A stretch of 53,840 nt of DNA from NCBI GenBank assembly GCA_017473265.1, contig JAFULQ010000019.1:1-53840 (forward strand). The letters run 5' to 3'. The notes under the pieces are model-generated. The model worked only from the letters and a program-made list of their open reading frames with translations. It was not told where the DNA came from and searched no databases. Both the position numbers and the translations under genes were made by a program. This DNA is from Erysipelotrichaceae bacterium. GTDB lineage: Bacteria > Bacillota_I > Bacilli_A > Erysipelotrichales > Erysipelotrichaceae. Below are positions 1 through 53,840 of the stretch, one piece after another. Position 1 is the stretch's first letter. Each line of letters begins with the position of its first letter.

Positions 1-510
1 CTTATACGATTCTTTCTTTTGTTTAACTTCTTGTACTAAAGCTGCTTTACTCAATGAAATATCATAGGTAGAAACCATATCTTCTAATGTTGTGTTAGTT
101 TGTACATCTTGAGATACAATCGCTCCTGAAATTTGATATGTAGATAATAATGATGAGATTTCATCACTCAATTCTTTTTCTAAACGTTCTTTATGAGTAA
201 TATCATCATGAGTAATCGATAATAATACTGTATTTTGTTTATCGTTTAAATACCCTTCTTTTACCATAGAACCAACAATCGCGTGCATTGCGACATCTAC
301 ATTCGTTCCCTCTAAATCCATATCACCAACGACTTTTTGAGCATCTGTATTAGAAGCAATCACTTGTACAACATCATCTTGTTGATTCAGTTGTAATTGA
401 ATGCTTGGATTGACATCCATGGTTACTACAGATACATATTCTTTTCTTGTGGTTTGTGCACATCCTACCAATGACGATGCGACCAATGCTGTTAATAATA
501 ATTTTTTCAT
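1..510 (-). CDS. Lipoprotein with RsgI/SEAL-like domain (3' end cut by window)
   Basis: The frame is open for 170 codons from an ATG at 510 to the window edge, so the C-terminus is missing. An AAGGAGG site lies upstream (rc of about 521-527). The protein begins with a short lipoprotein signal whose lipobox reads LVGC, giving a mature N-terminal Cys at about residue 17. Residues 27-100 match the extracellular middle region of RsgI-family anti-sigma factors: a beta strand with DVNPS, then an asparagine-rich turn, a helix ending in KEGYLND, and a strand NTVLLSIT. In RsgI this region follows a transmembrane helix and a cytoplasmic anti-sigma domain; here it follows a lipid anchor. Role unknown; cell-surface sensing or assembly is inference. 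Family assignment is fairly sure, function is not. Confidence 0.7.
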   Translation of the reverse strand, partial: MKKLLLTALVASSLVGCAQTTRKEYVSVVTMDVNPSIQLQLNQQDDVVQVIASNTDAQKVVGDMDLEGTNVDVAMHAIVGSMVKEGYLNDKQNTVLLSITHDDITHKERLEKELSDEISSLLSTYQISGAIVSQDVQTNTTLEDMVSTYDISLSKAALVQEVKQKKESYK

Positions 511-591
511 ATTCTAAATCCTCCTTTGATTTCTTTCACTTAATAAATGCACAAAGTCTCTATTTTATTGCATAAAAAATAATTTTTTTTG

Positions 592-600
592 TGCTAATAT
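592..600 (+). promoter_or_regulatory. Possible extended -10 promoter for the M24 peptidase gene
   Basis: TGCTAATAT is an extended -10 element 20 bases before the start codon. No good -35 is seen at the right distance (TTGCAT at 568-573 is 21 bases away), so this is tentative. Confidence 0.3.
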
Positions 601-620
601 GAATATATGAGGTGAAATAT

Positions 621-1733
621 ATGTTAAATCATAGTTTAATAGAAAAAATCGCAAAACAATTACAACAAGATGATGTAGCTGCACTATTAGTAGCCCCAAG
701 TCATGATCTTATGTTTTTAGTCAACCACAAACCTTATTTGTGTGAACGATTCCAAGCATTTGTTATTACTGCTAGTAAAGAAGTTTTCTATATTTGTAAT
801 CAATTAACCGAATTAGAAGCACAAGGCTTTATGGAAAATCATCCTGTATATGCATGGAAAGATAGTGATGGATTTGTTGAAGTGACAAGAACTGCTTTTG
901 AAAAATACAACCTTTTAGGTAAACGCATTGCGGTAAATGGGGCTGTTCGTGCCTTTAATTTAGTGAAATTAATGGACGCAATGGAATTTACACCAACCAA
1001 TGGTAAAGATTATTTAGAATTAACACGTATTATCAAAACAAGTGAAGAGTTAGACAATTTGCGTAAATCCAGTGCAATTGTGGATAAAGTGTTTGAAGAT
1101 TTAATTCATTTTATTAAGCCAGGTATGACTGAGGGTGATGTAAACAATGAAATCATTCGTTTGTGTGCATTATATGGTGGAGAAGATTGCCATGGTGGTA
1201 TTGTAGCTGTGGATGCCAATGCCGCAAATCCACATTACTTTGGTACTAGTGGAGTGATTGGAGAACATGCAGTTGTTGAAATGGATTTTGGTTGTACATA
1301 CAAAGGTATGTATAGTGATATTACACGTACGGTTATTGTAGGAGAAGCTACAGAACGAGAAAAAGAAATCTACAACCTAGTTTTACAAGCCAATTTAGCA
1401 GGAGAAGCCGCAGCTAAAAAAGGTGCATGGATTCCAGATGTTGATTTAGCTGCACGAAAAGTAATTGAAGATGCTGGTTATGGCAATGAATTTAATCATC
1501 GTCTAGGACATGGAATTGGCTATGCAGGACATGAAGCACCATATATTCATGGAGATTATAAAATGCATTTAGATTGTGGCATGGCCTTTACTGTAGAACC
1601 AGGTATTTATATTCCAAATGAAATTGGTATCCGCATTGAAGATGTAGTAATTATTAATGAACACGGAGAAACAGAAATTCTTAACAAATGCACAAAAGAA
1701 TTAATCGAAATTAAAAGTACTAGCAAACGCTAG
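621..1733 (+). CDS. M24-family Xaa-Pro aminopeptidase
   Basis: Cytoplasmic metallopeptidase of the creatinase/prolidase fold, expected to cut an N-terminal residue from peptides with proline in second position. It is 370 aa, normal for the family. An N-terminal creatinase-like domain (about 1-130) precedes the pita-bread domain. All five metal ligands are visible: Asp222 (MDFG), Asp233 (SDITRT), His297 (RLGHGIGYAGHE), Glu326 (FTVEPG) and Glu340 (RIEDVV). The start is ATG 621, because GAGGTG at 609-614 is the ribosome site; the in-frame GTG at 612 is part of that site. It is a single-gene unit, converging on and overlapping the MATE gene by 14 bp. Exact dipeptide preference (PepP or PepQ type) cannot be read from sequence. 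Confidence 0.88.
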   Translation: MLNHSLIEKIAKQLQQDDVAALLVAPSHDLMFLVNHKPYLCERFQAFVITASKEVFYICNQLTELEAQGFMENHPVYAWKDSDGFVEVTRTAFEKYNLLGKRIAVNGAVRAFNLVKLMDAMEFTPTNGKDYLELTRIIKTSEELDNLRKSSAIVDKVFEDLIHFIKPGMTEGDVNNEIIRLCALYGGEDCHGGIVAVDANAANPHYFGTSGVIGEHAVVEMDFGCTYKGMYSDITRTVIVGEATEREKEIYNLVLQANLAGEAAAKKGAWIPDVDLAARKVIEDAGYGNEFNHRLGHGIGYAGHEAPYIHGDYKMHLDCGMAFTVEPGIYIPNEIGIRIEDVVIINEHGETEILNKCTKELIEIKSTSKR

Positions 1734-1739
1734 TACTTT
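1714..1739. terminator. Bidirectional terminator containing both stop codons
   Basis: Perfect 11-bp stem (1714-1724 and 1729-1739) with a 4-base loop AAAC. The TAG of the M24 gene (1731-1733) and the TAG of the opposing MATE gene (1720-1722) both lie within the stem arms. T-rich DNA follows on each strand. Confidence 0.75.
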
Positions 1740-3087
1740 CTTTCATTAATTTCTTATAACAATATACCCATAAGATTCCCAAGATAATACTTGTGATTGT
1801 CCAACTTACAGGGAAACACATATAAATTGCTTCCAATGTACGATGTGTTAAGAAATAAGTTCCCAACCATAAGAAACGAATTCCACAAATACCAACAATC
1901 ATCACAATTGTCGGGAATGTTGAATGCCCCATACCACGCATTGAACAAATAAAGATATCCAAAATACCATTCAAAACTAATGGTAAGGCTACCCAAGTCA
2001 AACGAATCATACCAACTTCAATTACTAATGGTTCATTTGTATACAATCCCAAGAAGAAATCGCCAAAATACCACACACCAAAACCTAATGTTAAACTTCC
2101 AATACAACTTAACAACATCGTAATGTACATAATACTTTTCACACGACCATAGTTTTTAGCACCTACATTTTGTCCAGTAAAGGTAATTGCCGCTTGAGAG
2201 AAAGCCATCATCCCAATATAAACAAATCCCTCAACACTATTGCCAGCACTATTACCCGCCACAATTGTACTAGAATCAAAGGAATTAATACTTGATTGAA
2301 TGACTACATTACTCAAAGAGAACACCATCCCTTGAATACCAGCAGGAACACCAATACGAATAATTTCCCATGCAATATGTGTATCAATACCCAATTTCTT
2401 TAAATCAAGATGCGTTACATCCTGATCACGCATCAAACGAGCACAAGTTAATCCTGCTGCCACCGCTTGAGAAATCACTGTCGCAATCGCAACACCAGCC
2501 ACACTAATATGCAAAACTACAACAAAGAAAACATTTAATGCAACATTCAAAGCACCACTAATTGCTAAATAGTACATAGGACGCTTCGTATCACCTTTAG
2601 AACGTAAAATTGAACTTCCAAAATTATACACAAACATAAATATGCATCCAACAAAATATAAACGCATATACAATGTACTTAAATCAATAATATCACTAGG
2701 CGTTGCCATCATATGTAACATTGGTTTCGCCAAAAAGAAACCAACAAACGCCATCAAAATTCCACCAACCGTAGCCATTGTAATAGACGTATGAACTGCC
2801 TTTTGCACACCTTCTTCATCCTGTTTACCAAGCAAAGTCGCAATCACAACATTACTACCAGCACTCAAACCATTAAACAATGAAACCAATAAGAAACACA
2901 AAGAACCCGTTGCACCAACAGCAGCTAAAGCCAATTCCCCAGCAAACTTACCTACAATAATAGTATCCGCCGCACTAAACATCATTTGAAGCATAGACGC
3001 CAACATCATAGGTACTGCAAATTCAATTATATTTTTAAGTAATGGACCATGAACCATATCCATCCGCAAAGACTTCTTATCACTCAT
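1720..3087 (-). CDS. MATE-family multidrug/cation antiporter
   Basis: Inner-membrane exporter of about 455 aa with twelve predicted membrane segments in two MatE repeats. The N-terminal repeat starts FAVPMMLASMLQMMFSAADT, then GKFAG, and a QAAITFTGQNVGAKNYGR motif opens the second half; these are typical of NorM/DinF-type efflux proteins. The start is ATG 3087 or 3090: AGAAGG sits 8 or 5 bases upstream, and the TTG at 3093 is too close. It is transcribed alone and converges with the M24 peptidase gene. Substrate cannot be predicted. It is one of four MATE genes in this window. Confidence 0.88.
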   Translation of the reverse strand: MSDKKSLRMDMVHGPLLKNIIEFAVPMMLASMLQMMFSAADTIIVGKFAGELALAAVGATGSLCFLLVSLFNGLSAGSNVVIATLLGKQDEEGVQKAVHTSITMATVGGILMAFVGFFLAKPMLHMMATPSDIIDLSTLYMRLYFVGCIFMFVYNFGSSILRSKGDTKRPMYYLAISGALNVALNVFFVVVLHISVAGVAIATVISQAVAAGLTCARLMRDQDVTHLDLKKLGIDTHIAWEIIRIGVPAGIQGMVFSLSNVVIQSSINSFDSSTIVAGNSAGNSVEGFVYIGMMAFSQAAITFTGQNVGAKNYGRVKSIMYITMLLSCIGSLTLGFGVWYFGDFFLGLYTNEPLVIEVGMIRLTWVALPLVLNGILDIFICSMRGMGHSTFPTIVMIVGICGIRFLWLGTYFLTHRTLEAIYMCFPVSWTITSIILGILWVYCYKKLMKESTSVC

Positions 3088-3164
3088 CATCAAAACCTTC
3101 TTTCATACTTGTTATACATGATACCACAAAAGCAAAAGTTAATCATTATAATCTTAATTTTAGA

Positions 3165-3192
3165 TGGATTAACTAAACAAATCACGTATAAT
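3165..3192 (+). promoter_or_regulatory. Probable promoter of the PHP phosphatase gene
   Basis: A consensus TATAAT lies at 3187-3192, 28 bases before the start codon, with a weak TGGATT 16 bases upstream (3165-3170). The -10 is convincing, the -35 is not. Confidence 0.4.
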
Positions 3193-3219
3193 ATGTATAG
3201 TATATGAAGGAGAACGATT

Positions 3220-3996
3220 ATGCGAAAAATAGATTATCATTTGCACACATACTTTTCTGCAGATAGCCAAGCCAATCCAGAACAACATATTCTTAAAGCC
3301 ATAGAACAACAACTAGAAGAAATTTGTTTTACCGATCATAATGACTTTATAGATGGATGGCGCTTACAAGACATCGATTCCTATTTAAAAGAACTATTTG
3401 CATTAAAAGAAAAATATAAAGACCAAATCAAAGTAAAAGTCGGAATTGAAATTGGTATCGACATGTTAGCGCAAGAACAATCAAACAACTACGCTAAACA
3501 ATATCCATTCGATTTTGTCATTGGTTCTATACACACTATTGATTTACAAGACATCACACAACCAAGTTATTTTGAAAATATGACGAAAGATGAAGCACAT
3601 GCTAGATATTTTCAAGCCATGAAAGATTGTGTAACATACATCGATAATTTTGATGTTTTAGGACATTTAGATTATGCAAGAAGATATGGTCCATACGAAG
3701 ATAAAACCATTAACTACGAAATACATCAACCAATCATTGATGAAATCTTCAAGATTTTAATTTCCAAAGGAAAAGGAATCGAAGTTAACCTATCAGGTAT
3801 TCGCCAATTTGGCCAAAGCTTACCAGGATACAACCAATTAAAACGTTACTACGATTTAGGCGGTCGAATTATCACCATCGGTACCGATTCACACGATAGT
3901 CAATATGTAGGAATGCATGTTGACAAAGCCATTGAAATGTTAACAGAAATTGGTTTTGAAGATATCACAACTTTTACACAACGTCAAAAAGACTAA
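3220..3996 (+). CDS. PHP-domain phosphatase, histidinol-phosphatase (HisK/HisJ) type
   Basis: Cytoplasmic metal-dependent phosphoesterase of 258 aa. In histidine biosynthesis this family removes phosphate from histidinol phosphate. PHP motifs in order: YHLHTYFSAD (residues 6-15), FTDHND (about 39-44), the metal-binding Glu in GIEIG (about 75), GSIHT, GHLDYARR and GTDSHD near the C-terminus. GAAGGAG at 3206-3212 sits 7 bases before ATG. No other his genes are nearby, so a histidinol-phosphate substrate is a family-based guess; other sugar phosphates are possible. Confidence 0.8.
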   Translation: MRKIDYHLHTYFSADSQANPEQHILKAIEQQLEEICFTDHNDFIDGWRLQDIDSYLKELFALKEKYKDQIKVKVGIEIGIDMLAQEQSNNYAKQYPFDFVIGSIHTIDLQDITQPSYFENMTKDEAHARYFQAMKDCVTYIDNFDVLGHLDYARRYGPYEDKTINYEIHQPIIDEIFKILISKGKGIEVNLSGIRQFGQSLPGYNQLKRYYDLGGRIITIGTDSHDSQYVGMHVDKAIEMLTEIGFEDITTFTQRQKD

Positions 3997-4020
3997 AAGG
4001 AACTTTACAGTTCCTTTTTT
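3995..4020. terminator. Bidirectional terminator between PHP gene and butyrate kinase
   Basis: Nine-bp stem AAAAGGAAC/GTTCCTTTT (3995-4003, 4010-4018) with a 6-base loop, followed by a T-run on the + strand. It overlaps the last bases of both converging genes. Confidence 0.75.
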
Positions 4021-5119
4021 AATCCTTAAATCCATCCCACACAGGTTTCCCCGTATATTCTTTTACTTCTTCTTCATGTAATAAAACTCTAAGTGCATTA
4101 ATCGCAAGAGCTTCTTGTTCATATTCTCCAGGATATACACTAATCGGTGCAATCCAGCCACAACGTTCATAAATTTGATGATATACATCTTGGAAGCGCA
4201 TTAGACCACCCGTTAATAAAATACCATCCACTTTACCATGTAAAACCGTAGCCATACTACCAATACTCTTACACACTTGATAAATCATCGCATTCCATAC
4301 ACGAACCGCTTTTGGATCTCTTTGTTCAACCAATTTATGAATTTCTGTAGAATTACTCGTACCAAAATAATTCGATAATCCACCAGTACAACTACATAAG
4401 TTCATCATTTCTTCTTTCGGTTTATCCCACAAATAACGAACCACATCTGTAATAGCCATACTCCCCATACGTGTTGGAGTAAATGGTCCATCTCCTCCTC
4501 CACCATCATTACCATCAATCATTTTACCCTTTTCATGAGCGGTAATTGTAATACCACCATCAATATGACAAACAATTAAGTTTAAATCTTCATATTTCTT
4601 ATGCATAGCATGTGCATGCTTTCTCGCTACTGTTTTTAAATTCAATGCATGACAAATCGCTCTACGATAAATACCATCAATACCCGTTACTCTAGCCAAA
4701 TCTGAATATTCATCCACAACTGTAGGATCACTCATAAACATTCTTCCACCATAAGTATCATGAATACGCTTAGCCATTTGTACACCCAACATTGATGAGT
4801 GATACAAACCGCCTTTAGAATCTCTTGTATCTTGAATCAATTGATTGGTAATTTCATACGTACCACCACTAACAGAATAACTAGGACCACCACGAGCCGC
4901 AATTGCATCTATATCATGTAAATCAATTTGATTGTCTAGAATAAATTTATCAACTACTTCCATACGATAATCCAATTGATCATTAATTGTAGCAAATGTT
5001 TTTAAAACACTTGAATCATGAAAAACATCAGTTGTAAATTGATGTTCTTCATTCATAAATAATGACAATTTGGTAGAAGTAGAACCAGGATTTATTACTA
5101 ATATTTTGTACTGTTTCAT
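4019..5119 (-). CDS. buk: Butyrate kinase
   Basis: Acetokinase-family enzyme that interconverts butyryl phosphate plus ADP with butyrate plus ATP, the ATP-forming end of butyrate fermentation; some members act on branched-chain acids. At 366 aa it is near the usual 355-360. Visible motifs: INPGSTSTKLS near the N-terminus, the HIDGGITI strand around residue 185, a glycine-rich NDGGGGDGPF loop, and a C-terminal LTGGL. The start is the ATG at 5119 with AAGGGGA upstream, not the longer open frame reaching 5179. The usual partner phosphotransbutyrylase (ptb) is not next to it, which is odd for buk. Confidence 0.88.
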   Translation of the reverse strand: MKQYKILVINPGSTSTKLSLFMNEEHQFTTDVFHDSSVLKTFATINDQLDYRMEVVDKFILDNQIDLHDIDAIAARGGPSYSVSGGTYEITNQLIQDTRDSKGGLYHSSMLGVQMAKRIHDTYGGRMFMSDPTVVDEYSDLARVTGIDGIYRRAICHALNLKTVARKHAHAMHKKYEDLNLIVCHIDGGITITAHEKGKMIDGNDGGGGDGPFTPTRMGSMAITDVVRYLWDKPKEEMMNLCSCTGGLSNYFGTSNSTEIHKLVEQRDPKAVRVWNAMIYQVCKSIGSMATVLHGKVDGILLTGGLMRFQDVYHQIYERCGWIAPISVYPGEYEQEALAINALRVLLHEEEVKEYTGKPVWDGFKD

Positions 5120-5147
5120 AACTATCCCCTTCGTATTCATTACTATA

Positions 5148-5176
5148 ATCATACGATTTTCAAATTGTTTTGACAA
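5148..5176 (-). promoter_or_regulatory. Promoter of buk
   Basis: On the minus strand TTGTCA (5176-5171), 17-base spacer, TATGAT (5153-5148). The transcript would begin near 5141, about 22 bases before the ATG. Confidence 0.6.
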
Positions 5177-5180
5177 CAAA

Positions 5181-5205
5181 GAAAAAGAAATGCAAATTGC
5201 ATTTC
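5181..5205 (-). terminator. Terminator of the AIM24-family gene
   Basis: Eight-bp stem GAAATGCA/TGCATTTC (5187-5194, 5198-5205) with a 3-base loop, followed on the minus strand by TTTTTC. It overlaps the stop codon. Confidence 0.65.
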
Positions 5206-6002
5206 TATTTAACTGTAGGATTTGGTAATGTATAGAAATTTTTATTATTAACAGGCGCCATTAAAACTTTACCTGTCCCACGATAAACATTTACTAACCC
5301 TTCTCCACTTGCGGCTGAGCCCAATAATGTTTTTCCTGAACGTTCTACAGTAAATTCCAATGAACCACTCCAAGCAATAACCATACTGCCATCCACTTTT
5401 AATGTATCATTCTTTAATTCAATTTCAATCAATTCTTCCTTTGGACAAACTGATTCAATCGCAACAATACCATTACCTCTTAAACCAAGATTAAATAATC
5501 CTTCATTTCCTAATACTGCAGAAGAAATATTTGAACGCATAACCGCTTTATGTTCTAATGTAGATTCACAAGCTAAGAATAAACCATCTTCTAGCATTAA
5601 GAATCCACCCCAATCAGCAACATCCAATAATAATAAATACTTATAAGATGGTTCTAATACTAAAAGACCATCACCAGTATATTCTGGTTTAATAGCACTT
5701 TCACCTGTAACAGAACCACGAACCGCTTTTTTAAAGAAATCACCAGCACCCTTTAATCCAGTATTTGCTTGAACATTACCCAACATCCATTGCATTGCCC
5801 CAGCTTGAAGTGTTACATTTCCATATTTAAGATCACATACAACCTGACGTTTTTTAATATTCATTTGATTAGAAAAATATGCAACTTGAGCAGTTTCTGG
5901 AAGAACACTCAAATCACGTTGATATTCAATTACTTTAAATCCCTTTAAACTTTCCAACACTTTTACATCATCATTATCTAAAAAGTTTTTGATTGTATAC
6001 AT
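5205..6002 (-). CDS. AIM24/DUF124 (TIGR00266-type) beta-barrel protein
   Basis: A 265-aa protein of the AIM24 family, named after a yeast mitochondrial protein but widespread in bacteria with no settled function. The fold is a trimeric beta-prism. The glycine-rich repeats are visible: LQAGAMQWMLG (about 66-76), then GDFFKKAVRGSVTGES, GDGLLVLEPS, GNEGLFNLGLRGNGIVA and SGEGLVNVYRGTGKVLMAPV. No signal peptide or membrane segment, so it is cytoplasmic. Start ATG 6002 with AAGGAGG 8 bases upstream. It stands alone between its own promoter and terminator. Confidence 0.82.
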   Translation of the reverse strand: MYTIKNFLDNDDVKVLESLKGFKVIEYQRDLSVLPETAQVAYFSNQMNIKKRQVVCDLKYGNVTLQAGAMQWMLGNVQANTGLKGAGDFFKKAVRGSVTGESAIKPEYTGDGLLVLEPSYKYLLLLDVADWGGFLMLEDGLFLACESTLEHKAVMRSNISSAVLGNEGLFNLGLRGNGIVAIESVCPKEELIEIELKNDTLKVDGSMVIAWSGSLEFTVERSGKTLLGSAASGEGLVNVYRGTGKVLMAPVNNKNFYTLPNPTVK

Positions 6003-6031
6003 ATAGTAGCCTCCTTGTTCTAGTTAGTTTG

Positions 6032-6040
6032 ATTATATCA
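6032..6040 (-). promoter_or_regulatory. Extended -10 promoter of the AIM24-family gene
   Basis: TGATATAAT on the minus strand, 30 bases before the start codon. A TTTACA lies further upstream but about 20 bases away, so the extended -10 is probably the main element. Confidence 0.45.
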
Positions 6041-6080
6041 TGTACATATTTATACTTTGTAAAATTTACCTAAAATAAAT

Positions 6081-7136
6081 TTAGAAATTTCGAATCTCTT
6101 TCACTTTATCTTCATCTAATCGCCTGATTAGTTCTACCATTAAACGAATCGTATTTACATAGTCATCATAGTGAATCATACTTGTTGGTGTATGTGCATA
6201 ACGAGATGGTACATTCACCAATAATACAGGCATACCACTACGAACATGTTGGAATTCAGACGCATCTGTTCCACCATGTTTCATAATAGAAACTTGATAC
6301 GGAATCTTACATTCTTCCGCAACTTGTACTGCAAATTTTAATAACTTACGATTACTAATGGTATGAGAATCCATTACACATAGTTCTGGGCCTTTGCCTA
6401 ATGCAATCCCTTCTTTTGCTTGACCATGCATATCATCCGCAATTCCTACATCAATAGAAAAGCCAATATCCGCATTCGCTAAATATCCCAAGGTTTTTGC
6501 ACCACGTGTACCTACTTCTTCTTGTGTTGTACCACCACCAATAAAAATATTAGGGTGTTCTATTTGTTTTAATTCTTCCATAATACGATAAGAAACTGCA
6601 CAACCAATACGATTATCCCAAGCCTTATTGACTAAGTATTTCTTATCCTTTCCTAATTGTTGGAAATTAGCTTTTGGAACAATAAAGTCTCCGATTTGAA
6701 TACCTAAAGCTTTTACTTCATCTTTACTTGTACATCCTACATCCATTACCAATTGATCCATTTCTGGATATTTATCAGTAAACATACCTGGACCTAAAGC
6801 ACAAAGCGCATCTACTTCACCAGTATCTGTTAAGATTGTAAAATGTTGAGACAATACTCCAGACACAAAGAAATAACCACATCTAGAAAATTTAATATAA
6901 CCATCATCTGTGATTGCTCTAACCATAAAACCTACTTCATCCATATGACCAACTGCCATAATACGTGGTCCTTGATTACCAAGTGTTGCCATTAAAGAAC
7001 CCATACCGTCGGTTTCAATTGTATCCGCAACATCTACATACTTTTCCTTTAAATAGGTACGAACCACATCCTCGTTTCCACTAGTACCTTGTAAATCCGT
7101 AATTTCTTTTAAAAATTGTAGTTCTTTTTGATCCAT
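6081..7136 (-). CDS. M42-family aminopeptidase (glutamyl aminopeptidase/FrvX type)
   Basis: Cytoplasmic dodecameric metallo-aminopeptidase of 351 aa, typical for the family; often misnamed endoglucanase. Di-metal ligands are seen in order: His64 in GHMDEVG, Asp in NKAWDNR, the catalytic Glu pair in QEEVGTRG, Asp in SIDVGIADD, and the last His in NVPSRYAHTP. GGAGG sits before ATG 7136. The upstream MATE gene ends only 16 bases away on the same strand, so they are probably cotranscribed; the biological link is unknown. Confidence 0.87.
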   Translation of the reverse strand: MDQKELQFLKEITDLQGTSGNEDVVRTYLKEKYVDVADTIETDGMGSLMATLGNQGPRIMAVGHMDEVGFMVRAITDDGYIKFSRCGYFFVSGVLSQHFTILTDTGEVDALCALGPGMFTDKYPEMDQLVMDVGCTSKDEVKALGIQIGDFIVPKANFQQLGKDKKYLVNKAWDNRIGCAVSYRIMEELKQIEHPNIFIGGGTTQEEVGTRGAKTLGYLANADIGFSIDVGIADDMHGQAKEGIALGKGPELCVMDSHTISNRKLLKFAVQVAEECKIPYQVSIMKHGGTDASEFQHVRSGMPVLLVNVPSRYAHTPTSMIHYDDYVNTIRLMVELIRRLDEDKVKEIRNF

Positions 7137-7152
7137 AAAACATCCTCCAAAT

Positions 7153-8547
7153 CTATACTTGAATCTTCATCCATTCCGCTTGATTAAAACGATATTTACT
7201 TGTTAATAAACGCGTAATTTGATCTAAATAAATCGATAACCACGCACCAACTAAGCCCAAACCAACTCCATATGCCAATACATACGTTCCAATTGGACGA
7301 ATAAAGGTAATCGTAATTAGGGATATGAATGCCACAAACTTCGCATCTCCTGCACCTCTTAAACAGCCCATAGTAATGACTTGGTTTACTTGGAATTGAA
7401 TAACTAAAGCTAGCATCAAAAGGATTGTTTCTCCTTTTTCAATAACTAAAATATCTTTAGAGAACAAATACATAATTTCCGTATTAAACAATGCAATACC
7501 AATTCCCATGATAATCGACATCAACAATCCAATTCTTTGTAAAACTTTACCATAAATGATAGCTAAATCACTTCTTTTAGCACCTAAACTTTGTCCAACT
7601 AATGTCGAACTAGCAATCGATAAGCCATCTCCCAAACCAAAACTAATGGTCATCACATTCATACAAATTAAGTGAGTCGCATAATCGATAGTTCCCAAAT
7701 TTGCGACTGCTCTTGAATACGTAAAGAAACCAATACGCAAGAAAATTTGTTCTACTAAACTTGGAATAGAAATTTTAAAAATCGCCTGCAATGTATCAGC
7801 ATCCAATTTCCAATCATCTTTTAAATGAATGTGTAAATATCCATTATTTCTTAATAACGTAATTAACGCTAATAAAAAGGCTACAATATTTCCAATCATC
7901 GTCGCTATAGCTGCTCCAGCAACTTCTAATCTAGGAAAAAAGAATAAACCATTGATTAATAAAGCATTCATTATGACATTCACAAAATTGGCACTTAAAT
8001 TACATACCATCGAAATTTTCGTTTTACCTGCACCTCTTTGTGCTGCAGTCATCGTCAAAGACATCAATTGGAAAAAAGTACCAATCATAATATAGCGAAA
8101 ATACACCACAGAAATCGATAAATAATCAACACTAGCCCCTGCAAACATTAACATTGGTTCTGCGAAAACAAAGCCAATAGTTGATAGTAACAATGACAAT
8201 AAAAATGACAGTAACAATGCATTACGCAATGTCTTATTGGCATCCTCTTGTCTACCTTCACCTTTTCTTCTAGCCACAACAACATTTACACCAGTATTTA
8301 AACCTAATAAAGTAGCCATAATGATAAACTTTGGTTGTGTACAAATACCTACTGCCGCAATTGCATTGGTTCCAAGTCCTCCAACCATCATAGTATCAAT
8401 CGCACCAATTAAAGCCACTAAAATCGTTTCTAAAGCACTTGGCCATGCAATTTGGAACGCTCTTTTATAGACTTCACCATTTGTAGGAAGTGGGCCTAAT
8501 ATCTTTTCATTACTAATCATCTTTTGACAATCCAAATACGCAATCAC
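7153..8547 (-). CDS. MATE-family exporter
   Basis: Integral membrane protein of 464 aa with about twelve membrane segments and two MatE repeats. Motifs include IAWPSALETILVALIGAIDT near residue 33 and TLVGQSLGAKRSDLA at the start of the second half. Start is GTG 8547, since GAGGTGA lies just upstream; the ATG ten codons later has no ribosome site. It is followed after 16 bases by the M42 aminopeptidase gene. Substrate unknown. Confidence 0.87.
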   Translation of the reverse strand: MIAYLDCQKMISNEKILGPLPTNGEVYKRAFQIAWPSALETILVALIGAIDTMMVGGLGTNAIAAVGICTQPKFIIMATLLGLNTGVNVVVARRKGEGRQEDANKTLRNALLLSFLLSLLLSTIGFVFAEPMLMFAGASVDYLSISVVYFRYIMIGTFFQLMSLTMTAAQRGAGKTKISMVCNLSANFVNVIMNALLINGLFFFPRLEVAGAAIATMIGNIVAFLLALITLLRNNGYLHIHLKDDWKLDADTLQAIFKISIPSLVEQIFLRIGFFTYSRAVANLGTIDYATHLICMNVMTISFGLGDGLSIASSTLVGQSLGAKRSDLAIIYGKVLQRIGLLMSIIMGIGIALFNTEIMYLFSKDILVIEKGETILLMLALVIQFQVNQVITMGCLRGAGDAKFVAFISLITITFIRPIGTYVLAYGVGLGLVGAWLSIYLDQITRLLTSKYRFNQAEWMKIQV

Positions 8548-8570
8548 ACTCTCACCTCATGCTTTCATAT

Positions 8571-8606
8571 AAAGATAGTATATTTACCTAAGCAAATATA
8601 CTATGT
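8571..8606 (-). terminator. Terminator of the rubrerythrin-VIT1 gene
   Basis: Eleven-bp AT-rich stem ATAGTATATTT/AAATATACTAT (8575-8585, 8594-8604) with an 8-base loop; CTTTATATG follows on the minus strand, a modest T-tract. Confidence 0.5.
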
Positions 8607-8610
8607 TTTC

Positions 8611-9489
8611 TTATAAATCTACACCTAAGAATTTTTTAGCTAAAATACCTACTACAAATGACATTACCGCAACAGAAACACTAATCAATGTCATTTCTTT
8701 AAAACGAGATCCAAAAGGTTCATCTTGTGCCACTGAAGTATAATAAGTAAATCCTGCAATAATCAAAATAACAATCAATAACATACAACCTAATGCTAGT
8801 AAGAAACTTTCATTTGGTAATAGTAAGTAAGGTAAAATTAGTAATACAACCGTAATTAAATAGGCAATACCTGTATAAGTACAAGATTTAAACGCATCAC
8901 TTCTACCTTCACTTCTAGCAGCTAAAAATTCACTAGATGCCATTGAGAAAGTCGCTGAAATACCGATAATTAAACCAGATAATGCAATTAATCTAGTATT
9001 TTGCATCGCAAAAGTAAAACCTGCTAAAGAGCCCGTTAACTCTACTAAAGCATCGTTTAACCCTAAAACCATACTACCTACATACTGAAGAATTTCTTCA
9101 TCCAGCATCGCTAATAACGCTTGTTCATGCTCTTCTTCTTGTTCACGAATCATGATACTTTCTTCTACTTCATTAACTAATAATGCATACTCTTCTTGAG
9201 CACCTTCTTCACCATTTTCCATTAGTTTTACCGCAAAAGTAAACCCCAATAAACGTGCAATCATTTTATACTTAAATACTTTAAAACCTTGAGGTTTCAT
9301 TTCTTCATTAGTATATTTCTTCCAAATTTCATAATGTGCTCTTTCTTCACAAGATAAACGCAATAATGCTTGCTTATTTCCTTCACCTTTGGCAAACTTC
9401 GCAATCTCTTGATAAATTACACTTTCAGTTAGTTCATTTTGTTGCATCTTACGAATCAACGTTAATGCTTGATTTGATAATTGTTTCAT
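8611..9489 (-). CDS. Rubrerythrin-like/VIT1-CCC1 fusion membrane iron protein
   Basis: Two-part 292-aa protein. Residues 1-130 are a helical rubrerythrin/ferritin-like segment with carboxylate/His motifs: ESVIYQEIAKFAKGE, CEERAHYEIW and REQEEEHEQALL, the usual di-iron pattern. Residues 130-292 are a VIT1/CCC1 module beginning YVGSMVLGLNDALVELTGSL with about five membrane helices. Related fusions (MbfA) export or sequester iron and help against oxidative stress. No signal peptide. Start ATG 9489 with AGGGGAT upstream. It is its own unit. An iron or manganese transporter is likely; direction is not known. Confidence 0.85.
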   Translation of the reverse strand: MKQLSNQALTLIRKMQQNELTESVIYQEIAKFAKGEGNKQALLRLSCEERAHYEIWKKYTNEEMKPQGFKVFKYKMIARLLGFTFAVKLMENGEEGAQEEYALLVNEVEESIMIREQEEEHEQALLAMLDEEILQYVGSMVLGLNDALVELTGSLAGFTFAMQNTRLIALSGLIIGISATFSMASSEFLAARSEGRSDAFKSCTYTGIAYLITVVLLILPYLLLPNESFLLALGCMLLIVILIIAGFTYYTSVAQDEPFGSRFKEMTLISVSVAVMSFVVGILAKKFLGVDL

Positions 9490-9531
9490 AAAATCATCCC
9501 CTAATTCTTACCTATTATTGTACTCCTTTTA

Positions 9532-9560
9532 TAAAAAAAGAATAGTCTTGAAACTATTCT
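9532..9560 (-). terminator. Terminator of the AGCS symporter gene
   Basis: Eight-bp stem AGAATAGT/ACTATTCT (9539-9546, 9553-9560), loop CTTGAA, then TTTTTTTA on the minus strand. Confidence 0.75.
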
Positions 9561-9564
9561 AATC

Positions 9565-10974
9565 TTATCTAAAATAATCATTCGTTGCTTTAATCACTAC
9601 AGGCGATAATAAAATCAACGCAACCAAGTTTGGCAAAATCATCATACCATTCAACGCATCCGCAATATCCCAAACCAAACTTAATTTTAAACATGCTCCA
9701 ATTACAATCACAATTAAGAAAGCAATTTGATACATTTTTACAGCCTTAGATTTAAACAAATACTCAAAACAACGTGTACCATATAATGACCAACTCAATA
9801 TGGTTGAAAAAGCAAACAAACTAATACAAATCGCAATTAATAAAGAACCAACATGTGAACCAAATACCGTAGAAAAACTAGCTGAAATTAACTCTGCACC
9901 AGCACCTTGTCCCCAAACAATATCTACTCCACTATAATATCCACACAATAAAATGAAGGCTGTTAAACTACAAATTACTAACGTATCCGCAAACACTTCA
10001 AAAATACCATATAAACCTTGTTTCACTGGATTAGTTTCACTAGTAGACGCATGACCCATTGGTGCAGAACCTAATCCTGCTTCATTAGAGAATACACCTC
10101 TACCAACACCACGTTGAATGGTTGTCATAATCGTAATACCCACAGCACCACCAACTGCAGCTTGCGCATTAAAAGCACCTTTAAAAATAAGCATAATCAC
10201 ACTAGGAACAAATTTTATATTACATACCACTACAGCTAGTCCACAAACAATATATAAAATAGACATAAATGGAACCAATAATTCCGCTACTTTACCAATA
10301 CGTTGAATACCACCAAATAAAACAAGACCAATTAAACCAGCTACAATCACACCAACAATTAGACTTGAAACTGGGACTACTTGATTCATAACAGTAAATG
10401 AAGCATTCATGATTTCAATACCATATGATTGCAATGCTGTATTAATCGAAGAAGCAATCGTATTCACTTGTGTCATATTACCAATACCAAAAGCAGCTAA
10501 AGCACCAAATAAACAAAACAATACTGCCAACCAATTATATTTTTCACCTAAACCATTTTTAATATAATACATTGGGCCACCTACCCAATCACCATGTTTA
10601 TTTTTTTCACGATATTTAACTGCTAAAAATACTTCCGCATATTTCGTAATCATACCAAAAATAGCAGAAATCCACATCCAAAAAACAGCACCAGGACCTC
10701 CAATCGCAATCGCACCAGTCACACCTGCAATATTACCCGTACCTACTGTAGCCGATAATGCCGTTGTCATAGCTTGGAAAGGAGTTATTTCACCTTTGTT
10801 ATTGTTTTTTTCAAAAACTCTACCCAATGTATGTTTGATAACTGTTGTGAATTTCTTAAATTGAATAAAACCTACTCTATAACTCAAATACACACCCGTT
10901 CCCACCAAAAAAGCAAGAACCACAGGTCCCCAAACAATTTCATTTAGATGACTGACAATTTTTTCTAATGTCAT
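9565..10974 (-). CDS. Sodium:alanine symporter (AGCS family)
   Basis: Membrane carrier that imports alanine or glycine with Na+. At 469 aa it has about eleven membrane helices and AGCS signatures: VGTGNIAGVTGAIAIGGPGA around residue 85, WVGGPMYYIKNGLG, and GVGRGVFSNEAGLGSAPMGH around residue 290. Start is ATG 10974: GGAGGA at 10982-10987 is 7 bases upstream, and the in-frame TTG at 10989 is part of that site. Single gene unit with its own terminator. Ion and amino-acid preference are from the family. Confidence 0.9.
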   Translation of the reverse strand: MTLEKIVSHLNEIVWGPVVLAFLVGTGVYLSYRVGFIQFKKFTTVIKHTLGRVFEKNNNKGEITPFQAMTTALSATVGTGNIAGVTGAIAIGGPGAVFWMWISAIFGMITKYAEVFLAVKYREKNKHGDWVGGPMYYIKNGLGEKYNWLAVLFCLFGALAAFGIGNMTQVNTIASSINTALQSYGIEIMNASFTVMNQVVPVSSLIVGVIVAGLIGLVLFGGIQRIGKVAELLVPFMSILYIVCGLAVVVCNIKFVPSVIMLIFKGAFNAQAAVGGAVGITIMTTIQRGVGRGVFSNEAGLGSAPMGHASTSETNPVKQGLYGIFEVFADTLVICSLTAFILLCGYYSGVDIVWGQGAGAELISASFSTVFGSHVGSLLIAICISLFAFSTILSWSLYGTRCFEYLFKSKAVKMYQIAFLIVIVIGACLKLSLVWDIADALNGMMILPNLVALILLSPVVIKATNDYFR

Positions 10975-11047
10975 ACATGATTCCTCCAAAGTCTTGTTAG
11001 TAGTATCATATCACACTTTATTCAATAAGAAGATGACGAAACATGGT

Positions 11048-11533
11048 TTATTTTGCTTTAATTATAAACTCCAAATCCGAAATTGTATCTTTTCTTACAA
11101 CTCTATAACCATCATTAAAATCTTTACGCACCGTAATCGTATTTAAACAATTATAACCTAACTTATGATACAAACGAATGGCTGCTATATTACGACTAGA
11201 GGCTTCGATATATAAACTTGATGAATAGGTTTGTACAAGTTGTTCAACTAAAGCGATTGCCTGGGTTCCTATTCCCCTATTTTGATAGTCTGGTACTACA
11301 AATATATCTTCTAACCAATCCATTTCACAACCACGACTTCCTAAATGTACAAAACCCACAATTTGTTGTTGATGAGTAATAAAATATAGTTTATGACCCT
11401 CTTTTGTCCATTCTACTAGATTTTCTTTATTATCTTCATAACTTGGTGCCTCTTGATTATGTGCATACCAAAACTGACCAATCAATGAAATCGCAATATC
11501 TTGTTCATGTTGATATTCTTTTAATTCAACCAT
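11048..11533 (-). CDS. GNAT-family N-acetyltransferase
   Basis: Cytoplasmic acetyl-CoA-dependent acyltransferase of 161 aa. The CoA-binding motif A is clear: VVPDYQNRGIGTQAI (about 79-93), and the C-terminal SRNIAAIRLYHKLGY motif B follows. The acceptor cannot be predicted. It starts 10 bases after the stop of the upstream membrane protein, so the two are probably one operon. No clear terminator was seen after it. Confidence 0.85.
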   Translation of the reverse strand: MVELKEYQHEQDIAISLIGQFWYAHNQEAPSYEDNKENLVEWTKEGHKLYFITHQQQIVGFVHLGSRGCEMDWLEDIFVVPDYQNRGIGTQAIALVEQLVQTYSSSLYIEASSRNIAAIRLYHKLGYNCLNTITVRKDFNDGYRVVRKDTISDLEFIIKAK

Positions 11534-11543
11534 ACATAATTCC

Positions 11544-12026
11544 TCAAATAATCATTGTCATCATCCAAGCAACCACTAAAGCAATTAATGGAAAACCAAC
11601 CAATGTACCAATCCATTTGCGAATGATGACTTTCATTGGGATATAAGGCTTCAAATCCTCTGTGCCTGCAATAATCCAAGCTTTTGTTTTTCCTACCCAA
11701 TACCAATCAATGAAAAAACGATCAAACAATCCAGAGATTAATAAGATGACGGTCATTTGATAAAATCCAACCCAAAATTCGGTTACACCATTGATTCCAT
11801 ATACCATTAGTGGAGGTAAGATAAAGGAAGGTATAAACAATGCCAAACAAGTAATTATAAATTGTTTTCGCATTTCTTTTTTCGTTATATACCCCAAAGA
11901 AATTACTCTTTCTTGTACATCTTCCTCATATAAGACCACAAGTCCTATAGGACCATTCGCAATCCCAATCACGCATACAAGTAATAAGCAAAAGCACATC
12001 ACAATACCTTCTATTAGTAATAACAT
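11544..12026 (-). CDS. Unidentified integral membrane protein
   Basis: A 160-aa protein I do not recognise. It has four or five hydrophobic segments: one at the N-terminus (IEGIVMCFCLLLVCVIGIAN), two in the middle around FIITCLALFIPSFILPP and YQMTVILLISGLF, and one at the C-terminus (VGFPLIALVVAWM). A YEEDVQERVISLG stretch sits in a likely cytoplasmic loop. Start ATG 12026 has GGAG 8 bases upstream; the longer open frame to 12092 lacks one. It is upstream of and cotranscribed with the GNAT enzyme gene. Confidence 0.65.
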   Translation of the reverse strand: MLLLIEGIVMCFCLLLVCVIGIANGPIGLVVLYEEDVQERVISLGYITKKEMRKQFIITCLALFIPSFILPPLMVYGINGVTEFWVGFYQMTVILLISGLFDRFFIDWYWVGKTKAWIIAGTEDLKPYIPMKVIIRKWIGTLVGFPLIALVVAWMMTMII

Positions 12027-12070
12027 ACTGTAATCTCCATTCGTTTTTTTTATTGTATCATACTTTTTAC

Positions 12071-12096
12071 AAGAAAAAAGGATGCATCGCATCCTT
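12071..12096 (-). terminator. Terminator after the enoate-reductase pair
   Basis: Perfect 8-bp stem AAGGATGC/GCATCCTT (12078-12085, 12089-12096), 3-base loop, then TTTTTTCTT on the minus strand. It overlaps the stop codon. Confidence 0.75.
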
Positions 12097-14041
12097 ATAG
12101 TTTTCTAGCCACTTCATATCCTTCAGTAATTGCGTCTTTGATATTACCAACTTTATGGCCATCACCAATTAAATGATACGTAGCATTCGCTTCTTTTAAC
12201 ATATCCTCCATTGCTGGATCAATATGATAACCACAAGCAAAGATTAATGTATCTACATTATCTAATACGTGTTCTTTACCAGCTTGTTCATATGTAATTG
12301 TAGATTCTGTTGTAGCTGTTACTTTCGCATTACATTGGATATTGATACCCTTTTCCATCATACGTAATGCTAATACACTTCTTGCTGAACCACCTTCAGT
12401 CATTAAGATTTCAGGCCCCATTTCCAACAATGTAACAACACGATTTCTTGGGAATCTATCATTTACTAGTGGTGCCACATAGTCTGCAGTTTCGCATCCT
12501 ACACTTCCTCCACCTAATACAACAATACGTTGTCCAGGGAAAGCTTTACCAGCTAAAATATCATCAGCTGTTGCCCAATGTTTAAAGTTTGTTAAAGCGT
12601 TTGGAACATTTGGTTTAGCACCTGCTGCAGCGATAACTTCATATCCAGCAAATTCAGTTTCTAACATTTCTTTCGTTACTTTTGTATTCAAGCGAACTTC
12701 AATACCATTCACTTCTAAACGATTTACCATGTATTTAACAACCTTTGTTAACTCTTGTTTACCAATTGGTACACAAGCCACTAACATTTGTCCACCCAAT
12801 TGTTCTTGTGCTTCACATAGTACAACATGATGACCACGTTTATGTGCTACATACGCAGCTTCCATACCTGCTACACCACCACCAATGACTAAGATATTTT
12901 TCTTTTCTTCCGCAGGTTGTAGTGTATCTTCATTTTCTAATTCAAACGATGGATTAATTGAACAAGAAACACGTTTACCAAACATAATACCTGTTAAGCA
13001 ACGACCACAACCAATACATGGCTTAATTTCAATTTCTCTGCCTTCATATGATTTATTTGTAAATTCTGGATCACATAAATTTGCACGACCAATCATAACT
13101 GCATCTGCCTGACCATTGGCAATAATTTCATCCGCAACCCAAGCATCTGTAATACGACCAACTGTCACTACAGGAATATTAATGTGTTTTTTGATGTATT
13201 CAGATAAATGTGTGTGACTTCCTTGTTTTGTACCAGGAGCTGGCATAGAACTTGCACGTTTGATTGTATTACCACCAGAAACATGGATAAAGTCTACTCC
13301 AACTTTTTCTAATTGTTTACAAACATACGTCATATCTGTAAGATTCAATCCACCATCACTATATTCATCACCAGAAATACGTACATCAATAATGAAATCA
13401 TCCCCACAACGTTTACGAACTTCCGCAATTACTTCTAAAGTTAAACGCAAACGACCATGGATATCTCCACCATATTCATCTGTACGTTTGTTGTATAAAG
13501 GTGATAAGAAACCACCTAATAAACCATGCGCATGGGCACAATGAATTTCAACTCCATCACCACCAACTTGTTGCATACGATAAGCTGCATCACCAAATTG
13601 TTTAATGATGACTTGTAATTCTTCTTTAGTTACCGCTCTTGGCGCTGCTTTTGCATAATATGGTCCAACATTACTTGGCGCAATCAATTGAGGTGTACCA
13701 GGCAATGGAAATGCCATAAAGGCAGGATGGAATAATTGTGGTAATAACACTGTGCCATATTTATGCACTTCATCAAATACCTTTTTCCAACCTTCCATAT
13801 AACTATCATCATGAATAGACATATCACCAGGTAAATATACATATGTAGGTTCTACTGTTACTACTTCAGAAACAATTAATCCTACACCACCTTTAGCTCT
13901 AGCACCATAATGTTGTACAAGTTCATCTGTTACATATCCATTATTAGCTAAGTTTGTAGAAATAGGTGGCATAAATACTCTGTTTTTAATGGTTCTTTTA
14001 CCAATTTGAATTGGTTCAAATAAATGTTTATACATTGTCAT
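12095..14041 (-). CDS. NADH:flavin oxidoreductase / enoate reductase (BaiCD/FadH type)
   Basis: Three-part 648-aa flavoenzyme that reduces C=C bonds next to a carbonyl. Residues 1-330 form an Old Yellow Enzyme-type FMN barrel (LFEPIQIGKRTIKNRVFMPP; NKRTDEYGG). A 4Fe-4S motif CIGCGRCLTG (about 344) links to a FAD/NAD(P)H region with ILVIGGGVAGMEAA near 387 and VVLGGGSVGCETA near 525. The same plan occurs in 2,4-dienoyl-CoA reductase, 2-enoate reductase and bile-acid BaiCD/BaiH proteins. The active-site segment reads EIHCAHAHGLL rather than the usual HGAHGYLL. AAGGAG precedes ATG. Substrate unknown; lies 64 bases after a paralogue. Confidence 0.85.
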   Translation of the reverse strand: MTMYKHLFEPIQIGKRTIKNRVFMPPISTNLANNGYVTDELVQHYGARAKGGVGLIVSEVVTVEPTYVYLPGDMSIHDDSYMEGWKKVFDEVHKYGTVLLPQLFHPAFMAFPLPGTPQLIAPSNVGPYYAKAAPRAVTKEELQVIIKQFGDAAYRMQQVGGDGVEIHCAHAHGLLGGFLSPLYNKRTDEYGGDIHGRLRLTLEVIAEVRKRCGDDFIIDVRISGDEYSDGGLNLTDMTYVCKQLEKVGVDFIHVSGGNTIKRASSMPAPGTKQGSHTHLSEYIKKHINIPVVTVGRITDAWVADEIIANGQADAVMIGRANLCDPEFTNKSYEGREIEIKPCIGCGRCLTGIMFGKRVSCSINPSFELENEDTLQPAEEKKNILVIGGGVAGMEAAYVAHKRGHHVVLCEAQEQLGGQMLVACVPIGKQELTKVVKYMVNRLEVNGIEVRLNTKVTKEMLETEFAGYEVIAAAGAKPNVPNALTNFKHWATADDILAGKAFPGQRIVVLGGGSVGCETADYVAPLVNDRFPRNRVVTLLEMGPEILMTEGGSARSVLALRMMEKGINIQCNAKVTATTESTITYEQAGKEHVLDNVDTLIFACGYHIDPAMEDMLKEANATYHLIGDGHKVGNIKDAITEGYEVARKL

Positions 14042-14062
14042 ATTTATTTCTCCTTAAAGTGA

Positions 14063-14095
14063 AAGACCCATCTTCACACTTGGAAGATAGGTCTT
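14063..14095 (-). terminator. Hairpin between the two enoate-reductase genes
   Basis: Thirteen-bp stem (14063-14075, 14083-14095) with one G-U pair in the minus-strand RNA and a 7-base loop. What follows is only weakly T-rich before the next ribosome site, so it may attenuate or stabilise mRNA rather than fully terminate. Confidence 0.45.
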
Positions 14096-14105
14096 AATGT
14101 GAAAA

Positions 14106-16124
14106 TTAAATTTCGTTAGCAGCTTTATATCCACCACGAATTGCATTAGCGATATCCGCAGTTCTTTCACCTGCACAGTCACCTGCATAGTAAACTGGAA
14201 CTGTAACACCTTCAACGTCTAATACATTCTTAACAGAACCAACAGCCATTACTACTGTATCACATTCGATAACAACATCTTTTTCTTCCTTAACATCAGT
14301 AGCTAATACTTTACCTTCTTCAATAGCATTAACTTTTGTATTTAGATATTGTTTAACACCATGTTGTTGGAAGTCTTTCATGATTGTTGGAAGGATTGTT
14401 GTAGATTCACCACTTGCAATCTTATCAGCCATTTCCACGATAGAAACTGTGCAACCTTTAGTTAAGATATGTTCAGCTGTTTCAGTACCAACTAAACCAC
14501 CACCGATAACTACACAATGACCTTTAACTTCAGCTTTATCAGCTAATACATCCCAACTTGATACTACATTCGCACCATCAGCACCAGGAATACGTAAAGA
14601 AATATCATGAGCACCAACCGCAACGATAACTGCATCAGCCGCATTCATAATTTCTTTAGTAGCTTCAGTATTTAAATGTACATTTACACCCAATGTTGGT
14701 AATACTTTTTCATAGTATTCAACAGAACGTAAGATTTCATCTTTTCTTGGAGGTACAGCAGCGATATGAATTTGTCCACCAATACGTCCTTCTTTTTCAT
14801 AAACATCAACAGTATGTCCACGTTTTGCGGCTACTCTAGCAGCTTCTAAACCAGCTAAACCAGCACCAACGATAACTACATGTTTCTTTTCTTCTGCAGG
14901 TTTAATGAAGATAGTTGCTTCATCACCATTTTCAGCATTTAATACACAAGAAATGTAACGACGACCTTGAATAGCATCTACACATCCCTTATTACAGTTC
15001 AAGCATTCACGAATTGGTTCATCATTTTCAACTTTAACTGCGATATCTGGATCACATAATAATGAACGTCCATAACAAATAATGTCTGCTTCACCGTTTC
15101 TTAAGATTTCTTCACCATTTTCAACAGTTACTACTTTACCTACAACAGCAACAGGAATATTAACAACTTCTTTTACTCTCTTAGTAATTGGTAACATCCA
15201 ATTGTATTCTCTTGTACCCATTGGAGGGATTGTATCCGCCATATTACCTGTATGGTTTGCTTGTGCTACTTGAATCATATCAACACCAGCTTTTTCCAAT
15301 TCCACTGCAAACTTGATACCATCTTCTTCATGTAAGCCACCTTTACCACGGTCTGTACCATCTTCATTTTTAGTAATGAAAGGTAATTTATATTCAACCA
15401 TTAATGTTGGAGCAGCTTCTTTAATTGCTTTAACAACTTCTAATGCATAACGAATACGATTTTCTAAACATCCACCATATTCATCTGTACGATGATTTAA
15501 AATATCAGAACATAAAGAACCTAATAAACGGTCACCATGTACTTCAATCGCATCAATACCAGCTTCCATAGCACGACGAGATGCTTGAGCAATTGCATCT
15601 TTAATTTGATTTAATTGTTCAACACTAGCTTCAGTAACAAAGTGTTGCATATCATGATGTAATTTCGCATATGCTTCATCACTTAATTTTTTACCTTCAG
15701 CCATCTTAGCACCAAATGTAGCCATATCACCAGCTTCTTTAGCAGCTTGAGCTTCCATCATTGCTTTTCTTGATAACATAATCATACGACCAACACCTGG
15801 AACATCATATTCAGGGTGGAACAATTGAACAGCTACTTTACAATCATATTCATGCATAGCATCTGCTAATTTCTTAAATGTAGGAATTTGACGATCATCA
15901 CATAATTTTGGAGTTGGAGAAGCTGTCATAACAGGAGCTACGTCCCCAATAATTACATAAGATGAACCACCTTGTGCAATACGTTTGTAGAAGCTTAAAC
16001 TTCTTTCACCGATAGAACCATCACGTTCTTCATACCCAGTTGTTTGAGGAGGGAACATAATACGGTTCTTTAATGTTAAGTTACCTACTTTAATAGGTTG
16101 TAATAATAATGAATCTTTACCCAT
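14106..16124 (-). CDS. Enoate-reductase-type flavoenzyme with altered active-site loop
   Basis: A 672-aa paralogue of the downstream gene with the same plan: FMN barrel starting LLLQPIKVGNLTLKNRIMFP, 4Fe-4S motif CLNCNKGCVDA (about 374-384) with a further Cys in YISCVLN, then FAD motif VVIVGAGLAGLEAARVA and NAD motif CVVIGGGLVGTETAEH. The barrel carries an extra helical insert of about 45 residues (around 116-160). At the site where relatives have HGAHGYLL it has VEVHGDRLLGSLCS-like sequence (EVHGDRLLG), two residues shorter and without the usual His/Tyr. GAAGG lies 10 bases before ATG. First gene of the pair; substrate unknown. Confidence 0.83.
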   Translation of the reverse strand: MGKDSLLLQPIKVGNLTLKNRIMFPPQTTGYEERDGSIGERSLSFYKRIAQGGSSYVIIGDVAPVMTASPTPKLCDDRQIPTFKKLADAMHEYDCKVAVQLFHPEYDVPGVGRMIMLSRKAMMEAQAAKEAGDMATFGAKMAEGKKLSDEAYAKLHHDMQHFVTEASVEQLNQIKDAIAQASRRAMEAGIDAIEVHGDRLLGSLCSDILNHRTDEYGGCLENRIRYALEVVKAIKEAAPTLMVEYKLPFITKNEDGTDRGKGGLHEEDGIKFAVELEKAGVDMIQVAQANHTGNMADTIPPMGTREYNWMLPITKRVKEVVNIPVAVVGKVVTVENGEEILRNGEADIICYGRSLLCDPDIAVKVENDEPIRECLNCNKGCVDAIQGRRYISCVLNAENGDEATIFIKPAEEKKHVVIVGAGLAGLEAARVAAKRGHTVDVYEKEGRIGGQIHIAAVPPRKDEILRSVEYYEKVLPTLGVNVHLNTEATKEIMNAADAVIVAVGAHDISLRIPGADGANVVSSWDVLADKAEVKGHCVVIGGGLVGTETAEHILTKGCTVSIVEMADKIASGESTTILPTIMKDFQQHGVKQYLNTKVNAIEEGKVLATDVKEEKDVVIECDTVVMAVGSVKNVLDVEGVTVPVYYAGDCAGERTADIANAIRGGYKAANEI

Positions 16125-16203
16125 AGTAAAAATACCTTCTTTCTTTGCTTGTTAATATTTTAACATACACAAATATATATGACACAAAAAAATTTACATT
16201 TTC

Positions 16204-16233
16204 ATAAAAAAATGAACATGTTATACATGTTCA
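16204..16233 (-). terminator. Terminator of the HAD-lipoprotein-thioesterase operon
   Basis: Nine-bp stem TGAACATGT/ACATGTTCA (16213-16221, 16225-16233), 3-base loop, then TTTTTTTATG on the minus strand. It contains the thioesterase stop codon. Confidence 0.75.
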
Positions 16234-16958
16234 CTTTCATATTTTTTTAAATTTCCTTCTGCTATAAAATGAAGCATACCCTCTTCATCTAAACCACAAA
16301 CTTTAAATGTATTTCCTTCACATTTCTTTTCTAATACTAAATATTCATTAGGTCCTGTTTCTTTTTTGAATTGAATAGAAAGATCTTCAATAAAGAATTC
16401 TTTAAAGACATCATACCCCAAACAATCACATACCCATTCTACATATTTCGCATTATTTAAATGCCCATTTACATCAATATCCCCATATCGAACTTGACGT
16501 TTTTCTACAAAGATATATCCTTCTTCATCACTAAAATCCGTTTCAATTTCAATCGTACCTGGTTTACAAATTTCTTCTGGGAATGTTAAACCCACGCGTT
16601 TTGGAATTGCAATACGACGACGAACCAAATCTAATAATGTCCATTGACTCGTTGCCTCCACAACAACTTCACCACTTGCATTTATAACTTCATATTGTCT
16701 TGGATGTACAACTGCAGAACCTTGCGTAATCCAAGTACGTAATGTAACTTCCTCATCCATTTTAATCGGTTGATAGATTTTAACTCGCATCTTTGCAATT
16801 ACCCATCCATATTGATCAATATACTTAGGATCCCAACCACCAAAACTTGTCGCATGAAATGTCGCAATATTCGCAAACTCAGTAAACATATCACTCAATT
16901 TCCAATTTCCTAAAAAATCAGTTTGTGTATACCCCAATTTCATTTTTCTATCCATCAT
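16221..16958 (-). CDS. Acyl-ACP thioesterase (FatA/FatB family)
   Basis: Cytoplasmic enzyme that releases free fatty acids from acyl carrier protein. The 245-aa chain has two hot-dog domains, about 1-140 and 150-245. The first carries the start of the substrate tunnel (YGWVIAKMRVKIYQP); the second has the catalytic-site segment GDIDVNGHLNNAKYVEW, where Asn and His correspond to the plant FatB active-site pair. GAGGA lies 8 bases upstream of ATG 16958. It is the last gene of a three-gene unit, 13 bases after the lipoprotein gene. Chain-length preference is not predictable. Confidence 0.85.
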   Translation of the reverse strand: MMDRKMKLGYTQTDFLGNWKLSDMFTEFANIATFHATSFGGWDPKYIDQYGWVIAKMRVKIYQPIKMDEEVTLRTWITQGSAVVHPRQYEVINASGEVVVEATSQWTLLDLVRRRIAIPKRVGLTFPEEICKPGTIEIETDFSDEEGYIFVEKRQVRYGDIDVNGHLNNAKYVEWVCDCLGYDVFKEFFIEDLSIQFKKETGPNEYLVLEKKCEGNTFKVCGLDEEGMLHFIAEGNLKKYESEHV

Positions 16959-16971
16959 ATATTATTCCTCA

Positions 16972-17829
16972 CTACTTTTCAGTTTCAATCAAAATTGTTT
17001 GTTTATCAATCATACGTTTATCATCACCTTGACGCATAACTTGAACTTCTAATGTTACACTTTTAATACTTGTACTATTTACTTTAGCTAAATCTTCTAA
17101 CGATGCTCTAGTTACATCAAAACAATAAGAATGTGGTGGTAATGCAACATATCCATACGTTTTCTTAGGAATATATCCATTTACAATAACTTTACTTATT
17201 TGCATACGAACATTGGTATCTGTTTCATTCGCAAAACATAGCTTAACATATGCTTCCTCTTCATCTTCAAAAGTACCCAACGACCAAATCTTATAGCCAT
17301 CCACATCCATTTCTAATGTACCTTTTTCTTCAAATTGGTATACATAATTTGGATCATCGGTTGTAATCGTTAAAAAATCTGTTGTCTTATATGTTTCATA
17401 ATCATTTTTACCCATCTTTGATAAATACAAACGATAGGTAATACTCGCAATCGATTCTAAATCCATCTCTGGATTTCTACTTTGATAATACTCCGAAAAA
17501 CATTGTTGTGTACTATTTGGCGCAACTTCTGCCCATAATTGTCCATTTACGGATACATTATTTAACATCATCGATTCAGAATAAACCATGATTTCTTTAT
17601 TTGAATGATTGGTAATCTCAAAGTTGATGAACATTTCATCTTGATTTAAATCAATAATACTTTCTTTCGCAACAATGGTCATAACATTATCTTCATATAC
17701 CAATTGTTCCGCAATCGTCACTGTTTTTTTAGTTGTATTTGGCTTTGAATCTTGTTCTTCATTAGTTGGTTGTTCACTACATCCATAACAAAACAAAGAT
17801 ACCAATAGCAATATTAGAACTTTCTTCAT
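16972..17829 (-). CDS. Lipoprotein of unknown function
   Basis: A 285-aa surface lipoprotein: hydrophobic signal followed by a lipobox-like CYGC, so the mature protein starts at Cys17. The -3 residue Cys is unusual. After an acidic/Thr linker the rest is beta-rich, with two immunoglobulin-like segments suggested by FINFEITNHSNKEIMV and YVKLCFANETDTNVRM, a pattern seen in DUF4352/DUF5067-like extracellular proteins. No enzyme motif seen. Its ATG directly follows the TAG of the HAD gene, so translation is probably coupled. Confidence 0.72.
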   Translation of the reverse strand: MKKVLILLLVSLFCYGCSEQPTNEEQDSKPNTTKKTVTIAEQLVYEDNVMTIVAKESIIDLNQDEMFINFEITNHSNKEIMVYSESMMLNNVSVNGQLWAEVAPNSTQQCFSEYYQSRNPEMDLESIASITYRLYLSKMGKNDYETYKTTDFLTITTDDPNYVYQFEEKGTLEMDVDGYKIWSLGTFEDEEEAYVKLCFANETDTNVRMQISKVIVNGYIPKKTYGYVALPPHSYCFDVTRASLEDLAKVNSTSIKSVTLEVQVMRQGDDKRMIDKQTILIETEK

Positions 17830-18600
17830 CTATAACCAACCTTTCTTTACACAATAATGATAAATACCATCATCTTTTACATGGCCACAAAAATCATCCG
17901 CAACTACTTTTAACTCATCCGTTGCATTTTCCATCGCAACACCCAAACCAACCGTTTGTAACATATCGACATCATTTCCAGCATCACCAAAAGCAACAGC
18001 TTCTTCTACGGTAAATCCAAAGTATTCTAACACTTTTTTGATGCCAGTTCCTTTACCACCATCTACAGGTACAATATCTCCAGCACGATCCCACCAAGCA
18101 GTTAATTTAGCACCAGGCGCATCTTTCATTAAAGCTTCATGTTCACTTGGTGTAGTACCCACCATAATTTGATAAACCTCTCCTTTAGAAAATTCATCAA
18201 AATCATCTACTACATTCACCAATTGATGAGAAATATTCATATAATCAATTAAATCTTGATCCTTACCATTGGCACACATACGTTCTAAACCAGCTAGTTC
18301 AACTGGTCTACCAATACTTGTCGCATTTTTGATAATTTGTTGTACATCTTGAGTAGGAATTGGATTATTAAAAATCAATTCTTCTTTTGTATAACAATAT
18401 GACCCATTAAACGTTAAATAGGCATCAAATTCTACACCTTGGAAATCTGGCAATATAAGCGGAGGTCTACCTGTCGCAATACAAATCTTTATTCCATTAT
18501 CTTGTAATTGATGTAACATGTTAACAGTTGTCTCAGTCATCAATTTATTTTCAATATTTTTTAATGTTCCATCAAAATCAAAAAAAGCTATTTTTATCAT
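17830..18600 (-). CDS. Cof-type HAD-IIB phosphatase
   Basis: Cytoplasmic sugar-phosphate or flavin-nucleotide phosphatase of 256 aa. HAD motifs in order: FFDFDGTL (nucleophile Asp at residue 8), IATGRPP (about 40), a Lys in GGKGTGIKK, and AVAFGDAGNDVDML (about 205) with the metal Asp residues. The type IIB cap lies between motifs II and III. Start is ATG 18600, 6 bases after GAGGGA; the ATG at 18606 abuts the ribosome site. First gene of the operon with the lipoprotein and thioesterase. Substrate unknown. Confidence 0.87.
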   Translation of the reverse strand: MIKIAFFDFDGTLKNIENKLMTETTVNMLHQLQDNGIKICIATGRPPLILPDFQGVEFDAYLTFNGSYCYTKEELIFNNPIPTQDVQQIIKNATSIGRPVELAGLERMCANGKDQDLIDYMNISHQLVNVVDDFDEFSKGEVYQIMVGTTPSEHEALMKDAPGAKLTAWWDRAGDIVPVDGGKGTGIKKVLEYFGFTVEEAVAFGDAGNDVDMLQTVGLGVAMENATDELKVVADDFCGHVKDDGIYHYCVKKGWL

Positions 18601-18614
18601 GCACATTCCCTCAT

Positions 18615-18643
18615 TTGTGATAATTTTACCACATATTTATACT
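18615..18643 (+). promoter_or_regulatory. Promoter of the DUF1292 gene
   Basis: TTGTGA (18615-18620), 17-base spacer, TATACT (18638-18643). The predicted transcript starts near 18650, 30 bases before the ATG. Confidence 0.5.
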
Positions 18644-18680
18644 TGTTGTGTTATAGTAAATACAGATGGAGGTATTCTTT

Positions 18681-18953
18681 ATGACAGACTATTTAGTTGG
18701 AGAAACATTATCATTTGAAAATGAAGAAGGTAAAGAACTAGAATTAGAAATTATTGATATCTTTGATTACAATGGAGACATTATTTTCTGTTTGGCATTC
18801 AAAGAAAATGATGATTCTTTATATATTATGAAAGCTGTTGCGGATAGTGAAGATACCTTTGATCCTGTAACAGATGAAGAATATGATATGTTTTATCAAA
18901 TGTATGTACAAAGAGCTGAACAATTAGAAGAAGATTCACAATATTGGAGTTAA
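18681..18953 (+). CDS. DUF1292 family protein (YrzB-like)
   Basis: Small acidic protein of 90 aa. It matches DUF1292, a short family common in Bacillota with no known role: NEEGKELELEIIDIFDYNGDIIFCLAF, in two strands, then DDSLYIMKAV and an acidic C-terminal helix. In other genomes it often sits near ruvX; that context is absent here. GGAGG at 18668-18672 is 8 bases before ATG 18681, so the longer frame from 18666 is not the start. Confidence 0.82.
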   Translation: MTDYLVGETLSFENEEGKELELEIIDIFDYNGDIIFCLAFKENDDSLYIMKAVADSEDTFDPVTDEEYDMFYQMYVQRAEQLEEDSQYWS

Positions 18954-18958
18954 TGAAA

Positions 18959-18983
18959 AAAGAGTATCGCATCGATACTCTTT
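18959..18983. terminator. Bidirectional terminator between DUF1292 gene and feo operon
   Basis: Perfect 11-bp stem AAAGAGTATCG/CGATACTCTTT (18959-18969, 18973-18983) with loop CAT; runs of A and T flank it on both sides. Confidence 0.78.
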
Positions 18984-19140
18984 ACTTTTTCATTGAAGGA
19001 CAAGATTTCTTGCCACAAGCTTTGGCATGTGGACAACCAATACACTTCGCTCCATTTTTCTTTTCTTTAATGATATAGGCAATCGCTACTACTAGAATAA
19101 TAGCTAATATAACGATAACTATGATATCCTTGCTATTCAT
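18982..19140 (-). CDS. FeoB-associated Cys-rich membrane protein
   Basis: A 52-aa protein missed by a normal length cut-off. One N-terminal membrane helix (DIIVIVILAIILVVAIAYII) is followed by a basic, Cys-rich tail with GAKCIGCPHAKACGKKSCP. This matches the small family encoded after feoB in many anaerobic Bacillota and is thought to assist Fe2+ uptake, possibly as an iron-binding or redox tail. GAGGTG lies just upstream of ATG 19140, and the feoB stop is 9 bases away, so it is the third gene of the feo operon. Confidence 0.85.
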   Translation of the reverse strand: MNSKDIIVIVILAIILVVAIAYIIKEKKNGAKCIGCPHAKACGKKSCPSMKK

Positions 19141-19149
19141 AGAGCACCT

Positions 19150-21120
19150 CTATTTTGCTTTCTTAATTAAATAAACAATATAAGCTACGATTGCACCTAC
19201 AATAACCAAACCAGGGACAAAACCTGTACCTACTGTTTTAGTAGTTAATAAGGTACCTACTTGATATACAACAAAAGCTACTGTATACCCTGTCGCAAAT
19301 TGTAAGCCAACTCCACCCCAGAACCATTTACGGTCATTGATTTCTGAGTTCATAGCACCTAATGCCGCAAAACATGGAGGTGTAAATAAGTTAAACATTA
19401 AATACGCTAAAGCAGCTGCTTTAGTTAACCCCATCGCAAGAGCTACTTCATTTGCGCCAGAAGTTAAAATCAATTCATCAACATTAATAAAGTTTGTTAG
19501 AGAATAACATACTGCTAATGTTCCTACTACATTTTCTTTCGCAATAAAGCCTGTAATTGCGGCTGCAGCTAATTGCCAAGCACCAAAGCCTAATGGAATT
19601 AATAATATCGCAAATGGATTGGCAATAGATGCTAGAATAGAAGTCGCTTCCATACCTTCTTCAACCAATTCCAATTTCCAGTTGAAAGACTGCATAATTT
19701 GTACCACAGTATTACATACCAAAATAATCGTTCCCGCTTTTACAATATACGCTTGACCACGAGACAACATAGAAATACATGCTCTTTTTAAACTTGGAAG
19801 TTTATATTCTGGTTGTTCCATAATGAAGAACGATTTACGAGAATTGTATCCAGCAATCTTATTTACCAATAATGCTCCAAAGAAAATAAGTGCCATTCCC
19901 ATAAAGTACATAAGTGGACCTACCCAACTAGAACCTGGGAAGAATACACCAACAAATAAAGCAATAACTGGTAGTTTCGCACCACATGGCATAAATGGTG
20001 TTAACATCGCAGTTGCTCTGCGTTCTCTTTCATTACGAATTGTACGACAAGCCATAACTCCAGGAATTGCACAGCCTGTACCAATTACCATTGGAATAAC
20101 AGACTTACCAGATAATCCTACTTTTTTGAAAATAGGATCTAATACCACCGTTGCACGAGCCATATATCCACAATCTTCTAATAAAGCAATTAAGAAATAC
20201 ATCACCATTACTAGTGGTAGGAAACCAACAACAGCTCCTACTCCACCAATCATACCATCAACCAATAATGCATATAAGAATGGATTCACATCAGTAAGCA
20301 TTTCACCAACCCAACCTTGGAAAGTTTCAATCCAGCCAACTAATACATCAGCTAACCATACACCCAATCCACTTTCATGTTGAGAAATCATGAATACTCC
20401 ATAGATAACAACCGCAAAAATTAGTAATCCTAAAATTGGATGTGTTACAATCTCGTCTAATTTATCTTGCCAAGTTTCATCGCTTGTTAATACTTTTCTA
20501 GTTTCAATTGTTTTTACAAGATCATTCACAAAGGCAAAACGTTTTCTATCTGCAGCTTCTACTTCTTTTTTATTTGTTAAATCGACATTTCCCATAACAA
20601 ATGGTGCAGTTTGTGATTTACCTTTTAAAGACACAGCCATTTCTACAACAGCTTTTAAACCAGCATTTGATGCATCTTCCGCAACTGTAGAAATCACAGG
20701 ACACCCTAATTTCTTAGATAATGCTTCCACATCAATTTCAGTTTCTTTCTTATCCGTAATATCAATCTTATTCAACGCCACAACTACTGGAATTCCTAAC
20801 TCCAATAATTGTGTAGTAAAGAACAAACTACGACTTAAATTCGTAGAATCCACGATATTAATAATCACATCTGGTTTCTCATTTTTAACATAACTACTTG
20901 TAATACTTTCTTCTTGTGTAAATGGAGACATTGAATATGCGCCTGGTAAATCTACCGCAATCAATTCTTCATTACCACTATAATAATTCTTTTTAATTTT
21001 ATATTCTTTCTTTTCTACGGTTACTCCCGCCCAGTTTCCAACACGTTCATTTCTACCCGTGATGGCATTGAATAGTGTTGTTTTTCCACTGTTTGGATTT
21101 CCTGTTAATGCTATTCTCAT
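19150..21120 (-). CDS. feoB: Ferrous iron transporter FeoB
   Basis: GTP-gated Fe2+ importer of the cytoplasmic membrane, 656 aa. The N-terminal G domain shows G1 GNPNSGKTT (7-15), G3 DLPGAYS (about 58-64) and G4 NKID (about 117-120), then a helical spacer. The membrane part holds the two Gate motifs with conserved Cys: GTGCAIPGVMACRTI and PFMPCGAKLPV. It is shorter than the E. coli protein (773 aa), as in many Firmicutes. GGGAGGA precedes ATG. Encoded after feoA, with an operator-like palindrome in the gap. Confidence 0.95.
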   Translation of the reverse strand: MRIALTGNPNSGKTTLFNAITGRNERVGNWAGVTVEKKEYKIKKNYYSGNEELIAVDLPGAYSMSPFTQEESITSSYVKNEKPDVIINIVDSTNLSRSLFFTTQLLELGIPVVVALNKIDITDKKETEIDVEALSKKLGCPVISTVAEDASNAGLKAVVEMAVSLKGKSQTAPFVMGNVDLTNKKEVEAADRKRFAFVNDLVKTIETRKVLTSDETWQDKLDEIVTHPILGLLIFAVVIYGVFMISQHESGLGVWLADVLVGWIETFQGWVGEMLTDVNPFLYALLVDGMIGGVGAVVGFLPLVMVMYFLIALLEDCGYMARATVVLDPIFKKVGLSGKSVIPMVIGTGCAIPGVMACRTIRNERERRATAMLTPFMPCGAKLPVIALFVGVFFPGSSWVGPLMYFMGMALIFFGALLVNKIAGYNSRKSFFIMEQPEYKLPSLKRACISMLSRGQAYIVKAGTIILVCNTVVQIMQSFNWKLELVEEGMEATSILASIANPFAILLIPLGFGAWQLAAAAITGFIAKENVVGTLAVCYSLTNFINVDELILTSGANEVALAMGLTKAAALAYLMFNLFTPPCFAALGAMNSEINDRKWFWGGVGLQFATGYTVAFVVYQVGTLLTTKTVGTGFVPGLVIVGAIVAYIVYLIKKAK

Positions 21121-21134
21121 TGTTTCCTCCCATA

Positions 21135-21150
21135 GTTAGTTTAAACTAAC
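21135..21150. promoter_or_regulatory. feoB operator-like palindrome, GTTAG-N6-CTAAC
   Basis: GTTAGTTTAAACTAAC, inside a perfect 18-bp palindrome AGTTAGTTTAAACTAACT (21134-21151), 15 bases upstream of feoB. It shares half-sites and spacing with two copies upstream of feoA. Half-sites resemble those of DtxR/IdeR-type iron regulators; the regulator is inferred. Confidence 0.6.
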
Positions 21151-21160
21151 TGTTACTCAA

Positions 21161-21185
21161 AATAATAATGGTGCTAACCACCATT
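21161..21185 (-). terminator. Hairpin between feoA and feoB
   Basis: Seven-bp stem AATGGTG/CACCATT (21167-21173, 21179-21185), 5-base loop, then ATTATTTT on the minus strand. It could partly terminate after feoA. Confidence 0.5.
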
Positions 21186-21186
21186 G

Positions 21187-21399
21187 TTAAATAATAATCG
21201 CTTCCGCTAATTGATAGTCAATGCTATAGCGTCCATCTTTAATAGCAACCACGCATACCCCTTTACGATGAGCAACCACCGTGATTGGTTCACCACTATA
21301 ACATCCTAACGAAAAAAGAAAGGCATTCAATTCATCATCATCTGTTTGAATCGCTTGAATAATATATTCTTGACCAATATTTGCGTCTTTCAATACCAT
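21187..21399 (-). CDS. feoA: Ferrous iron transport protein A (FeoA)
   Basis: A 70-aa SH3-like cytoplasmic protein that assists FeoB. Typical features: N-terminal ANIGQEY, the LFSLGCYSGEPITVVAHRKG core where relatives have LxxLGLxPG, and the C-terminal RYSIDYQLAEAI strand. AAGGTG lies upstream of ATG 21399. First gene of feoA-feoB-Cys-rich protein, behind a strong promoter with two operator-like palindromes. Confidence 0.92.
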   Translation of the reverse strand: MVLKDANIGQEYIIQAIQTDDDELNAFLFSLGCYSGEPITVVAHRKGVCVVAIKDGRYSIDYQLAEAIII

Positions 21400-21422
21400 C
21401 TTTTTTCACCTTACCTTTTTTA

Positions 21423-21438
21423 GTTAGGCTTAACTAAC
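21423..21438. promoter_or_regulatory. feoA operator-like palindrome at the transcription start
   Basis: GTTAGGCTTAACTAAC: the GTTAG-N6-CTAAC pattern, covering the predicted start of the feoA transcript just downstream of the -10 box. Confidence 0.6.
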
Positions 21439-21444
21439 AAGCAT

Positions 21445-21473
21445 ATGTTAGCATAGACTAACTCAAGTGTCAA
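21445..21473 (-). promoter_or_regulatory. feoA promoter
   Basis: On the minus strand a consensus TTGACA (21473-21468), 17-base spacer, TAACAT (21450-21445). The palindromes at 21447-21462 and 21423-21438 overlap the spacer/-10 and the start point, the right place for repression. Confidence 0.75.
21447..21462. promoter_or_regulatory. feoA operator-like palindrome in the promoter spacer
   Basis: GTTAGCATAGACTAAC, the third GTTAG-N6-CTAAC copy, 24 bases from the second copy and overlapping the feoA -10 box. Confidence 0.6.
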
Positions 21474-21487
21474 CCAAAATTTCCCAC

Positions 21488-21513
21488 TAAAAAAGGATTC
21501 TTAAAGAATCCTT
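21488..21513 (-). terminator. Terminator of the ribokinase-methyltransferase-MATE operon
   Basis: Eight-bp stem AAGGATTC/GAATCCTT (21493-21500, 21506-21513), loop TTAAA, then TTTTTAG on the minus strand; overlaps the MATE stop codon. Confidence 0.72.
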
Positions 21514-22855
21514 AGATGTATTCATAACGTTTGCGATATGCAAAAATAAATGCCAACGTGATAAACATCGATATACCTTCCGCAAAAACAATGGACCACC
21601 ATACTCCATCAATATCCCATAGTAATGGTAATGCATAAACAAAGATTACTTGTAAGATAACTGTTCTTTCAATGGATAAAATAGCGGATATTAAGCCATT
21701 ATTTAAAGCTGTAAACATACTTGAACCAAAGATACCAATTCCACTAAATACAAAGGATATGGAGAAGATTCTAAATGCATGAATGGTCATATCCATTAGT
21801 TGTTGGTCATAGCTCGTGAAAATGAAAGCTAATGGTTTCGCTAATACTTCTGCAGATACTAACATCATTATAGATACCAATGTCATTAAAATCATCGATT
21901 TCTTAAAGATATTCTTTAATTCATCGGTGTTTTTAGCACCGTAGTGATATCCAATAATTGGAGAAGTACCCATACAATAACCAAAGAAAATCGCAATAAA
22001 TATCATATTTACATACATAATGACACCATATGCCGCAACACCATCATTACCCGCATACTTTAATAATTGTAGATTAAATAAAATACCTACAATGGACATC
22101 GAAATATTGGATAAGAATTCACTAGAACCATTGGTACAGGCTTTCCCTAAGGCTTTAAAATTAATTTGCGGTTTACCTAATCTTAAAATCCAATGTTCCG
22201 TCACAAACAAATACATTGGTGTTAAAGAACCTACAAGTTGTCCCATAATCGTTGCTAGAGCAGCACCAGCAATGCCCCACTTAAACAACGCAATAAACAA
22301 GGCATCAAAAATAATATTCGTTACACCAGCCATAACTGTAATTCTAAAATTCACTTTTGGTTGTTCAGCGGTAATTAAGAAACCTTGGAACGTATATTGT
22401 AAAGAAAAGAAAATATTGCCAATCATCATAATACGACCATAGACTATCGCATGTTTCAATACCTCTCCTTCAGCACCTAAAAATGATGCAATTTGTGGTA
22501 CTAACACAAAACCAATAAGTGCAAATATCGCACTAATAACAATCATGAAATAGACAAAGAACGAAAATAAACGATTGGCTTTTTCATTTTCACCTTCACC
22601 TAAGGTTTTCGCAATTAATGCCGAACCTCCAATACCAATCATATTACCCACAGCACCTAAGATAATAATAAATGGCATAATGATATTTAATCCTGTAAAA
22701 GGATCTTTTCCTACAAAATTTGAAACAAAGAAGCCATCAACCACTCCATAAATCGAAGTAAAAATCATACTCGCAATACTGGGTAAAACAAATTGTAACA
22801 AACGTTTATAGGTAAAATGATCCGATAATTGAATTTGTTGTTTCATAAATGTCAT
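21512..22855 (-). CDS. MATE-family exporter
   Basis: Integral membrane protein of 447 aa with about twelve membrane helices. FVLPSIASMIFTSIYGVVDG near residue 24, GIGGSALIAKTLGEGENEKA near 75 and GTSPIIGYHYGAKNTDELK in the second half are MatE features of the clade near MepA-like proteins. The start is ATG 22855, close behind GAGG, or ATG 22846; both are possible. Its start directly follows the methyltransferase stop, so it is the last gene of that operon. Substrate unknown. Confidence 0.86.
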   Translation of the reverse strand: MTFMKQQIQLSDHFTYKRLLQFVLPSIASMIFTSIYGVVDGFFVSNFVGKDPFTGLNIIMPFIIILGAVGNMIGIGGSALIAKTLGEGENEKANRLFSFFVYFMIVISAIFALIGFVLVPQIASFLGAEGEVLKHAIVYGRIMMIGNIFFSLQYTFQGFLITAEQPKVNFRITVMAGVTNIIFDALFIALFKWGIAGAALATIMGQLVGSLTPMYLFVTEHWILRLGKPQINFKALGKACTNGSSEFLSNISMSIVGILFNLQLLKYAGNDGVAAYGVIMYVNMIFIAIFFGYCMGTSPIIGYHYGAKNTDELKNIFKKSMILMTLVSIMMLVSAEVLAKPLAFIFTSYDQQLMDMTIHAFRIFSISFVFSGIGIFGSSMFTALNNGLISAILSIERTVILQVIFVYALPLLWDIDGVWWSIVFAEGISMFITLAFIFAYRKRYEYI

Positions 22856-23587
22856 TTACCTCTTTCTAGCTTTAACTAACAACATCATTGGGCGACGCAT
22901 TTCATGAATCATATCTGGTTGTTTTAACATCTCTTCATTTGGACATACTTCTTGGATTGTTTCAATAACAAAACCACAAACAATTAACTCATTGATAATT
23001 TGTGTCAAAGTATGATGATATTTTTGAATATCACAGCCTAAAAATTGTGTATTTCGTTTATTTGAATAGTAATACATATCGATAGCCCAATACTCAATAT
23101 CCCCTTGTGCATTATAAATCCAATCTTGATTAATACCTGCAGTAAATACAGGATGTTCGATATTGAATATAAACTCACCATTAGGTTTTAAAGTTTGGTA
23201 CACTTTACGATAGACTGCTGTTAAATCTTCGACATAATGTAATACTAGATTCGAAAACACCATATCAAATGTGTTTGTTGGATAATTATACTCTTCTAAA
23301 TTACATATATGATATTCAATCTTAGGGTGTGTATGCTTCATTTTAGCAGTTTCTATCATTTTTTTACTGCAATCAATAGCAATTACTTTATTAGCACCAC
23401 AATCAACAAAATACTGACTATGCCATCCATATCCACAACCTAAATCTAAAATTTGTTTGTCTTTGATTTCTGGTAACATATTTTCTAAAAGATACCATTC
23501 ACCTGCGCAAGATAAGCCATATTGACTTCTCTGCATTTTCGCATAGGCATCAAAAAATGTTTCATCATCATAATGATTTATTGACAT
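22856..23587 (-). CDS. Class I SAM-dependent methyltransferase
   Basis: Cytoplasmic Rossmann-fold methyltransferase of 243 aa. SAM-binding motif I is QILDLGCGYGWHSQYF (about 46-61), the acidic residue after strand 2 is in VIAIDCSKKM, and FDMVFSNLVLHYVED carries motif post-I/II; NGEFIFNIEHPVF follows. This is the Methyltransf_11-like type; the acceptor is not predictable. Its start overlaps the end of the ribokinase gene by 10 bp, showing tight coupling. Confidence 0.85.
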   Translation of the reverse strand: MSINHYDDETFFDAYAKMQRSQYGLSCAGEWYLLENMLPEIKDKQILDLGCGYGWHSQYFVDCGANKVIAIDCSKKMIETAKMKHTHPKIEYHICNLEEYNYPTNTFDMVFSNLVLHYVEDLTAVYRKVYQTLKPNGEFIFNIEHPVFTAGINQDWIYNAQGDIEYWAIDMYYYSNKRNTQFLGCDIQKYHHTLTQIINELIVCGFVIETIQEVCPNEEMLKQPDMIHEMRRPMMLLVKARKR

Positions 23588-24513
23588 TTAGTAACCTCAT
23601 GTAAAAAATTATCAATTTCTTCTCTTGTTGGCATAGATACTGTTGTACCAATTTTTTGTACAGATAAAGCTGCTAAAGCATTCGCAAAACGAGCTGCTTC
23701 CCAAATATCTTTACCTTCACTCAACGCACATAAGAAGCCACCATTAAAGGCATCCCCCGCACCTGTTGTATCAATAGCATGCACTTTAAATGCTTCTACA
23801 ATATCTTCTTTGTCATTTGTAGAAACAAAGACACCACGACCACCTAAAGTAATCACAACCACTTCAACACCTTTAGATTTGATAATTCTAGCAGCTTCCT
23901 TAGCCGCTTCTAAACCATCAATCGTAATACCCGTCATCTCTTCAGCTTCTACTTCATTTGGAGTAACCATATATACTTTAGACAAGAAGTCATCACTCAT
24001 TGGTGCATAAGGAGCCGTATTCACAATAACCTTCACATTGTGTTTTCTAGCCAATTCTACGATACGTTCATTCGCATCTTGATTTACTTCTAATTGCAAT
24101 AATACATATTCACAATCTTTTAATACTTCTTCTACTTTATTCGTATCATCTTCATTTAATAAATTACATGTACCTGGTACAATTACGATTTCATTTTGAC
24201 CACTTTCTTCATGTACCATAATCAATGCACATCCAGTACTAGAAGCATCTGTTTGAATTATATATTCAGTAGGCATATTTAAATTCTTCATTGTGTCCAA
24301 AATAATACCCGCAAAAGCATCTTTACCTACTTTTGTAATCATTGTTACATTCGCATTTGCTTTATGAGCAGCTACCGCTTGATTAAACCCTTTACCACCA
24401 GGCCCCATTTGAAACATAGAACCTTTTAATGTTTCACCAGCCACTGGAAAACGTGGTGTACGTGCCATTAAATCTACAAAAAAACTACCAAATACTGCGA
24501 CTTTACTTGCCAT
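23578..24513 (-). CDS. rbsK: Ribokinase (PfkB family)
   Basis: Cytoplasmic ATP-dependent sugar kinase, 311 aa, probably making ribose-5-phosphate. The N-terminal VFGSFFVDLMARTPRFPVAG and GPGGKGFNQAVAAHKANANV match ribokinase substrate and lid motifs; the C-terminal DTTGAGDAFNGGF holds the catalytic Asp and anion hole, followed by the potassium-site region. Start ATG 24513 has GAGGA 8 bases upstream; the ATG at 24519 is too close. No ribose transporter is nearby, so the substrate (ribose, deoxyribose or a nucleoside) is uncertain. Confidence 0.82.
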   Translation of the reverse strand: MASKVAVFGSFFVDLMARTPRFPVAGETLKGSMFQMGPGGKGFNQAVAAHKANANVTMITKVGKDAFAGIILDTMKNLNMPTEYIIQTDASSTGCALIMVHEESGQNEIVIVPGTCNLLNEDDTNKVEEVLKDCEYVLLQLEVNQDANERIVELARKHNVKVIVNTAPYAPMSDDFLSKVYMVTPNEVEAEEMTGITIDGLEAAKEAARIIKSKGVEVVVITLGGRGVFVSTNDKEDIVEAFKVHAIDTTGAGDAFNGGFLCALSEGKDIWEAARFANALAALSVQKIGTTVSMPTREEIDNFLHEVTKCQ

Positions 24514-24550
24514 AATCATTTCCTCAATTCTTTTTTATTATTTTACCATA

Positions 24551-24581
24551 CAAAAAAGAGATATTCCTAACGAATATCTCT
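24551..24581 (-). terminator. Terminator after the small His/Cys protein gene
   Basis: Perfect 10-bp stem AGAGATATTC/GAATATCTCT (24557-24566, 24572-24581), loop CTAAC, then TTTTTTG on the minus strand. Overlaps the TAG of the small gene. Confidence 0.75.
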
Positions 24582-24768
24582 ATGTACCTTTACCATTACA
24601 CTTTTTATCATGTGGAACCAAACGGTTTCCACAATAGTGTTGTCGATTATAAAAATTCTGTGTATTAAACTCCTGCATATCTCGATCATCATCAATATCT
24701 TCAGACAAATTCTCAAACTCATCTTCTTCAACATGAAAATATACATACTTAGGATCCTTCTTATCCAT
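24580..24768 (-). CDS. Small acidic protein with His/Cys-containing tail
   Basis: A 62-aa protein I do not recognise. The first two thirds are acidic (FENLSEDIDDDRD); the end, HYCGNRLVPHDKKCNGKG, has H-x-C and H-x3-C spaced like a weak metal-binding knuckle. ATG 24768 has GAGGTG 6 bases upstream and the gene ends in its own terminator, which is the main support that it is real. An overlapping frame (24567-24773) was rejected. Function unknown. Confidence 0.6.
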   Translation of the reverse strand: MDKKDPKYVYFHVEEDEFENLSEDIDDDRDMQEFNTQNFYNRQHYCGNRLVPHDKKCNGKGT

Positions 24769-24836
24769 ACCACTCACCTCAAGATATAGTATGAAACTAG
24801 AATACGAAAATATTCACTCGTTTTATGTCGATATAA

Positions 24837-24980
24837 CTATCTATTTGCATATTTCACTATAGAAGAAACTAATAATACAATCCCCAATGTAAAACATACA
24901 CAGCCAACGATAGTATCTAATCGATTCGCAAAATAGCCAATCATCACACTTCCAATACCAATAGTAAGTATTCTCTTCAT
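24837..24980 (-). CDS. Tiny two-helix membrane protein coupled to XRE regulator
   Basis: A 47-aa hydrophobic protein: a first helix ILTIGIGSVMIGYF, a short NRLDT turn, and a second helix IVGCVCFTLGIVLLVSSIV. Its ATG (24980-24978) overlaps the TGA of the XRE gene in an ATGA junction, and GGTGG lies upstream within the XRE gene, so it is translated by coupling. Such small membrane partners of XRE regulators exist, but I do not recognise this family. Confidence 0.65.
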   Translation of the reverse strand: MKRILTIGIGSVMIGYFANRLDTIVGCVCFTLGIVLLVSSIVKYANR

Positions 24981-25492
24981 TCTTCATCCACCATTTGTAC
25001 TTTCAGCCACTTTCTAGTAGTTTTAACACTATATTGCAAAGTATATTCTCCACATCCTTGAAGTATAGCATTATGAATATTCATTATTTCCTGGGTAATC
25101 TTTTCTTCATTTGCATACCATCCTAAAAATATTGTAGAATCCTTACCTTCATACACACCAAATAAAGCATATGCAGGTGCACGTTTACCACCGCTCATTT
25201 TCTTAGATGAAACAATAGAAACACATCTAGCAAGCACATTTTCATGAGGTGATGTAATTAAAATGGCTTTGGATGTAGTTGATGTTTGTTTTTCAACTTC
25301 AATATCTAATAAATAATCCAAAGAAACATTTAACTTTTTTGCTAGTATTATCAATTTCTCTACTTCAGGATACCCATCACCCAATTCCCATTTAGACACC
25401 GCTTGACGACTGACTGCTAACATATACGCTAATTCTTCTTGCGATAATTGTTTCTCTTTTCGTACATATTTTAACTTTTCAGCAAAACTCAT
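24977..25492 (-). CDS. XRE-family regulator with C-terminal sensing-type domain
   Basis: A 171-aa DNA-binding protein. Residues 5-60 are a helix-turn-helix of the Cro/C1 type (LSQEELAYMLAVSRQAVSKWELGDGYPEVEKL). Residues 75-171 are an alpha/beta domain without a family name that I know, including KKMSGGKRAPAYALFGVYEG. AGGAGG precedes ATG 25492. The upstream gap has nested inverted repeats around a TATAAT, consistent with autoregulation. It overlaps a tiny membrane protein gene by 4 bp. Confidence 0.83.
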   Translation of the reverse strand: MSFAEKLKYVRKEKQLSQEELAYMLAVSRQAVSKWELGDGYPEVEKLIILAKKLNVSLDYLLDIEVEKQTSTTSKAILITSPHENVLARCVSIVSSKKMSGGKRAPAYALFGVYEGKDSTIFLGWYANEEKITQEIMNIHNAILQGCGEYTLQYSVKTTRKWLKVQMVDEE

Positions 25493-25505
25493 CCTAATTT
25501 CCTCC

Positions 25506-25536
25506 TATCTATATTTAGATTATAGATATTTTCTAT
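25506..25536 (-). promoter_or_regulatory. Inverted repeats around the XRE gene -10 box
   Basis: TATCTATA-N7-TATAGATA (25506-25513, 25521-25528) overlaps a second repeat ATAGA-N5-TCTAT (25522-25536). The minus-strand -10 TATAAT lies at 25524-25519. This fits an operator for the XRE regulator. Confidence 0.45.
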
Positions 25537-25568
25537 GAGGAATCTACCAACTTATATTTGCATTTTAG

Positions 25569-25841
25569 CTACTTAAAGTTGCGAAACACTTTTTCAAAGC
25601 GCCATTTATTAAAAATTATGATTTTATATGTTCTTTGATCTTGCATATGAAAAGTCACTACAGGGAAAACTACCCATTTCCAAGTAATCTCTTGAATTTC
25701 AGATATTGGTATTACCAAATTTCGCAATTCTTTACTAACCGTAAGCTTATTTGTTCTATACGTTATAGATTGTTCATCTACATATAACGCACCACCTAAG
25801 ATTCCATTATGTACTAAACTGCATATGAATACACTTTTCAT
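25569..25841 (-). CDS. Small PH/GRAM-like protein, unknown role
   Basis: A 90-aa beta-rich protein. YVDEQSITYRTNKL, then LVIPISEIQEITWKW, FHMQDQRTYKIIIF and a final helix KWRFEKVFRNF give the strand-strand-helix order of GRAM or bacterial PH-like domains. No signal peptide. ATG 25841 has GGGAGAG upstream. It begins 26 bases after the DUF3990 partner gene on the same strand, so it may belong to that operon. Function unknown. Confidence 0.6.
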   Translation of the reverse strand: MKSVFICSLVHNGILGGALYVDEQSITYRTNKLTVSKELRNLVIPISEIQEITWKWVVFPVVTFHMQDQRTYKIIIFNKWRFEKVFRNFK

Positions 25842-25867
25842 AATACTCTCTCCCTTTTTAATTCATT

Positions 25868-26347
25868 CTAGAAATTCCACTTTTCTTTTATTATTTCTTT
25901 TAACCTATGATTTTTATCAAATACATTTTCTGTTAAATTATTTAGTTCTAACAAACTAGTAATGCACCACTCTGGATCTTGAGTATGAAATGAATAATAA
26001 ACTTCATTCATTTGTCTATATGTAAACAAACTCATTATATATTTTGTAGACAGTTCTCGAGTATAAGAAATATATCTATACATATAACCAATCCAAAATA
26101 GTGCGCTTTTTGAATATTTCTCTTTACCATATTCACTGTCTCCAAATTGTTCAATAATACTTTGGTTTCCTTCATTTACATCCAATGAAATAACTACTGG
26201 ATTATTCGTATCCAATTGTTTTAATAAATTAGAATGTAAAAACCTTCTAATATATATACCTGTAGAGCAATTTAATTCGGTGGATTTCTCAAACAGTTTT
26301 CCTTGATATTCAGCAAGTAATAATCCATTATTGTCAAATTTTCTCAT
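25868..26347 (-). CDS. Partner protein of the DUF3990 gene (candidate antitoxin)
   Basis: A 159-aa mainly helical protein I do not recognise by name. The middle has an aromatic-rich stretch (FWIGYMYRYISYTREL) and a helix TYRQMNEVYYSF. No signal peptide, membrane helix or DNA-binding motif. Its ATG overlaps the TGA of the DUF3990 gene in an ATGA junction, so the two are made together. By position and coupling it is a likely neutralising or accessory partner; that is inference. Confidence 0.6.
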   Translation of the reverse strand: MRKFDNNGLLLAEYQGKLFEKSTELNCSTGIYIRRFLHSNLLKQLDTNNPVVISLDVNEGNQSIIEQFGDSEYGKEKYSKSALFWIGYMYRYISYTRELSTKYIMSLFTYRQMNEVYYSFHTQDPEWCITSLLELNNLTENVFDKNHRLKEIIKEKWNF

Positions 26348-27195
26348 TTTAATAATTCCTCAATATATAGTCCATTTCTAAATTCTCTCTTAGCAAGTCT
26401 TAACTTAGTATCAATTTCGTAGCTGCGTTCCACTAATGACTTTCTGCAATCCTCTCTCTCCGGATTGGAAATATAGTATTTCTCTATAGGTATAAGCTTT
26501 TGCAATGCCTTTTCTGTTCTAAAAACAAATTGTAGGCCTAACTTTGAAGCCGATAAAGAATGAAGAGCAGCATCAGCATTAACTTCTCCTTCAGTAAATT
26601 GTGCCATTACATAAAACATTTTATTGTCTGCAATTGGTGCAATAATTACATCAGCCATTTCTATATCATTAATTATGTTTTTTACTATTCTACTCGATGA
26701 ATAATTTCCTAATGTTCCTCTATAATAGCATATAGCAAGCATCCACTCTAAATCACAATCAAACCTTTTAATTTTCAATCCTTCAAGTGAATATTTAAAA
26801 GAATAAACAGATGATCTATCTTTTTCGCATACAAATGATAAAGCTTGATGATATGTTTCACCAAGATAAAAACCTTTACCAAAATCACAATTTTCTCTAG
26901 AACCTTCAATTGTGATTTCAAACAATCCATTTTTAGAACCATGAAATAACACGTTTTGAAATTTCTCTTTTAATAATTCTTCTTTTACAGAATTAATTCT
27001 ATATTTACTTTCATAAATAAAAGAATAAACTTTTTCACAAACATCATCACGAGCATTTCCTCTTTTCTCTATTGCATCCAAAGTTACTCGTGATACTTTT
27101 GTCATTTTAGAAAACTCAATACTATTCATTTTTTCGGCTTCCAATATAAAGCCAATATCTTCTCTGATATTATAATCGCAATTCACTTTAATCAT
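26344..27195 (-). CDS. HTH domain fused to DUF3990 (ADP-ribosyltransferase-like)
   Basis: A 283-aa two-domain protein. Residues 13-65 resemble a Cro/C1-type HTH (IEFSKMTKVSRVTLDAIEKRG). Residues 81-235 match DUF3990: VLFHGSKNGLFEI with His85, CDFGKGFYLGETYHQAL (103-119), ADVIIAPIADNKMFYV (181-196) and LGLQFVFRTEKALQKL (219-234). I recall DUF3990 as belonging to the ADP-ribosyltransferase fold group, where the first His and a Tyr bind NAD. Start ATG 27195 follows AGGAGG by 7 bases; the longer frame to 27261 has no such site. Overlaps the next gene by 4 bp. Likely a self-regulating toxin; unproven. Confidence 0.72.
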   Translation of the reverse strand: MIKVNCDYNIREDIGFILEAEKMNSIEFSKMTKVSRVTLDAIEKRGNARDDVCEKVYSFIYESKYRINSVKEELLKEKFQNVLFHGSKNGLFEITIEGSRENCDFGKGFYLGETYHQALSFVCEKDRSSVYSFKYSLEGLKIKRFDCDLEWMLAICYYRGTLGNYSSSRIVKNIINDIEMADVIIAPIADNKMFYVMAQFTEGEVNADAALHSLSASKLGLQFVFRTEKALQKLIPIEKYYISNPEREDCRKSLVERSYEIDTKLRLAKREFRNGLYIEELLK

Positions 27196-27219
27196 ACTAA
27201 GTCCTCCTGTTCCAATAAA

Positions 27220-27248
27220 ATTATAAAACAAAAAACTTGTTTGTACAA
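27220..27248 (-). promoter_or_regulatory. Promoter of the DUF3990 module
   Basis: On the minus strand TTGTAC (27248-27243), 17-base spacer, consensus TATAAT (27225-27220). The -35 lies inside the long palindrome at 27233-27265. Confidence 0.62.
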
Positions 27249-27265
27249 TATGTACAAACAAGTTT
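27227..27265 (-). terminator. Long palindrome: terminator of PPase gene and likely operator
   Basis: Perfect 15-base arms (27233-27247, 27251-27265) around a 3-base centre. On the minus strand the stem is followed by a T-run, so it should terminate the pyrophosphatase transcript, whose stop codon it overlaps. It also covers the -35 of the DUF3990 promoter, so the HTH domain could bind it. Confidence 0.7.
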
Positions 27266-27587
27266 ACGTTACAACTGTTATTTTAAAATACTGTTTTTGA
27301 AAATGAACTTGTTTTAATATTTCTTCTTTTGTAAAAGACAGATGTTTTGGTACAACAATCCACTTATCTTCAACATCATTTTCTCTATGAATAATCGCTA
27401 TTACTTTACCTACAAAAGTTTCTACTGGCTTATCTACACCCAATATGTAGGTATCTGGTTCTTCACCATCTAATGCCATAACGCCTTCAATATAGCCATA
27501 ATTCACAGGATAATACAAATCTTTATGTTTTGGATGATAACTTCCTAAAGGTCTATCTACAATTACAGTTACAGTTTTTCCTATCAT
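27264..27587 (-). CDS. Short inorganic pyrophosphatase-like protein
   Basis: A 107-aa cytoplasmic protein of the class I pyrophosphatase fold, against about 175 aa for E. coli Ppa. Retained motifs: IVDRPLGSYHP, YYPVNYGYIEG with two active-site Tyr, DGEEPDTYILG where the usual D-G-D-x-x-D has Glu at the second acid, and NDVEDKW. The N-terminal strands and the C-terminal helix are largely missing. Similar short members are common in clostridia; hydrolysis of pyrophosphate has to be regarded as likely rather than certain. AGAGGA precedes ATG 27587. Single gene. Confidence 0.75.
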   Translation of the reverse strand: MIGKTVTVIVDRPLGSYHPKHKDLYYPVNYGYIEGVMALDGEEPDTYILGVDKPVETFVGKVIAIIHRENDVEDKWIVVPKHLSFTKEEILKQVHFQKQYFKITVVT

Positions 27588-27616
27588 AATAGTTTCCTCT
27601 TTTTATCATTTTAACA

Positions 27617-27644
27617 CATAAAAAAACGTTCCGAAGAACGTTTT
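27617..27644 (-). terminator. Terminator of the Mrp-like operon
   Basis: Perfect 9-bp stem AAAACGTTC/GAACGTTTT (27623-27631, 27636-27644) with a CGAA loop, followed by T-rich minus-strand sequence. Overlaps the last stop codon. Confidence 0.72.
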
Positions 27645-29670
27645 AGAATACAAAGATAATATATACCAAAGTAATACACAAACCAATACATGCTAGTAAT
27701 AAACCAAATGATAATGAACGAGTAATAATGAAACGTTCTTCATATAATCTAGTACCAAATAATGCGAATTCATGTACATAGTCTTTGTATACAGGATTTT
27801 TCTTTTGATACGTATTATTCGCAAACCATTGATATGCATTCATTACCTTACCAGCAGTATGTGTAATGAAATTACCTTCTGGTAATTCATATGGTAATGG
27901 ACTATCGCTATATAATGTTTTACGTAATACAACTACAATACCATCTACTACACTGTCAAATACTCTACATACTAAACGAGAAATAAATGGTAAGAAACCT
28001 AATAAGATTGGACGATAAATTTTGTTTTCTACATCAAACCATTCTGGCCATAGATTTACATACTCATTATTCTTGATTAATACTTTTCTAATGAAGAATA
28101 AGTAAACAAGAGCACCAATAGTAATGGAAATTAAACCACCTTTTAAGTTCACCCAAGCAAAATAATGAACTGCATGTCCAGCTTCATGTAAATGCATGAA
28201 TTCTTGACCAATGATAGCTACTTGATCCATTAATTTATGTGGGAATAATCCCCATACGAATAATAGTAAAGCAGATACTGCTAAAGCAAATGTGCTTTCC
28301 ATATTCATATATTTTTTCTTACCGTCATATTTAGCTTGTACTTTTTCATCGTTATTTGATTCAACAAAGATAGCTACAAATAACTTTGTCATATAAGCAA
28401 CTGTTAATCCACCACTGAATAAGAATACCCATTCAATTGCTGTGATTAATAAGCTACCACCAAAGTGAACAATACTTTCATGTAATAAGGTTTTAGAAAT
28501 GTATCCACTGAATAGAGGAATACCACCAATAGCTAAAGCACCAACTAAGAAGATAGCTTTTAATAATGGTTTATTCTTACCAAAGCCACGAATTGTATTT
28601 AAATTCAAGGCATGTGTATTCATATAGATAACACCCGCAACCATGAATAATACTAACTTAATCATAGAGTGGTTTACCATGTGTAACATTGTACCATGTA
28701 CTGCTAATTCATTATGATGACCTAGTAAGCATTGCATACCAACACTAACCATAATAAATCCAATTTGAGACATAGATGAACAAGCCAATGTGCGTTTTAA
28801 ATCAACTGAGAATACCGCTAAGAACGCACCACCAAACATTGTGATTGTTCCTAGAATAAGAATTAACATACCCCAGTTTGCGTCATATAAGAATAAATTG
28901 CTTGTGACTACAAGGATACCAAAGATACCTGTCTTAGTTAAAATACCAGAAAGTAAAGCAGATGCAGGAGCAGGTGCTACTGGATGGGCTTTTGGTAACC
29001 AAATGTGTAATGGGAAAGCACCCGCTTTTGCACCAAAACCAACCAACATACAAACACCAGCTGCATATAATAATGTTTTATTTTCAACTGTTTCTGCTAA
29101 TGGTAAAATTTCAGAAATTGTTAATGTACCTAATTCATGATATACCATGAATAATCCCATCAACATTACCAAACCACCAATTACTGCAACTGCTAAGTAA
29201 GTAACAGCCGCACGTAATGCTTCTTTATTTTCTTCTTGAGCTACCCATACATAAGATGTAAATGACATAATTTCAAAGAAGATAAATGTTGTGAATAAAT
29301 CACTAGATAGGAATACCCCCATCGTAGCACCTAATGTTAATAATAAGAATAAATAGAAACGATTACGATTCTCATGATGTGCAAAATATTCTCTTGAAAG
29401 AATCGTTGTCATCATCCACATTAACGCTGCGATAGAACCATATACATCTCTAAAACCATCCATTGTGAAATGTAATCCCATTCCACAAATTTCAGGAATT
29501 TCTAATGCCATTTCCGGTTGCATAGCTGCTAATAACATCAATACAAATTCAGAGACAACAATAAAGTCTGCTAAATAATCTCTAGCTTTTTCATTTTTAA
29601 AACCAACTAACAAACAAGCTAAAGCACCAATCATAGGATAAAATACAAGAACACCTAATAAATAATTCAT
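27643..29670 (-). CDS. Mrp/NuoL-like antiporter subunit with C-terminal extension
   Basis: About 675 aa, the longest of four proton-channel subunits here. The 14-helix core keeps the working residues: Glu in FTTFIFFEIMSF (TM5), Lys in GFGAKAGAFPLHIWLPKAHP (TM7), Lys in GILTKTGIFGI (TM8) and Lys in FSGYISKTLL (TM12). About 130 C-terminal residues extend past the core, with an amphipathic stretch and a final membrane helix, like the lateral helix of NuoL or MrpA. ATG 29670 is 8 bases from GGGGG; ATG 29673 and 29676 are alternatives. Last gene of the operon. Confidence 0.83.
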   Translation of the reverse strand: MNYLLGVLVFYPMIGALACLLVGFKNEKARDYLADFIVVSEFVLMLLAAMQPEMALEIPEICGMGLHFTMDGFRDVYGSIAALMWMMTTILSREYFAHHENRNRFYLFLLLTLGATMGVFLSSDLFTTFIFFEIMSFTSYVWVAQEENKEALRAAVTYLAVAVIGGLVMLMGLFMVYHELGTLTISEILPLAETVENKTLLYAAGVCMLVGFGAKAGAFPLHIWLPKAHPVAPAPASALLSGILTKTGIFGILVVTSNLFLYDANWGMLILILGTITMFGGAFLAVFSVDLKRTLACSSMSQIGFIMVSVGMQCLLGHHNELAVHGTMLHMVNHSMIKLVLFMVAGVIYMNTHALNLNTIRGFGKNKPLLKAIFLVGALAIGGIPLFSGYISKTLLHESIVHFGGSLLITAIEWVFLFSGGLTVAYMTKLFVAIFVESNNDEKVQAKYDGKKKYMNMESTFALAVSALLLFVWGLFPHKLMDQVAIIGQEFMHLHEAGHAVHYFAWVNLKGGLISITIGALVYLFFIRKVLIKNNEYVNLWPEWFDVENKIYRPILLGFLPFISRLVCRVFDSVVDGIVVVLRKTLYSDSPLPYELPEGNFITHTAGKVMNAYQWFANNTYQKKNPVYKDYVHEFALFGTRLYEERFIITRSLSFGLLLACIGLCITLVYIIFVF

Positions 29671-29686
29671 CATCATGTCCCCCTTC

Positions 29687-31162
29687 CTACATCAATGCCA
29701 TCGCAATGTTAGTGAAGAAATCCACAAATGGTTGTGCATTTACTCCAAATACAATCATCGCAATCACAAATAAACCAAATGGTAATAACATCATCCAAGT
29801 AGGATCTTTAACACCATCTAACTTAGAATAATCAAAATCCTTACCAGGGAAGAATGCTCTTACAGTAACTGTCATCATATAAATAGCCGTTAATAATGCA
29901 GAAATTAATAAGGCAACTACACCCGCAATCGCAAGTGGAGAACCATCTGTTAATGCCGCATCCGCCAATGCCCATTTACTCATAAATCCACACATTCCTG
30001 GAACACCCATTAAAGCTAAACCAGAAATTGTATAAACGATAAATGTAAATGGCATCTTACGACCCATACCATCTAATTCATGAACATAATTTGTATGACT
30101 CTTATGCATAATCGCACCTGCACAGAAGAATGAAGTAATCTTCATAACAGCATGGAAACACATATGACATAAAGCACCAACTAGTCCAAGTGGTGTCATT
30201 AAAATTACACCAAATAAGATATACGATAAATTACTTACTGTAGACCAAGCCAAACGACGTTTAATATGTGTTTCTTTAATCGCTCTACTACAACCATAAA
30301 CAATTGTGAAGATAATTAAACACATTAATACCGTTTGAGCCCATGTACCTTTCACAAGTTCAGGTCCAAAGCAATAATATGTAACACGAATACAAGCAAA
30401 TGCACCCGCTTTAACAACCGCAACCGCATGCAATAATGCAGTAACTGGAGTAGGAGCTACCCCTGCAGTTGGTAACCATTCACAGAATGGGAACATTGCT
30501 GTTTTTACAGAGAAACCACAGAAACATAAGAAGAAAACTAATGTTAATAATTCTTTCTTATCTGCTAAAGCAACTAAATCTAATACACCACCAGCAGTAA
30601 AGTTAGCAGTATCTCCATATACTAGAATAAAGATAACCCCAATAAATGCGAACGCAGCACCACCTAATGAATAGTACAAATACTTACGAGTCGCATGAAT
30701 GGCTTCACGAGATAAACTATGAATAATTAATGGTAAAGTAACCATTGTTAATAATTCATAGAACACATACATAGATAAGATATCTTGAGATAACGCAATA
30801 CCTAAAGACACCCCAAATGTAATGGTATAAAACATAAAGAATGTTGGTTGATGTTCTTCATGTTCCATATATTCAAAAGCATATAAAGTAGCTAATGGCC
30901 ATAACAATGCACAAATACCTACAAATACACTTCCTACACCATCTAATCTAAAACTTACATTTAAATAATCTGTAAAGCGGAACAATGTAAATTCTGCAGT
31001 TGGTTGGTTTAATAACATTAAAATCGCAAGAATTGATGTTACTAATACAATACCTTCTACATAAAACATTTTCGCTTTCTTTGATTTTAAAGGAACAAAT
31101 GGAATTGTTAATCCAAATACGATTGGTAATAAAACCACAATCGGCATAATCATTTCACTCAT
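29687..31162 (-). CDS. Mrp/NuoM-like antiporter subunit
   Basis: Membrane subunit of 491 aa with about 14 helices. Conserved channel residues are present: Glu in SMYVFYELLTMVTLPL, Lys in GFSVKTAMFPFCEWLPTAG, Lys in AVAVVKAGAFACI and Lys in GFMSKWALADA. It would move H+ or Na+ across the membrane as part of the multi-subunit complex. ATG 31162 lies 7 bases after GGGGG; the GTG at 31165 is in the same frame but closer. Gap to the next gene is 16 bases. Confidence 0.85.
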   Translation of the reverse strand: MSEMIMPIVVLLPIVFGLTIPFVPLKSKKAKMFYVEGIVLVTSILAILMLLNQPTAEFTLFRFTDYLNVSFRLDGVGSVFVGICALLWPLATLYAFEYMEHEEHQPTFFMFYTITFGVSLGIALSQDILSMYVFYELLTMVTLPLIIHSLSREAIHATRKYLYYSLGGAAFAFIGVIFILVYGDTANFTAGGVLDLVALADKKELLTLVFFLCFCGFSVKTAMFPFCEWLPTAGVAPTPVTALLHAVAVVKAGAFACIRVTYYCFGPELVKGTWAQTVLMCLIIFTIVYGCSRAIKETHIKRRLAWSTVSNLSYILFGVILMTPLGLVGALCHMCFHAVMKITSFFCAGAIMHKSHTNYVHELDGMGRKMPFTFIVYTISGLALMGVPGMCGFMSKWALADAALTDGSPLAIAGVVALLISALLTAIYMMTVTVRAFFPGKDFDYSKLDGVKDPTWMMLLPFGLFVIAMIVFGVNAQPFVDFFTNIAMALM

Positions 31163-31177
31163 CACATTTCCCCCTTC

Positions 31178-32680
31178 CTAGAATAAACTACTAGCAATCG
31201 TGCTAATAAACTCAATTAATCCATTTGGTAACACACCTAAACCTAATGTTAATCCCGCTAATACCATTAATGGAATCCACATAGCCTTTGGCTCTTTACC
31301 ATAAGACTTAATTTCAGTTCCCTCTTTAGGGAAGAAACCATTTACAACAATTTCTAATAAGTATCCAGCAGTTAATAAAGCACTTACTAAAAGAATAGCT
31401 GGACCAACATAACGGAAGGCTCCAATATCTGATTGTAAAGCACCAAGCGCTAAATACCACTTACTGATAAATCCACTTGTTGGTGGAATACCAATCAATC
31501 CTAAAGATGCGAATGTAAAACACCACAAAGTAATTGGCATCGATTTACCAATACCTTGTAAATCACTAACTCTTGTAATATGACACTTAAAGATAAAGAT
31601 ACCTGCAGTTAAGAATAGTGCACACTTAATAAATGCATGGAATACAGTATGTAATAATGCACCTTCAAAACCAGTTGTAGTCAATACAGCTAAACCAAAT
31701 AATACATAAGAAACTTGAGATACTGAAGAATATGCTAAACGTTTCTTAAAAATTGGTTCTCTAAACGCAAGTAAACTACCCATAAATACCGTTAATAAGC
31801 TCAATGTCATCCAAGCATATTGTACCCAAGTACCTGCAATGAAAGATGGACCAGCAATGTAGAATACTACACGAATAATTGCTAATACACCACATTTAAC
31901 AATGATACTTGATAATACAGCAGAAGCAGGAGATGGTGCTACTGGATGGGCACTAGGTAACCAAGCATGTAATGGGAACATACCCGCTTTTGCACCAAAA
32001 CCAATTAACATACACATAATCGCAACCAACATAATTGCTGTATTGCCATTATAACTTAATACACTCATCACTCCACCAGCTGTGAAAGTTAAACTTGGAG
32101 CATATTGATACAATACAAAGATTCCAAATAAACCTAAATATGCACCACACATAGAATAGAATAAGTACTTTAATGAAGCCATTGTAGACTCATGAGATCC
32201 ATTGTGTAATACAAAAGGCATACTTGTTAATGTCATAAATTCATAGAATAAATATAATGTTACTAAGTTACCAGCAAAATCTAAACCAACAAGTACTCCA
32301 TATACAATTAAATAGAAACCAAAGAAACGTTTTTCTTCATGTTCATGTTTCATGTATACACAAGAATAAATACCTACTAAAACAAAGACAATGCTAATAA
32401 AAGTTACAAATAATAAACTTAATGAATCCACCGCAAAATAAATTGGTAAATCTTCTAATAAATAGAACAATGTACAAGACATTCCTTTTTGTAAACCAAC
32501 ATAGATTGCTAAAGCAGCAGAAACAACCAACCCAGCCACTGAGAATAGATGAATTTTACTTAATTCTTGATCACTTTCTGCTTGATAATCATTATTTTTC
32601 TTCAAATGTTCAACAAATGAAGCCACTAATAGGATAGAACCCATTACGATAGGTAGTAAAATCGGTAATAAAATTAACAT
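31178..32680 (-). CDS. Mrp/NuoM-like antiporter subunit
   Basis: Membrane subunit of 500 aa with about 14 helices. The functional residues are kept: Glu in LYLFYEFMTLTSMPF, Lys in GFGAKAGMFPLHAWLPSAHP, Lys in SIIVKCGVLAI and Lys in SGFISKWYLALG. AGGAGG precedes ATG 32680 and the gap to the upstream subunit is 13 bases. Closest in style to MrpD/MbhH-type subunits; which one takes the place of MrpA cannot be decided by eye. Confidence 0.85.
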   Translation of the reverse strand: MLILLPILLPIVMGSILLVASFVEHLKKNNDYQAESDQELSKIHLFSVAGLVVSAALAIYVGLQKGMSCTLFYLLEDLPIYFAVDSLSLLFVTFISIVFVLVGIYSCVYMKHEHEEKRFFGFYLIVYGVLVGLDFAGNLVTLYLFYEFMTLTSMPFVLHNGSHESTMASLKYLFYSMCGAYLGLFGIFVLYQYAPSLTFTAGGVMSVLSYNGNTAIMLVAIMCMLIGFGAKAGMFPLHAWLPSAHPVAPSPASAVLSSIIVKCGVLAIIRVVFYIAGPSFIAGTWVQYAWMTLSLLTVFMGSLLAFREPIFKKRLAYSSVSQVSYVLFGLAVLTTTGFEGALLHTVFHAFIKCALFLTAGIFIFKCHITRVSDLQGIGKSMPITLWCFTFASLGLIGIPPTSGFISKWYLALGALQSDIGAFRYVGPAILLVSALLTAGYLLEIVVNGFFPKEGTEIKSYGKEPKAMWIPLMVLAGLTLGLGVLPNGLIEFISTIASSLF

Positions 32681-32693
32681 TTGACTTCACCTC

Positions 32694-34214
32694 CTACATA
32701 AACATTGCTAAACCTGTTTCGATTAACTCAATAATTGGTTGTGATAATACACCCAATACTAAGTTCATCACTACAAAACAAATCATAGCAATTGCTTTAC
32801 CCATATCTTCTTTTGCAGTAATACGAGTAAATCCTTTTTCTTTTTCAGTTTCCGCATCCATTGGTGTATAGATACGAATTACAGTTTTCATAAAATATAC
32901 TGTATTTAAAATTGTTGAAATCGCTAAAGCAACTAAAGTAAAGAACATCTTAGTAGATGATACACCTACAGCTGCTTGTGCAAACAATACCTTAGATACA
33001 AATCCAGATAATAGTGGGAAACCTACCATAGATAATGCACCAACAGTAAATGCAACACCAGCTAATTTATTACGATACGCCGCACCCGTTAATTGTTTAA
33101 AATCACGACGATTGTTAGATACATTTGTTAATCCATATGCTGATACAAACAATAAAGCTTTAGTTACTGCATGTGATAAAATGTGATAAATACTAGCAAC
33201 AACACCAGCAGTAGTACCTAAACCTAATCCCATATAAATATAACCAATTTGCGCAACAGAAGAATACGCAATCATACGACGAATGCTATTTTCTTGAATC
33301 GCATCCAATGATCCCATAATCATTCCAATAATACCGAAAATGAATAAGACATTTAAAACATGACTTCCAATAATTACTTCAAATCCAATTACACGGAAGA
33401 AAATCTTAATTAATAAGAAAATATATCCCTTAGAAACCATTGAAGATAAGATAGATGCACTAGACAATGTCGCATATCCATACGCATCAGGAACCCAAGA
33501 ATGGAATGGGAATAATGCACTCTTAATTGCCAAACCAACAGACAATAAACAAATTGCCACTAATAATGGAATTTGATATTGACCAGTAGCCACTAAATTC
33601 GCAATCGCTTCTTGCATATTGCTCATTAATAAATGACCAGTTAAACCATATAAGAAACAGATACCTAATAAAAGCATCCCAGAACCAAGTAAGCTCATAA
33701 TCATATAACGAACAGAAGCTTCTAAAGTACGTCCTTCATGCAATTTATTTTTAATCATAATTAATCCACAAGCAGATAATGTATTAATTTCTACAAATAC
33801 ATATGCTGTGAAAATATCATTTGTATAAACTAAAGCAATTAATGAACATAACAATAAGTTAACCATTACATAGAATAAGTTTTGTTTAGATTCTTCAATT
33901 TCTCTTGCACGTTCTTGTCCACCACTAATTACACACAAAAACATAACAACACAGAAGAATACAGCCATTAATGCTTCAAGAACACCGACACGAATTTCAT
34001 TACCCCAAGGTGCAGGGAAATGCCCCATCATGTAAGTATAACTTTCACCAGTAGAAATAACGAAAGCTAATACCGCAAGATTCAATGCACAAACAATACC
34101 AATTAAAATCATATTCCAGATTTTTGCTTTTTTATTGCTCAACATTGTACTTAACGGACCAGAGAAAATCGTTAAGATAATTGAAAAGAATGGAAAGTTT
34201 TGTACAAAAGCCAT
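32694..34214 (-). CDS. Mrp/NuoN-like antiporter subunit (MrpD position)
   Basis: Membrane subunit of 506 aa directly after the MrpC-like gene, the place of mrpD in standard operons. Key residues: Glu in AYVFVEINTLSACG, Lys in GLAIKSALFPFHSWVPDAYG, Lys in SSMVSKGYIFLL and Lys in SGFVSKVLFA. GGAGGG lies upstream, and the ATG directly follows the mrpC stop codon. Expected to carry protons as part of the complex. Confidence 0.86.
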   Translation of the reverse strand: MAFVQNFPFFSIILTIFSGPLSTMLSNKKAKIWNMILIGIVCALNLAVLAFVISTGESYTYMMGHFPAPWGNEIRVGVLEALMAVFFCVVMFLCVISGGQERAREIEESKQNLFYVMVNLLLCSLIALVYTNDIFTAYVFVEINTLSACGLIMIKNKLHEGRTLEASVRYMIMSLLGSGMLLLGICFLYGLTGHLLMSNMQEAIANLVATGQYQIPLLVAICLLSVGLAIKSALFPFHSWVPDAYGYATLSSASILSSMVSKGYIFLLIKIFFRVIGFEVIIGSHVLNVLFIFGIIGMIMGSLDAIQENSIRRMIAYSSVAQIGYIYMGLGLGTTAGVVASIYHILSHAVTKALLFVSAYGLTNVSNNRRDFKQLTGAAYRNKLAGVAFTVGALSMVGFPLLSGFVSKVLFAQAAVGVSSTKMFFTLVALAISTILNTVYFMKTVIRIYTPMDAETEKEKGFTRITAKEDMGKAIAMICFVVMNLVLGVLSQPIIELIETGLAMFM

Positions 34215-34592
34215 CTATTTTCCCTCCTTTTTCAAAATTGTAGAAATTTCATCTAAATCTAACGTACCATAACGTTCATATAGACGAATTGTCAAAGATA
34301 ACATCAAAGCAGAAACAGATACGGATACTACAATCCCAGTAAGAACTAATCCACTAGGAATTGGGTTAATATATGCTTCCATACTTTGCACACCATTGAT
34401 AACAATTGGAGCTGTACGACCTACAATAAATCCTTTTAAAGCCAAGAACATATACATCGCAGTATCCATGATATTGAAACCAATGATCTTTTTAATTAAG
34501 TTCTTTTGTAATAATAAGTTAGAGAAACCGATACCGAATAAAATCATCGCAACCGCTTCGCCATAATTACTCATCAAATTTGCGAAATCCAT
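34215..34592 (-). CDS. mrpC: Mrp antiporter subunit C (NuoK-like)
   Basis: A 125-aa protein with three membrane helices, homologous to NuoK. GFGIGFSNLL-type helix 1 is followed by IGFNIMDTAMYMFLALKG, the MrpC counterpart of the NuoK membrane-carboxylate region, and by NPIPSGLVLTGIVVSVSVSA, a hallmark of MrpC. GGAGGA precedes ATG 34592, one base after the mrpB-like stop. Confidence 0.88.
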   Translation of the reverse strand: MDFANLMSNYGEAVAMILFGIGFSNLLLQKNLIKKIIGFNIMDTAMYMFLALKGFIVGRTAPIVINGVQSMEAYINPIPSGLVLTGIVVSVSVSALMLSLTIRLYERYGTLDLDEISTILKKEGK

Positions 34593-34593
34593 C

Positions 34594-35541
34594 CTAGTAT
34601 CCTCCTTTTCTAAACATTACATAGAAAGTATACATTGTTCCAGTAACAACAACTCCTACACAAATATTTAATACTAAAATCAATCCACTACTAATTAGGT
34701 GTCCTGGAATACCTAATGGAATAATGCTATGAATATGGTTAGCACCAGTATAGAAAGAATAACATTTAGAAACACTATAAGTAGCTAAAGCACAGAAACT
34801 TGTCCACTTATATGTATTTGCATTAAAGAATTTATTTGTCTTTTCAAAACCAAAAGCATTTGAATATAGAATTAAAGCAGCACCAATAATAGCCCCACCA
34901 GAGAATCCTCCACCAGGTCCTAAATGTCCAGCTAATACTACATAAATACCAAAAATCAATACCGGCGGAACCAATACTTTCGCAACCGTTTGTAAGATTT
35001 TGTCTTCATATAAACGAGTTTTTCTTTTTTCAACTAACTTCTTCTTATCATCTCTCAATAAGATTAATACTGTACAAGTAGCCACAAACAATACGTGAGA
35101 TTCTCCTAATGTATCGAATGCACGATAGTCCAAAATCATCCCCGTAACAATATTTACTGCACCAGTTTCTTGCATACCACTTTCGATATAACGCTCAGAC
35201 ACTTCATTGTGTACTGGATTGTTTGAATCACCAAAAGTAGGCATATAAGATACAGCTACTAATAATGTAAAGATAACTACACAACAAAAGAACACACAGA
35301 AAAGCTTATATGACTTTTCAAATAAATTTAATTCTTTGTTGTTACTAACATCATAAATATTTTTCAACAACTTTTGTTTTTCATTCTCACGAGTTTGAAT
35401 CGTTTCTTCACTCTCTAAGAATTCTCGTTGAGGTTTCATTTCTACACGGTTTACATATACATCTTCTGTACCATAAAACCATGTTTCTAATTTATGAGAA
35501 AGAGTCTTTTTATACTTTTCACTTGTAACTTTTTTACTCAT
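34594..35541 (-). CDS. mrpB: MbhE-MrpB fusion with soluble N-terminus
   Basis: A 315-aa subunit in three parts. Residues 1-80 are charged and soluble, without a known domain. Residues 83-165 carry a membrane helix and NIVTGMILDYRAFDTLGESH, the segment found at the C-terminus of MrpA and as MbhE in archaeal hydrogenases. Residues 190-315 are MrpB/MnhB (PPVLIFGIYVVLAGHLGPGGGFSGG is split across its first helix and loop). AAGGAGG precedes ATG 35541, which overlaps the DUF4040 gene by 8 bp. So MrpA is split, with its tail fused to MrpB. Confidence 0.82.
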   Translation of the reverse strand: MSKKVTSEKYKKTLSHKLETWFYGTEDVYVNRVEMKPQREFLESEETIQTRENEKQKLLKNIYDVSNNKELNLFEKSYKLFCVFFCCVVIFTLLVAVSYMPTFGDSNNPVHNEVSERYIESGMQETGAVNIVTGMILDYRAFDTLGESHVLFVATCTVLILLRDDKKKLVEKRKTRLYEDKILQTVAKVLVPPVLIFGIYVVLAGHLGPGGGFSGGAIIGAALILYSNAFGFEKTNKFFNANTYKWTSFCALATYSVSKCYSFYTGANHIHSIIPLGIPGHLISSGLILVLNICVGVVVTGTMYTFYVMFRKGGY

Positions 35542-35806
35542 GATCTAACTCCTCCTTCTTATCTGTCTTCACAATCGCTTGAATTTTCTTCAATGTCGCA
35601 AAGAACAATAAACTTGTTACACCAGCACCTACAGCTGCTTCCGTAATTGCCAAGTCTGGAGATTCAAGTAATACCCAAATAACCGAAATAATTAAACTAT
35701 ATGACATATAAATCAAAATAGAGTTTAATAAATTCTTAGAAAAACTTACTGCCAATGCACAAATTACTAGGAAAATTAATAAAATATACATAATCATATT
35801 AGTCAT
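35534..35806 (-). CDS. DUF4040/MbhD-like subunit (MrpA fragment)
   Basis: A 90-aa protein with three membrane helices. SPDLAITEAAVGAGVTSLLF is the DUF4040 signature found inside MrpA after its NuoL-like part and as separate MbhD in hydrogenases. ATG 35806 lies 9 bases after GGGAGG and one base after the mrpG stop; the longer frame reaching 35830 overlaps mrpG without its own ribosome site. NuoJ-like role in the membrane arm is inferred from relatives. Confidence 0.83.
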   Translation of the reverse strand: MTNMIMYILLIFLVICALAVSFSKNLLNSILIYMSYSLIISVIWVLLESPDLAITEAAVGAGVTSLLFFATLKKIQAIVKTDKKEELDHE

Positions 35807-35807
35807 T

Positions 35808-36155
35808 TTATTCATCCTCCCCAATTTCATCTAAATTTACATGTTCATATTGTGAATGATCTTCATTAGTCACTACTTCTAATTGCGCAATTAAGTGCGA
35901 AGAAGTAGGAGAAGCCAACCACAAGAACACAACGATTAAAAATAACTTTAATGATGTGAATGAAAAACCACACATTAAAATCAATCCAATTAGTGAAGAC
36001 GCAATTCCTAATGTATCCCCCATCGCTGCAGAATGCATACGATTTAATACATATTTAAAACGGAATGCTCCAAACACTTCCAAAATAAACATCAAAAGGC
36101 CAATAATCATGAAAATAGCCCCAGCAATAAAACGAATCCAAGCTAAGATTTCCAT
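35808..36155 (-). CDS. mrpG: Mrp antiporter subunit G
   Basis: A 115-aa protein with three membrane helices: the first around FIAGAIFMIIGLLMF, then FRFKYVLNRMHSAAMGDTLG, the typical MrpG loop, followed by two more. The C-terminal tail is acidic and soluble. GAGGGGG precedes ATG 36155, just after the mrpF stop. Confidence 0.87.
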   Translation of the reverse strand: MEILAWIRFIAGAIFMIIGLLMFILEVFGAFRFKYVLNRMHSAAMGDTLGIASSLIGLILMCGFSFTSLKLFLIVVFLWLASPTSSHLIAQLEVVTNEDHSQYEHVNLDEIGEDE

Positions 36156-36156
36156 A

Positions 36157-36471
36157 CTACTTGTCCCCCTCTAATTTTTCTAAATATGATTCCATATAGA
36201 TTCTTGTACCAACAATAACCGCTAAGAAACTAATCATGGCATAAATTAAACACACGTCTGCTAAAAAACCTTCATTCAATTTAACAGCCAATGTCGCAAT
36301 CATAACCATAACCATTGTTCCGAGCATATTTACCGCAACTAAACGGTCAGCTACTTTAGGTCCTAAAATCGCACGAATCAAACACAAGATAGCAAGAATA
36401 CCTAAACAAACCAATACAATTGTTGTAAATACATCAACAACTTGCGCCAATACTGGAAATTGATCAAACAT
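36157..36471 (-). CDS. mrpF: Mrp antiporter subunit F
   Basis: A 104-aa protein with three membrane helices. LIRAILGPKVADRLVAVNMLG is the MrpF signature (GPxxxDRxVAxD/NxxG) between helices 1 and 2. A ribosome site GGGGGTAGGAG precedes ATG 36471. Second gene of the operon, 11 bases after mrpE. Confidence 0.9.
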   Translation of the reverse strand: MFDQFPVLAQVVDVFTTIVLVCLGILAILCLIRAILGPKVADRLVAVNMLGTMVMVMIATLAVKLNEGFLADVCLIYAMISFLAVIVGTRIYMESYLEKLEGDK

Positions 36472-36482
36472 ACTCCTACCCC

Positions 36483-36956
36483 CTAATCCTTAATCCATAG
36501 ATTTTCTAATTTAGTAATTACCTTTACAAAACTAGAACTATCCATTCCTACTGCTATACTCTTATCTAAACAGTGTACAGCAAAATGATTACCATCAATA
36601 TTAACAGTAATCGTACCTGGAGTTAACGTAATTGCATTTGCCAACAACGTTTTCCCCGTTTGTGTTTTTAAATCTACAGTAAAATGTGCTAATACTGGTT
36701 CAACAATTTCTTTTTCAGACAAAATCAAACGAACTGCAGCTAAATTCGCTTGAATGATTTCCCAAAATAAGATGCCAGCATATTGCAACAACAACCATAG
36801 TGAGATATATAATTTCTTTTCTTTATTTAAGCTATAATCCATAAACTTACATGTAAACCAAAAAATAACTGCAGCTACACCTAAACCAATAACTGCAATT
36901 TCAGTTGTCCATGTACCATTAAATATAACCCATAAGCAGAAATATAAAACGAACAT
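36483..36956 (-). CDS. mrpE: Mrp antiporter subunit E
   Basis: A 157-aa first gene of the operon. Two or three N-terminal membrane helices are followed by a soluble domain containing LLANAITLTPGTITVNIDG, a clear MrpE signature. GGGAGGGG lies upstream of ATG 36956 and a good promoter 35 bases further. In known Mrp systems MrpE helps assembly but is not the ion path. Confidence 0.9.
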   Translation of the reverse strand: MFVLYFCLWVIFNGTWTTEIAVIGLGVAAVIFWFTCKFMDYSLNKEKKLYISLWLLLQYAGILFWEIIQANLAAVRLILSEKEIVEPVLAHFTVDLKTQTGKTLLANAITLTPGTITVNIDGNHFAVHCLDKSIAVGMDSSSFVKVITKLENLWIKD

Positions 36957-36990
36957 ACTTTGCCCCTCCCTAATATCCTAAACCATTATT

Positions 36991-37018
36991 ATAATACGCC
37001 TAAAAAATAAATAGTCAA
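36991..37018 (-). promoter_or_regulatory. Promoter of the Mrp-like operon
   Basis: On the minus strand TTGACT (37018-37013), 16-base spacer, TATTAT (36996-36991), about 35 bases before mrpE. The rest of the gap to 37110 is AT-rich with nothing else recognised. Confidence 0.6.
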
Positions 37019-37110
37019 CCAAATGCAAAGTAATAAGAAATAATTTACGCATTTTTTACATATAAGATAAATTGTAAAGAATTCACATATTTACAATACA
37101 ACTGTTAAGC

Positions 37111-37142
37111 ATAAAAAAGAGAATTGCTATTTACAATTCTCT
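37111..37142 (-). terminator. Terminator of the M28 aminopeptidase gene
   Basis: Perfect 9-bp stem AGAGAATTG/CAATTCTCT (37118-37126, 37134-37142), 7-base loop holding the stop codon, then TTTTTTAT on the minus strand. Confidence 0.72.
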
Positions 37143-39043
37143 ACCAAATTTAAATTTTCCAATAAAGCAACATATGCCACTACAATCTCTTCACTATCCA
37201 TCACCAAATCACAATTTACACATTGGATAATATCACTAATAGTACGTTTACCATCAATATAGTACTCAATTAATGATGCGGCACCATATCCTTTGAAACC
37301 TAATTTCGACATTTTATCCGTATATGCTTTATGTAAATCTTTCGCATCTTCGTGATTATGTAAATACTCTGCTAATGATTGAATTGGAGAAACATACGTA
37401 CGTTTGAATACACGTTCATCTTTGCATTCTAATTCACAATCAACAATATTCAAATATTGTTGGACTTGTTCAATGGAAACTTCAATCCATTTCTTTTCTC
37501 TATTTATCATTGTTTCATCCAAATGAATCACTCTAGCATAATCATCTACACTCTTGATGAAATAGTTTTTGATGTGTTGTAAATGTGTGTACGCTTCTTG
37601 TGATTTTATTAATCCATTTTGATAATTATTCACAAACTGATTTAAACGTTTATTTAATAGTTCATGTTGTTTTACTTGCACTTCTAAACATGTCTTTTCA
37701 TCTAAATTAGATAATGTATATGCGTATAAAGTCGCAATATGACAAGAATATGCTAATACTGCAGAATCAATTACATCCAAAGTATCCGTTGCAGTATGAT
37801 AATTTAAATCTGGCCATTGACCTAACATACAACAAGGAATGCCAATGGTTGGATCACTAAATACTGTATGATCAGAACCACCTGTAAAACATTCCACTGT
37901 ATGATTGGTATACGCTACCATATCATCTGATAAATTTGGAGTTTCCTTACTTGCATACTCCATACACAATGCTGACAAATCATTGATAAATGATGGAGTC
38001 GAATATGGTAAAGAAGTTAACGTAATCGGACCATAGAAACGTGTTTGTTTACCACCAACCATATCCAAGTTAATTGCACCAACACATTTTTGATATTCAT
38101 TATGATCATGTAAATACGCATAGGTTCCTGTAAATTCTGGTACTAAAATTACCTTTATTGTACGTTTATTCTTAGGCAATTTTCCTTCATTCATCAATTG
38201 TTTTAAAACCGTTAATGATTCAATTGCGGCCGCCACACCACTAGCATTATCATTACAACTACTCTTAGGATGACATAAATGCGCACAAATCAACACTTCT
38301 TCATCCGTTTCACCTGGTAATTTCGCCTCAACCACTTCAATTTTACCTGGATATAAAGAAGCCTCTATTTTACATGTACAACGTAAGCTTTCTTTGCCTT
38401 CAAATTGTTTCGCTAACCAATCACCCATTTTAGGAGACAACACAAATCCAAAACACTTTGGTTCATCTTCCGTATGACTCCACCAGAAAGAAGTATAATT
38501 AATAGACTCATACAATTGTTCTCTGGTACGATCACCAAAACCAGCATTAATAAAATCCGTCACAAATCCTACAGCACCTTTATCTTTTACTGCCCACATA
38601 TATTGCGCAAAAGGGCCACGAACAAACACTAATTTGCCAGTTAAATCTAAATTTTCATATTCTTTAGGATTATTTCCTTTATTTAAATACACAAAATCAA
38701 CACCATCTGTAAAATCACAAGGATAACTCTTTTGAATAATCGAAACAGGTTCTGCACTCGTATCTGCTAATACCATTTCTGGATCTTGTAATTGTAACCA
38801 TCCATGTTTCAAATCCCATTCCATAAACATCTTATTTTGTAGATACCAAATATCAGGGTTGGCATCATAACTTAAGATATTCGCTTCAATACCCAATTTA
38901 TCAAACATCTTCTTACAATAATTCGCTGCTTCTCTAAAACCAGTTGATGCTTGAATACGATGATAACTAGACACTTCTTTTACTAAGTTATATAAGCGTT
39001 TTTGTTGAATTGTTTTTTTGATACTTTCACTATAATGTTTCAT
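37127..39043 (-). CDS. M28-family aminopeptidase with PA domain
   Basis: A 638-aa zinc aminopeptidase of the DUF4910-like M28 group. A PA-type insert (about 115-235) precedes and interrupts the catalytic part. Metal ligands and catalytic residues: His and Asp in CAHLCHPKSSCNDNASG (about 253-269), Glu in VPEFTGTYAYL, Asp in INLDMVGG and His in NYHTATDTLDVID (about 420). A C-terminal region of about 190 residues ends in a winged-helix-like segment. No signal peptide, so it is probably cytoplasmic peptide recycling. AAGGAG precedes ATG 39043. Separated from the upstream gene by a hairpin. Confidence 0.84.
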   Translation of the reverse strand: MKHYSESIKKTIQQKRLYNLVKEVSSYHRIQASTGFREAANYCKKMFDKLGIEANILSYDANPDIWYLQNKMFMEWDLKHGWLQLQDPEMVLADTSAEPVSIIQKSYPCDFTDGVDFVYLNKGNNPKEYENLDLTGKLVFVRGPFAQYMWAVKDKGAVGFVTDFINAGFGDRTREQLYESINYTSFWWSHTEDEPKCFGFVLSPKMGDWLAKQFEGKESLRCTCKIEASLYPGKIEVVEAKLPGETDEEVLICAHLCHPKSSCNDNASGVAAAIESLTVLKQLMNEGKLPKNKRTIKVILVPEFTGTYAYLHDHNEYQKCVGAINLDMVGGKQTRFYGPITLTSLPYSTPSFINDLSALCMEYASKETPNLSDDMVAYTNHTVECFTGGSDHTVFSDPTIGIPCCMLGQWPDLNYHTATDTLDVIDSAVLAYSCHIATLYAYTLSNLDEKTCLEVQVKQHELLNKRLNQFVNNYQNGLIKSQEAYTHLQHIKNYFIKSVDDYARVIHLDETMINREKKWIEVSIEQVQQYLNIVDCELECKDERVFKRTYVSPIQSLAEYLHNHEDAKDLHKAYTDKMSKLGFKGYGAASLIEYYIDGKRTISDIIQCVNCDLVMDSEEIVVAYVALLENLNLVENCK

Positions 39044-39060
39044 ATACTTATCTCCTTATA

Positions 39061-39087
39061 ACAAAGAGATTTCATAACGAAATCTCT
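39061..39087 (-). terminator. Probable terminator of the 5'-nucleotidase gene
   Basis: Perfect 9-bp stem AGAGATTTC/GAAATCTCT (39065-39073, 39079-39087), loop ATAAC. The following minus-strand sequence TTTGTTAT is only moderately T-rich and runs into the next ribosome site. Confidence 0.5.
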
Positions 39088-40612
39088 AAATAATAACTGT
39101 AATATTATTTTTATGATCAATTTGAATATTTGGATTCGCTAAGATATAGTCCGCAATACATTCAACCATATCTTTTTGAATATCTTTAACAACTTCTCCA
39201 TCCTTGACCATATCAAATTCACCACCGCCACCAGCGCGATAGTTACTTAATAAGATTGTATAGTCTTTATCTAAATCCAATGGTTCTCCATTACGTGTCA
39301 TAGAAATAACACGACTACCTTCTGGATTTGATACTTTAATTGTATACTCTAAACCATCCACCATATCATAATTATAATGAGCAGGTTTAGGTGCTTCAAA
39401 TCTAGGGTTTACTACAATCTTATCACCAGCAACTGTGAAGTATTCAGCACACTTTTCTAAGAAAGCTTTCACTGTATGACCACTCATCTTAATTACACTT
39501 AATGTATTCGCATATACATAAGTAGATACGATATCACGCATTGTAATTTGTTTAGGGAAACCCATAGCATCATTAAATAACGCAACTGCAGAAAAGTCCG
39601 CATCATATTGTGCAAATTGCACTTGGTTCATAAATGATACAATTGGATGTTTATGTAAACGAGCATCAAAACGATCTTTAATTAATAAATCCATTTCTGT
39701 TTCACCCAATGGTTTATCCAACCAAGTTTGTACTTCTGCCTCTAATTCTTTTACAGCATCCATAATTTCAACATCAGGTTCACAATCTGGTTTTAATAAT
39801 TCCACATACCCTTTTTTCGTTTCACAATCATAGACCAATTTCGCAATTTCTTTCGCATTATTCGCAGTTTGAGAAACTAATGTATTACAACAATATTGGC
39901 CTAAAGAACGATGTTGATGTCCTGTAATTAAGATATCCAATCCTTCAATTGTAGAACACATACGATAACCCCAGTTTTCACCAGTTTGATTTTCTGTATT
40001 TACTCCAGTATCTAAATCTTTTTCAAATCCACCATGATATACTCCAACCACTGCATCAACTTCTTCATTTGCACGAATCATTTCTACCGTACGTTTTGCA
40101 CAATCATAAGCATCTTCAATTTCAACACCTACTAAATTTTCTGCTTTTTCCCAATATGGAATGTGTTGAGTTACTACACCAAATAATGCAATTCTAGCAC
40201 CATTAGGGAATTCATGAATTTCATATGGTTTAGAAATTGGTTGTCCATCCATTTTGATATTACAACAAATACATGGAACACCACATTCTTCCATATGTCT
40301 TTTTAATACAGGAATACTTTCATTAAAGTCATGGTTTCCTAAATTCATATAATCATAGTTCATCAGCTTTAACATCTTACTCATTGGATGAACTTCTTTC
40401 CCTTTATAATTCAAATTAAAATAAAAAGTTTGTGGACTTCCTTGAATACAATCTCCATTATCAATAAGAATTGTATTTTCATCCTTTAATTGTTTGAATA
40501 ATGTATTTACTTTAGCTAAACCAATTGCAATATCCTTTTGATCACTATATAAATAAGGTTCAACATAACCATGCACATCGGAAGTTGCTAAAATCGTAAA
40601 CTTTTTACTCAT
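39086..40612 (-). CDS. 5'-nucleotidase / 2',3'-cyclic phosphodiesterase family
   Basis: A 508-aa metallophosphatase. The calcineurin-like domain (1-280) has all di-metal motifs: TSDVHGYVEPY, IDNGDCIQGSP, NLGNHDFN, VYHGGFEKD and ITGHQHR. The C-terminal 5_nucleotid_C domain (about 310-480) holds the substrate site, with a DAMGF loop and a SNYRAGGGGEFD segment. Most relatives are secreted or wall-bound; this one has no signal peptide or anchor, so it should act inside the cell. Start ATG 40612 (or 40615); the ribosome site is weak. Next to a PhnDCEE transporter, which may feed it substrate. Confidence 0.86.
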   Translation of the reverse strand: MSKKFTILATSDVHGYVEPYLYSDQKDIAIGLAKVNTLFKQLKDENTILIDNGDCIQGSPQTFYFNLNYKGKEVHPMSKMLKLMNYDYMNLGNHDFNESIPVLKRHMEECGVPCICCNIKMDGQPISKPYEIHEFPNGARIALFGVVTQHIPYWEKAENLVGVEIEDAYDCAKRTVEMIRANEEVDAVVGVYHGGFEKDLDTGVNTENQTGENWGYRMCSTIEGLDILITGHQHRSLGQYCCNTLVSQTANNAKEIAKLVYDCETKKGYVELLKPDCEPDVEIMDAVKELEAEVQTWLDKPLGETEMDLLIKDRFDARLHKHPIVSFMNQVQFAQYDADFSAVALFNDAMGFPKQITMRDIVSTYVYANTLSVIKMSGHTVKAFLEKCAEYFTVAGDKIVVNPRFEAPKPAHYNYDMVDGLEYTIKVSNPEGSRVISMTRNGEPLDLDKDYTILLSNYRAGGGGEFDMVKDGEVVKDIQKDMVECIADYILANPNIQIDHKNNITVII

Positions 40613-40654
40613 CATTATCACTCATCTTTCTATATACTTTTTTATTATACGTTT

Positions 40655-40689
40655 AAATAAAAAAAGATTCTAGATAAAACTAGAATCTT
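40655..40689 (-). terminator. Terminator of the PhnDCEE operon
   Basis: Perfect 10-bp stem AAGATTCTAG/CTAGAATCTT (40664-40673, 40680-40689), 6-base loop, then a long T-run on the minus strand. Overlaps the last stop codon. Confidence 0.8.
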
Positions 40690-41506
40690 ATTCACCTGTA
40701 GCCAATTTTCTACGAATCTTTGTAGAAACAAATTCAAGAACTAGAACTAAAATAACTAATCCCAACAAATAGGCACCACAATCATTCCATCTTCTTCCAC
40801 CAATAGAGAAAATCAATTCAGCACCAATACCACCAGCAGCACATAGCCCTAAAACAGTAGCATTTTTAACATTGATATCTAAACGGTAGATAATTGTAGA
40901 TAAAATATTACTTGATAATTGTGGAATAATTCCATAACGAACTTTTTGGAAAGTTGTACAACCAGAAGCATCCAACGCTTCAATAACACCTTTATCCACA
41001 TCTTCAATCGCTTCTATTAACAGTTTAGTTAACATACCCATTGAAGAAATTGACATAGTTAATACCCCAGCAAATGGTCCTGTTCCAACAATTTTAACAA
41101 AGATAATACCATATAATACTGTAGGGAAACCTCTTAAAATAGAAATAATTGTCAAACCTGTATATGCACATACATTATTCGTAATATTTCTTGAAGAGAA
41201 GAATGCGAATGGTAAAGCTAAAATAGCACCTACCAATGTACCCAAAAATGCAATTGAGAAAGTTTCTGCTAACAAATATGGAACGCAACTTTCATCCAAT
41301 GAGAATAACTTATCTACATTCGGATGCAAAATACCATTAATAGCATTTTTAGCAAGTACCCATCCCATTTCACTCATACCTTTGAAGGTACAAATATAAT
41401 CTGTTAATAAATATAAGACAACAATACCAATAAACAAAGCAATAAAGAATGGTAGTGAGTTTGGATATTTTTCATATTGCTTTTTAACCGTTAACTTTTC
41501 GCTCAT
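40688..41506 (-). CDS. phnE: Phosphonate-type ABC transporter permease (second PhnE)
   Basis: A 272-aa membrane permease with about six helices. The EAA-type loop that contacts the ATPase reads EALDASGCTTFQKVRYGIIPQ, here around residues 178-198. The LGTLVGAILALPFAFFSS start of the binding-protein-dependent transport domain and GLCAAGGIGAELIF near the C-terminus match PhnE. Its ATG overlaps the TAA of the upstream permease by one base, so both are made together, probably as a heterodimer. Confidence 0.87.
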   Translation of the reverse strand: MSEKLTVKKQYEKYPNSLPFFIALFIGIVVLYLLTDYICTFKGMSEMGWVLAKNAINGILHPNVDKLFSLDESCVPYLLAETFSIAFLGTLVGAILALPFAFFSSRNITNNVCAYTGLTIISILRGFPTVLYGIIFVKIVGTGPFAGVLTMSISSMGMLTKLLIEAIEDVDKGVIEALDASGCTTFQKVRYGIIPQLSSNILSTIIYRLDINVKNATVLGLCAAGGIGAELIFSIGGRRWNDCGAYLLGLVILVLVLEFVSTKIRRKLATGE

Positions 41507-42336
41507 TATCCATTCACCAATTTCTTTCTAATTTCACGAGAAGTTGTTTCAACAATCACTACCACAATAATTAATACTAAAACCAACAAGCCCGTTTTTT
41601 CATAGTCCATATTACCAATTGTATCATTCAAGCGAACACCAATACCACCAGCACCAACATATCCTAAAATTGCGGCACTACGAATATTCATTTCAAAACA
41701 ATACAACACCGTAGATAAATAGAATGCTTTAATTTGAGGGAAAATTGCTTTAATCATACACTTCGCTCTTGAAGCACCTGTACTTTCTAAAGCCTCATAT
41801 GCCCCCATATTCACCGTTTCAATATTTTCATACAACATCTTAACCGCAACTGTATATGTAAAAATAGCAGTAGCTAAAGTCCCAGCAGTTGTTCCATAGC
41901 CAATAACTAAAGACAATAATAATGCATATACTAAAGTAGGTAATGTTCTAAAAATACTTAAAAATGAACGATGCACTGCTAAATACGCTTTATTTAATTT
42001 AAAATTACTAGATAGATAGAAACTCATTGGTAAAGCAATCAACGAACCAAAAGCAGTACCAACAAGAGAAATAATGATGGTATCAATCATAGCTTGTTTT
42101 GCTGTATCCCAATATGACCATTGAGGATGCAACATACGAACAACAAATGTCCAGCCCTTAGTAAAGCGTTTAAAAAATTTAATAAAATCTACATCTGTAA
42201 AAACAGCACAAACAACAATTAATAAAATCAAAAAGATAATGATATAGGGAGTGTTATTGAATTTCTCTTTTACTTTTTTACCATTACTCAATGTATGAGT
42301 ATCTGGCACAAAGACATGAAGTAAATCCTTAAGCAT
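41506..42336 (-). CDS. phnE: Phosphonate-type ABC transporter permease (first PhnE)
   Basis: A 276-aa membrane permease with about six helices. The ATPase-contact loop is EALESTGASRAKCMIKAIFPQ, and LVGTAFGSLIALPMSFYLSS and GYVGAGGIGVRLNDTIG match the PhnE family. AAGGAG precedes ATG 42336, which overlaps the phnC gene by 8 bp. Two different permease genes replace the single homodimeric PhnE of E. coli, as in many Bacillota. Confidence 0.88.
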   Translation of the reverse strand: MLKDLLHVFVPDTHTLSNGKKVKEKFNNTPYIIIFLILLIVVCAVFTDVDFIKFFKRFTKGWTFVVRMLHPQWSYWDTAKQAMIDTIIISLVGTAFGSLIALPMSFYLSSNFKLNKAYLAVHRSFLSIFRTLPTLVYALLLSLVIGYGTTAGTLATAIFTYTVAVKMLYENIETVNMGAYEALESTGASRAKCMIKAIFPQIKAFYLSTVLYCFEMNIRSAAILGYVGAGGIGVRLNDTIGNMDYEKTGLLVLVLIIVVVIVETTSREIRKKLVNG

Positions 42337-43108
42337 CCGCAGACTCCTTCATCATCTTTTCATCATCTTTCAAATCACGCCCATAAATCATACGTAACAC
42401 TTCATCTGTTACACCACTAGCAGGTCCATCATACACAATTTTACCTGCTTGAATACCCACAATACGATCTGCATATTGTAATGCTAAATCCACATGGTGA
42501 ATATTAATAATAACGGTAATATTCATTTCTTTATTGATTCTTTGGAAGTCTTCCATAACAACATCTGCCATAACAGGGTCCAAAGAAGCAACTGGTTCAT
42601 CCGCCAAAATAATTTCAGGGTTTTGAGCCAACGTTCTAGCCAAAGCAACACGTTGCATTTGACCACCAGAAAGCTGATCAGCACGTGTATACGCTTTATC
42701 TAAAATTCCAACTTTATCCAACGCTTCTAAAGCTTCAATTTTATCTTTTTTCGAATAAAGACCAAAAAGTGTACGGAATAAAGACATATCAGCAACTTTT
42801 GCAGAAAGAACATTATTAATAACTGTTGTTCTAGTAACCAAGTTAAATGATTGGAAAACCATTCCAATTCTTCTTCTAAACTTACGTAATGCTTTTCCTT
42901 TTAATGTAGACACATCTACACCATTAACCATTAACGTTCCTTCCGTTGTATCAATCATCTTATTAACTGTACGAATCAAAGTTGATTTACCTGCACCAGA
43001 TAAACCAATAATTCCTACAAATTCACCTTGTTCAATTTGTAAACAAACATCATCCATGGCTTTAACACCATTTGAATACACCTTGGAAACATGAGAAAAC
43101 TCAATCAT
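42329..43108 (-). CDS. phnC: Phosphonate-type ABC transporter ATPase PhnC
   Basis: A 259-aa ATP-binding subunit. Walker A GLSGAGKST (about 36-44), Q-loop in GMVFQSFNLV, signature LSGGQMQRVALARTLAQNP (about 144-162), Walker B IILADEPVASLDP and the H-loop INIHHVDLAL are complete. AAGGAGG precedes ATG 43108. It follows phnD after a strong hairpin, so its expression is probably lower than that of the binding protein. Confidence 0.92.
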   Translation of the reverse strand: MIEFSHVSKVYSNGVKAMDDVCLQIEQGEFVGIIGLSGAGKSTLIRTVNKMIDTTEGTLMVNGVDVSTLKGKALRKFRRRIGMVFQSFNLVTRTTVINNVLSAKVADMSLFRTLFGLYSKKDKIEALEALDKVGILDKAYTRADQLSGGQMQRVALARTLAQNPEIILADEPVASLDPVMADVVMEDFQRINKEMNITVIINIHHVDLALQYADRIVGIQAGKIVYDGPASGVTDEVLRMIYGRDLKDDEKMMKESADA

Positions 43109-43126
43109 ACGAAATCCTCCTTATTT

Positions 43127-43152
43127 GAAAAAAGGGGAGCAATTAGCTCCCC
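43127..43152 (-). terminator. Strong hairpin between phnD and phnC
   Basis: GC-rich 7-bp stem GGGGAGC/GCTCCCC (43134-43140, 43146-43152), 5-base loop, followed by TTTTTT on the minus strand: a full intrinsic terminator inside the operon, most likely leaky so that the binding protein is made in excess. Confidence 0.75.
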
Positions 43153-43171
43153 ACATCTAATCACCTAGTAA

Positions 43172-44266
43172 TTATTCTTCTGTAAATAAAGCAGTAACAG
43201 CACGGAAACCATCATATTGATCGTCTGTTCCTAATACATAACCAGTATGGCTATAAGGAGCAACACATGCTTTACCTTCATCAGTTTGAATTAATTCTAA
43301 GAAAGATTCTTGAATAGCTTTTAAGAAGTCATCAGTTAATTTTTCATCAGAACCATAAGAAATTGTATCGTTCATGATCATATCAGAAACACCAATAACC
43401 TTAACTAAATCAAAAATTGTTTCATATTCTGTATAGAAACCACTAGCTTTTAAAGCATTTAATGCATCAGTAGAAGCTTTATCTTTACGTACATCAGCAT
43501 AACCGAAAGTAATATCACAGTTACCTTGTAATAATAATTCCATGTTACCAGCATAGTTTCCATCAGGAATTACTTGATCAACATCAGCTAATGTTAATTT
43601 CTTACCAGCTTCAGCACCAAAGTTGTTATTTAACCAAGCACTTGGATATTTGAAAGAAGCACCAGAAGTAGCAGAACCACTAGCAACTACAGCAGTTTTG
43701 ATATCTTCCCATTTTAATGTACCTTCAGTAGCTTTTTGGTATAAATCAGCACCTTTATCTGTACCGATATTTACATAAACTAATGAACGGTATCCACCAG
43801 CAACTTCAGTAGAATCAGTAACGATTACATCGTTCCAATCTTTCCAATCAGCACCTTTAGATGGAGATTCAATATCAACACTTACAGCAGCACGAGAAGA
43901 AACTAATAATAAGTTAACATCTTCAGGATATGTATCATGAGCAGTTACATAGTTTCCAGCAGGAATAAATCCTAAATCGATAGAACCAGCAGCTAATCCT
44001 TCACCAACTACTTCATAGTTATTACCAACTTCAATATTCACTTGAGTTACATTATAACCACGTTTTAATAATTGATCTTTCAAGATTTGTTTCAATGGTT
44101 CAGCAGCAGTTAAGATAGCATCAGCATCTTTACTTGGTACGAACGCAATGTTCAATTCTTCTACGATAGTATTTCCATTTTCATCTTTGTTAGCATCACT
44201 TCCGCCACAGCCTACTAATGAGAATACAAGTAGAGCACACATTAATAAAGTAAACAATTTTTTCAT
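43172..44266 (-). CDS. phnD: Phosphonate-type ABC transporter substrate-binding lipoprotein PhnD
   Basis: A 364-aa lipoprotein: signal ending SLVGC gives lipidation at Cys20, tethering it outside the membrane. The PhnD fold starts LNIAFVPSKDADAILTAAEP (about 43-62); GSIDLGFIPAGNYV, VVASGSATSGASFKYP and GNCDITFGYADVRKD are ligand-cleft segments of the family, the SATSG loop binding the phosphonate/phosphate group in relatives. AGGAGG precedes ATG 44266. The ligand could be a phosphonate, phosphite or a phosphoester; nothing in the neighbourhood breaks C-P bonds. Confidence 0.9.
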   Translation of the reverse strand: MKKLFTLLMCALLVFSLVGCGGSDANKDENGNTIVEELNIAFVPSKDADAILTAAEPLKQILKDQLLKRGYNVTQVNIEVGNNYEVVGEGLAAGSIDLGFIPAGNYVTAHDTYPEDVNLLLVSSRAAVSVDIESPSKGADWKDWNDVIVTDSTEVAGGYRSLVYVNIGTDKGADLYQKATEGTLKWEDIKTAVVASGSATSGASFKYPSAWLNNNFGAEAGKKLTLADVDQVIPDGNYAGNMELLLQGNCDITFGYADVRKDKASTDALNALKASGFYTEYETIFDLVKVIGVSDMIMNDTISYGSDEKLTDDFLKAIQESFLELIQTDEGKACVAPYSHTGYVLGTDDQYDGFRAVTALFTEE

Positions 44267-44294
44267 TTCCCTTGTCCTCCTTGTTTACGTCAAA

Positions 44295-44303
44295 ATTATA
44301 CCA
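44295..44303 (-). promoter_or_regulatory. phnD promoter (extended -10)
   Basis: TGGTATAAT on the minus strand, a consensus extended -10 about 28 bases before the ATG. No good -35 is seen. Confidence 0.5.
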
Positions 44304-44408
44304 CATACTGAAAAAAATCTTCCATCAAATTGCATTTAATTTCATTTTTTATTATTTTCAATTGCTATTTTCTATATGTCATAACATTATTTCAATGATA
44401 TGATTTTC

Positions 44409-44438
44409 AAAGAATTGCATAAAATGCAATTCTTTTTT
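44409..44438 (+). terminator. Orphan hairpin with T-run in a divergent intergenic region
   Basis: Perfect 11-bp stem AAAGAATTGCA/TGCAATTCTTT (44409-44419, 44425-44435), loop TAAAA, with TTTTTT on the + strand. No + strand gene ends here; the gap lies between the starts of phnD (minus) and the MFS gene (plus). Confidence 0.55.
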
Positions 44439-44447
44439 ACATTTATC

Positions 44448-44475
44448 TTGCATACCAAAATAATTAATTTATAAT
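44448..44475 (+). promoter_or_regulatory. Promoter of the MFS gene, giving a near-leaderless mRNA
   Basis: TTGCAT (44448-44453), 16-base spacer, consensus TATAAT (44470-44475). The start point would fall at about 44482, while the ATG begins at 44485 and has no ribosome site. Confidence 0.65.
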
Positions 44476-44484
44476 ATACACGTT

Positions 44485-45639
44485 ATGAAAAATTATAGAT
44501 ATTCTTATATAGCTTTATGCGCCAGCTATTTACTTTACTATATTTCATTAGGCGCATTCTCACCATTTCTAAATATTTACTATGAACGAATTGGATTGAG
44601 CGGTTCACAAATTGGATTTATCACTTCTGCAGGATATATTGTGGCCATGTTGTTTTCACCAGTATGGGGTGCTATTACAGATAAAAATCATAAATACAAA
44701 AGTATGATTGCCTTTTTATCTCTAACAACAACACTATTAACCATTCTTTGGAAACAACAAACATTCTTCTTATTTATATTCATCTTTAGTTTATTATTGA
44801 ATATTTTTAGAAGTAATATTGGTAACTTATTAGATGCATTAGCTATCCAATCTTGTAAAGAAAACAACAAAGAATTCTCCTTTGTTCGCGCAATGGGATC
44901 TCTTGGTTATTTAATAGCAAGTTTCGGTATTGGTAACTTCTTATTTGAGAAATTCCAATTACAAGGACCATACATTCAAATCCTAGCCATTGGAAATGTA
45001 TTATTAGTACTTTGCTTATTATTCATTAAGCCAATTAGTCATCAAAAATCTGAAACAGTAAAAGAAGAAGGAAACTTCTTAGAACTATTCAAGAACAAAG
45101 ATTATGTATTCATCTTATTCTTATGTTTCTTTACGATTATTGTTAATGATAGTACCATCAACTACTTAGGTAATCACTTGGTATCTACATTACAATTACC
45201 AGATTCAGCAATTGGTTTAAATACTTGTGCAATGGTTTTACCAGAAGTATTTATTATTATGAATATTCATAAAATGATTCGTAAGATTGGTTTAAAGAAA
45301 AGCTTCATGATTGCCATTATTACACAAATCTTACGTTGTATCCTTTATGCGACAAGTACTTCATTACCAATCTTTATGATTGGAAGCTTAGTTCATGGAT
45401 TAATGATTGGTGTTGGTACAGTTGGAGTTGTGGATTATATTCACAAGAAAATTCCAAGTCACATGATGGCTCGTGCAATGACTGTTTATGGAGGTTTTAC
45501 AGTAATTAGTTATGCAATCCAAGCACAAGCCTATGGTTTTGTATACCAAATGTTTGGTAGTCATATGATCTTTATCATTACACTAGTATGTACTGCTATT
45601 GCTTTACTTATGACATTAAAAACAAAACGATTAGATTAA
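44485..45639 (+). CDS. MFS transporter (LacY/nucleoside-symporter-like group)
   Basis: A 384-aa membrane carrier with twelve helices. The opening YIALCASYLLYYISLGAFSP, GFITSAGYIVAMLFSPVWG and the loop TDKNHKYKSMI (the usual motif A between helices 2 and 3) place it in the MFS_1-like group that includes sugar and nucleoside proton symporters. Helix 11 has ARAMTVYGGFTVISYAIQ. Substrate unknown. No purine-rich ribosome site precedes ATG 44485, unlike nearly all neighbours, and the promoter lies right next to it. Confidence 0.85.
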   Translation: MKNYRYSYIALCASYLLYYISLGAFSPFLNIYYERIGLSGSQIGFITSAGYIVAMLFSPVWGAITDKNHKYKSMIAFLSLTTTLLTILWKQQTFFLFIFIFSLLLNIFRSNIGNLLDALAIQSCKENNKEFSFVRAMGSLGYLIASFGIGNFLFEKFQLQGPYIQILAIGNVLLVLCLLFIKPISHQKSETVKEEGNFLELFKNKDYVFILFLCFFTIIVNDSTINYLGNHLVSTLQLPDSAIGLNTCAMVLPEVFIIMNIHKMIRKIGLKKSFMIAIITQILRCILYATSTSLPIFMIGSLVHGLMIGVGTVGVVDYIHKKIPSHMMARAMTVYGGFTVISYAIQAQAYGFVYQMFGSHMIFIITLVCTAIALLMTLKTKRLD

Positions 45640-45649
45640 ATAAAACATT

Positions 45650-45673
45650 AAAAGAGACCTAACGGTCTCTTTT
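45650..45673. terminator. Bidirectional terminator between MFS and aldo/keto reductase genes
   Basis: Perfect 10-bp stem AAAAGAGACC/GGTCTCTTTT (45650-45659, 45664-45673), loop TAAC. Flanked by A- and T-rich sequence; overlaps the aldo/keto reductase stop codon. Confidence 0.75.
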
Positions 45674-46793
45674 ACTCTAATTCTTCTTTTACTTGTCTTA
45701 AATTATCACGAATCTTAATAGCTTGTGGACAAAGTGTTTCACACTTACCACATTCCTTACAGAAACTAGCTTTTGCTGTATCTAATGAAGCATAACGCTT
45801 CTTCGCTTTTTCATAGTTTCCATACATACTCGCTTGATTCCATAAAGAGAAATTACGAGGAATATCTACACCAAAAGGACAAGGCATACAATACGCACAA
45901 CCTGTACATCCATTCTTCACTCTTGCTTCAATTGCTTTACGAACACTTGTTACAACTTCCATTTCTTCATCATTTAATTCCACTCTATCTAATGCAAAAG
46001 TTTCTAAATTATCTTTCACATGTTCTTCACTAGACATACCACTTAAAATGATTTTTACATTTGGATGTGTAGCTACCCAGCGTAATGCCCAACGACTATT
46101 TGTAGCACTTGGATCATATGCTTTAAAAATATTCGAAATATCTTCAGGAAGATTTGCTAAAGAACCACCTTTAATAGGTTCCATAACAATCACAGGAACA
46201 CCTTTACTTGTCGCAAGCTCATATCCTCTATCACCAGCTTGAATATTAGTATCCATATAGTTATATTGAATTTGACAGAAATCCCAATCACGATAATTTA
46301 AAATCTCTTCAAATACTTCATAATCATCATGGAATGAGAAACCTAAATGCTTAATCTTACCTTGACGTTGCATTTCTAAACAAAAATCCAATGCACCTAA
46401 TCCTAACACTTTCTTTTCCCAAAATTCACGATTTAAACAATGCAATAAATAGAAATCAAAATACTCCACATCTAACTTTTGTAATTGTTCATTAAACAAA
46501 CGTTCTGGATCCTCTTTAGTTTGCATCATAGAGAAAAATGGCATTTTTGTTGCTAAATATAAAGATTCACGTGGATATTTCTTTAATACTTTACCAATAA
46601 ATACTTCGCTTTCACCATCATGATAAGGATATGCAGTGTCTAAATAATTCACACCATTGGCAATCGCTTCATCCACCATTTTCATTGCGCGTTCTTCATC
46701 AATATGACCATCTTCCGTAGTTGGAAAACGCATACAACCAAACCCTAATAATGAAACTTCCTTGTTTAACTTTTCTAATGTACGATACTTCAT
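45672..46793 (-). CDS. Aldo/keto reductase with C-terminal 4Fe-4S domain
   Basis: A 373-aa cytoplasmic oxidoreductase. Residues 1-290 are the (beta/alpha)8 AKR barrel with GFGCMRFP, the active-site NYLDTAYPYHDGESE (Asp and Tyr about 50-53), a Lys near 82, and HCLN. The C-terminus has two Cys clusters, CTGCAYCMPCP and CKECGKCETLCP, for two 4Fe-4S centres, a type frequent in anaerobes and often annotated as a ferredoxin-linked reductase. GAGGT precedes ATG 46793. Last gene after the MBL and small membrane protein genes. Confidence 0.88.
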   Translation of the reverse strand: MKYRTLEKLNKEVSLLGFGCMRFPTTEDGHIDEERAMKMVDEAIANGVNYLDTAYPYHDGESEVFIGKVLKKYPRESLYLATKMPFFSMMQTKEDPERLFNEQLQKLDVEYFDFYLLHCLNREFWEKKVLGLGALDFCLEMQRQGKIKHLGFSFHDDYEVFEEILNYRDWDFCQIQYNYMDTNIQAGDRGYELATSKGVPVIVMEPIKGGSLANLPEDISNIFKAYDPSATNSRWALRWVATHPNVKIILSGMSSEEHVKDNLETFALDRVELNDEEMEVVTSVRKAIEARVKNGCTGCAYCMPCPFGVDIPRNFSLWNQASMYGNYEKAKKRYASLDTAKASFCKECGKCETLCPQAIKIRDNLRQVKEELE

Positions 46794-46805
46794 AAATTAC
46801 CTCTT

Positions 46806-47015
46806 CTATCTACTTAATAATACATAAATGGCTACTACGCCTAATACAATTAGTAAAACTCCACGAATTCTTAGAAATATGATAGCCATTTCGGTAGGTT
46901 CTCCATTTTCTACACTAAACATATGATCAAACGCCCAAAACATTTCTGGATTAAAAATCATCCATATTCCTAATATAATAAAAACAATTGATAATACAAT
47001 ACCGATAACCAACAT
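46806..47015 (-). CDS. Small two-helix membrane protein
   Basis: A 69-aa protein with hydrophobic segments at both ends (IGIVLSIVFIILGIWMIF and GVLLIVLGVVAIYVLLS) and a short acidic loop. It resembles small DUF6199-like membrane proteins of Bacillota, but I am not sure. GGGGTGA precedes ATG 47015; it sits 15 bases after the MBL gene and 12 before the aldo/keto reductase gene. Function unknown. Confidence 0.65.
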   Translation of the reverse strand: MLVIGIVLSIVFIILGIWMIFNPEMFWAFDHMFSVENGEPTEMAIIFLRIRGVLLIVLGVVAIYVLLSR

Positions 47016-47030
47016 GTTTTCACCCCACTT

Positions 47031-47717
47031 TTAATCTAACAAAAACTTAGCTACATCAAAACTATACTGCTTCACAACTTGATTATCTACTATAATTTCT
47101 TCACAATCAACTTCTTGTTTATCAATTTTTTCCACCGCATCCAATAAGTCATAAATAATAGTTGATGGCAAATTAAAGGTTCCATGTGCCGCATATACAT
47201 AATCAAATTGGTCGATATATTTTACAATTTTCTGTAAGCTTTGTTTATACGCAACCATATTTCTAAACACACCAAACATATAAATACGACCATTTTGAAT
47301 CGAATCACCACTAATTAATACACGATACTTTTTATCCAATAAAGCAACACTTCCTGGGGTATGCCCTGGAATACTAATTACTTCAATTTCACGATTTCCT
47401 AAATCAAGAATTTGCTTATCCCATATAGCTGTTGGTTTTGGATGCTTTTGTCCACCCACAAAGTAATTCACATATTCACTTGGATGCATATACGCTGTAG
47501 AAAACGCATCATTTCCTGCAATATGATCAAAATCCGCATGCGTATTCAATAACACAACTGGTAATTTTGTAATTTGTTCAGCAATTTCCTTTGCATTCAT
47601 TGTAGTACGTCCACTATCTACCAATAGCGCACGCTCATCACCCACTAATAAATAAAACCTAGATTTAACATCTTCAATACGATACGTATCTTTATTGATT
47701 TGAACTACTTCAGGCAT
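47031..47717 (-). CDS. MBL-fold metallohydrolase with H-x-D-x-D-H motif
   Basis: A 228-aa cytoplasmic metallo-beta-lactamase-fold hydrolase. Metal motifs: NTHADFDHIAG (about 58-68), where the usual second His is Asp; ISIPGHTPGS (about 115); LISGDSIQNG; and the last His in YAAHGTFNLP. Such enzymes often cleave thioesters, lactones or phosphodiesters; the substrate is not predictable. GAGGTGG precedes ATG 47717. First gene of a three-gene operon. Confidence 0.83.
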   Translation of the reverse strand: MPEVVQINKDTYRIEDVKSRFYLLVGDERALLVDSGRTTMNAKEIAEQITKLPVVLLNTHADFDHIAGNDAFSTAYMHPSEYVNYFVGGQKHPKPTAIWDKQILDLGNREIEVISIPGHTPGSVALLDKKYRVLISGDSIQNGRIYMFGVFRNMVAYKQSLQKIVKYIDQFDYVYAAHGTFNLPSTIIYDLLDAVEKIDKQEVDCEEIIVDNQVVKQYSFDVAKFLLD

Positions 47718-47821
47718 TACTTACCACCTCTTATTATTTTTATTGTGTCGTATTCAAAAAAAGAAATAAATGTTTTATAAAAATGATTTTATGAATTAAA
47801 ATATAAGTAGAGGTGAACACT

Positions 47822-49477
47822 ATGCAAGTAACAATCATTTTAAATAACGGCAAACAATTCCAAAAAGAGATTACCAAAGGCATCAGTGCAGAACAAGTAT
47901 TATTAGACCTAAACGAAACCTTACCATATCGTGTATTACTATGCAAAGTAGACAATAGTTATCGAGGACTGCCACACAAAATTACACGTCCTTGTACCAT
48001 TGAATATCTAGATATGCATAACAACTATGCTTGGTTAGTCTACCAAAATAGTTTAGTCTTACTATATAAAAAAGCAATTCATGATGTATTGGGTAATGTA
48101 GAAGTCGATGTACTTAATTCTTTAAACAAAGGATTATACACTATCATCAAGGCTCCACTAACACTAGAAGTTATCCAACGAATTGAACAACGCATGAAAG
48201 AAATGGTGCAACAACAAATACCAATTGTAAAAGAACATGTATCTAGACAAGATATTTTAGATATGAGTCATCAATCAAGCGAAAAAGAAAGAATCGAATT
48301 ACTTGAATCTCTACCAAATCTAGAAGATGTAGAAATTTATTCTATCAATAACTTTAGAGAATTATTCTATGGCTTGTTAGTTCCAAATACATCCTATTTA
48401 GAACACTTTGAACTCGTTAAATATCGTAATGGCGTATTATTACGCTATCCACATATGAACGATCCACATGAAATCCCAGTCTATGAGAACCAAAAATTAC
48501 TATACGATGCCTTCTCAGAAGCAACACGCTGGGAACGTTTGATGGGAATCAATTATGTAGTTGACTTAAATCATCGTATACAACAAAATGAATACAAAGA
48601 CTTAATCATGTTACAAGAAGCTTTACACGAAAAGAAAATCAGTGATATAGCAGATCGCATCAAGCAAGAAAATAAACGTGTCATTCTTATTTGTGGTCCT
48701 TCTAGTAGTGGTAAAACATCTTTCGCTAATCGTCTATGTATCCAATTAAAAGTCATTGGTTTAAAGCCATTATATTTAGGAACTGATGATTATTTTGTAG
48801 AACGACATGAAACTGTATTAGATGAAAATGGAGAAAAAGACTTCGAAAGCATTCGCGCCGTTGATGTAAAACTCTTTAATAAACATATGAAAGAACTACT
48901 AGCTGGACAAAAAGTAGATATTCCTAAATTCAATTTTATCACTGGATCAAAAGAATATGGACATCGCATTACTTCCATTGATAAAAATCAACCGATTGTC
49001 ATAGAAGGCATTCATGCACTAAATGAAATCTTAACAAGTGACATTCCAGAAGAAGAAAAATTCAAAATTTATATTAGTCCATTAACTTCTTTAAACATTG
49101 ACCACTTAAATCGTATTCCAACAACCGATGCTAGAATGTTACGAAGACTCGTTAGAGACTATCAATTTAGAGGACGCCCTGCTAGTTATACCATTCAAGA
49201 TTGGCCTAAAGTTCGTAAAGGAGAAGATCAAAACATCTTCCCATATATAAGCCAAGCAGACGTTTTCTTTAATACCAACTATATTTATGAATTAGCCGTA
49301 TTAAAAAAATATGCAGAACCACTTTTAGCAAGTGTCAAACCAAATGAAAAGGAATATGCCGAAGCACAACGAATGTTATCATTTTTACGCTTCTTCAAAG
49401 TTGCAGATGATGATAGTTGTATTGCTAATAATTCTATTTTAAGAGAATTCATTGGTGGTAGTGTACTTATTGACTAA
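47822..49477 (+). CDS. Uridine kinase-like P-loop kinase with TGS/ThrRS-type N-terminus
   Basis: A 551-aa protein. Residues 1-65 resemble a TGS domain and 65-260 the threonyl-tRNA synthetase second additional domain. Residues about 285-500 are a uridine kinase/phosphoribulokinase-type ATPase with Walker A ICGPSSSGKTSFAN, TDDYFVERHET, the Asp-rich FESIRAVD segment and VIEGIHALN. This domain order recurs in Bacillota and is usually called a nucleoside kinase; actual substrate is unproven. Start ATG 47822: GAGGTG at 47810-47815 is the ribosome site, so the in-frame GTG at 47813 is not used. Single gene unit. Confidence 0.83.
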   Translation: MQVTIILNNGKQFQKEITKGISAEQVLLDLNETLPYRVLLCKVDNSYRGLPHKITRPCTIEYLDMHNNYAWLVYQNSLVLLYKKAIHDVLGNVEVDVLNSLNKGLYTIIKAPLTLEVIQRIEQRMKEMVQQQIPIVKEHVSRQDILDMSHQSSEKERIELLESLPNLEDVEIYSINNFRELFYGLLVPNTSYLEHFELVKYRNGVLLRYPHMNDPHEIPVYENQKLLYDAFSEATRWERLMGINYVVDLNHRIQQNEYKDLIMLQEALHEKKISDIADRIKQENKRVILICGPSSSGKTSFANRLCIQLKVIGLKPLYLGTDDYFVERHETVLDENGEKDFESIRAVDVKLFNKHMKELLAGQKVDIPKFNFITGSKEYGHRITSIDKNQPIVIEGIHALNEILTSDIPEEEKFKIYISPLTSLNIDHLNRIPTTDARMLRRLVRDYQFRGRPASYTIQDWPKVRKGEDQNIFPYISQADVFFNTNYIYELAVLKKYAEPLLASVKPNEKEYAEAQRMLSFLRFFKVADDDSCIANNSILREFIGGSVLID

Positions 49478-49480
49478 ATG

Positions 49481-49510
49481 AAAAAGGTCATCCATTCGGA
49501 TGACCTCTAT
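49481..49510. terminator. Bidirectional terminator between the kinase and MATE genes
   Basis: Nine-bp stem AGGTCATCC/GGATGACCT (49485-49493, 49498-49506), loop ATTC, with A-run upstream and T-rich sequence downstream. Confidence 0.75.
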
Positions 49511-49511
49511 T

Positions 49512-50888
49512 TTAATCTAAAGCTTTTGACTTCCAATTTCCTTTATAATAGAAAATCATTGTAATTACAGCCCCTAAACACCAAGATGTTAATAAAGAAA
49601 TAAACATACTTTCTGGTGCACCATTTGGTAAAGAAGCACTTCTAGTAAACCACGCGATTGTATATGCTAAAGGAACACGAATCATAATCGTTGTGATTAA
49701 AGAAATCCACATAGGTGTCATTGTATCCCCAGCACCACGCATAATACCAGATAACGATTGCGTAACCGCTACTGCAATATAACCAACCGCCAAAATACGC
49801 ATCATATGCATACTTAATTCCACTAATTCAGGAGTATCCGTAAATGCATACATTAAGATATCCCCAAACAACAAAATCGCAATCGTAATCACTGTAGAAA
49901 CCCCAACCGCAATCAAAGTCCCTTGCTTACTACCTTCCATTACACGATCATAACGCTTTGCCCCAACATTTTGTCCTGAGAATGTTGTCATTGCATTCCC
50001 AAAGCTAAAGTTCGGCATCATCGCAAAACCATCAACACGCATAATGATTACATTCGCTGCGATAACCATTTCTCCAAAACTATTTGTTAAAGATTGTACA
50101 ACAATCATAGCCATTGACATAATCGCTTGCGTTAAACCAGAAGGCAATCCCAAACGAATTAAATTAGAAGTTTGTTCCATACATGGAACCAATTCCTTTA
50201 AACGCAAATCAAATAAATGATGCATACGCAATAATTTAAACAAACACAAAACCGAAGACACAGCTTGTGCAATCACCGTAGCCCACGCTACTCCAGAAAC
50301 GCCCATTCCTAAAATAGCCACAAAATAAATATCTAAGACAATATTAATTACAGTCGCTACTAATAAATAAATTAAAGCAGACACTGAATCACCTAAACCG
50401 CGAAGAATACCACCTAGAATATTATAATAAGCCATTCCACCAACACCCATTAGTAAAATTGTTAAATAGCTATCACACCATTCAATAATACTTACTGGAG
50501 TATTTAAAATTTCCAAAATCGGACGAATCACTACTGTTGATAATAACATAATAAAAACTGTACAAATTGCTGTTAATGTAATACTCGTACCAATCGATTT
50601 AGACAACTCTTCCCTTTTACCAGCACCATAATATTGAGATACCATAATACCCGCACCAGTAGAAATACCAACAAACAAAACAAGTAATAGATTAAAAATA
50701 GGACTTGCACTACCTACTGCAGCCAATGCATTATCACCTACATACTTACCAACCACAATACTATCTACTGTGTTATATAACTGTTGAGCAATATTCCCAA
50801 TTAACATCGGAATCGCAAACAGAACAATCTTTTTCCAAGGCGTACCTTCCGTCATATCCGAAGGCGCAAACAATTGTTTTAAAGTCAT
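49512..50888 (-). CDS. MATE-family exporter
   Basis: Integral membrane protein of 458 aa with about twelve helices. FAIPMLIGNIAQQLYNTVDS, GKYVGDNALAAVGSASP and FSGQNVGAKRYDRVM are MatE motifs; related to the first MATE protein of the window more than to the other two by these motifs. AGGGGTG precedes ATG 50888. Diverges from proC. Substrate unknown. Confidence 0.88.
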   Translation of the reverse strand: MTLKQLFAPSDMTEGTPWKKIVLFAIPMLIGNIAQQLYNTVDSIVVGKYVGDNALAAVGSASPIFNLLLVLFVGISTGAGIMVSQYYGAGKREELSKSIGTSITLTAICTVFIMLLSTVVIRPILEILNTPVSIIEWCDSYLTILLMGVGGMAYYNILGGILRGLGDSVSALIYLLVATVINIVLDIYFVAILGMGVSGVAWATVIAQAVSSVLCLFKLLRMHHLFDLRLKELVPCMEQTSNLIRLGLPSGLTQAIMSMAMIVVQSLTNSFGEMVIAANVIIMRVDGFAMMPNFSFGNAMTTFSGQNVGAKRYDRVMEGSKQGTLIAVGVSTVITIAILLFGDILMYAFTDTPELVELSMHMMRILAVGYIAVAVTQSLSGIMRGAGDTMTPMWISLITTIMIRVPLAYTIAWFTRSASLPNGAPESMFISLLTSWCLGAVITMIFYYKGNWKSKALD

Positions 50889-50914
50889 TTTATCACACCC
50901 CTAACAAGCACATT

Positions 50915-50943
50915 ATTATACAGTATTCTCATACAAAATAAAA
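50915..50943 (-). promoter_or_regulatory. Possible promoter of the fourth MATE gene
   Basis: On the minus strand a consensus TATAAT (50920-50915) with a weak TTTTAT 17 bases upstream (50943-50938), 27 bases before the ATG. Confidence 0.38.
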
Positions 50944-50996
50944 TGCATAATTCACTATTTTATGATACCATTGTCTTATATTCGGAGGACTTTTTT

Positions 50997-51764
50997 ATGA
51001 AAATAGGATTTATTGGCTTTGGAAATATTGCCCAGGCAATGGCACAAGGATTAATCGAAAAACACGAAAACATTACACAACAAATGTACGCTTCTAGTTA
51101 TAATTATGAAAAACTAGTAAGAAATACTGCAAAATATGGAATTCATCCATGCAAAACAAATCAAGAAACTGTAGACAATTGTGATTTAGTATTCATTTGC
51201 GTAAAACCATACCAAGTAAAAGATGTATTAAGTGAATTATCATTAGAAAACAAAATTATCGTATCTTTAGTTGGTGGTAAATACAATCAAGATTATGAAG
51301 AAATCATTCCAGGCACTCACCATATTGCCTGCATTCCTAACACCGCTATTTCTGTAGTAGAAGGCGTAATCGTCGTTGAACAAACACATACACTAACACA
51401 AGAACAATTACATACTGTACATGAATTATTATCAACAGTAGCCATGTTAGAATACGTAGAAACAGCAAAAATGAATATTGCGACTACAATCTCAGGCTGC
51501 ACACCTGCATATACAGCCATGTATTTAGAAGCACTAGGTGATGCTGCTTGTAAATACGGATTAACAAGAGAAGTAGGATACCGTTTAGTTGCTAAAATGA
51601 TAGAAGGAACAGGAAAAATGGCTAGAGTTACTCAAAAACATCCAGGCATCCTAAAAGATGAAGTATGCTCTCCAAAAGGCACAACTATCAAAGGAATCGC
51701 CTCATTAGAAAAAGATGGTTTCAGAGGAACAATTATTAACGCTATCGACGAAGTAATGAAATAA
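50997..51764 (+). CDS. proC: Pyrroline-5-carboxylate reductase
   Basis: Cytoplasmic NAD(P)H enzyme for the last step of proline synthesis, 255 aa. The N-terminal dinucleotide motif is IGFIGFGNIAQAMAQG (3-18); LVFICVKPYQVKDVL is the second Rossmann signature; the C-terminal ProC helices hold SGCTPAYTAMYLEALGDAA and HPGILKDEVCSPKGTTIKG, the catalytic signature. GGAGG at 50984-50988 is 8 bases before ATG 50997; the longer frame from 50943 is not used. Nine bases ahead of msrA in one operon. Confidence 0.92.
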   Translation: MKIGFIGFGNIAQAMAQGLIEKHENITQQMYASSYNYEKLVRNTAKYGIHPCKTNQETVDNCDLVFICVKPYQVKDVLSELSLENKIIVSLVGGKYNQDYEEIIPGTHHIACIPNTAISVVEGVIVVEQTHTLTQEQLHTVHELLSTVAMLEYVETAKMNIATTISGCTPAYTAMYLEALGDAACKYGLTREVGYRLVAKMIEGTGKMARVTQKHPGILKDEVCSPKGTTIKGIASLEKDGFRGTIINAIDEVMK

Positions 51765-51773
51765 GGTGGACTC

Positions 51774-52265
51774 ATGAAAACAATTTATTTAGCAGGAGGA
51801 TGCTTTTGGGGCATTCAAAAATATATGGATCAATTTGAAGGTATAATCGAAACAACCGTCGGATATGCCAATGGTTTTACAGAATATCCAAAATACGAAG
51901 ATGTAAAAGCACAAAAAACAGGACACAGCGAAACAGTAAAAGTCGACTACAATGAACAAGTAATTACATTAGCAGAAATCTTAAAACACTTTTATGTAGT
52001 AATCGACCCAACTTCATTAAATAAACAAGGTGAAGATGAAGGCTCATCCTATCGCTGTGGAATTTATTATACAGATGAAAAAGATTCATTAACCATTCAA
52101 GAAATAACAAATCTAGAACAAGCAAAATACGATAAACCATTTGTAATTGAAATTGAACCACTAAAAAATTACTACTTAGCAGAAAATTATCATCAAAAAT
52201 ACTTAGACAAAAACCCAACAGGATATTGTCATATCGATGCTTGTTACTTCAATAAAAACCACTAA
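51774..52265 (+). CDS. msrA: Peptide methionine sulfoxide reductase A
   Basis: Repair enzyme reducing methionine-S-sulfoxide, 163 aa. The catalytic motif AGGCFWGIQKYM (7-18) carries the active Cys10; VGYANGF and GHSETVKVDY are further family motifs; the end ENYHQKYLDKNPTGYCHID includes a Cys that may be the resolving residue. No MsrB domain is fused. GGTGGA precedes ATG 51774, in the gap after proC. Confidence 0.93.
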   Translation: MKTIYLAGGCFWGIQKYMDQFEGIIETTVGYANGFTEYPKYEDVKAQKTGHSETVKVDYNEQVITLAEILKHFYVVIDPTSLNKQGEDEGSSYRCGIYYTDEKDSLTIQEITNLEQAKYDKPFVIEIEPLKNYYLAENYHQKYLDKNPTGYCHIDACYFNKNH

Positions 52266-52279
52266 ATTAGTAAAAAAAT

Positions 52280-52330
52280 AAAAGTAGACATACATACAGT
52301 TCAAAAACTTAAAGTATGTCTACTTTTTCT
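52280..52330. terminator. Long bidirectional terminator between msrA and the YwaF-like gene
   Basis: At least 13-bp stem AAAGTAGACATAC/GTATGTCTACTTT (52281-52293, 52314-52326). The 20-base loop contains a further 4-bp stem AGTT/AACT. T-runs lie on both sides. Confidence 0.72.
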
Positions 52331-52343
52331 TATGTTTAAATTA

Positions 52344-53099
52344 TCAATTATCAAGCTCTTTTTTATCTTTAAGATACCATGGCAAATACGCCACACCAAA
52401 CAATACCGTTATAGCAAATGCCATAATACAAAGTCTCAATACAAAATTAGGTGGTAATATATCCAAAATTGATGGAGCCGCTTCAGGACGAGCCATATAC
52501 AAATAATTCGCTCCAGATCCAATTATCTGATTCGCGTTATATGCAATAATTGCCATAATTACTAAAGCAACATATGACTTCACCATCGATTGAATCGTAG
52601 GACGCATTTTATGAACAAACATCATGTAGAAAATCGCAATAAATCCTCCAATATGTTCAATCCAAAATTGATAATATCGAAACCTTGTTGGACCTGTGTA
52701 TGATATAACCGCAGGCGTTAATAAAGCAAAAACAGATCCAGCAAATAACCAAAAGTATGAAATGTCAAACAATGTTTGTGATTTTCCAATAACCATAAAA
52801 CTACAAAATATAGCTACCCACCCACAAACAGCAATAGGTAAATGCTCTACTGGATTAGGTCCCAACGAAGGCATACCCACAAGTCTCCAATAATACGACA
52901 TTTCAGAAATAATTAAAGTAAATGCAATAATATATCGAATACTCATATCCATTTTAGAATCACGAAGTGTATCCTTATATCGATACATTAAATAAATTAA
53001 CACAAACATAATGACAATTGGCAAAATATGAGCTAATGTAAATATTTCAAATTCAATTTCCGTTCCTGCACCAAAAAAATATGTCATAAATTCTTTCAT
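52344..53099 (-). CDS. YwaF/TIGR02206-family membrane protein
   Basis: A 251-aa integral membrane protein with seven or so helices. HLPIAVCGWVAIFCSFMV, LFAGSVFALLTPAVI and GANYLYMARPEAA are the conserved segments of the YwaF family (TMEM164-like), whose role in bacteria is unknown. GGTGA lies 8 bases before ATG 53099; the frame could be extended to TTG 53114 but that overlaps the ribosome site. Single gene. Confidence 0.8.
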   Translation of the reverse strand: MKEFMTYFFGAGTEIEFEIFTLAHILPIVIMFVLIYLMYRYKDTLRDSKMDMSIRYIIAFTLIISEMSYYWRLVGMPSLGPNPVEHLPIAVCGWVAIFCSFMVIGKSQTLFDISYFWLFAGSVFALLTPAVISYTGPTRFRYYQFWIEHIGGFIAIFYMMFVHKMRPTIQSMVKSYVALVIMAIIAYNANQIIGSGANYLYMARPEAAPSILDILPPNFVLRLCIMAFAITVLFGVAYLPWYLKDKKELDN

Positions 53100-53291
53100 A
53101 GTTTGTATCACCAATCAAATTATAGCATTATATTCTTCTAATATATTAACAATACAAAAAACTTTAATTAAATACATATTTAAACATTACTTATACCTAA
53201 AAAAAACATTGAAATTAATTTTTAATTCACTTACGCTTATCATAGGACGTCCAAATACTATGATTTTACTGTTTTACAGGAGGAAATTACA

Positions 53292-53840
53292 ATGAAGAAA
53301 GTTTTAGATACTTATTCAAGTAAAAATGATATTAATATAAAGCAGATTGTAGCTTATAAAGCCAACATACTTGAAATCGAAGAGTATAAAGATGGGTTTA
53401 CTAAAGAAGCAACAATGAATGTAATGAGTGTAACAAAATCTATAACATCATTATTGATAGGTATTGCTATAGACCAAGGTTTGATAAAAAGCGTTGATGA
53501 CTTTGTGATGGACTATTATAAGGAAACTTACACTCCTAAAAGAGGTGAGCAAACTATTTATAAAGTCACTATCAAACATTTACTTACCATGACAGCACCC
53601 TATAAAGGAAAGAGTGAACCTTGGAAAAAGGTTTGCACATCCCAAGATTGGACACTAACAACAATGGATATTTTAGGTGGCCGAAATGGTATTACTAATG
53701 AATTCAGATATCATACTCTCGGTGTTCAAATCCTTTTGGGAATTATCAGAATTACAAGTGGTATGAATGTACTTGATTTTGCTAATGAATACCTTTTTAA
53801 GCCTTTAGGGATTACACCTAGAAGCAATGCAGGTTGCGAA
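53292..53840 (+). CDS. Serine hydrolase, beta-lactamase (class C/PBP) family (3' end cut)
   Basis: 183 codons are open to the window edge. The catalytic SxxK motif appears in MSVTKSITSLLIGIAIDQG (Ser47 and Lys50), followed by LLTMTAP, and a YHTLGVQILLGIIRITSG segment that matches the YxN-like region of the beta-lactamase-like (PF00144) family. No signal peptide, so it would act in the cytoplasm, for example as an esterase or amidase. AGGAGG at 53278-53283 is 8 bases before ATG. The end of the protein is outside the window. Confidence 0.8.
   Translation, partial: MKKVLDTYSSKNDINIKQIVAYKANILEIEEYKDGFTKEATMNVMSVTKSITSLLIGIAIDQGLIKSVDDFVMDYYKETYTPKRGEQTIYKVTIKHLLTMTAPYKGKSEPWKKVCTSQDWTLTTMDILGGRNGITNEFRYHTLGVQILLGIIRITSGMNVLDFANEYLFKPLGITPRSNAGCE

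Follow-up and report, generated by a model that had tools for sequence, protein, structure and literature searches.

Group 3 of the Mrp systems is defined by the absence of mrpA and by an mrpD that occurs "sometimes with multiple copies" (PMC8415708). The stand-alone Mrp of P. furiosus (mrpEFGBB'CD) contains neither MrpA nor an energy-input module and uses Na+ as the coupling ion (PMC8415708). Roles have been described for several residues of these and related complexes, including MrpA Glu780, MrpB Phe41, MrpF Asp38 and MrpB Asp121 (PMC9568556) as well as MbhD Glu69 (PMC7419157), and in simulations MrpF Asp38 binds Na+ (PMC9568556). How many ions are moved per antiporter-like subunit, and how the channels are coupled, are open questions for Mrp and complex I alike.

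Here we describe an Mrp-like operon found in a window of 53,840 nucleotides, i.e., the whole stretch of DNA analysed, from an Erysipelotrichaceae bacterium. Based on sequence comparisons, we assign a probability of roughly 0.75 to the reading that the operon encodes a cation/proton antiporter of the group 3 Mrp type, which stands alone and contains four antiporter-like subunits.

Gene content and borders of the operon

Ten open reading frames (ORFs) on the minus strand span positions 27643-36956 and are transcribed from 36956 down to 27643 in the order E-F-G-MbhD-(MbhE+MrpB)-C-A4-A3-A2-A1. The ORF list, Pfam and NCBIfam, the latter two used for the domain assignment, agree with the first-pass annotation, which had claimed a ten-gene Mrp-like operon of this content at this place. 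The genes and adjacent signals are as follows:

36991..37018, minus strand: promoter-like site upstream of mrpE, 10/12 matches (consensus match only)
36483..36956, minus strand: MrpE, 157 aa, first gene (PF01899, E 6.5e-28)
36157..36471, minus strand: MrpF, 104 aa, with Asn48 at the MrpF Asp38 position (PF04066)
35808..36155, minus strand: MrpG, 115 aa (PF03334)
35534..35830, minus strand: MbhD/DUF4040 subunit, 98 aa, with Glu64 corresponding to MbhD Glu69 (PF13244)
34594..35541, minus strand: EB, an MbhE-MnhB(MrpB) fusion, 315 aa (PF20501 + PF04039)
34215..34592, minus strand: MrpC/NuoK-like subunit, 125 aa (PF00420)
32694..34214, minus strand: A4, 506 aa, antiporter-like, adjoining MrpC, MbhH/MbsH-like (PF00361)
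31178..32680, minus strand: A3, 500 aa, inner antiporter-like subunit (PF00361)
29687..31165, minus strand: A2, 492 aa, inner antiporter-like subunit with MrpA/NuoL-type TM8 His246 (PF00361)
27643..29676, minus strand: A1, 677 aa, terminal antiporter-like subunit with a lateral-helix C-terminus (PF00361, AF2 model, Foldseek)
27623..27644, minus strand: terminator-like hairpin directly 3' of A1 (consensus match only)
37142-37118: second terminator-like hairpin, upstream of the operon (consensus match only)

The spacing between the ten genes ranges from -23 to +13 nt, and a search for an RNA switch upstream of the operon yielded no Rfam match. Since PF04039, PF00420, PF01899, PF04066 and PF03334 all score above cut-off, MrpB, C, E, F and G are present. 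The source genome (1.80 Mb, 29 contigs, 95% complete) encodes no PF00361 proteins other than A1-A4.

The operon lacks an MrpA of about 800 aa. Group 1 and group 2 Mrp are marked by a large MrpA with fused C-terminal MbhD and MbhE domains; here, these domains are encoded in separate genes outside any large MrpA. The first-pass annotation was right to place the MbhD and MbhE parts there, but the E-B fusion itself was already known from MbsE of MBS (PMC8415708), and the statement that a standard Mrp has two antiporter-like subunits leaves out group 3 Mrp (PMC8415708). As judged from its sequence, the operon fits the description of group 3 Mrp (CPA3).

Next to the operon, the window harbours a gene for a DUF3990-domain protein (305 aa, 26344-27261) that overlaps at its end with an ORF of 159 aa for which Pfam gave no match (region 25868-27261); the two could be a toxin-antitoxin-like pair. 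A 107-aa protein encoded downstream of the operon (27264-27587) matches inorganic pyrophosphatase weakly and below the threshold.

Channel residues, anatomy and phylogeny of A1-A4

Aligned to E. coli NuoM (E144/K234/K265/E407), the antiporter-like subunits carry the following charged residues in TM5/7/8/12: E135/K217/K248/K395 (A1), E137/K221/K252/K397 (A2), E147/K231/K262/K407 (A3) and E142/K231/K262/K408 (A4). The alignment thus bears out the initial claim of a Glu in TM5 and a Lys in TM7, TM8 and TM12 of all four subunits. The Glu/Lys/Lys/Lys set is invariant over 69-83 related loci except for a single gap at TM12 of A3 and for TM8 of A2, where Lys is found in 56/72 proteins and Asn in 16/72. 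These conserved residues argue for four maintained proton paths and speak against dead channels; the first-pass view that four ion paths look competent is likewise read from the residues. The 16 A2 proteins with Asn in place of the TM8 Lys (e.g., the one from locus L042) retain the TM8 His, which in this subset may substitute for Lys, as in NuoL.

The TM8 of A2 contains this His together with a one-residue insertion (HAVAVVK) as in MrpA, NuoL and HyfD. The His is present in 72/72 A2 proteins, as is the Thr of the STVS motif, and the His position is occupied by Ser in every A1, A3 and A4 sequence. A1 is distinguished by its C-terminus: the AlphaFold2 model (pLDDT 84.9, pTM 0.80; 46-58 in the last 40 residues) shows an antiporter core together with TM15 (508-533), amphipathic helices at 549-587, at 603-622 and from 633 onwards, and a final TM helix, i.e., a TM15/lateral helix/TM16 arrangement. 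A Foldseek search with this model returned MrpA on top and NuoL chains close behind. The hallmarks of the MrpA N-half are therefore divided, with the lateral helix on A1 and the TM8 His on A2.

A phylogeny of the four subunits, proposed by the first-pass annotation as a check, revealed four distinct and deeply separated proteins outside the MrpA/NuoL clade. In a 76-sequence maximum likelihood tree, three deep clades (A4, A1 and A2/A3) were obtained, which were recovered in a 96-sequence set analysed by FastTree. The A4 and A1 clades include the first and the last antiporter of the Peptoclostridium Mrp, respectively, while the A2/A3 clade (support 100/100) includes the middle subunits of Peptoclostridium, of the haloarchaeon Natronorubrum and of a rhizobial complex I. 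A2 and A3 each form a monophyletic group and share 37% identity, the remaining pairs among A1-A4 being 22-29% identical; by these trees, A2 and A3 derive from an old duplication. No member of A1-A4 falls inside the MrpA/NuoL/HyfD clade (99.6/100). Accordingly, the term "split MrpA" used earlier is apt for the anatomy (A1 lateral helix, A2 TM8 His) but not for the phylogeny, as none of the four is an MrpA N-half. Recent tandem copies were ruled out by the identities of 22-37% and the deep clades; the earlier annotation had named recent tandem copies with dead channels as the outcome that would speak against it, and what was found instead are old lineages with their residues kept.

The cation end

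The glutamate corresponding to MbhD Glu69 (Glu64) is conserved in 80/80 sequences, and the equivalents of MrpA Glu780 (EB Glu147) and MrpB Phe41 (EB Phe213) are each conserved in 85/85. Two other positions deviate: that of MrpF Asp38 is Asn in 77/77 loci, and that of MrpB Asp121 is Asn in 81/85, as it is, by our reading of the alignment, in MbhF. The Glu780, Phe41 and Asp121 positions were assigned by motif rather than from a full MrpA/MrpB alignment. The Asn of MrpF also occurs in Peptoclostridium, Natronorubrum and further stand-alone relatives, as opposed to Asp in MBH, MBS and Bacillus-type Mrp; since the Asp replaced here is the one that binds Na+ in simulations, the cation route or the ion itself may differ. 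The best solved relative of EB is MbsE (6u8y_E), and a single-chain structure prediction of EB gave a poor fold. At the sequence level, the cation-site end resembles that of MBH/MBS.

Distribution and origin

An EB query against named genomes retrieved no fewer than 580 relatives; the 80 with the best matches stem almost all from Lachnospiraceae metagenome-assembled genomes (MAGs) and isolates; the operon is common in gut Lachnospiraceae. The ten-gene order is identical in 56/56 loci marked by script as intact at both ends and containing all ten genes, nearly all of them from Lachnospiraceae, and the same order recurs in other Bacilli and Lachnospirales genomes. Among further loci, two contain A3 as two ORFs, and one is without a detected E gene. 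A close EB fusion (E around 1e-83 or better) is encoded in about 45 of 295 sampled Lachnospirales genomes. In the family of the window, matches were obtained in 10 of 95 genomes, and in about six of these the fusion is a close one. None of the neighbour genes is conserved, the commonest being cytidylate-kinase-like as read from its sequence (13/66 loci), and no relatives of the operon were found on viral contigs.

The EB protein of the window is 97% identical to that of a MAG named Erysipelotrichaceae bacterium (L026), up to 68% identical to Lachnospiraceae proteins and up to 58% to those of members of its own family. A2, A3 and A4 of the window are placed among Lachnospiraceae in the tree, and a gene 2 kb upstream of the operon has its best match in the window's own genus. 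This pattern is compatible with lateral transfer of the operon, although mis-binning may be an alternative.

Relatives with one to five channels

Among the related operons, those lacking redox genes encode one channel (e.g., L147, L149), two (L148, L150, L156) or three (L020, L023, L108, L157, L207; the contig of L020 stops inside the third antiporter, and its count is a minimum). Four channels are found in operons of the window type and, with a different composition, in L205, and five in L204 (2435-13548, G500:C6), where contiguous ORFs of 489-689 aa each retain Glu/Lys/Lys/Lys. In operons with two to five channels, the first channel subunit is of the A4 type and the last of the A1 type. The inner members stem from separate duplications, namely A2/A3, copies of A4 in L204/L205 (two of the inner subunits of L204 are A4-type duplicates), copies of A4 in L157 and copies of A1 in L023. 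It is possible, if clearly short of even odds, that these operons form one series with fixed A4 and A1 ends, in which repeated independent duplications supplied inner channels up to a total of five, the channel number would serve as a gear setting the H+/cation ratio and, in the four-channel form, the MrpA hallmarks were split between A1 and A2. Such a natural family, free of a redox enzyme and ranging from one channel to five, with the charged residues intact in most versions, offers a dose series that could test whether every channel contributes one proton to the stoichiometry.

According to the MBS paper, the length of the lateral helix corresponds to the channel number (PMC7684303). In the present family, the A1 connector comprises 20 residues with one channel, 77 with two, 41-96 with three, 86-229 with four and 114 with five; the NuoL connector has 70 residues (three channels). 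As a ruler for channel number, lateral-helix length therefore shows a weak tendency with exceptions, in sequences that are non-independent. Since it does not scale cleanly, one continuous brace over all four channels is an inference.

Two loci differ in their fusions. In L020 (8455-9570), MbhD, MbhE and MrpB form a triple fusion, A2 is absent between A3 and A1, and the contig stops within A1. In L221 (1-19000), three Mrp sets follow one another within 19 kb; every set has a single antiporter subunit, and its EB-type fusion (about 316 aa) may also contain MbhD.

Search for a redox partner

In the source genome, neither PF00346 (NuoD/hydrogenase large subunit) nor PF00146 (NuoH) was found, each search being positive in 11/14 control genomes, and no NuoB/NuoI-like ORF was seen within the window. 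By these searches, the genome lacks NuoD and NuoH of complex I, and the window lacks its NuoB and NuoI; the redox module and the NuoH-like anchor that MBH/MBS operons encode are missing as well. Queries with E. coli Nuo/Hyf and Ensifer Nuo had no match among 8124 ORFs from 88 operon loci and the window, while both control regions were positive. A NuoH homologue was not found in 24 of 25 operon-bearing genomes; the exception, Eisenbergiella porci, encodes one away from the operon. These negative searches in the source genome and around related operons confirm the first-pass annotation, which had reported no redox module and had stated that a hydrogenase/NuoBCDI-type module just outside the operon in relatives would overturn its view; none was present in the related loci searched. 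Taken together, the genome, neighbourhood and 25-genome searches argue strongly against a redox module, be it beside the operon or encoded elsewhere.

Three further loci encode Fe-S or flavin proteins nearby, which do not amount to a NuoB/D/H module. In two genomes of one genus, a divergently transcribed gene for a protein of about 435 aa, weakly similar to NuoI/HyfH, lies beside the four-channel operon (L144, 9976-11283; L145, 3432-4736), and L195 features NuoF/NuoG-like genes nearby on the opposite strand. True MBS-like operons occur in Bacilli and Lachnospirales (L146, L153, L159, L213): the genes E, F, G, D, the E-B fusion, C and two antiporters are followed by genes similar to HyfC/NuoH and NuoB and, where the locus extends that far, to NuoC, NuoD and NuoI (about 670 aa).

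Proposed mechanism and alternative explanations

As a stand-alone group 3 Mrp, the subunits would assemble into a rod. E/F/G/MrpB, MbhD/MbhE and C would form a cation pathway at one end, from which A4, A3, A2 and A1 would extend outward in a row of four proton channels linked by a central polar axis, with the lateral helix of A1 possibly bracing the row by analogy to NuoL or MbsH'. Protons passing through the channels, whether under the proton motive force or in the reverse mode, would be coupled to the movement of Na+ (or K+) at the opposite end. More channels would mean more protons exchanged per cation, such that a small force could support a steep cation gradient, or vice versa. Given that the host possesses Rnf and that the ligands of its ATP synthase c-subunit are of the Na+ type, the likeliest role would be an exchange of H+ for Na+ that regulates cytoplasmic pH and keeps the two gradients in balance. 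The Rnf genes comprise RnfC- and RnfG-like genes (Pfam), RnfD (family search) and a fourth ORF read as RnfE; the c-subunit contains the sequence GQG...ALAETCAIY, which we take to be a Na+-type motif. Weighing against the proposed reading are the Asn residues at the positions of MrpF Asp38 and MrpB Asp121, the TM8 Asn of 16/72 A2 proteins, the uneven connector lengths and the poor fold predicted for EB.

That the operon instead encodes the membrane arm of an MBH/MBS- or complex I-like redox complex, with the redox module encoded elsewhere, is suggested by MbhH (6cfw_H) being the best solved sequence match of all four channels, by the similarity of EB to MbsE and by the true MBS-like operons of same-class relatives (L146, L153, L159). 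To our knowledge, every complex of this kind requires a NuoH/MbhM-type anchor on the docking side, yet the source genome lacks NuoH as well as a NuoD/hydrogenase large subunit, the 88 operons have no redox genes nearby and 24 of the 25 genomes are without NuoH, which renders this explanation highly improbable.

Two other explanations concern what the four subunits do. A1-A4 might represent alternatives, i.e., a pool from which antiporters with one to three channels and differing ion or pH properties are assembled; the stand-alone one-, two- and three-channel relatives indicate that a complete row is non-essential in the family, and the connector does not lengthen in step with the channels. However, neither the gene order nor the set of four varies among 56 loci, and every subunit has a clade and residues of its own, as would rather be expected of fixed positions in a single complex; we consider such a pool improbable. 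The extra channels might also serve rod stability, dimer contacts or regulation, leaving the H+/cation ratio near that of a one- or two-channel Mrp. The ratio of H+ to Na+ in Mrp is thought to be about 2, a value not firmly established (PMC7419157), and 16/72 A2 proteins are without the TM8 Lys. Nevertheless, all four charged residues are found in every A1 and A4 and, bar one gap, in A3, and the five-channel relative has kept all of its charged residues; a purely supportive role of the extra channels thus appears unlikely, though it merits serious attention.

Comparison with known systems

The P. furiosus stand-alone Mrp shares with the operon the gene order and the lack of both MrpA and an energy-input module, yet it has one MrpD as opposed to four channels, and MbhD and MbhE are fused with MrpB being separate, whereas in the window MbhD is separate and MbhE is fused to MrpB. 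Operons on the plasmid EAL2_808p of Peptoclostridium acidaminophilum (L108) and in Natronorubrum aibiense (L110) have a window-like order and the MrpF Asn; unlike the window, both have three channels, no A2/A3 pair and an MnhB apart from MbhE. The three antiporters of Peptoclostridium are of the A4, A2/A3 and A1 types. In Natronorubrum, channel lysines have been lost (TM8 Lys to Thr in p1, TM7 Lys to Asn in p3).

Similar to the operon, MBS and MBH of P. furiosus possess MbhD/MbhE-type junction subunits, with MbsE as an E-B fusion; MbsH matches A4, and MbsH', which has a lateral helix, matches A1. In contrast to the window, they have a redox module, MbsM/MbhM as NuoH-like anchor, two channels or one, and an Asp in MrpF. 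Group 1 and group 2 Mrp (Bacillus, Dietzia) share the small subunits but include the MrpA of about 800 aa absent from the window. Four antiporter-like subunits also occur in the Nuo complex of Ensifer adhaerens, one of which (Dfam, TM8 His) belongs to the A2/A3 clade; unlike the window system, this complex I is redox-driven and comprises NuoA-I. Its operon lies on plasmid p1 (L109, 13002-29188), and its subunit D has Asn in place of the TM7 Lys. Increased pumping by complex I with extra antiporter subunits is the topic of Chadwick et al. (2018), cited in PMC7419157.

No account of the fixed four-channel form turned up in the searched full texts of the open literature. Group 3 Mrp with several mrpD and the E-B fusion in MbsE are already known; new relative to these texts are the fixed set of four channels, the related operons ranging from one channel to five, the distribution of the TM8 His and the lateral helix over two subunits, and the invariant Asn of MrpF.
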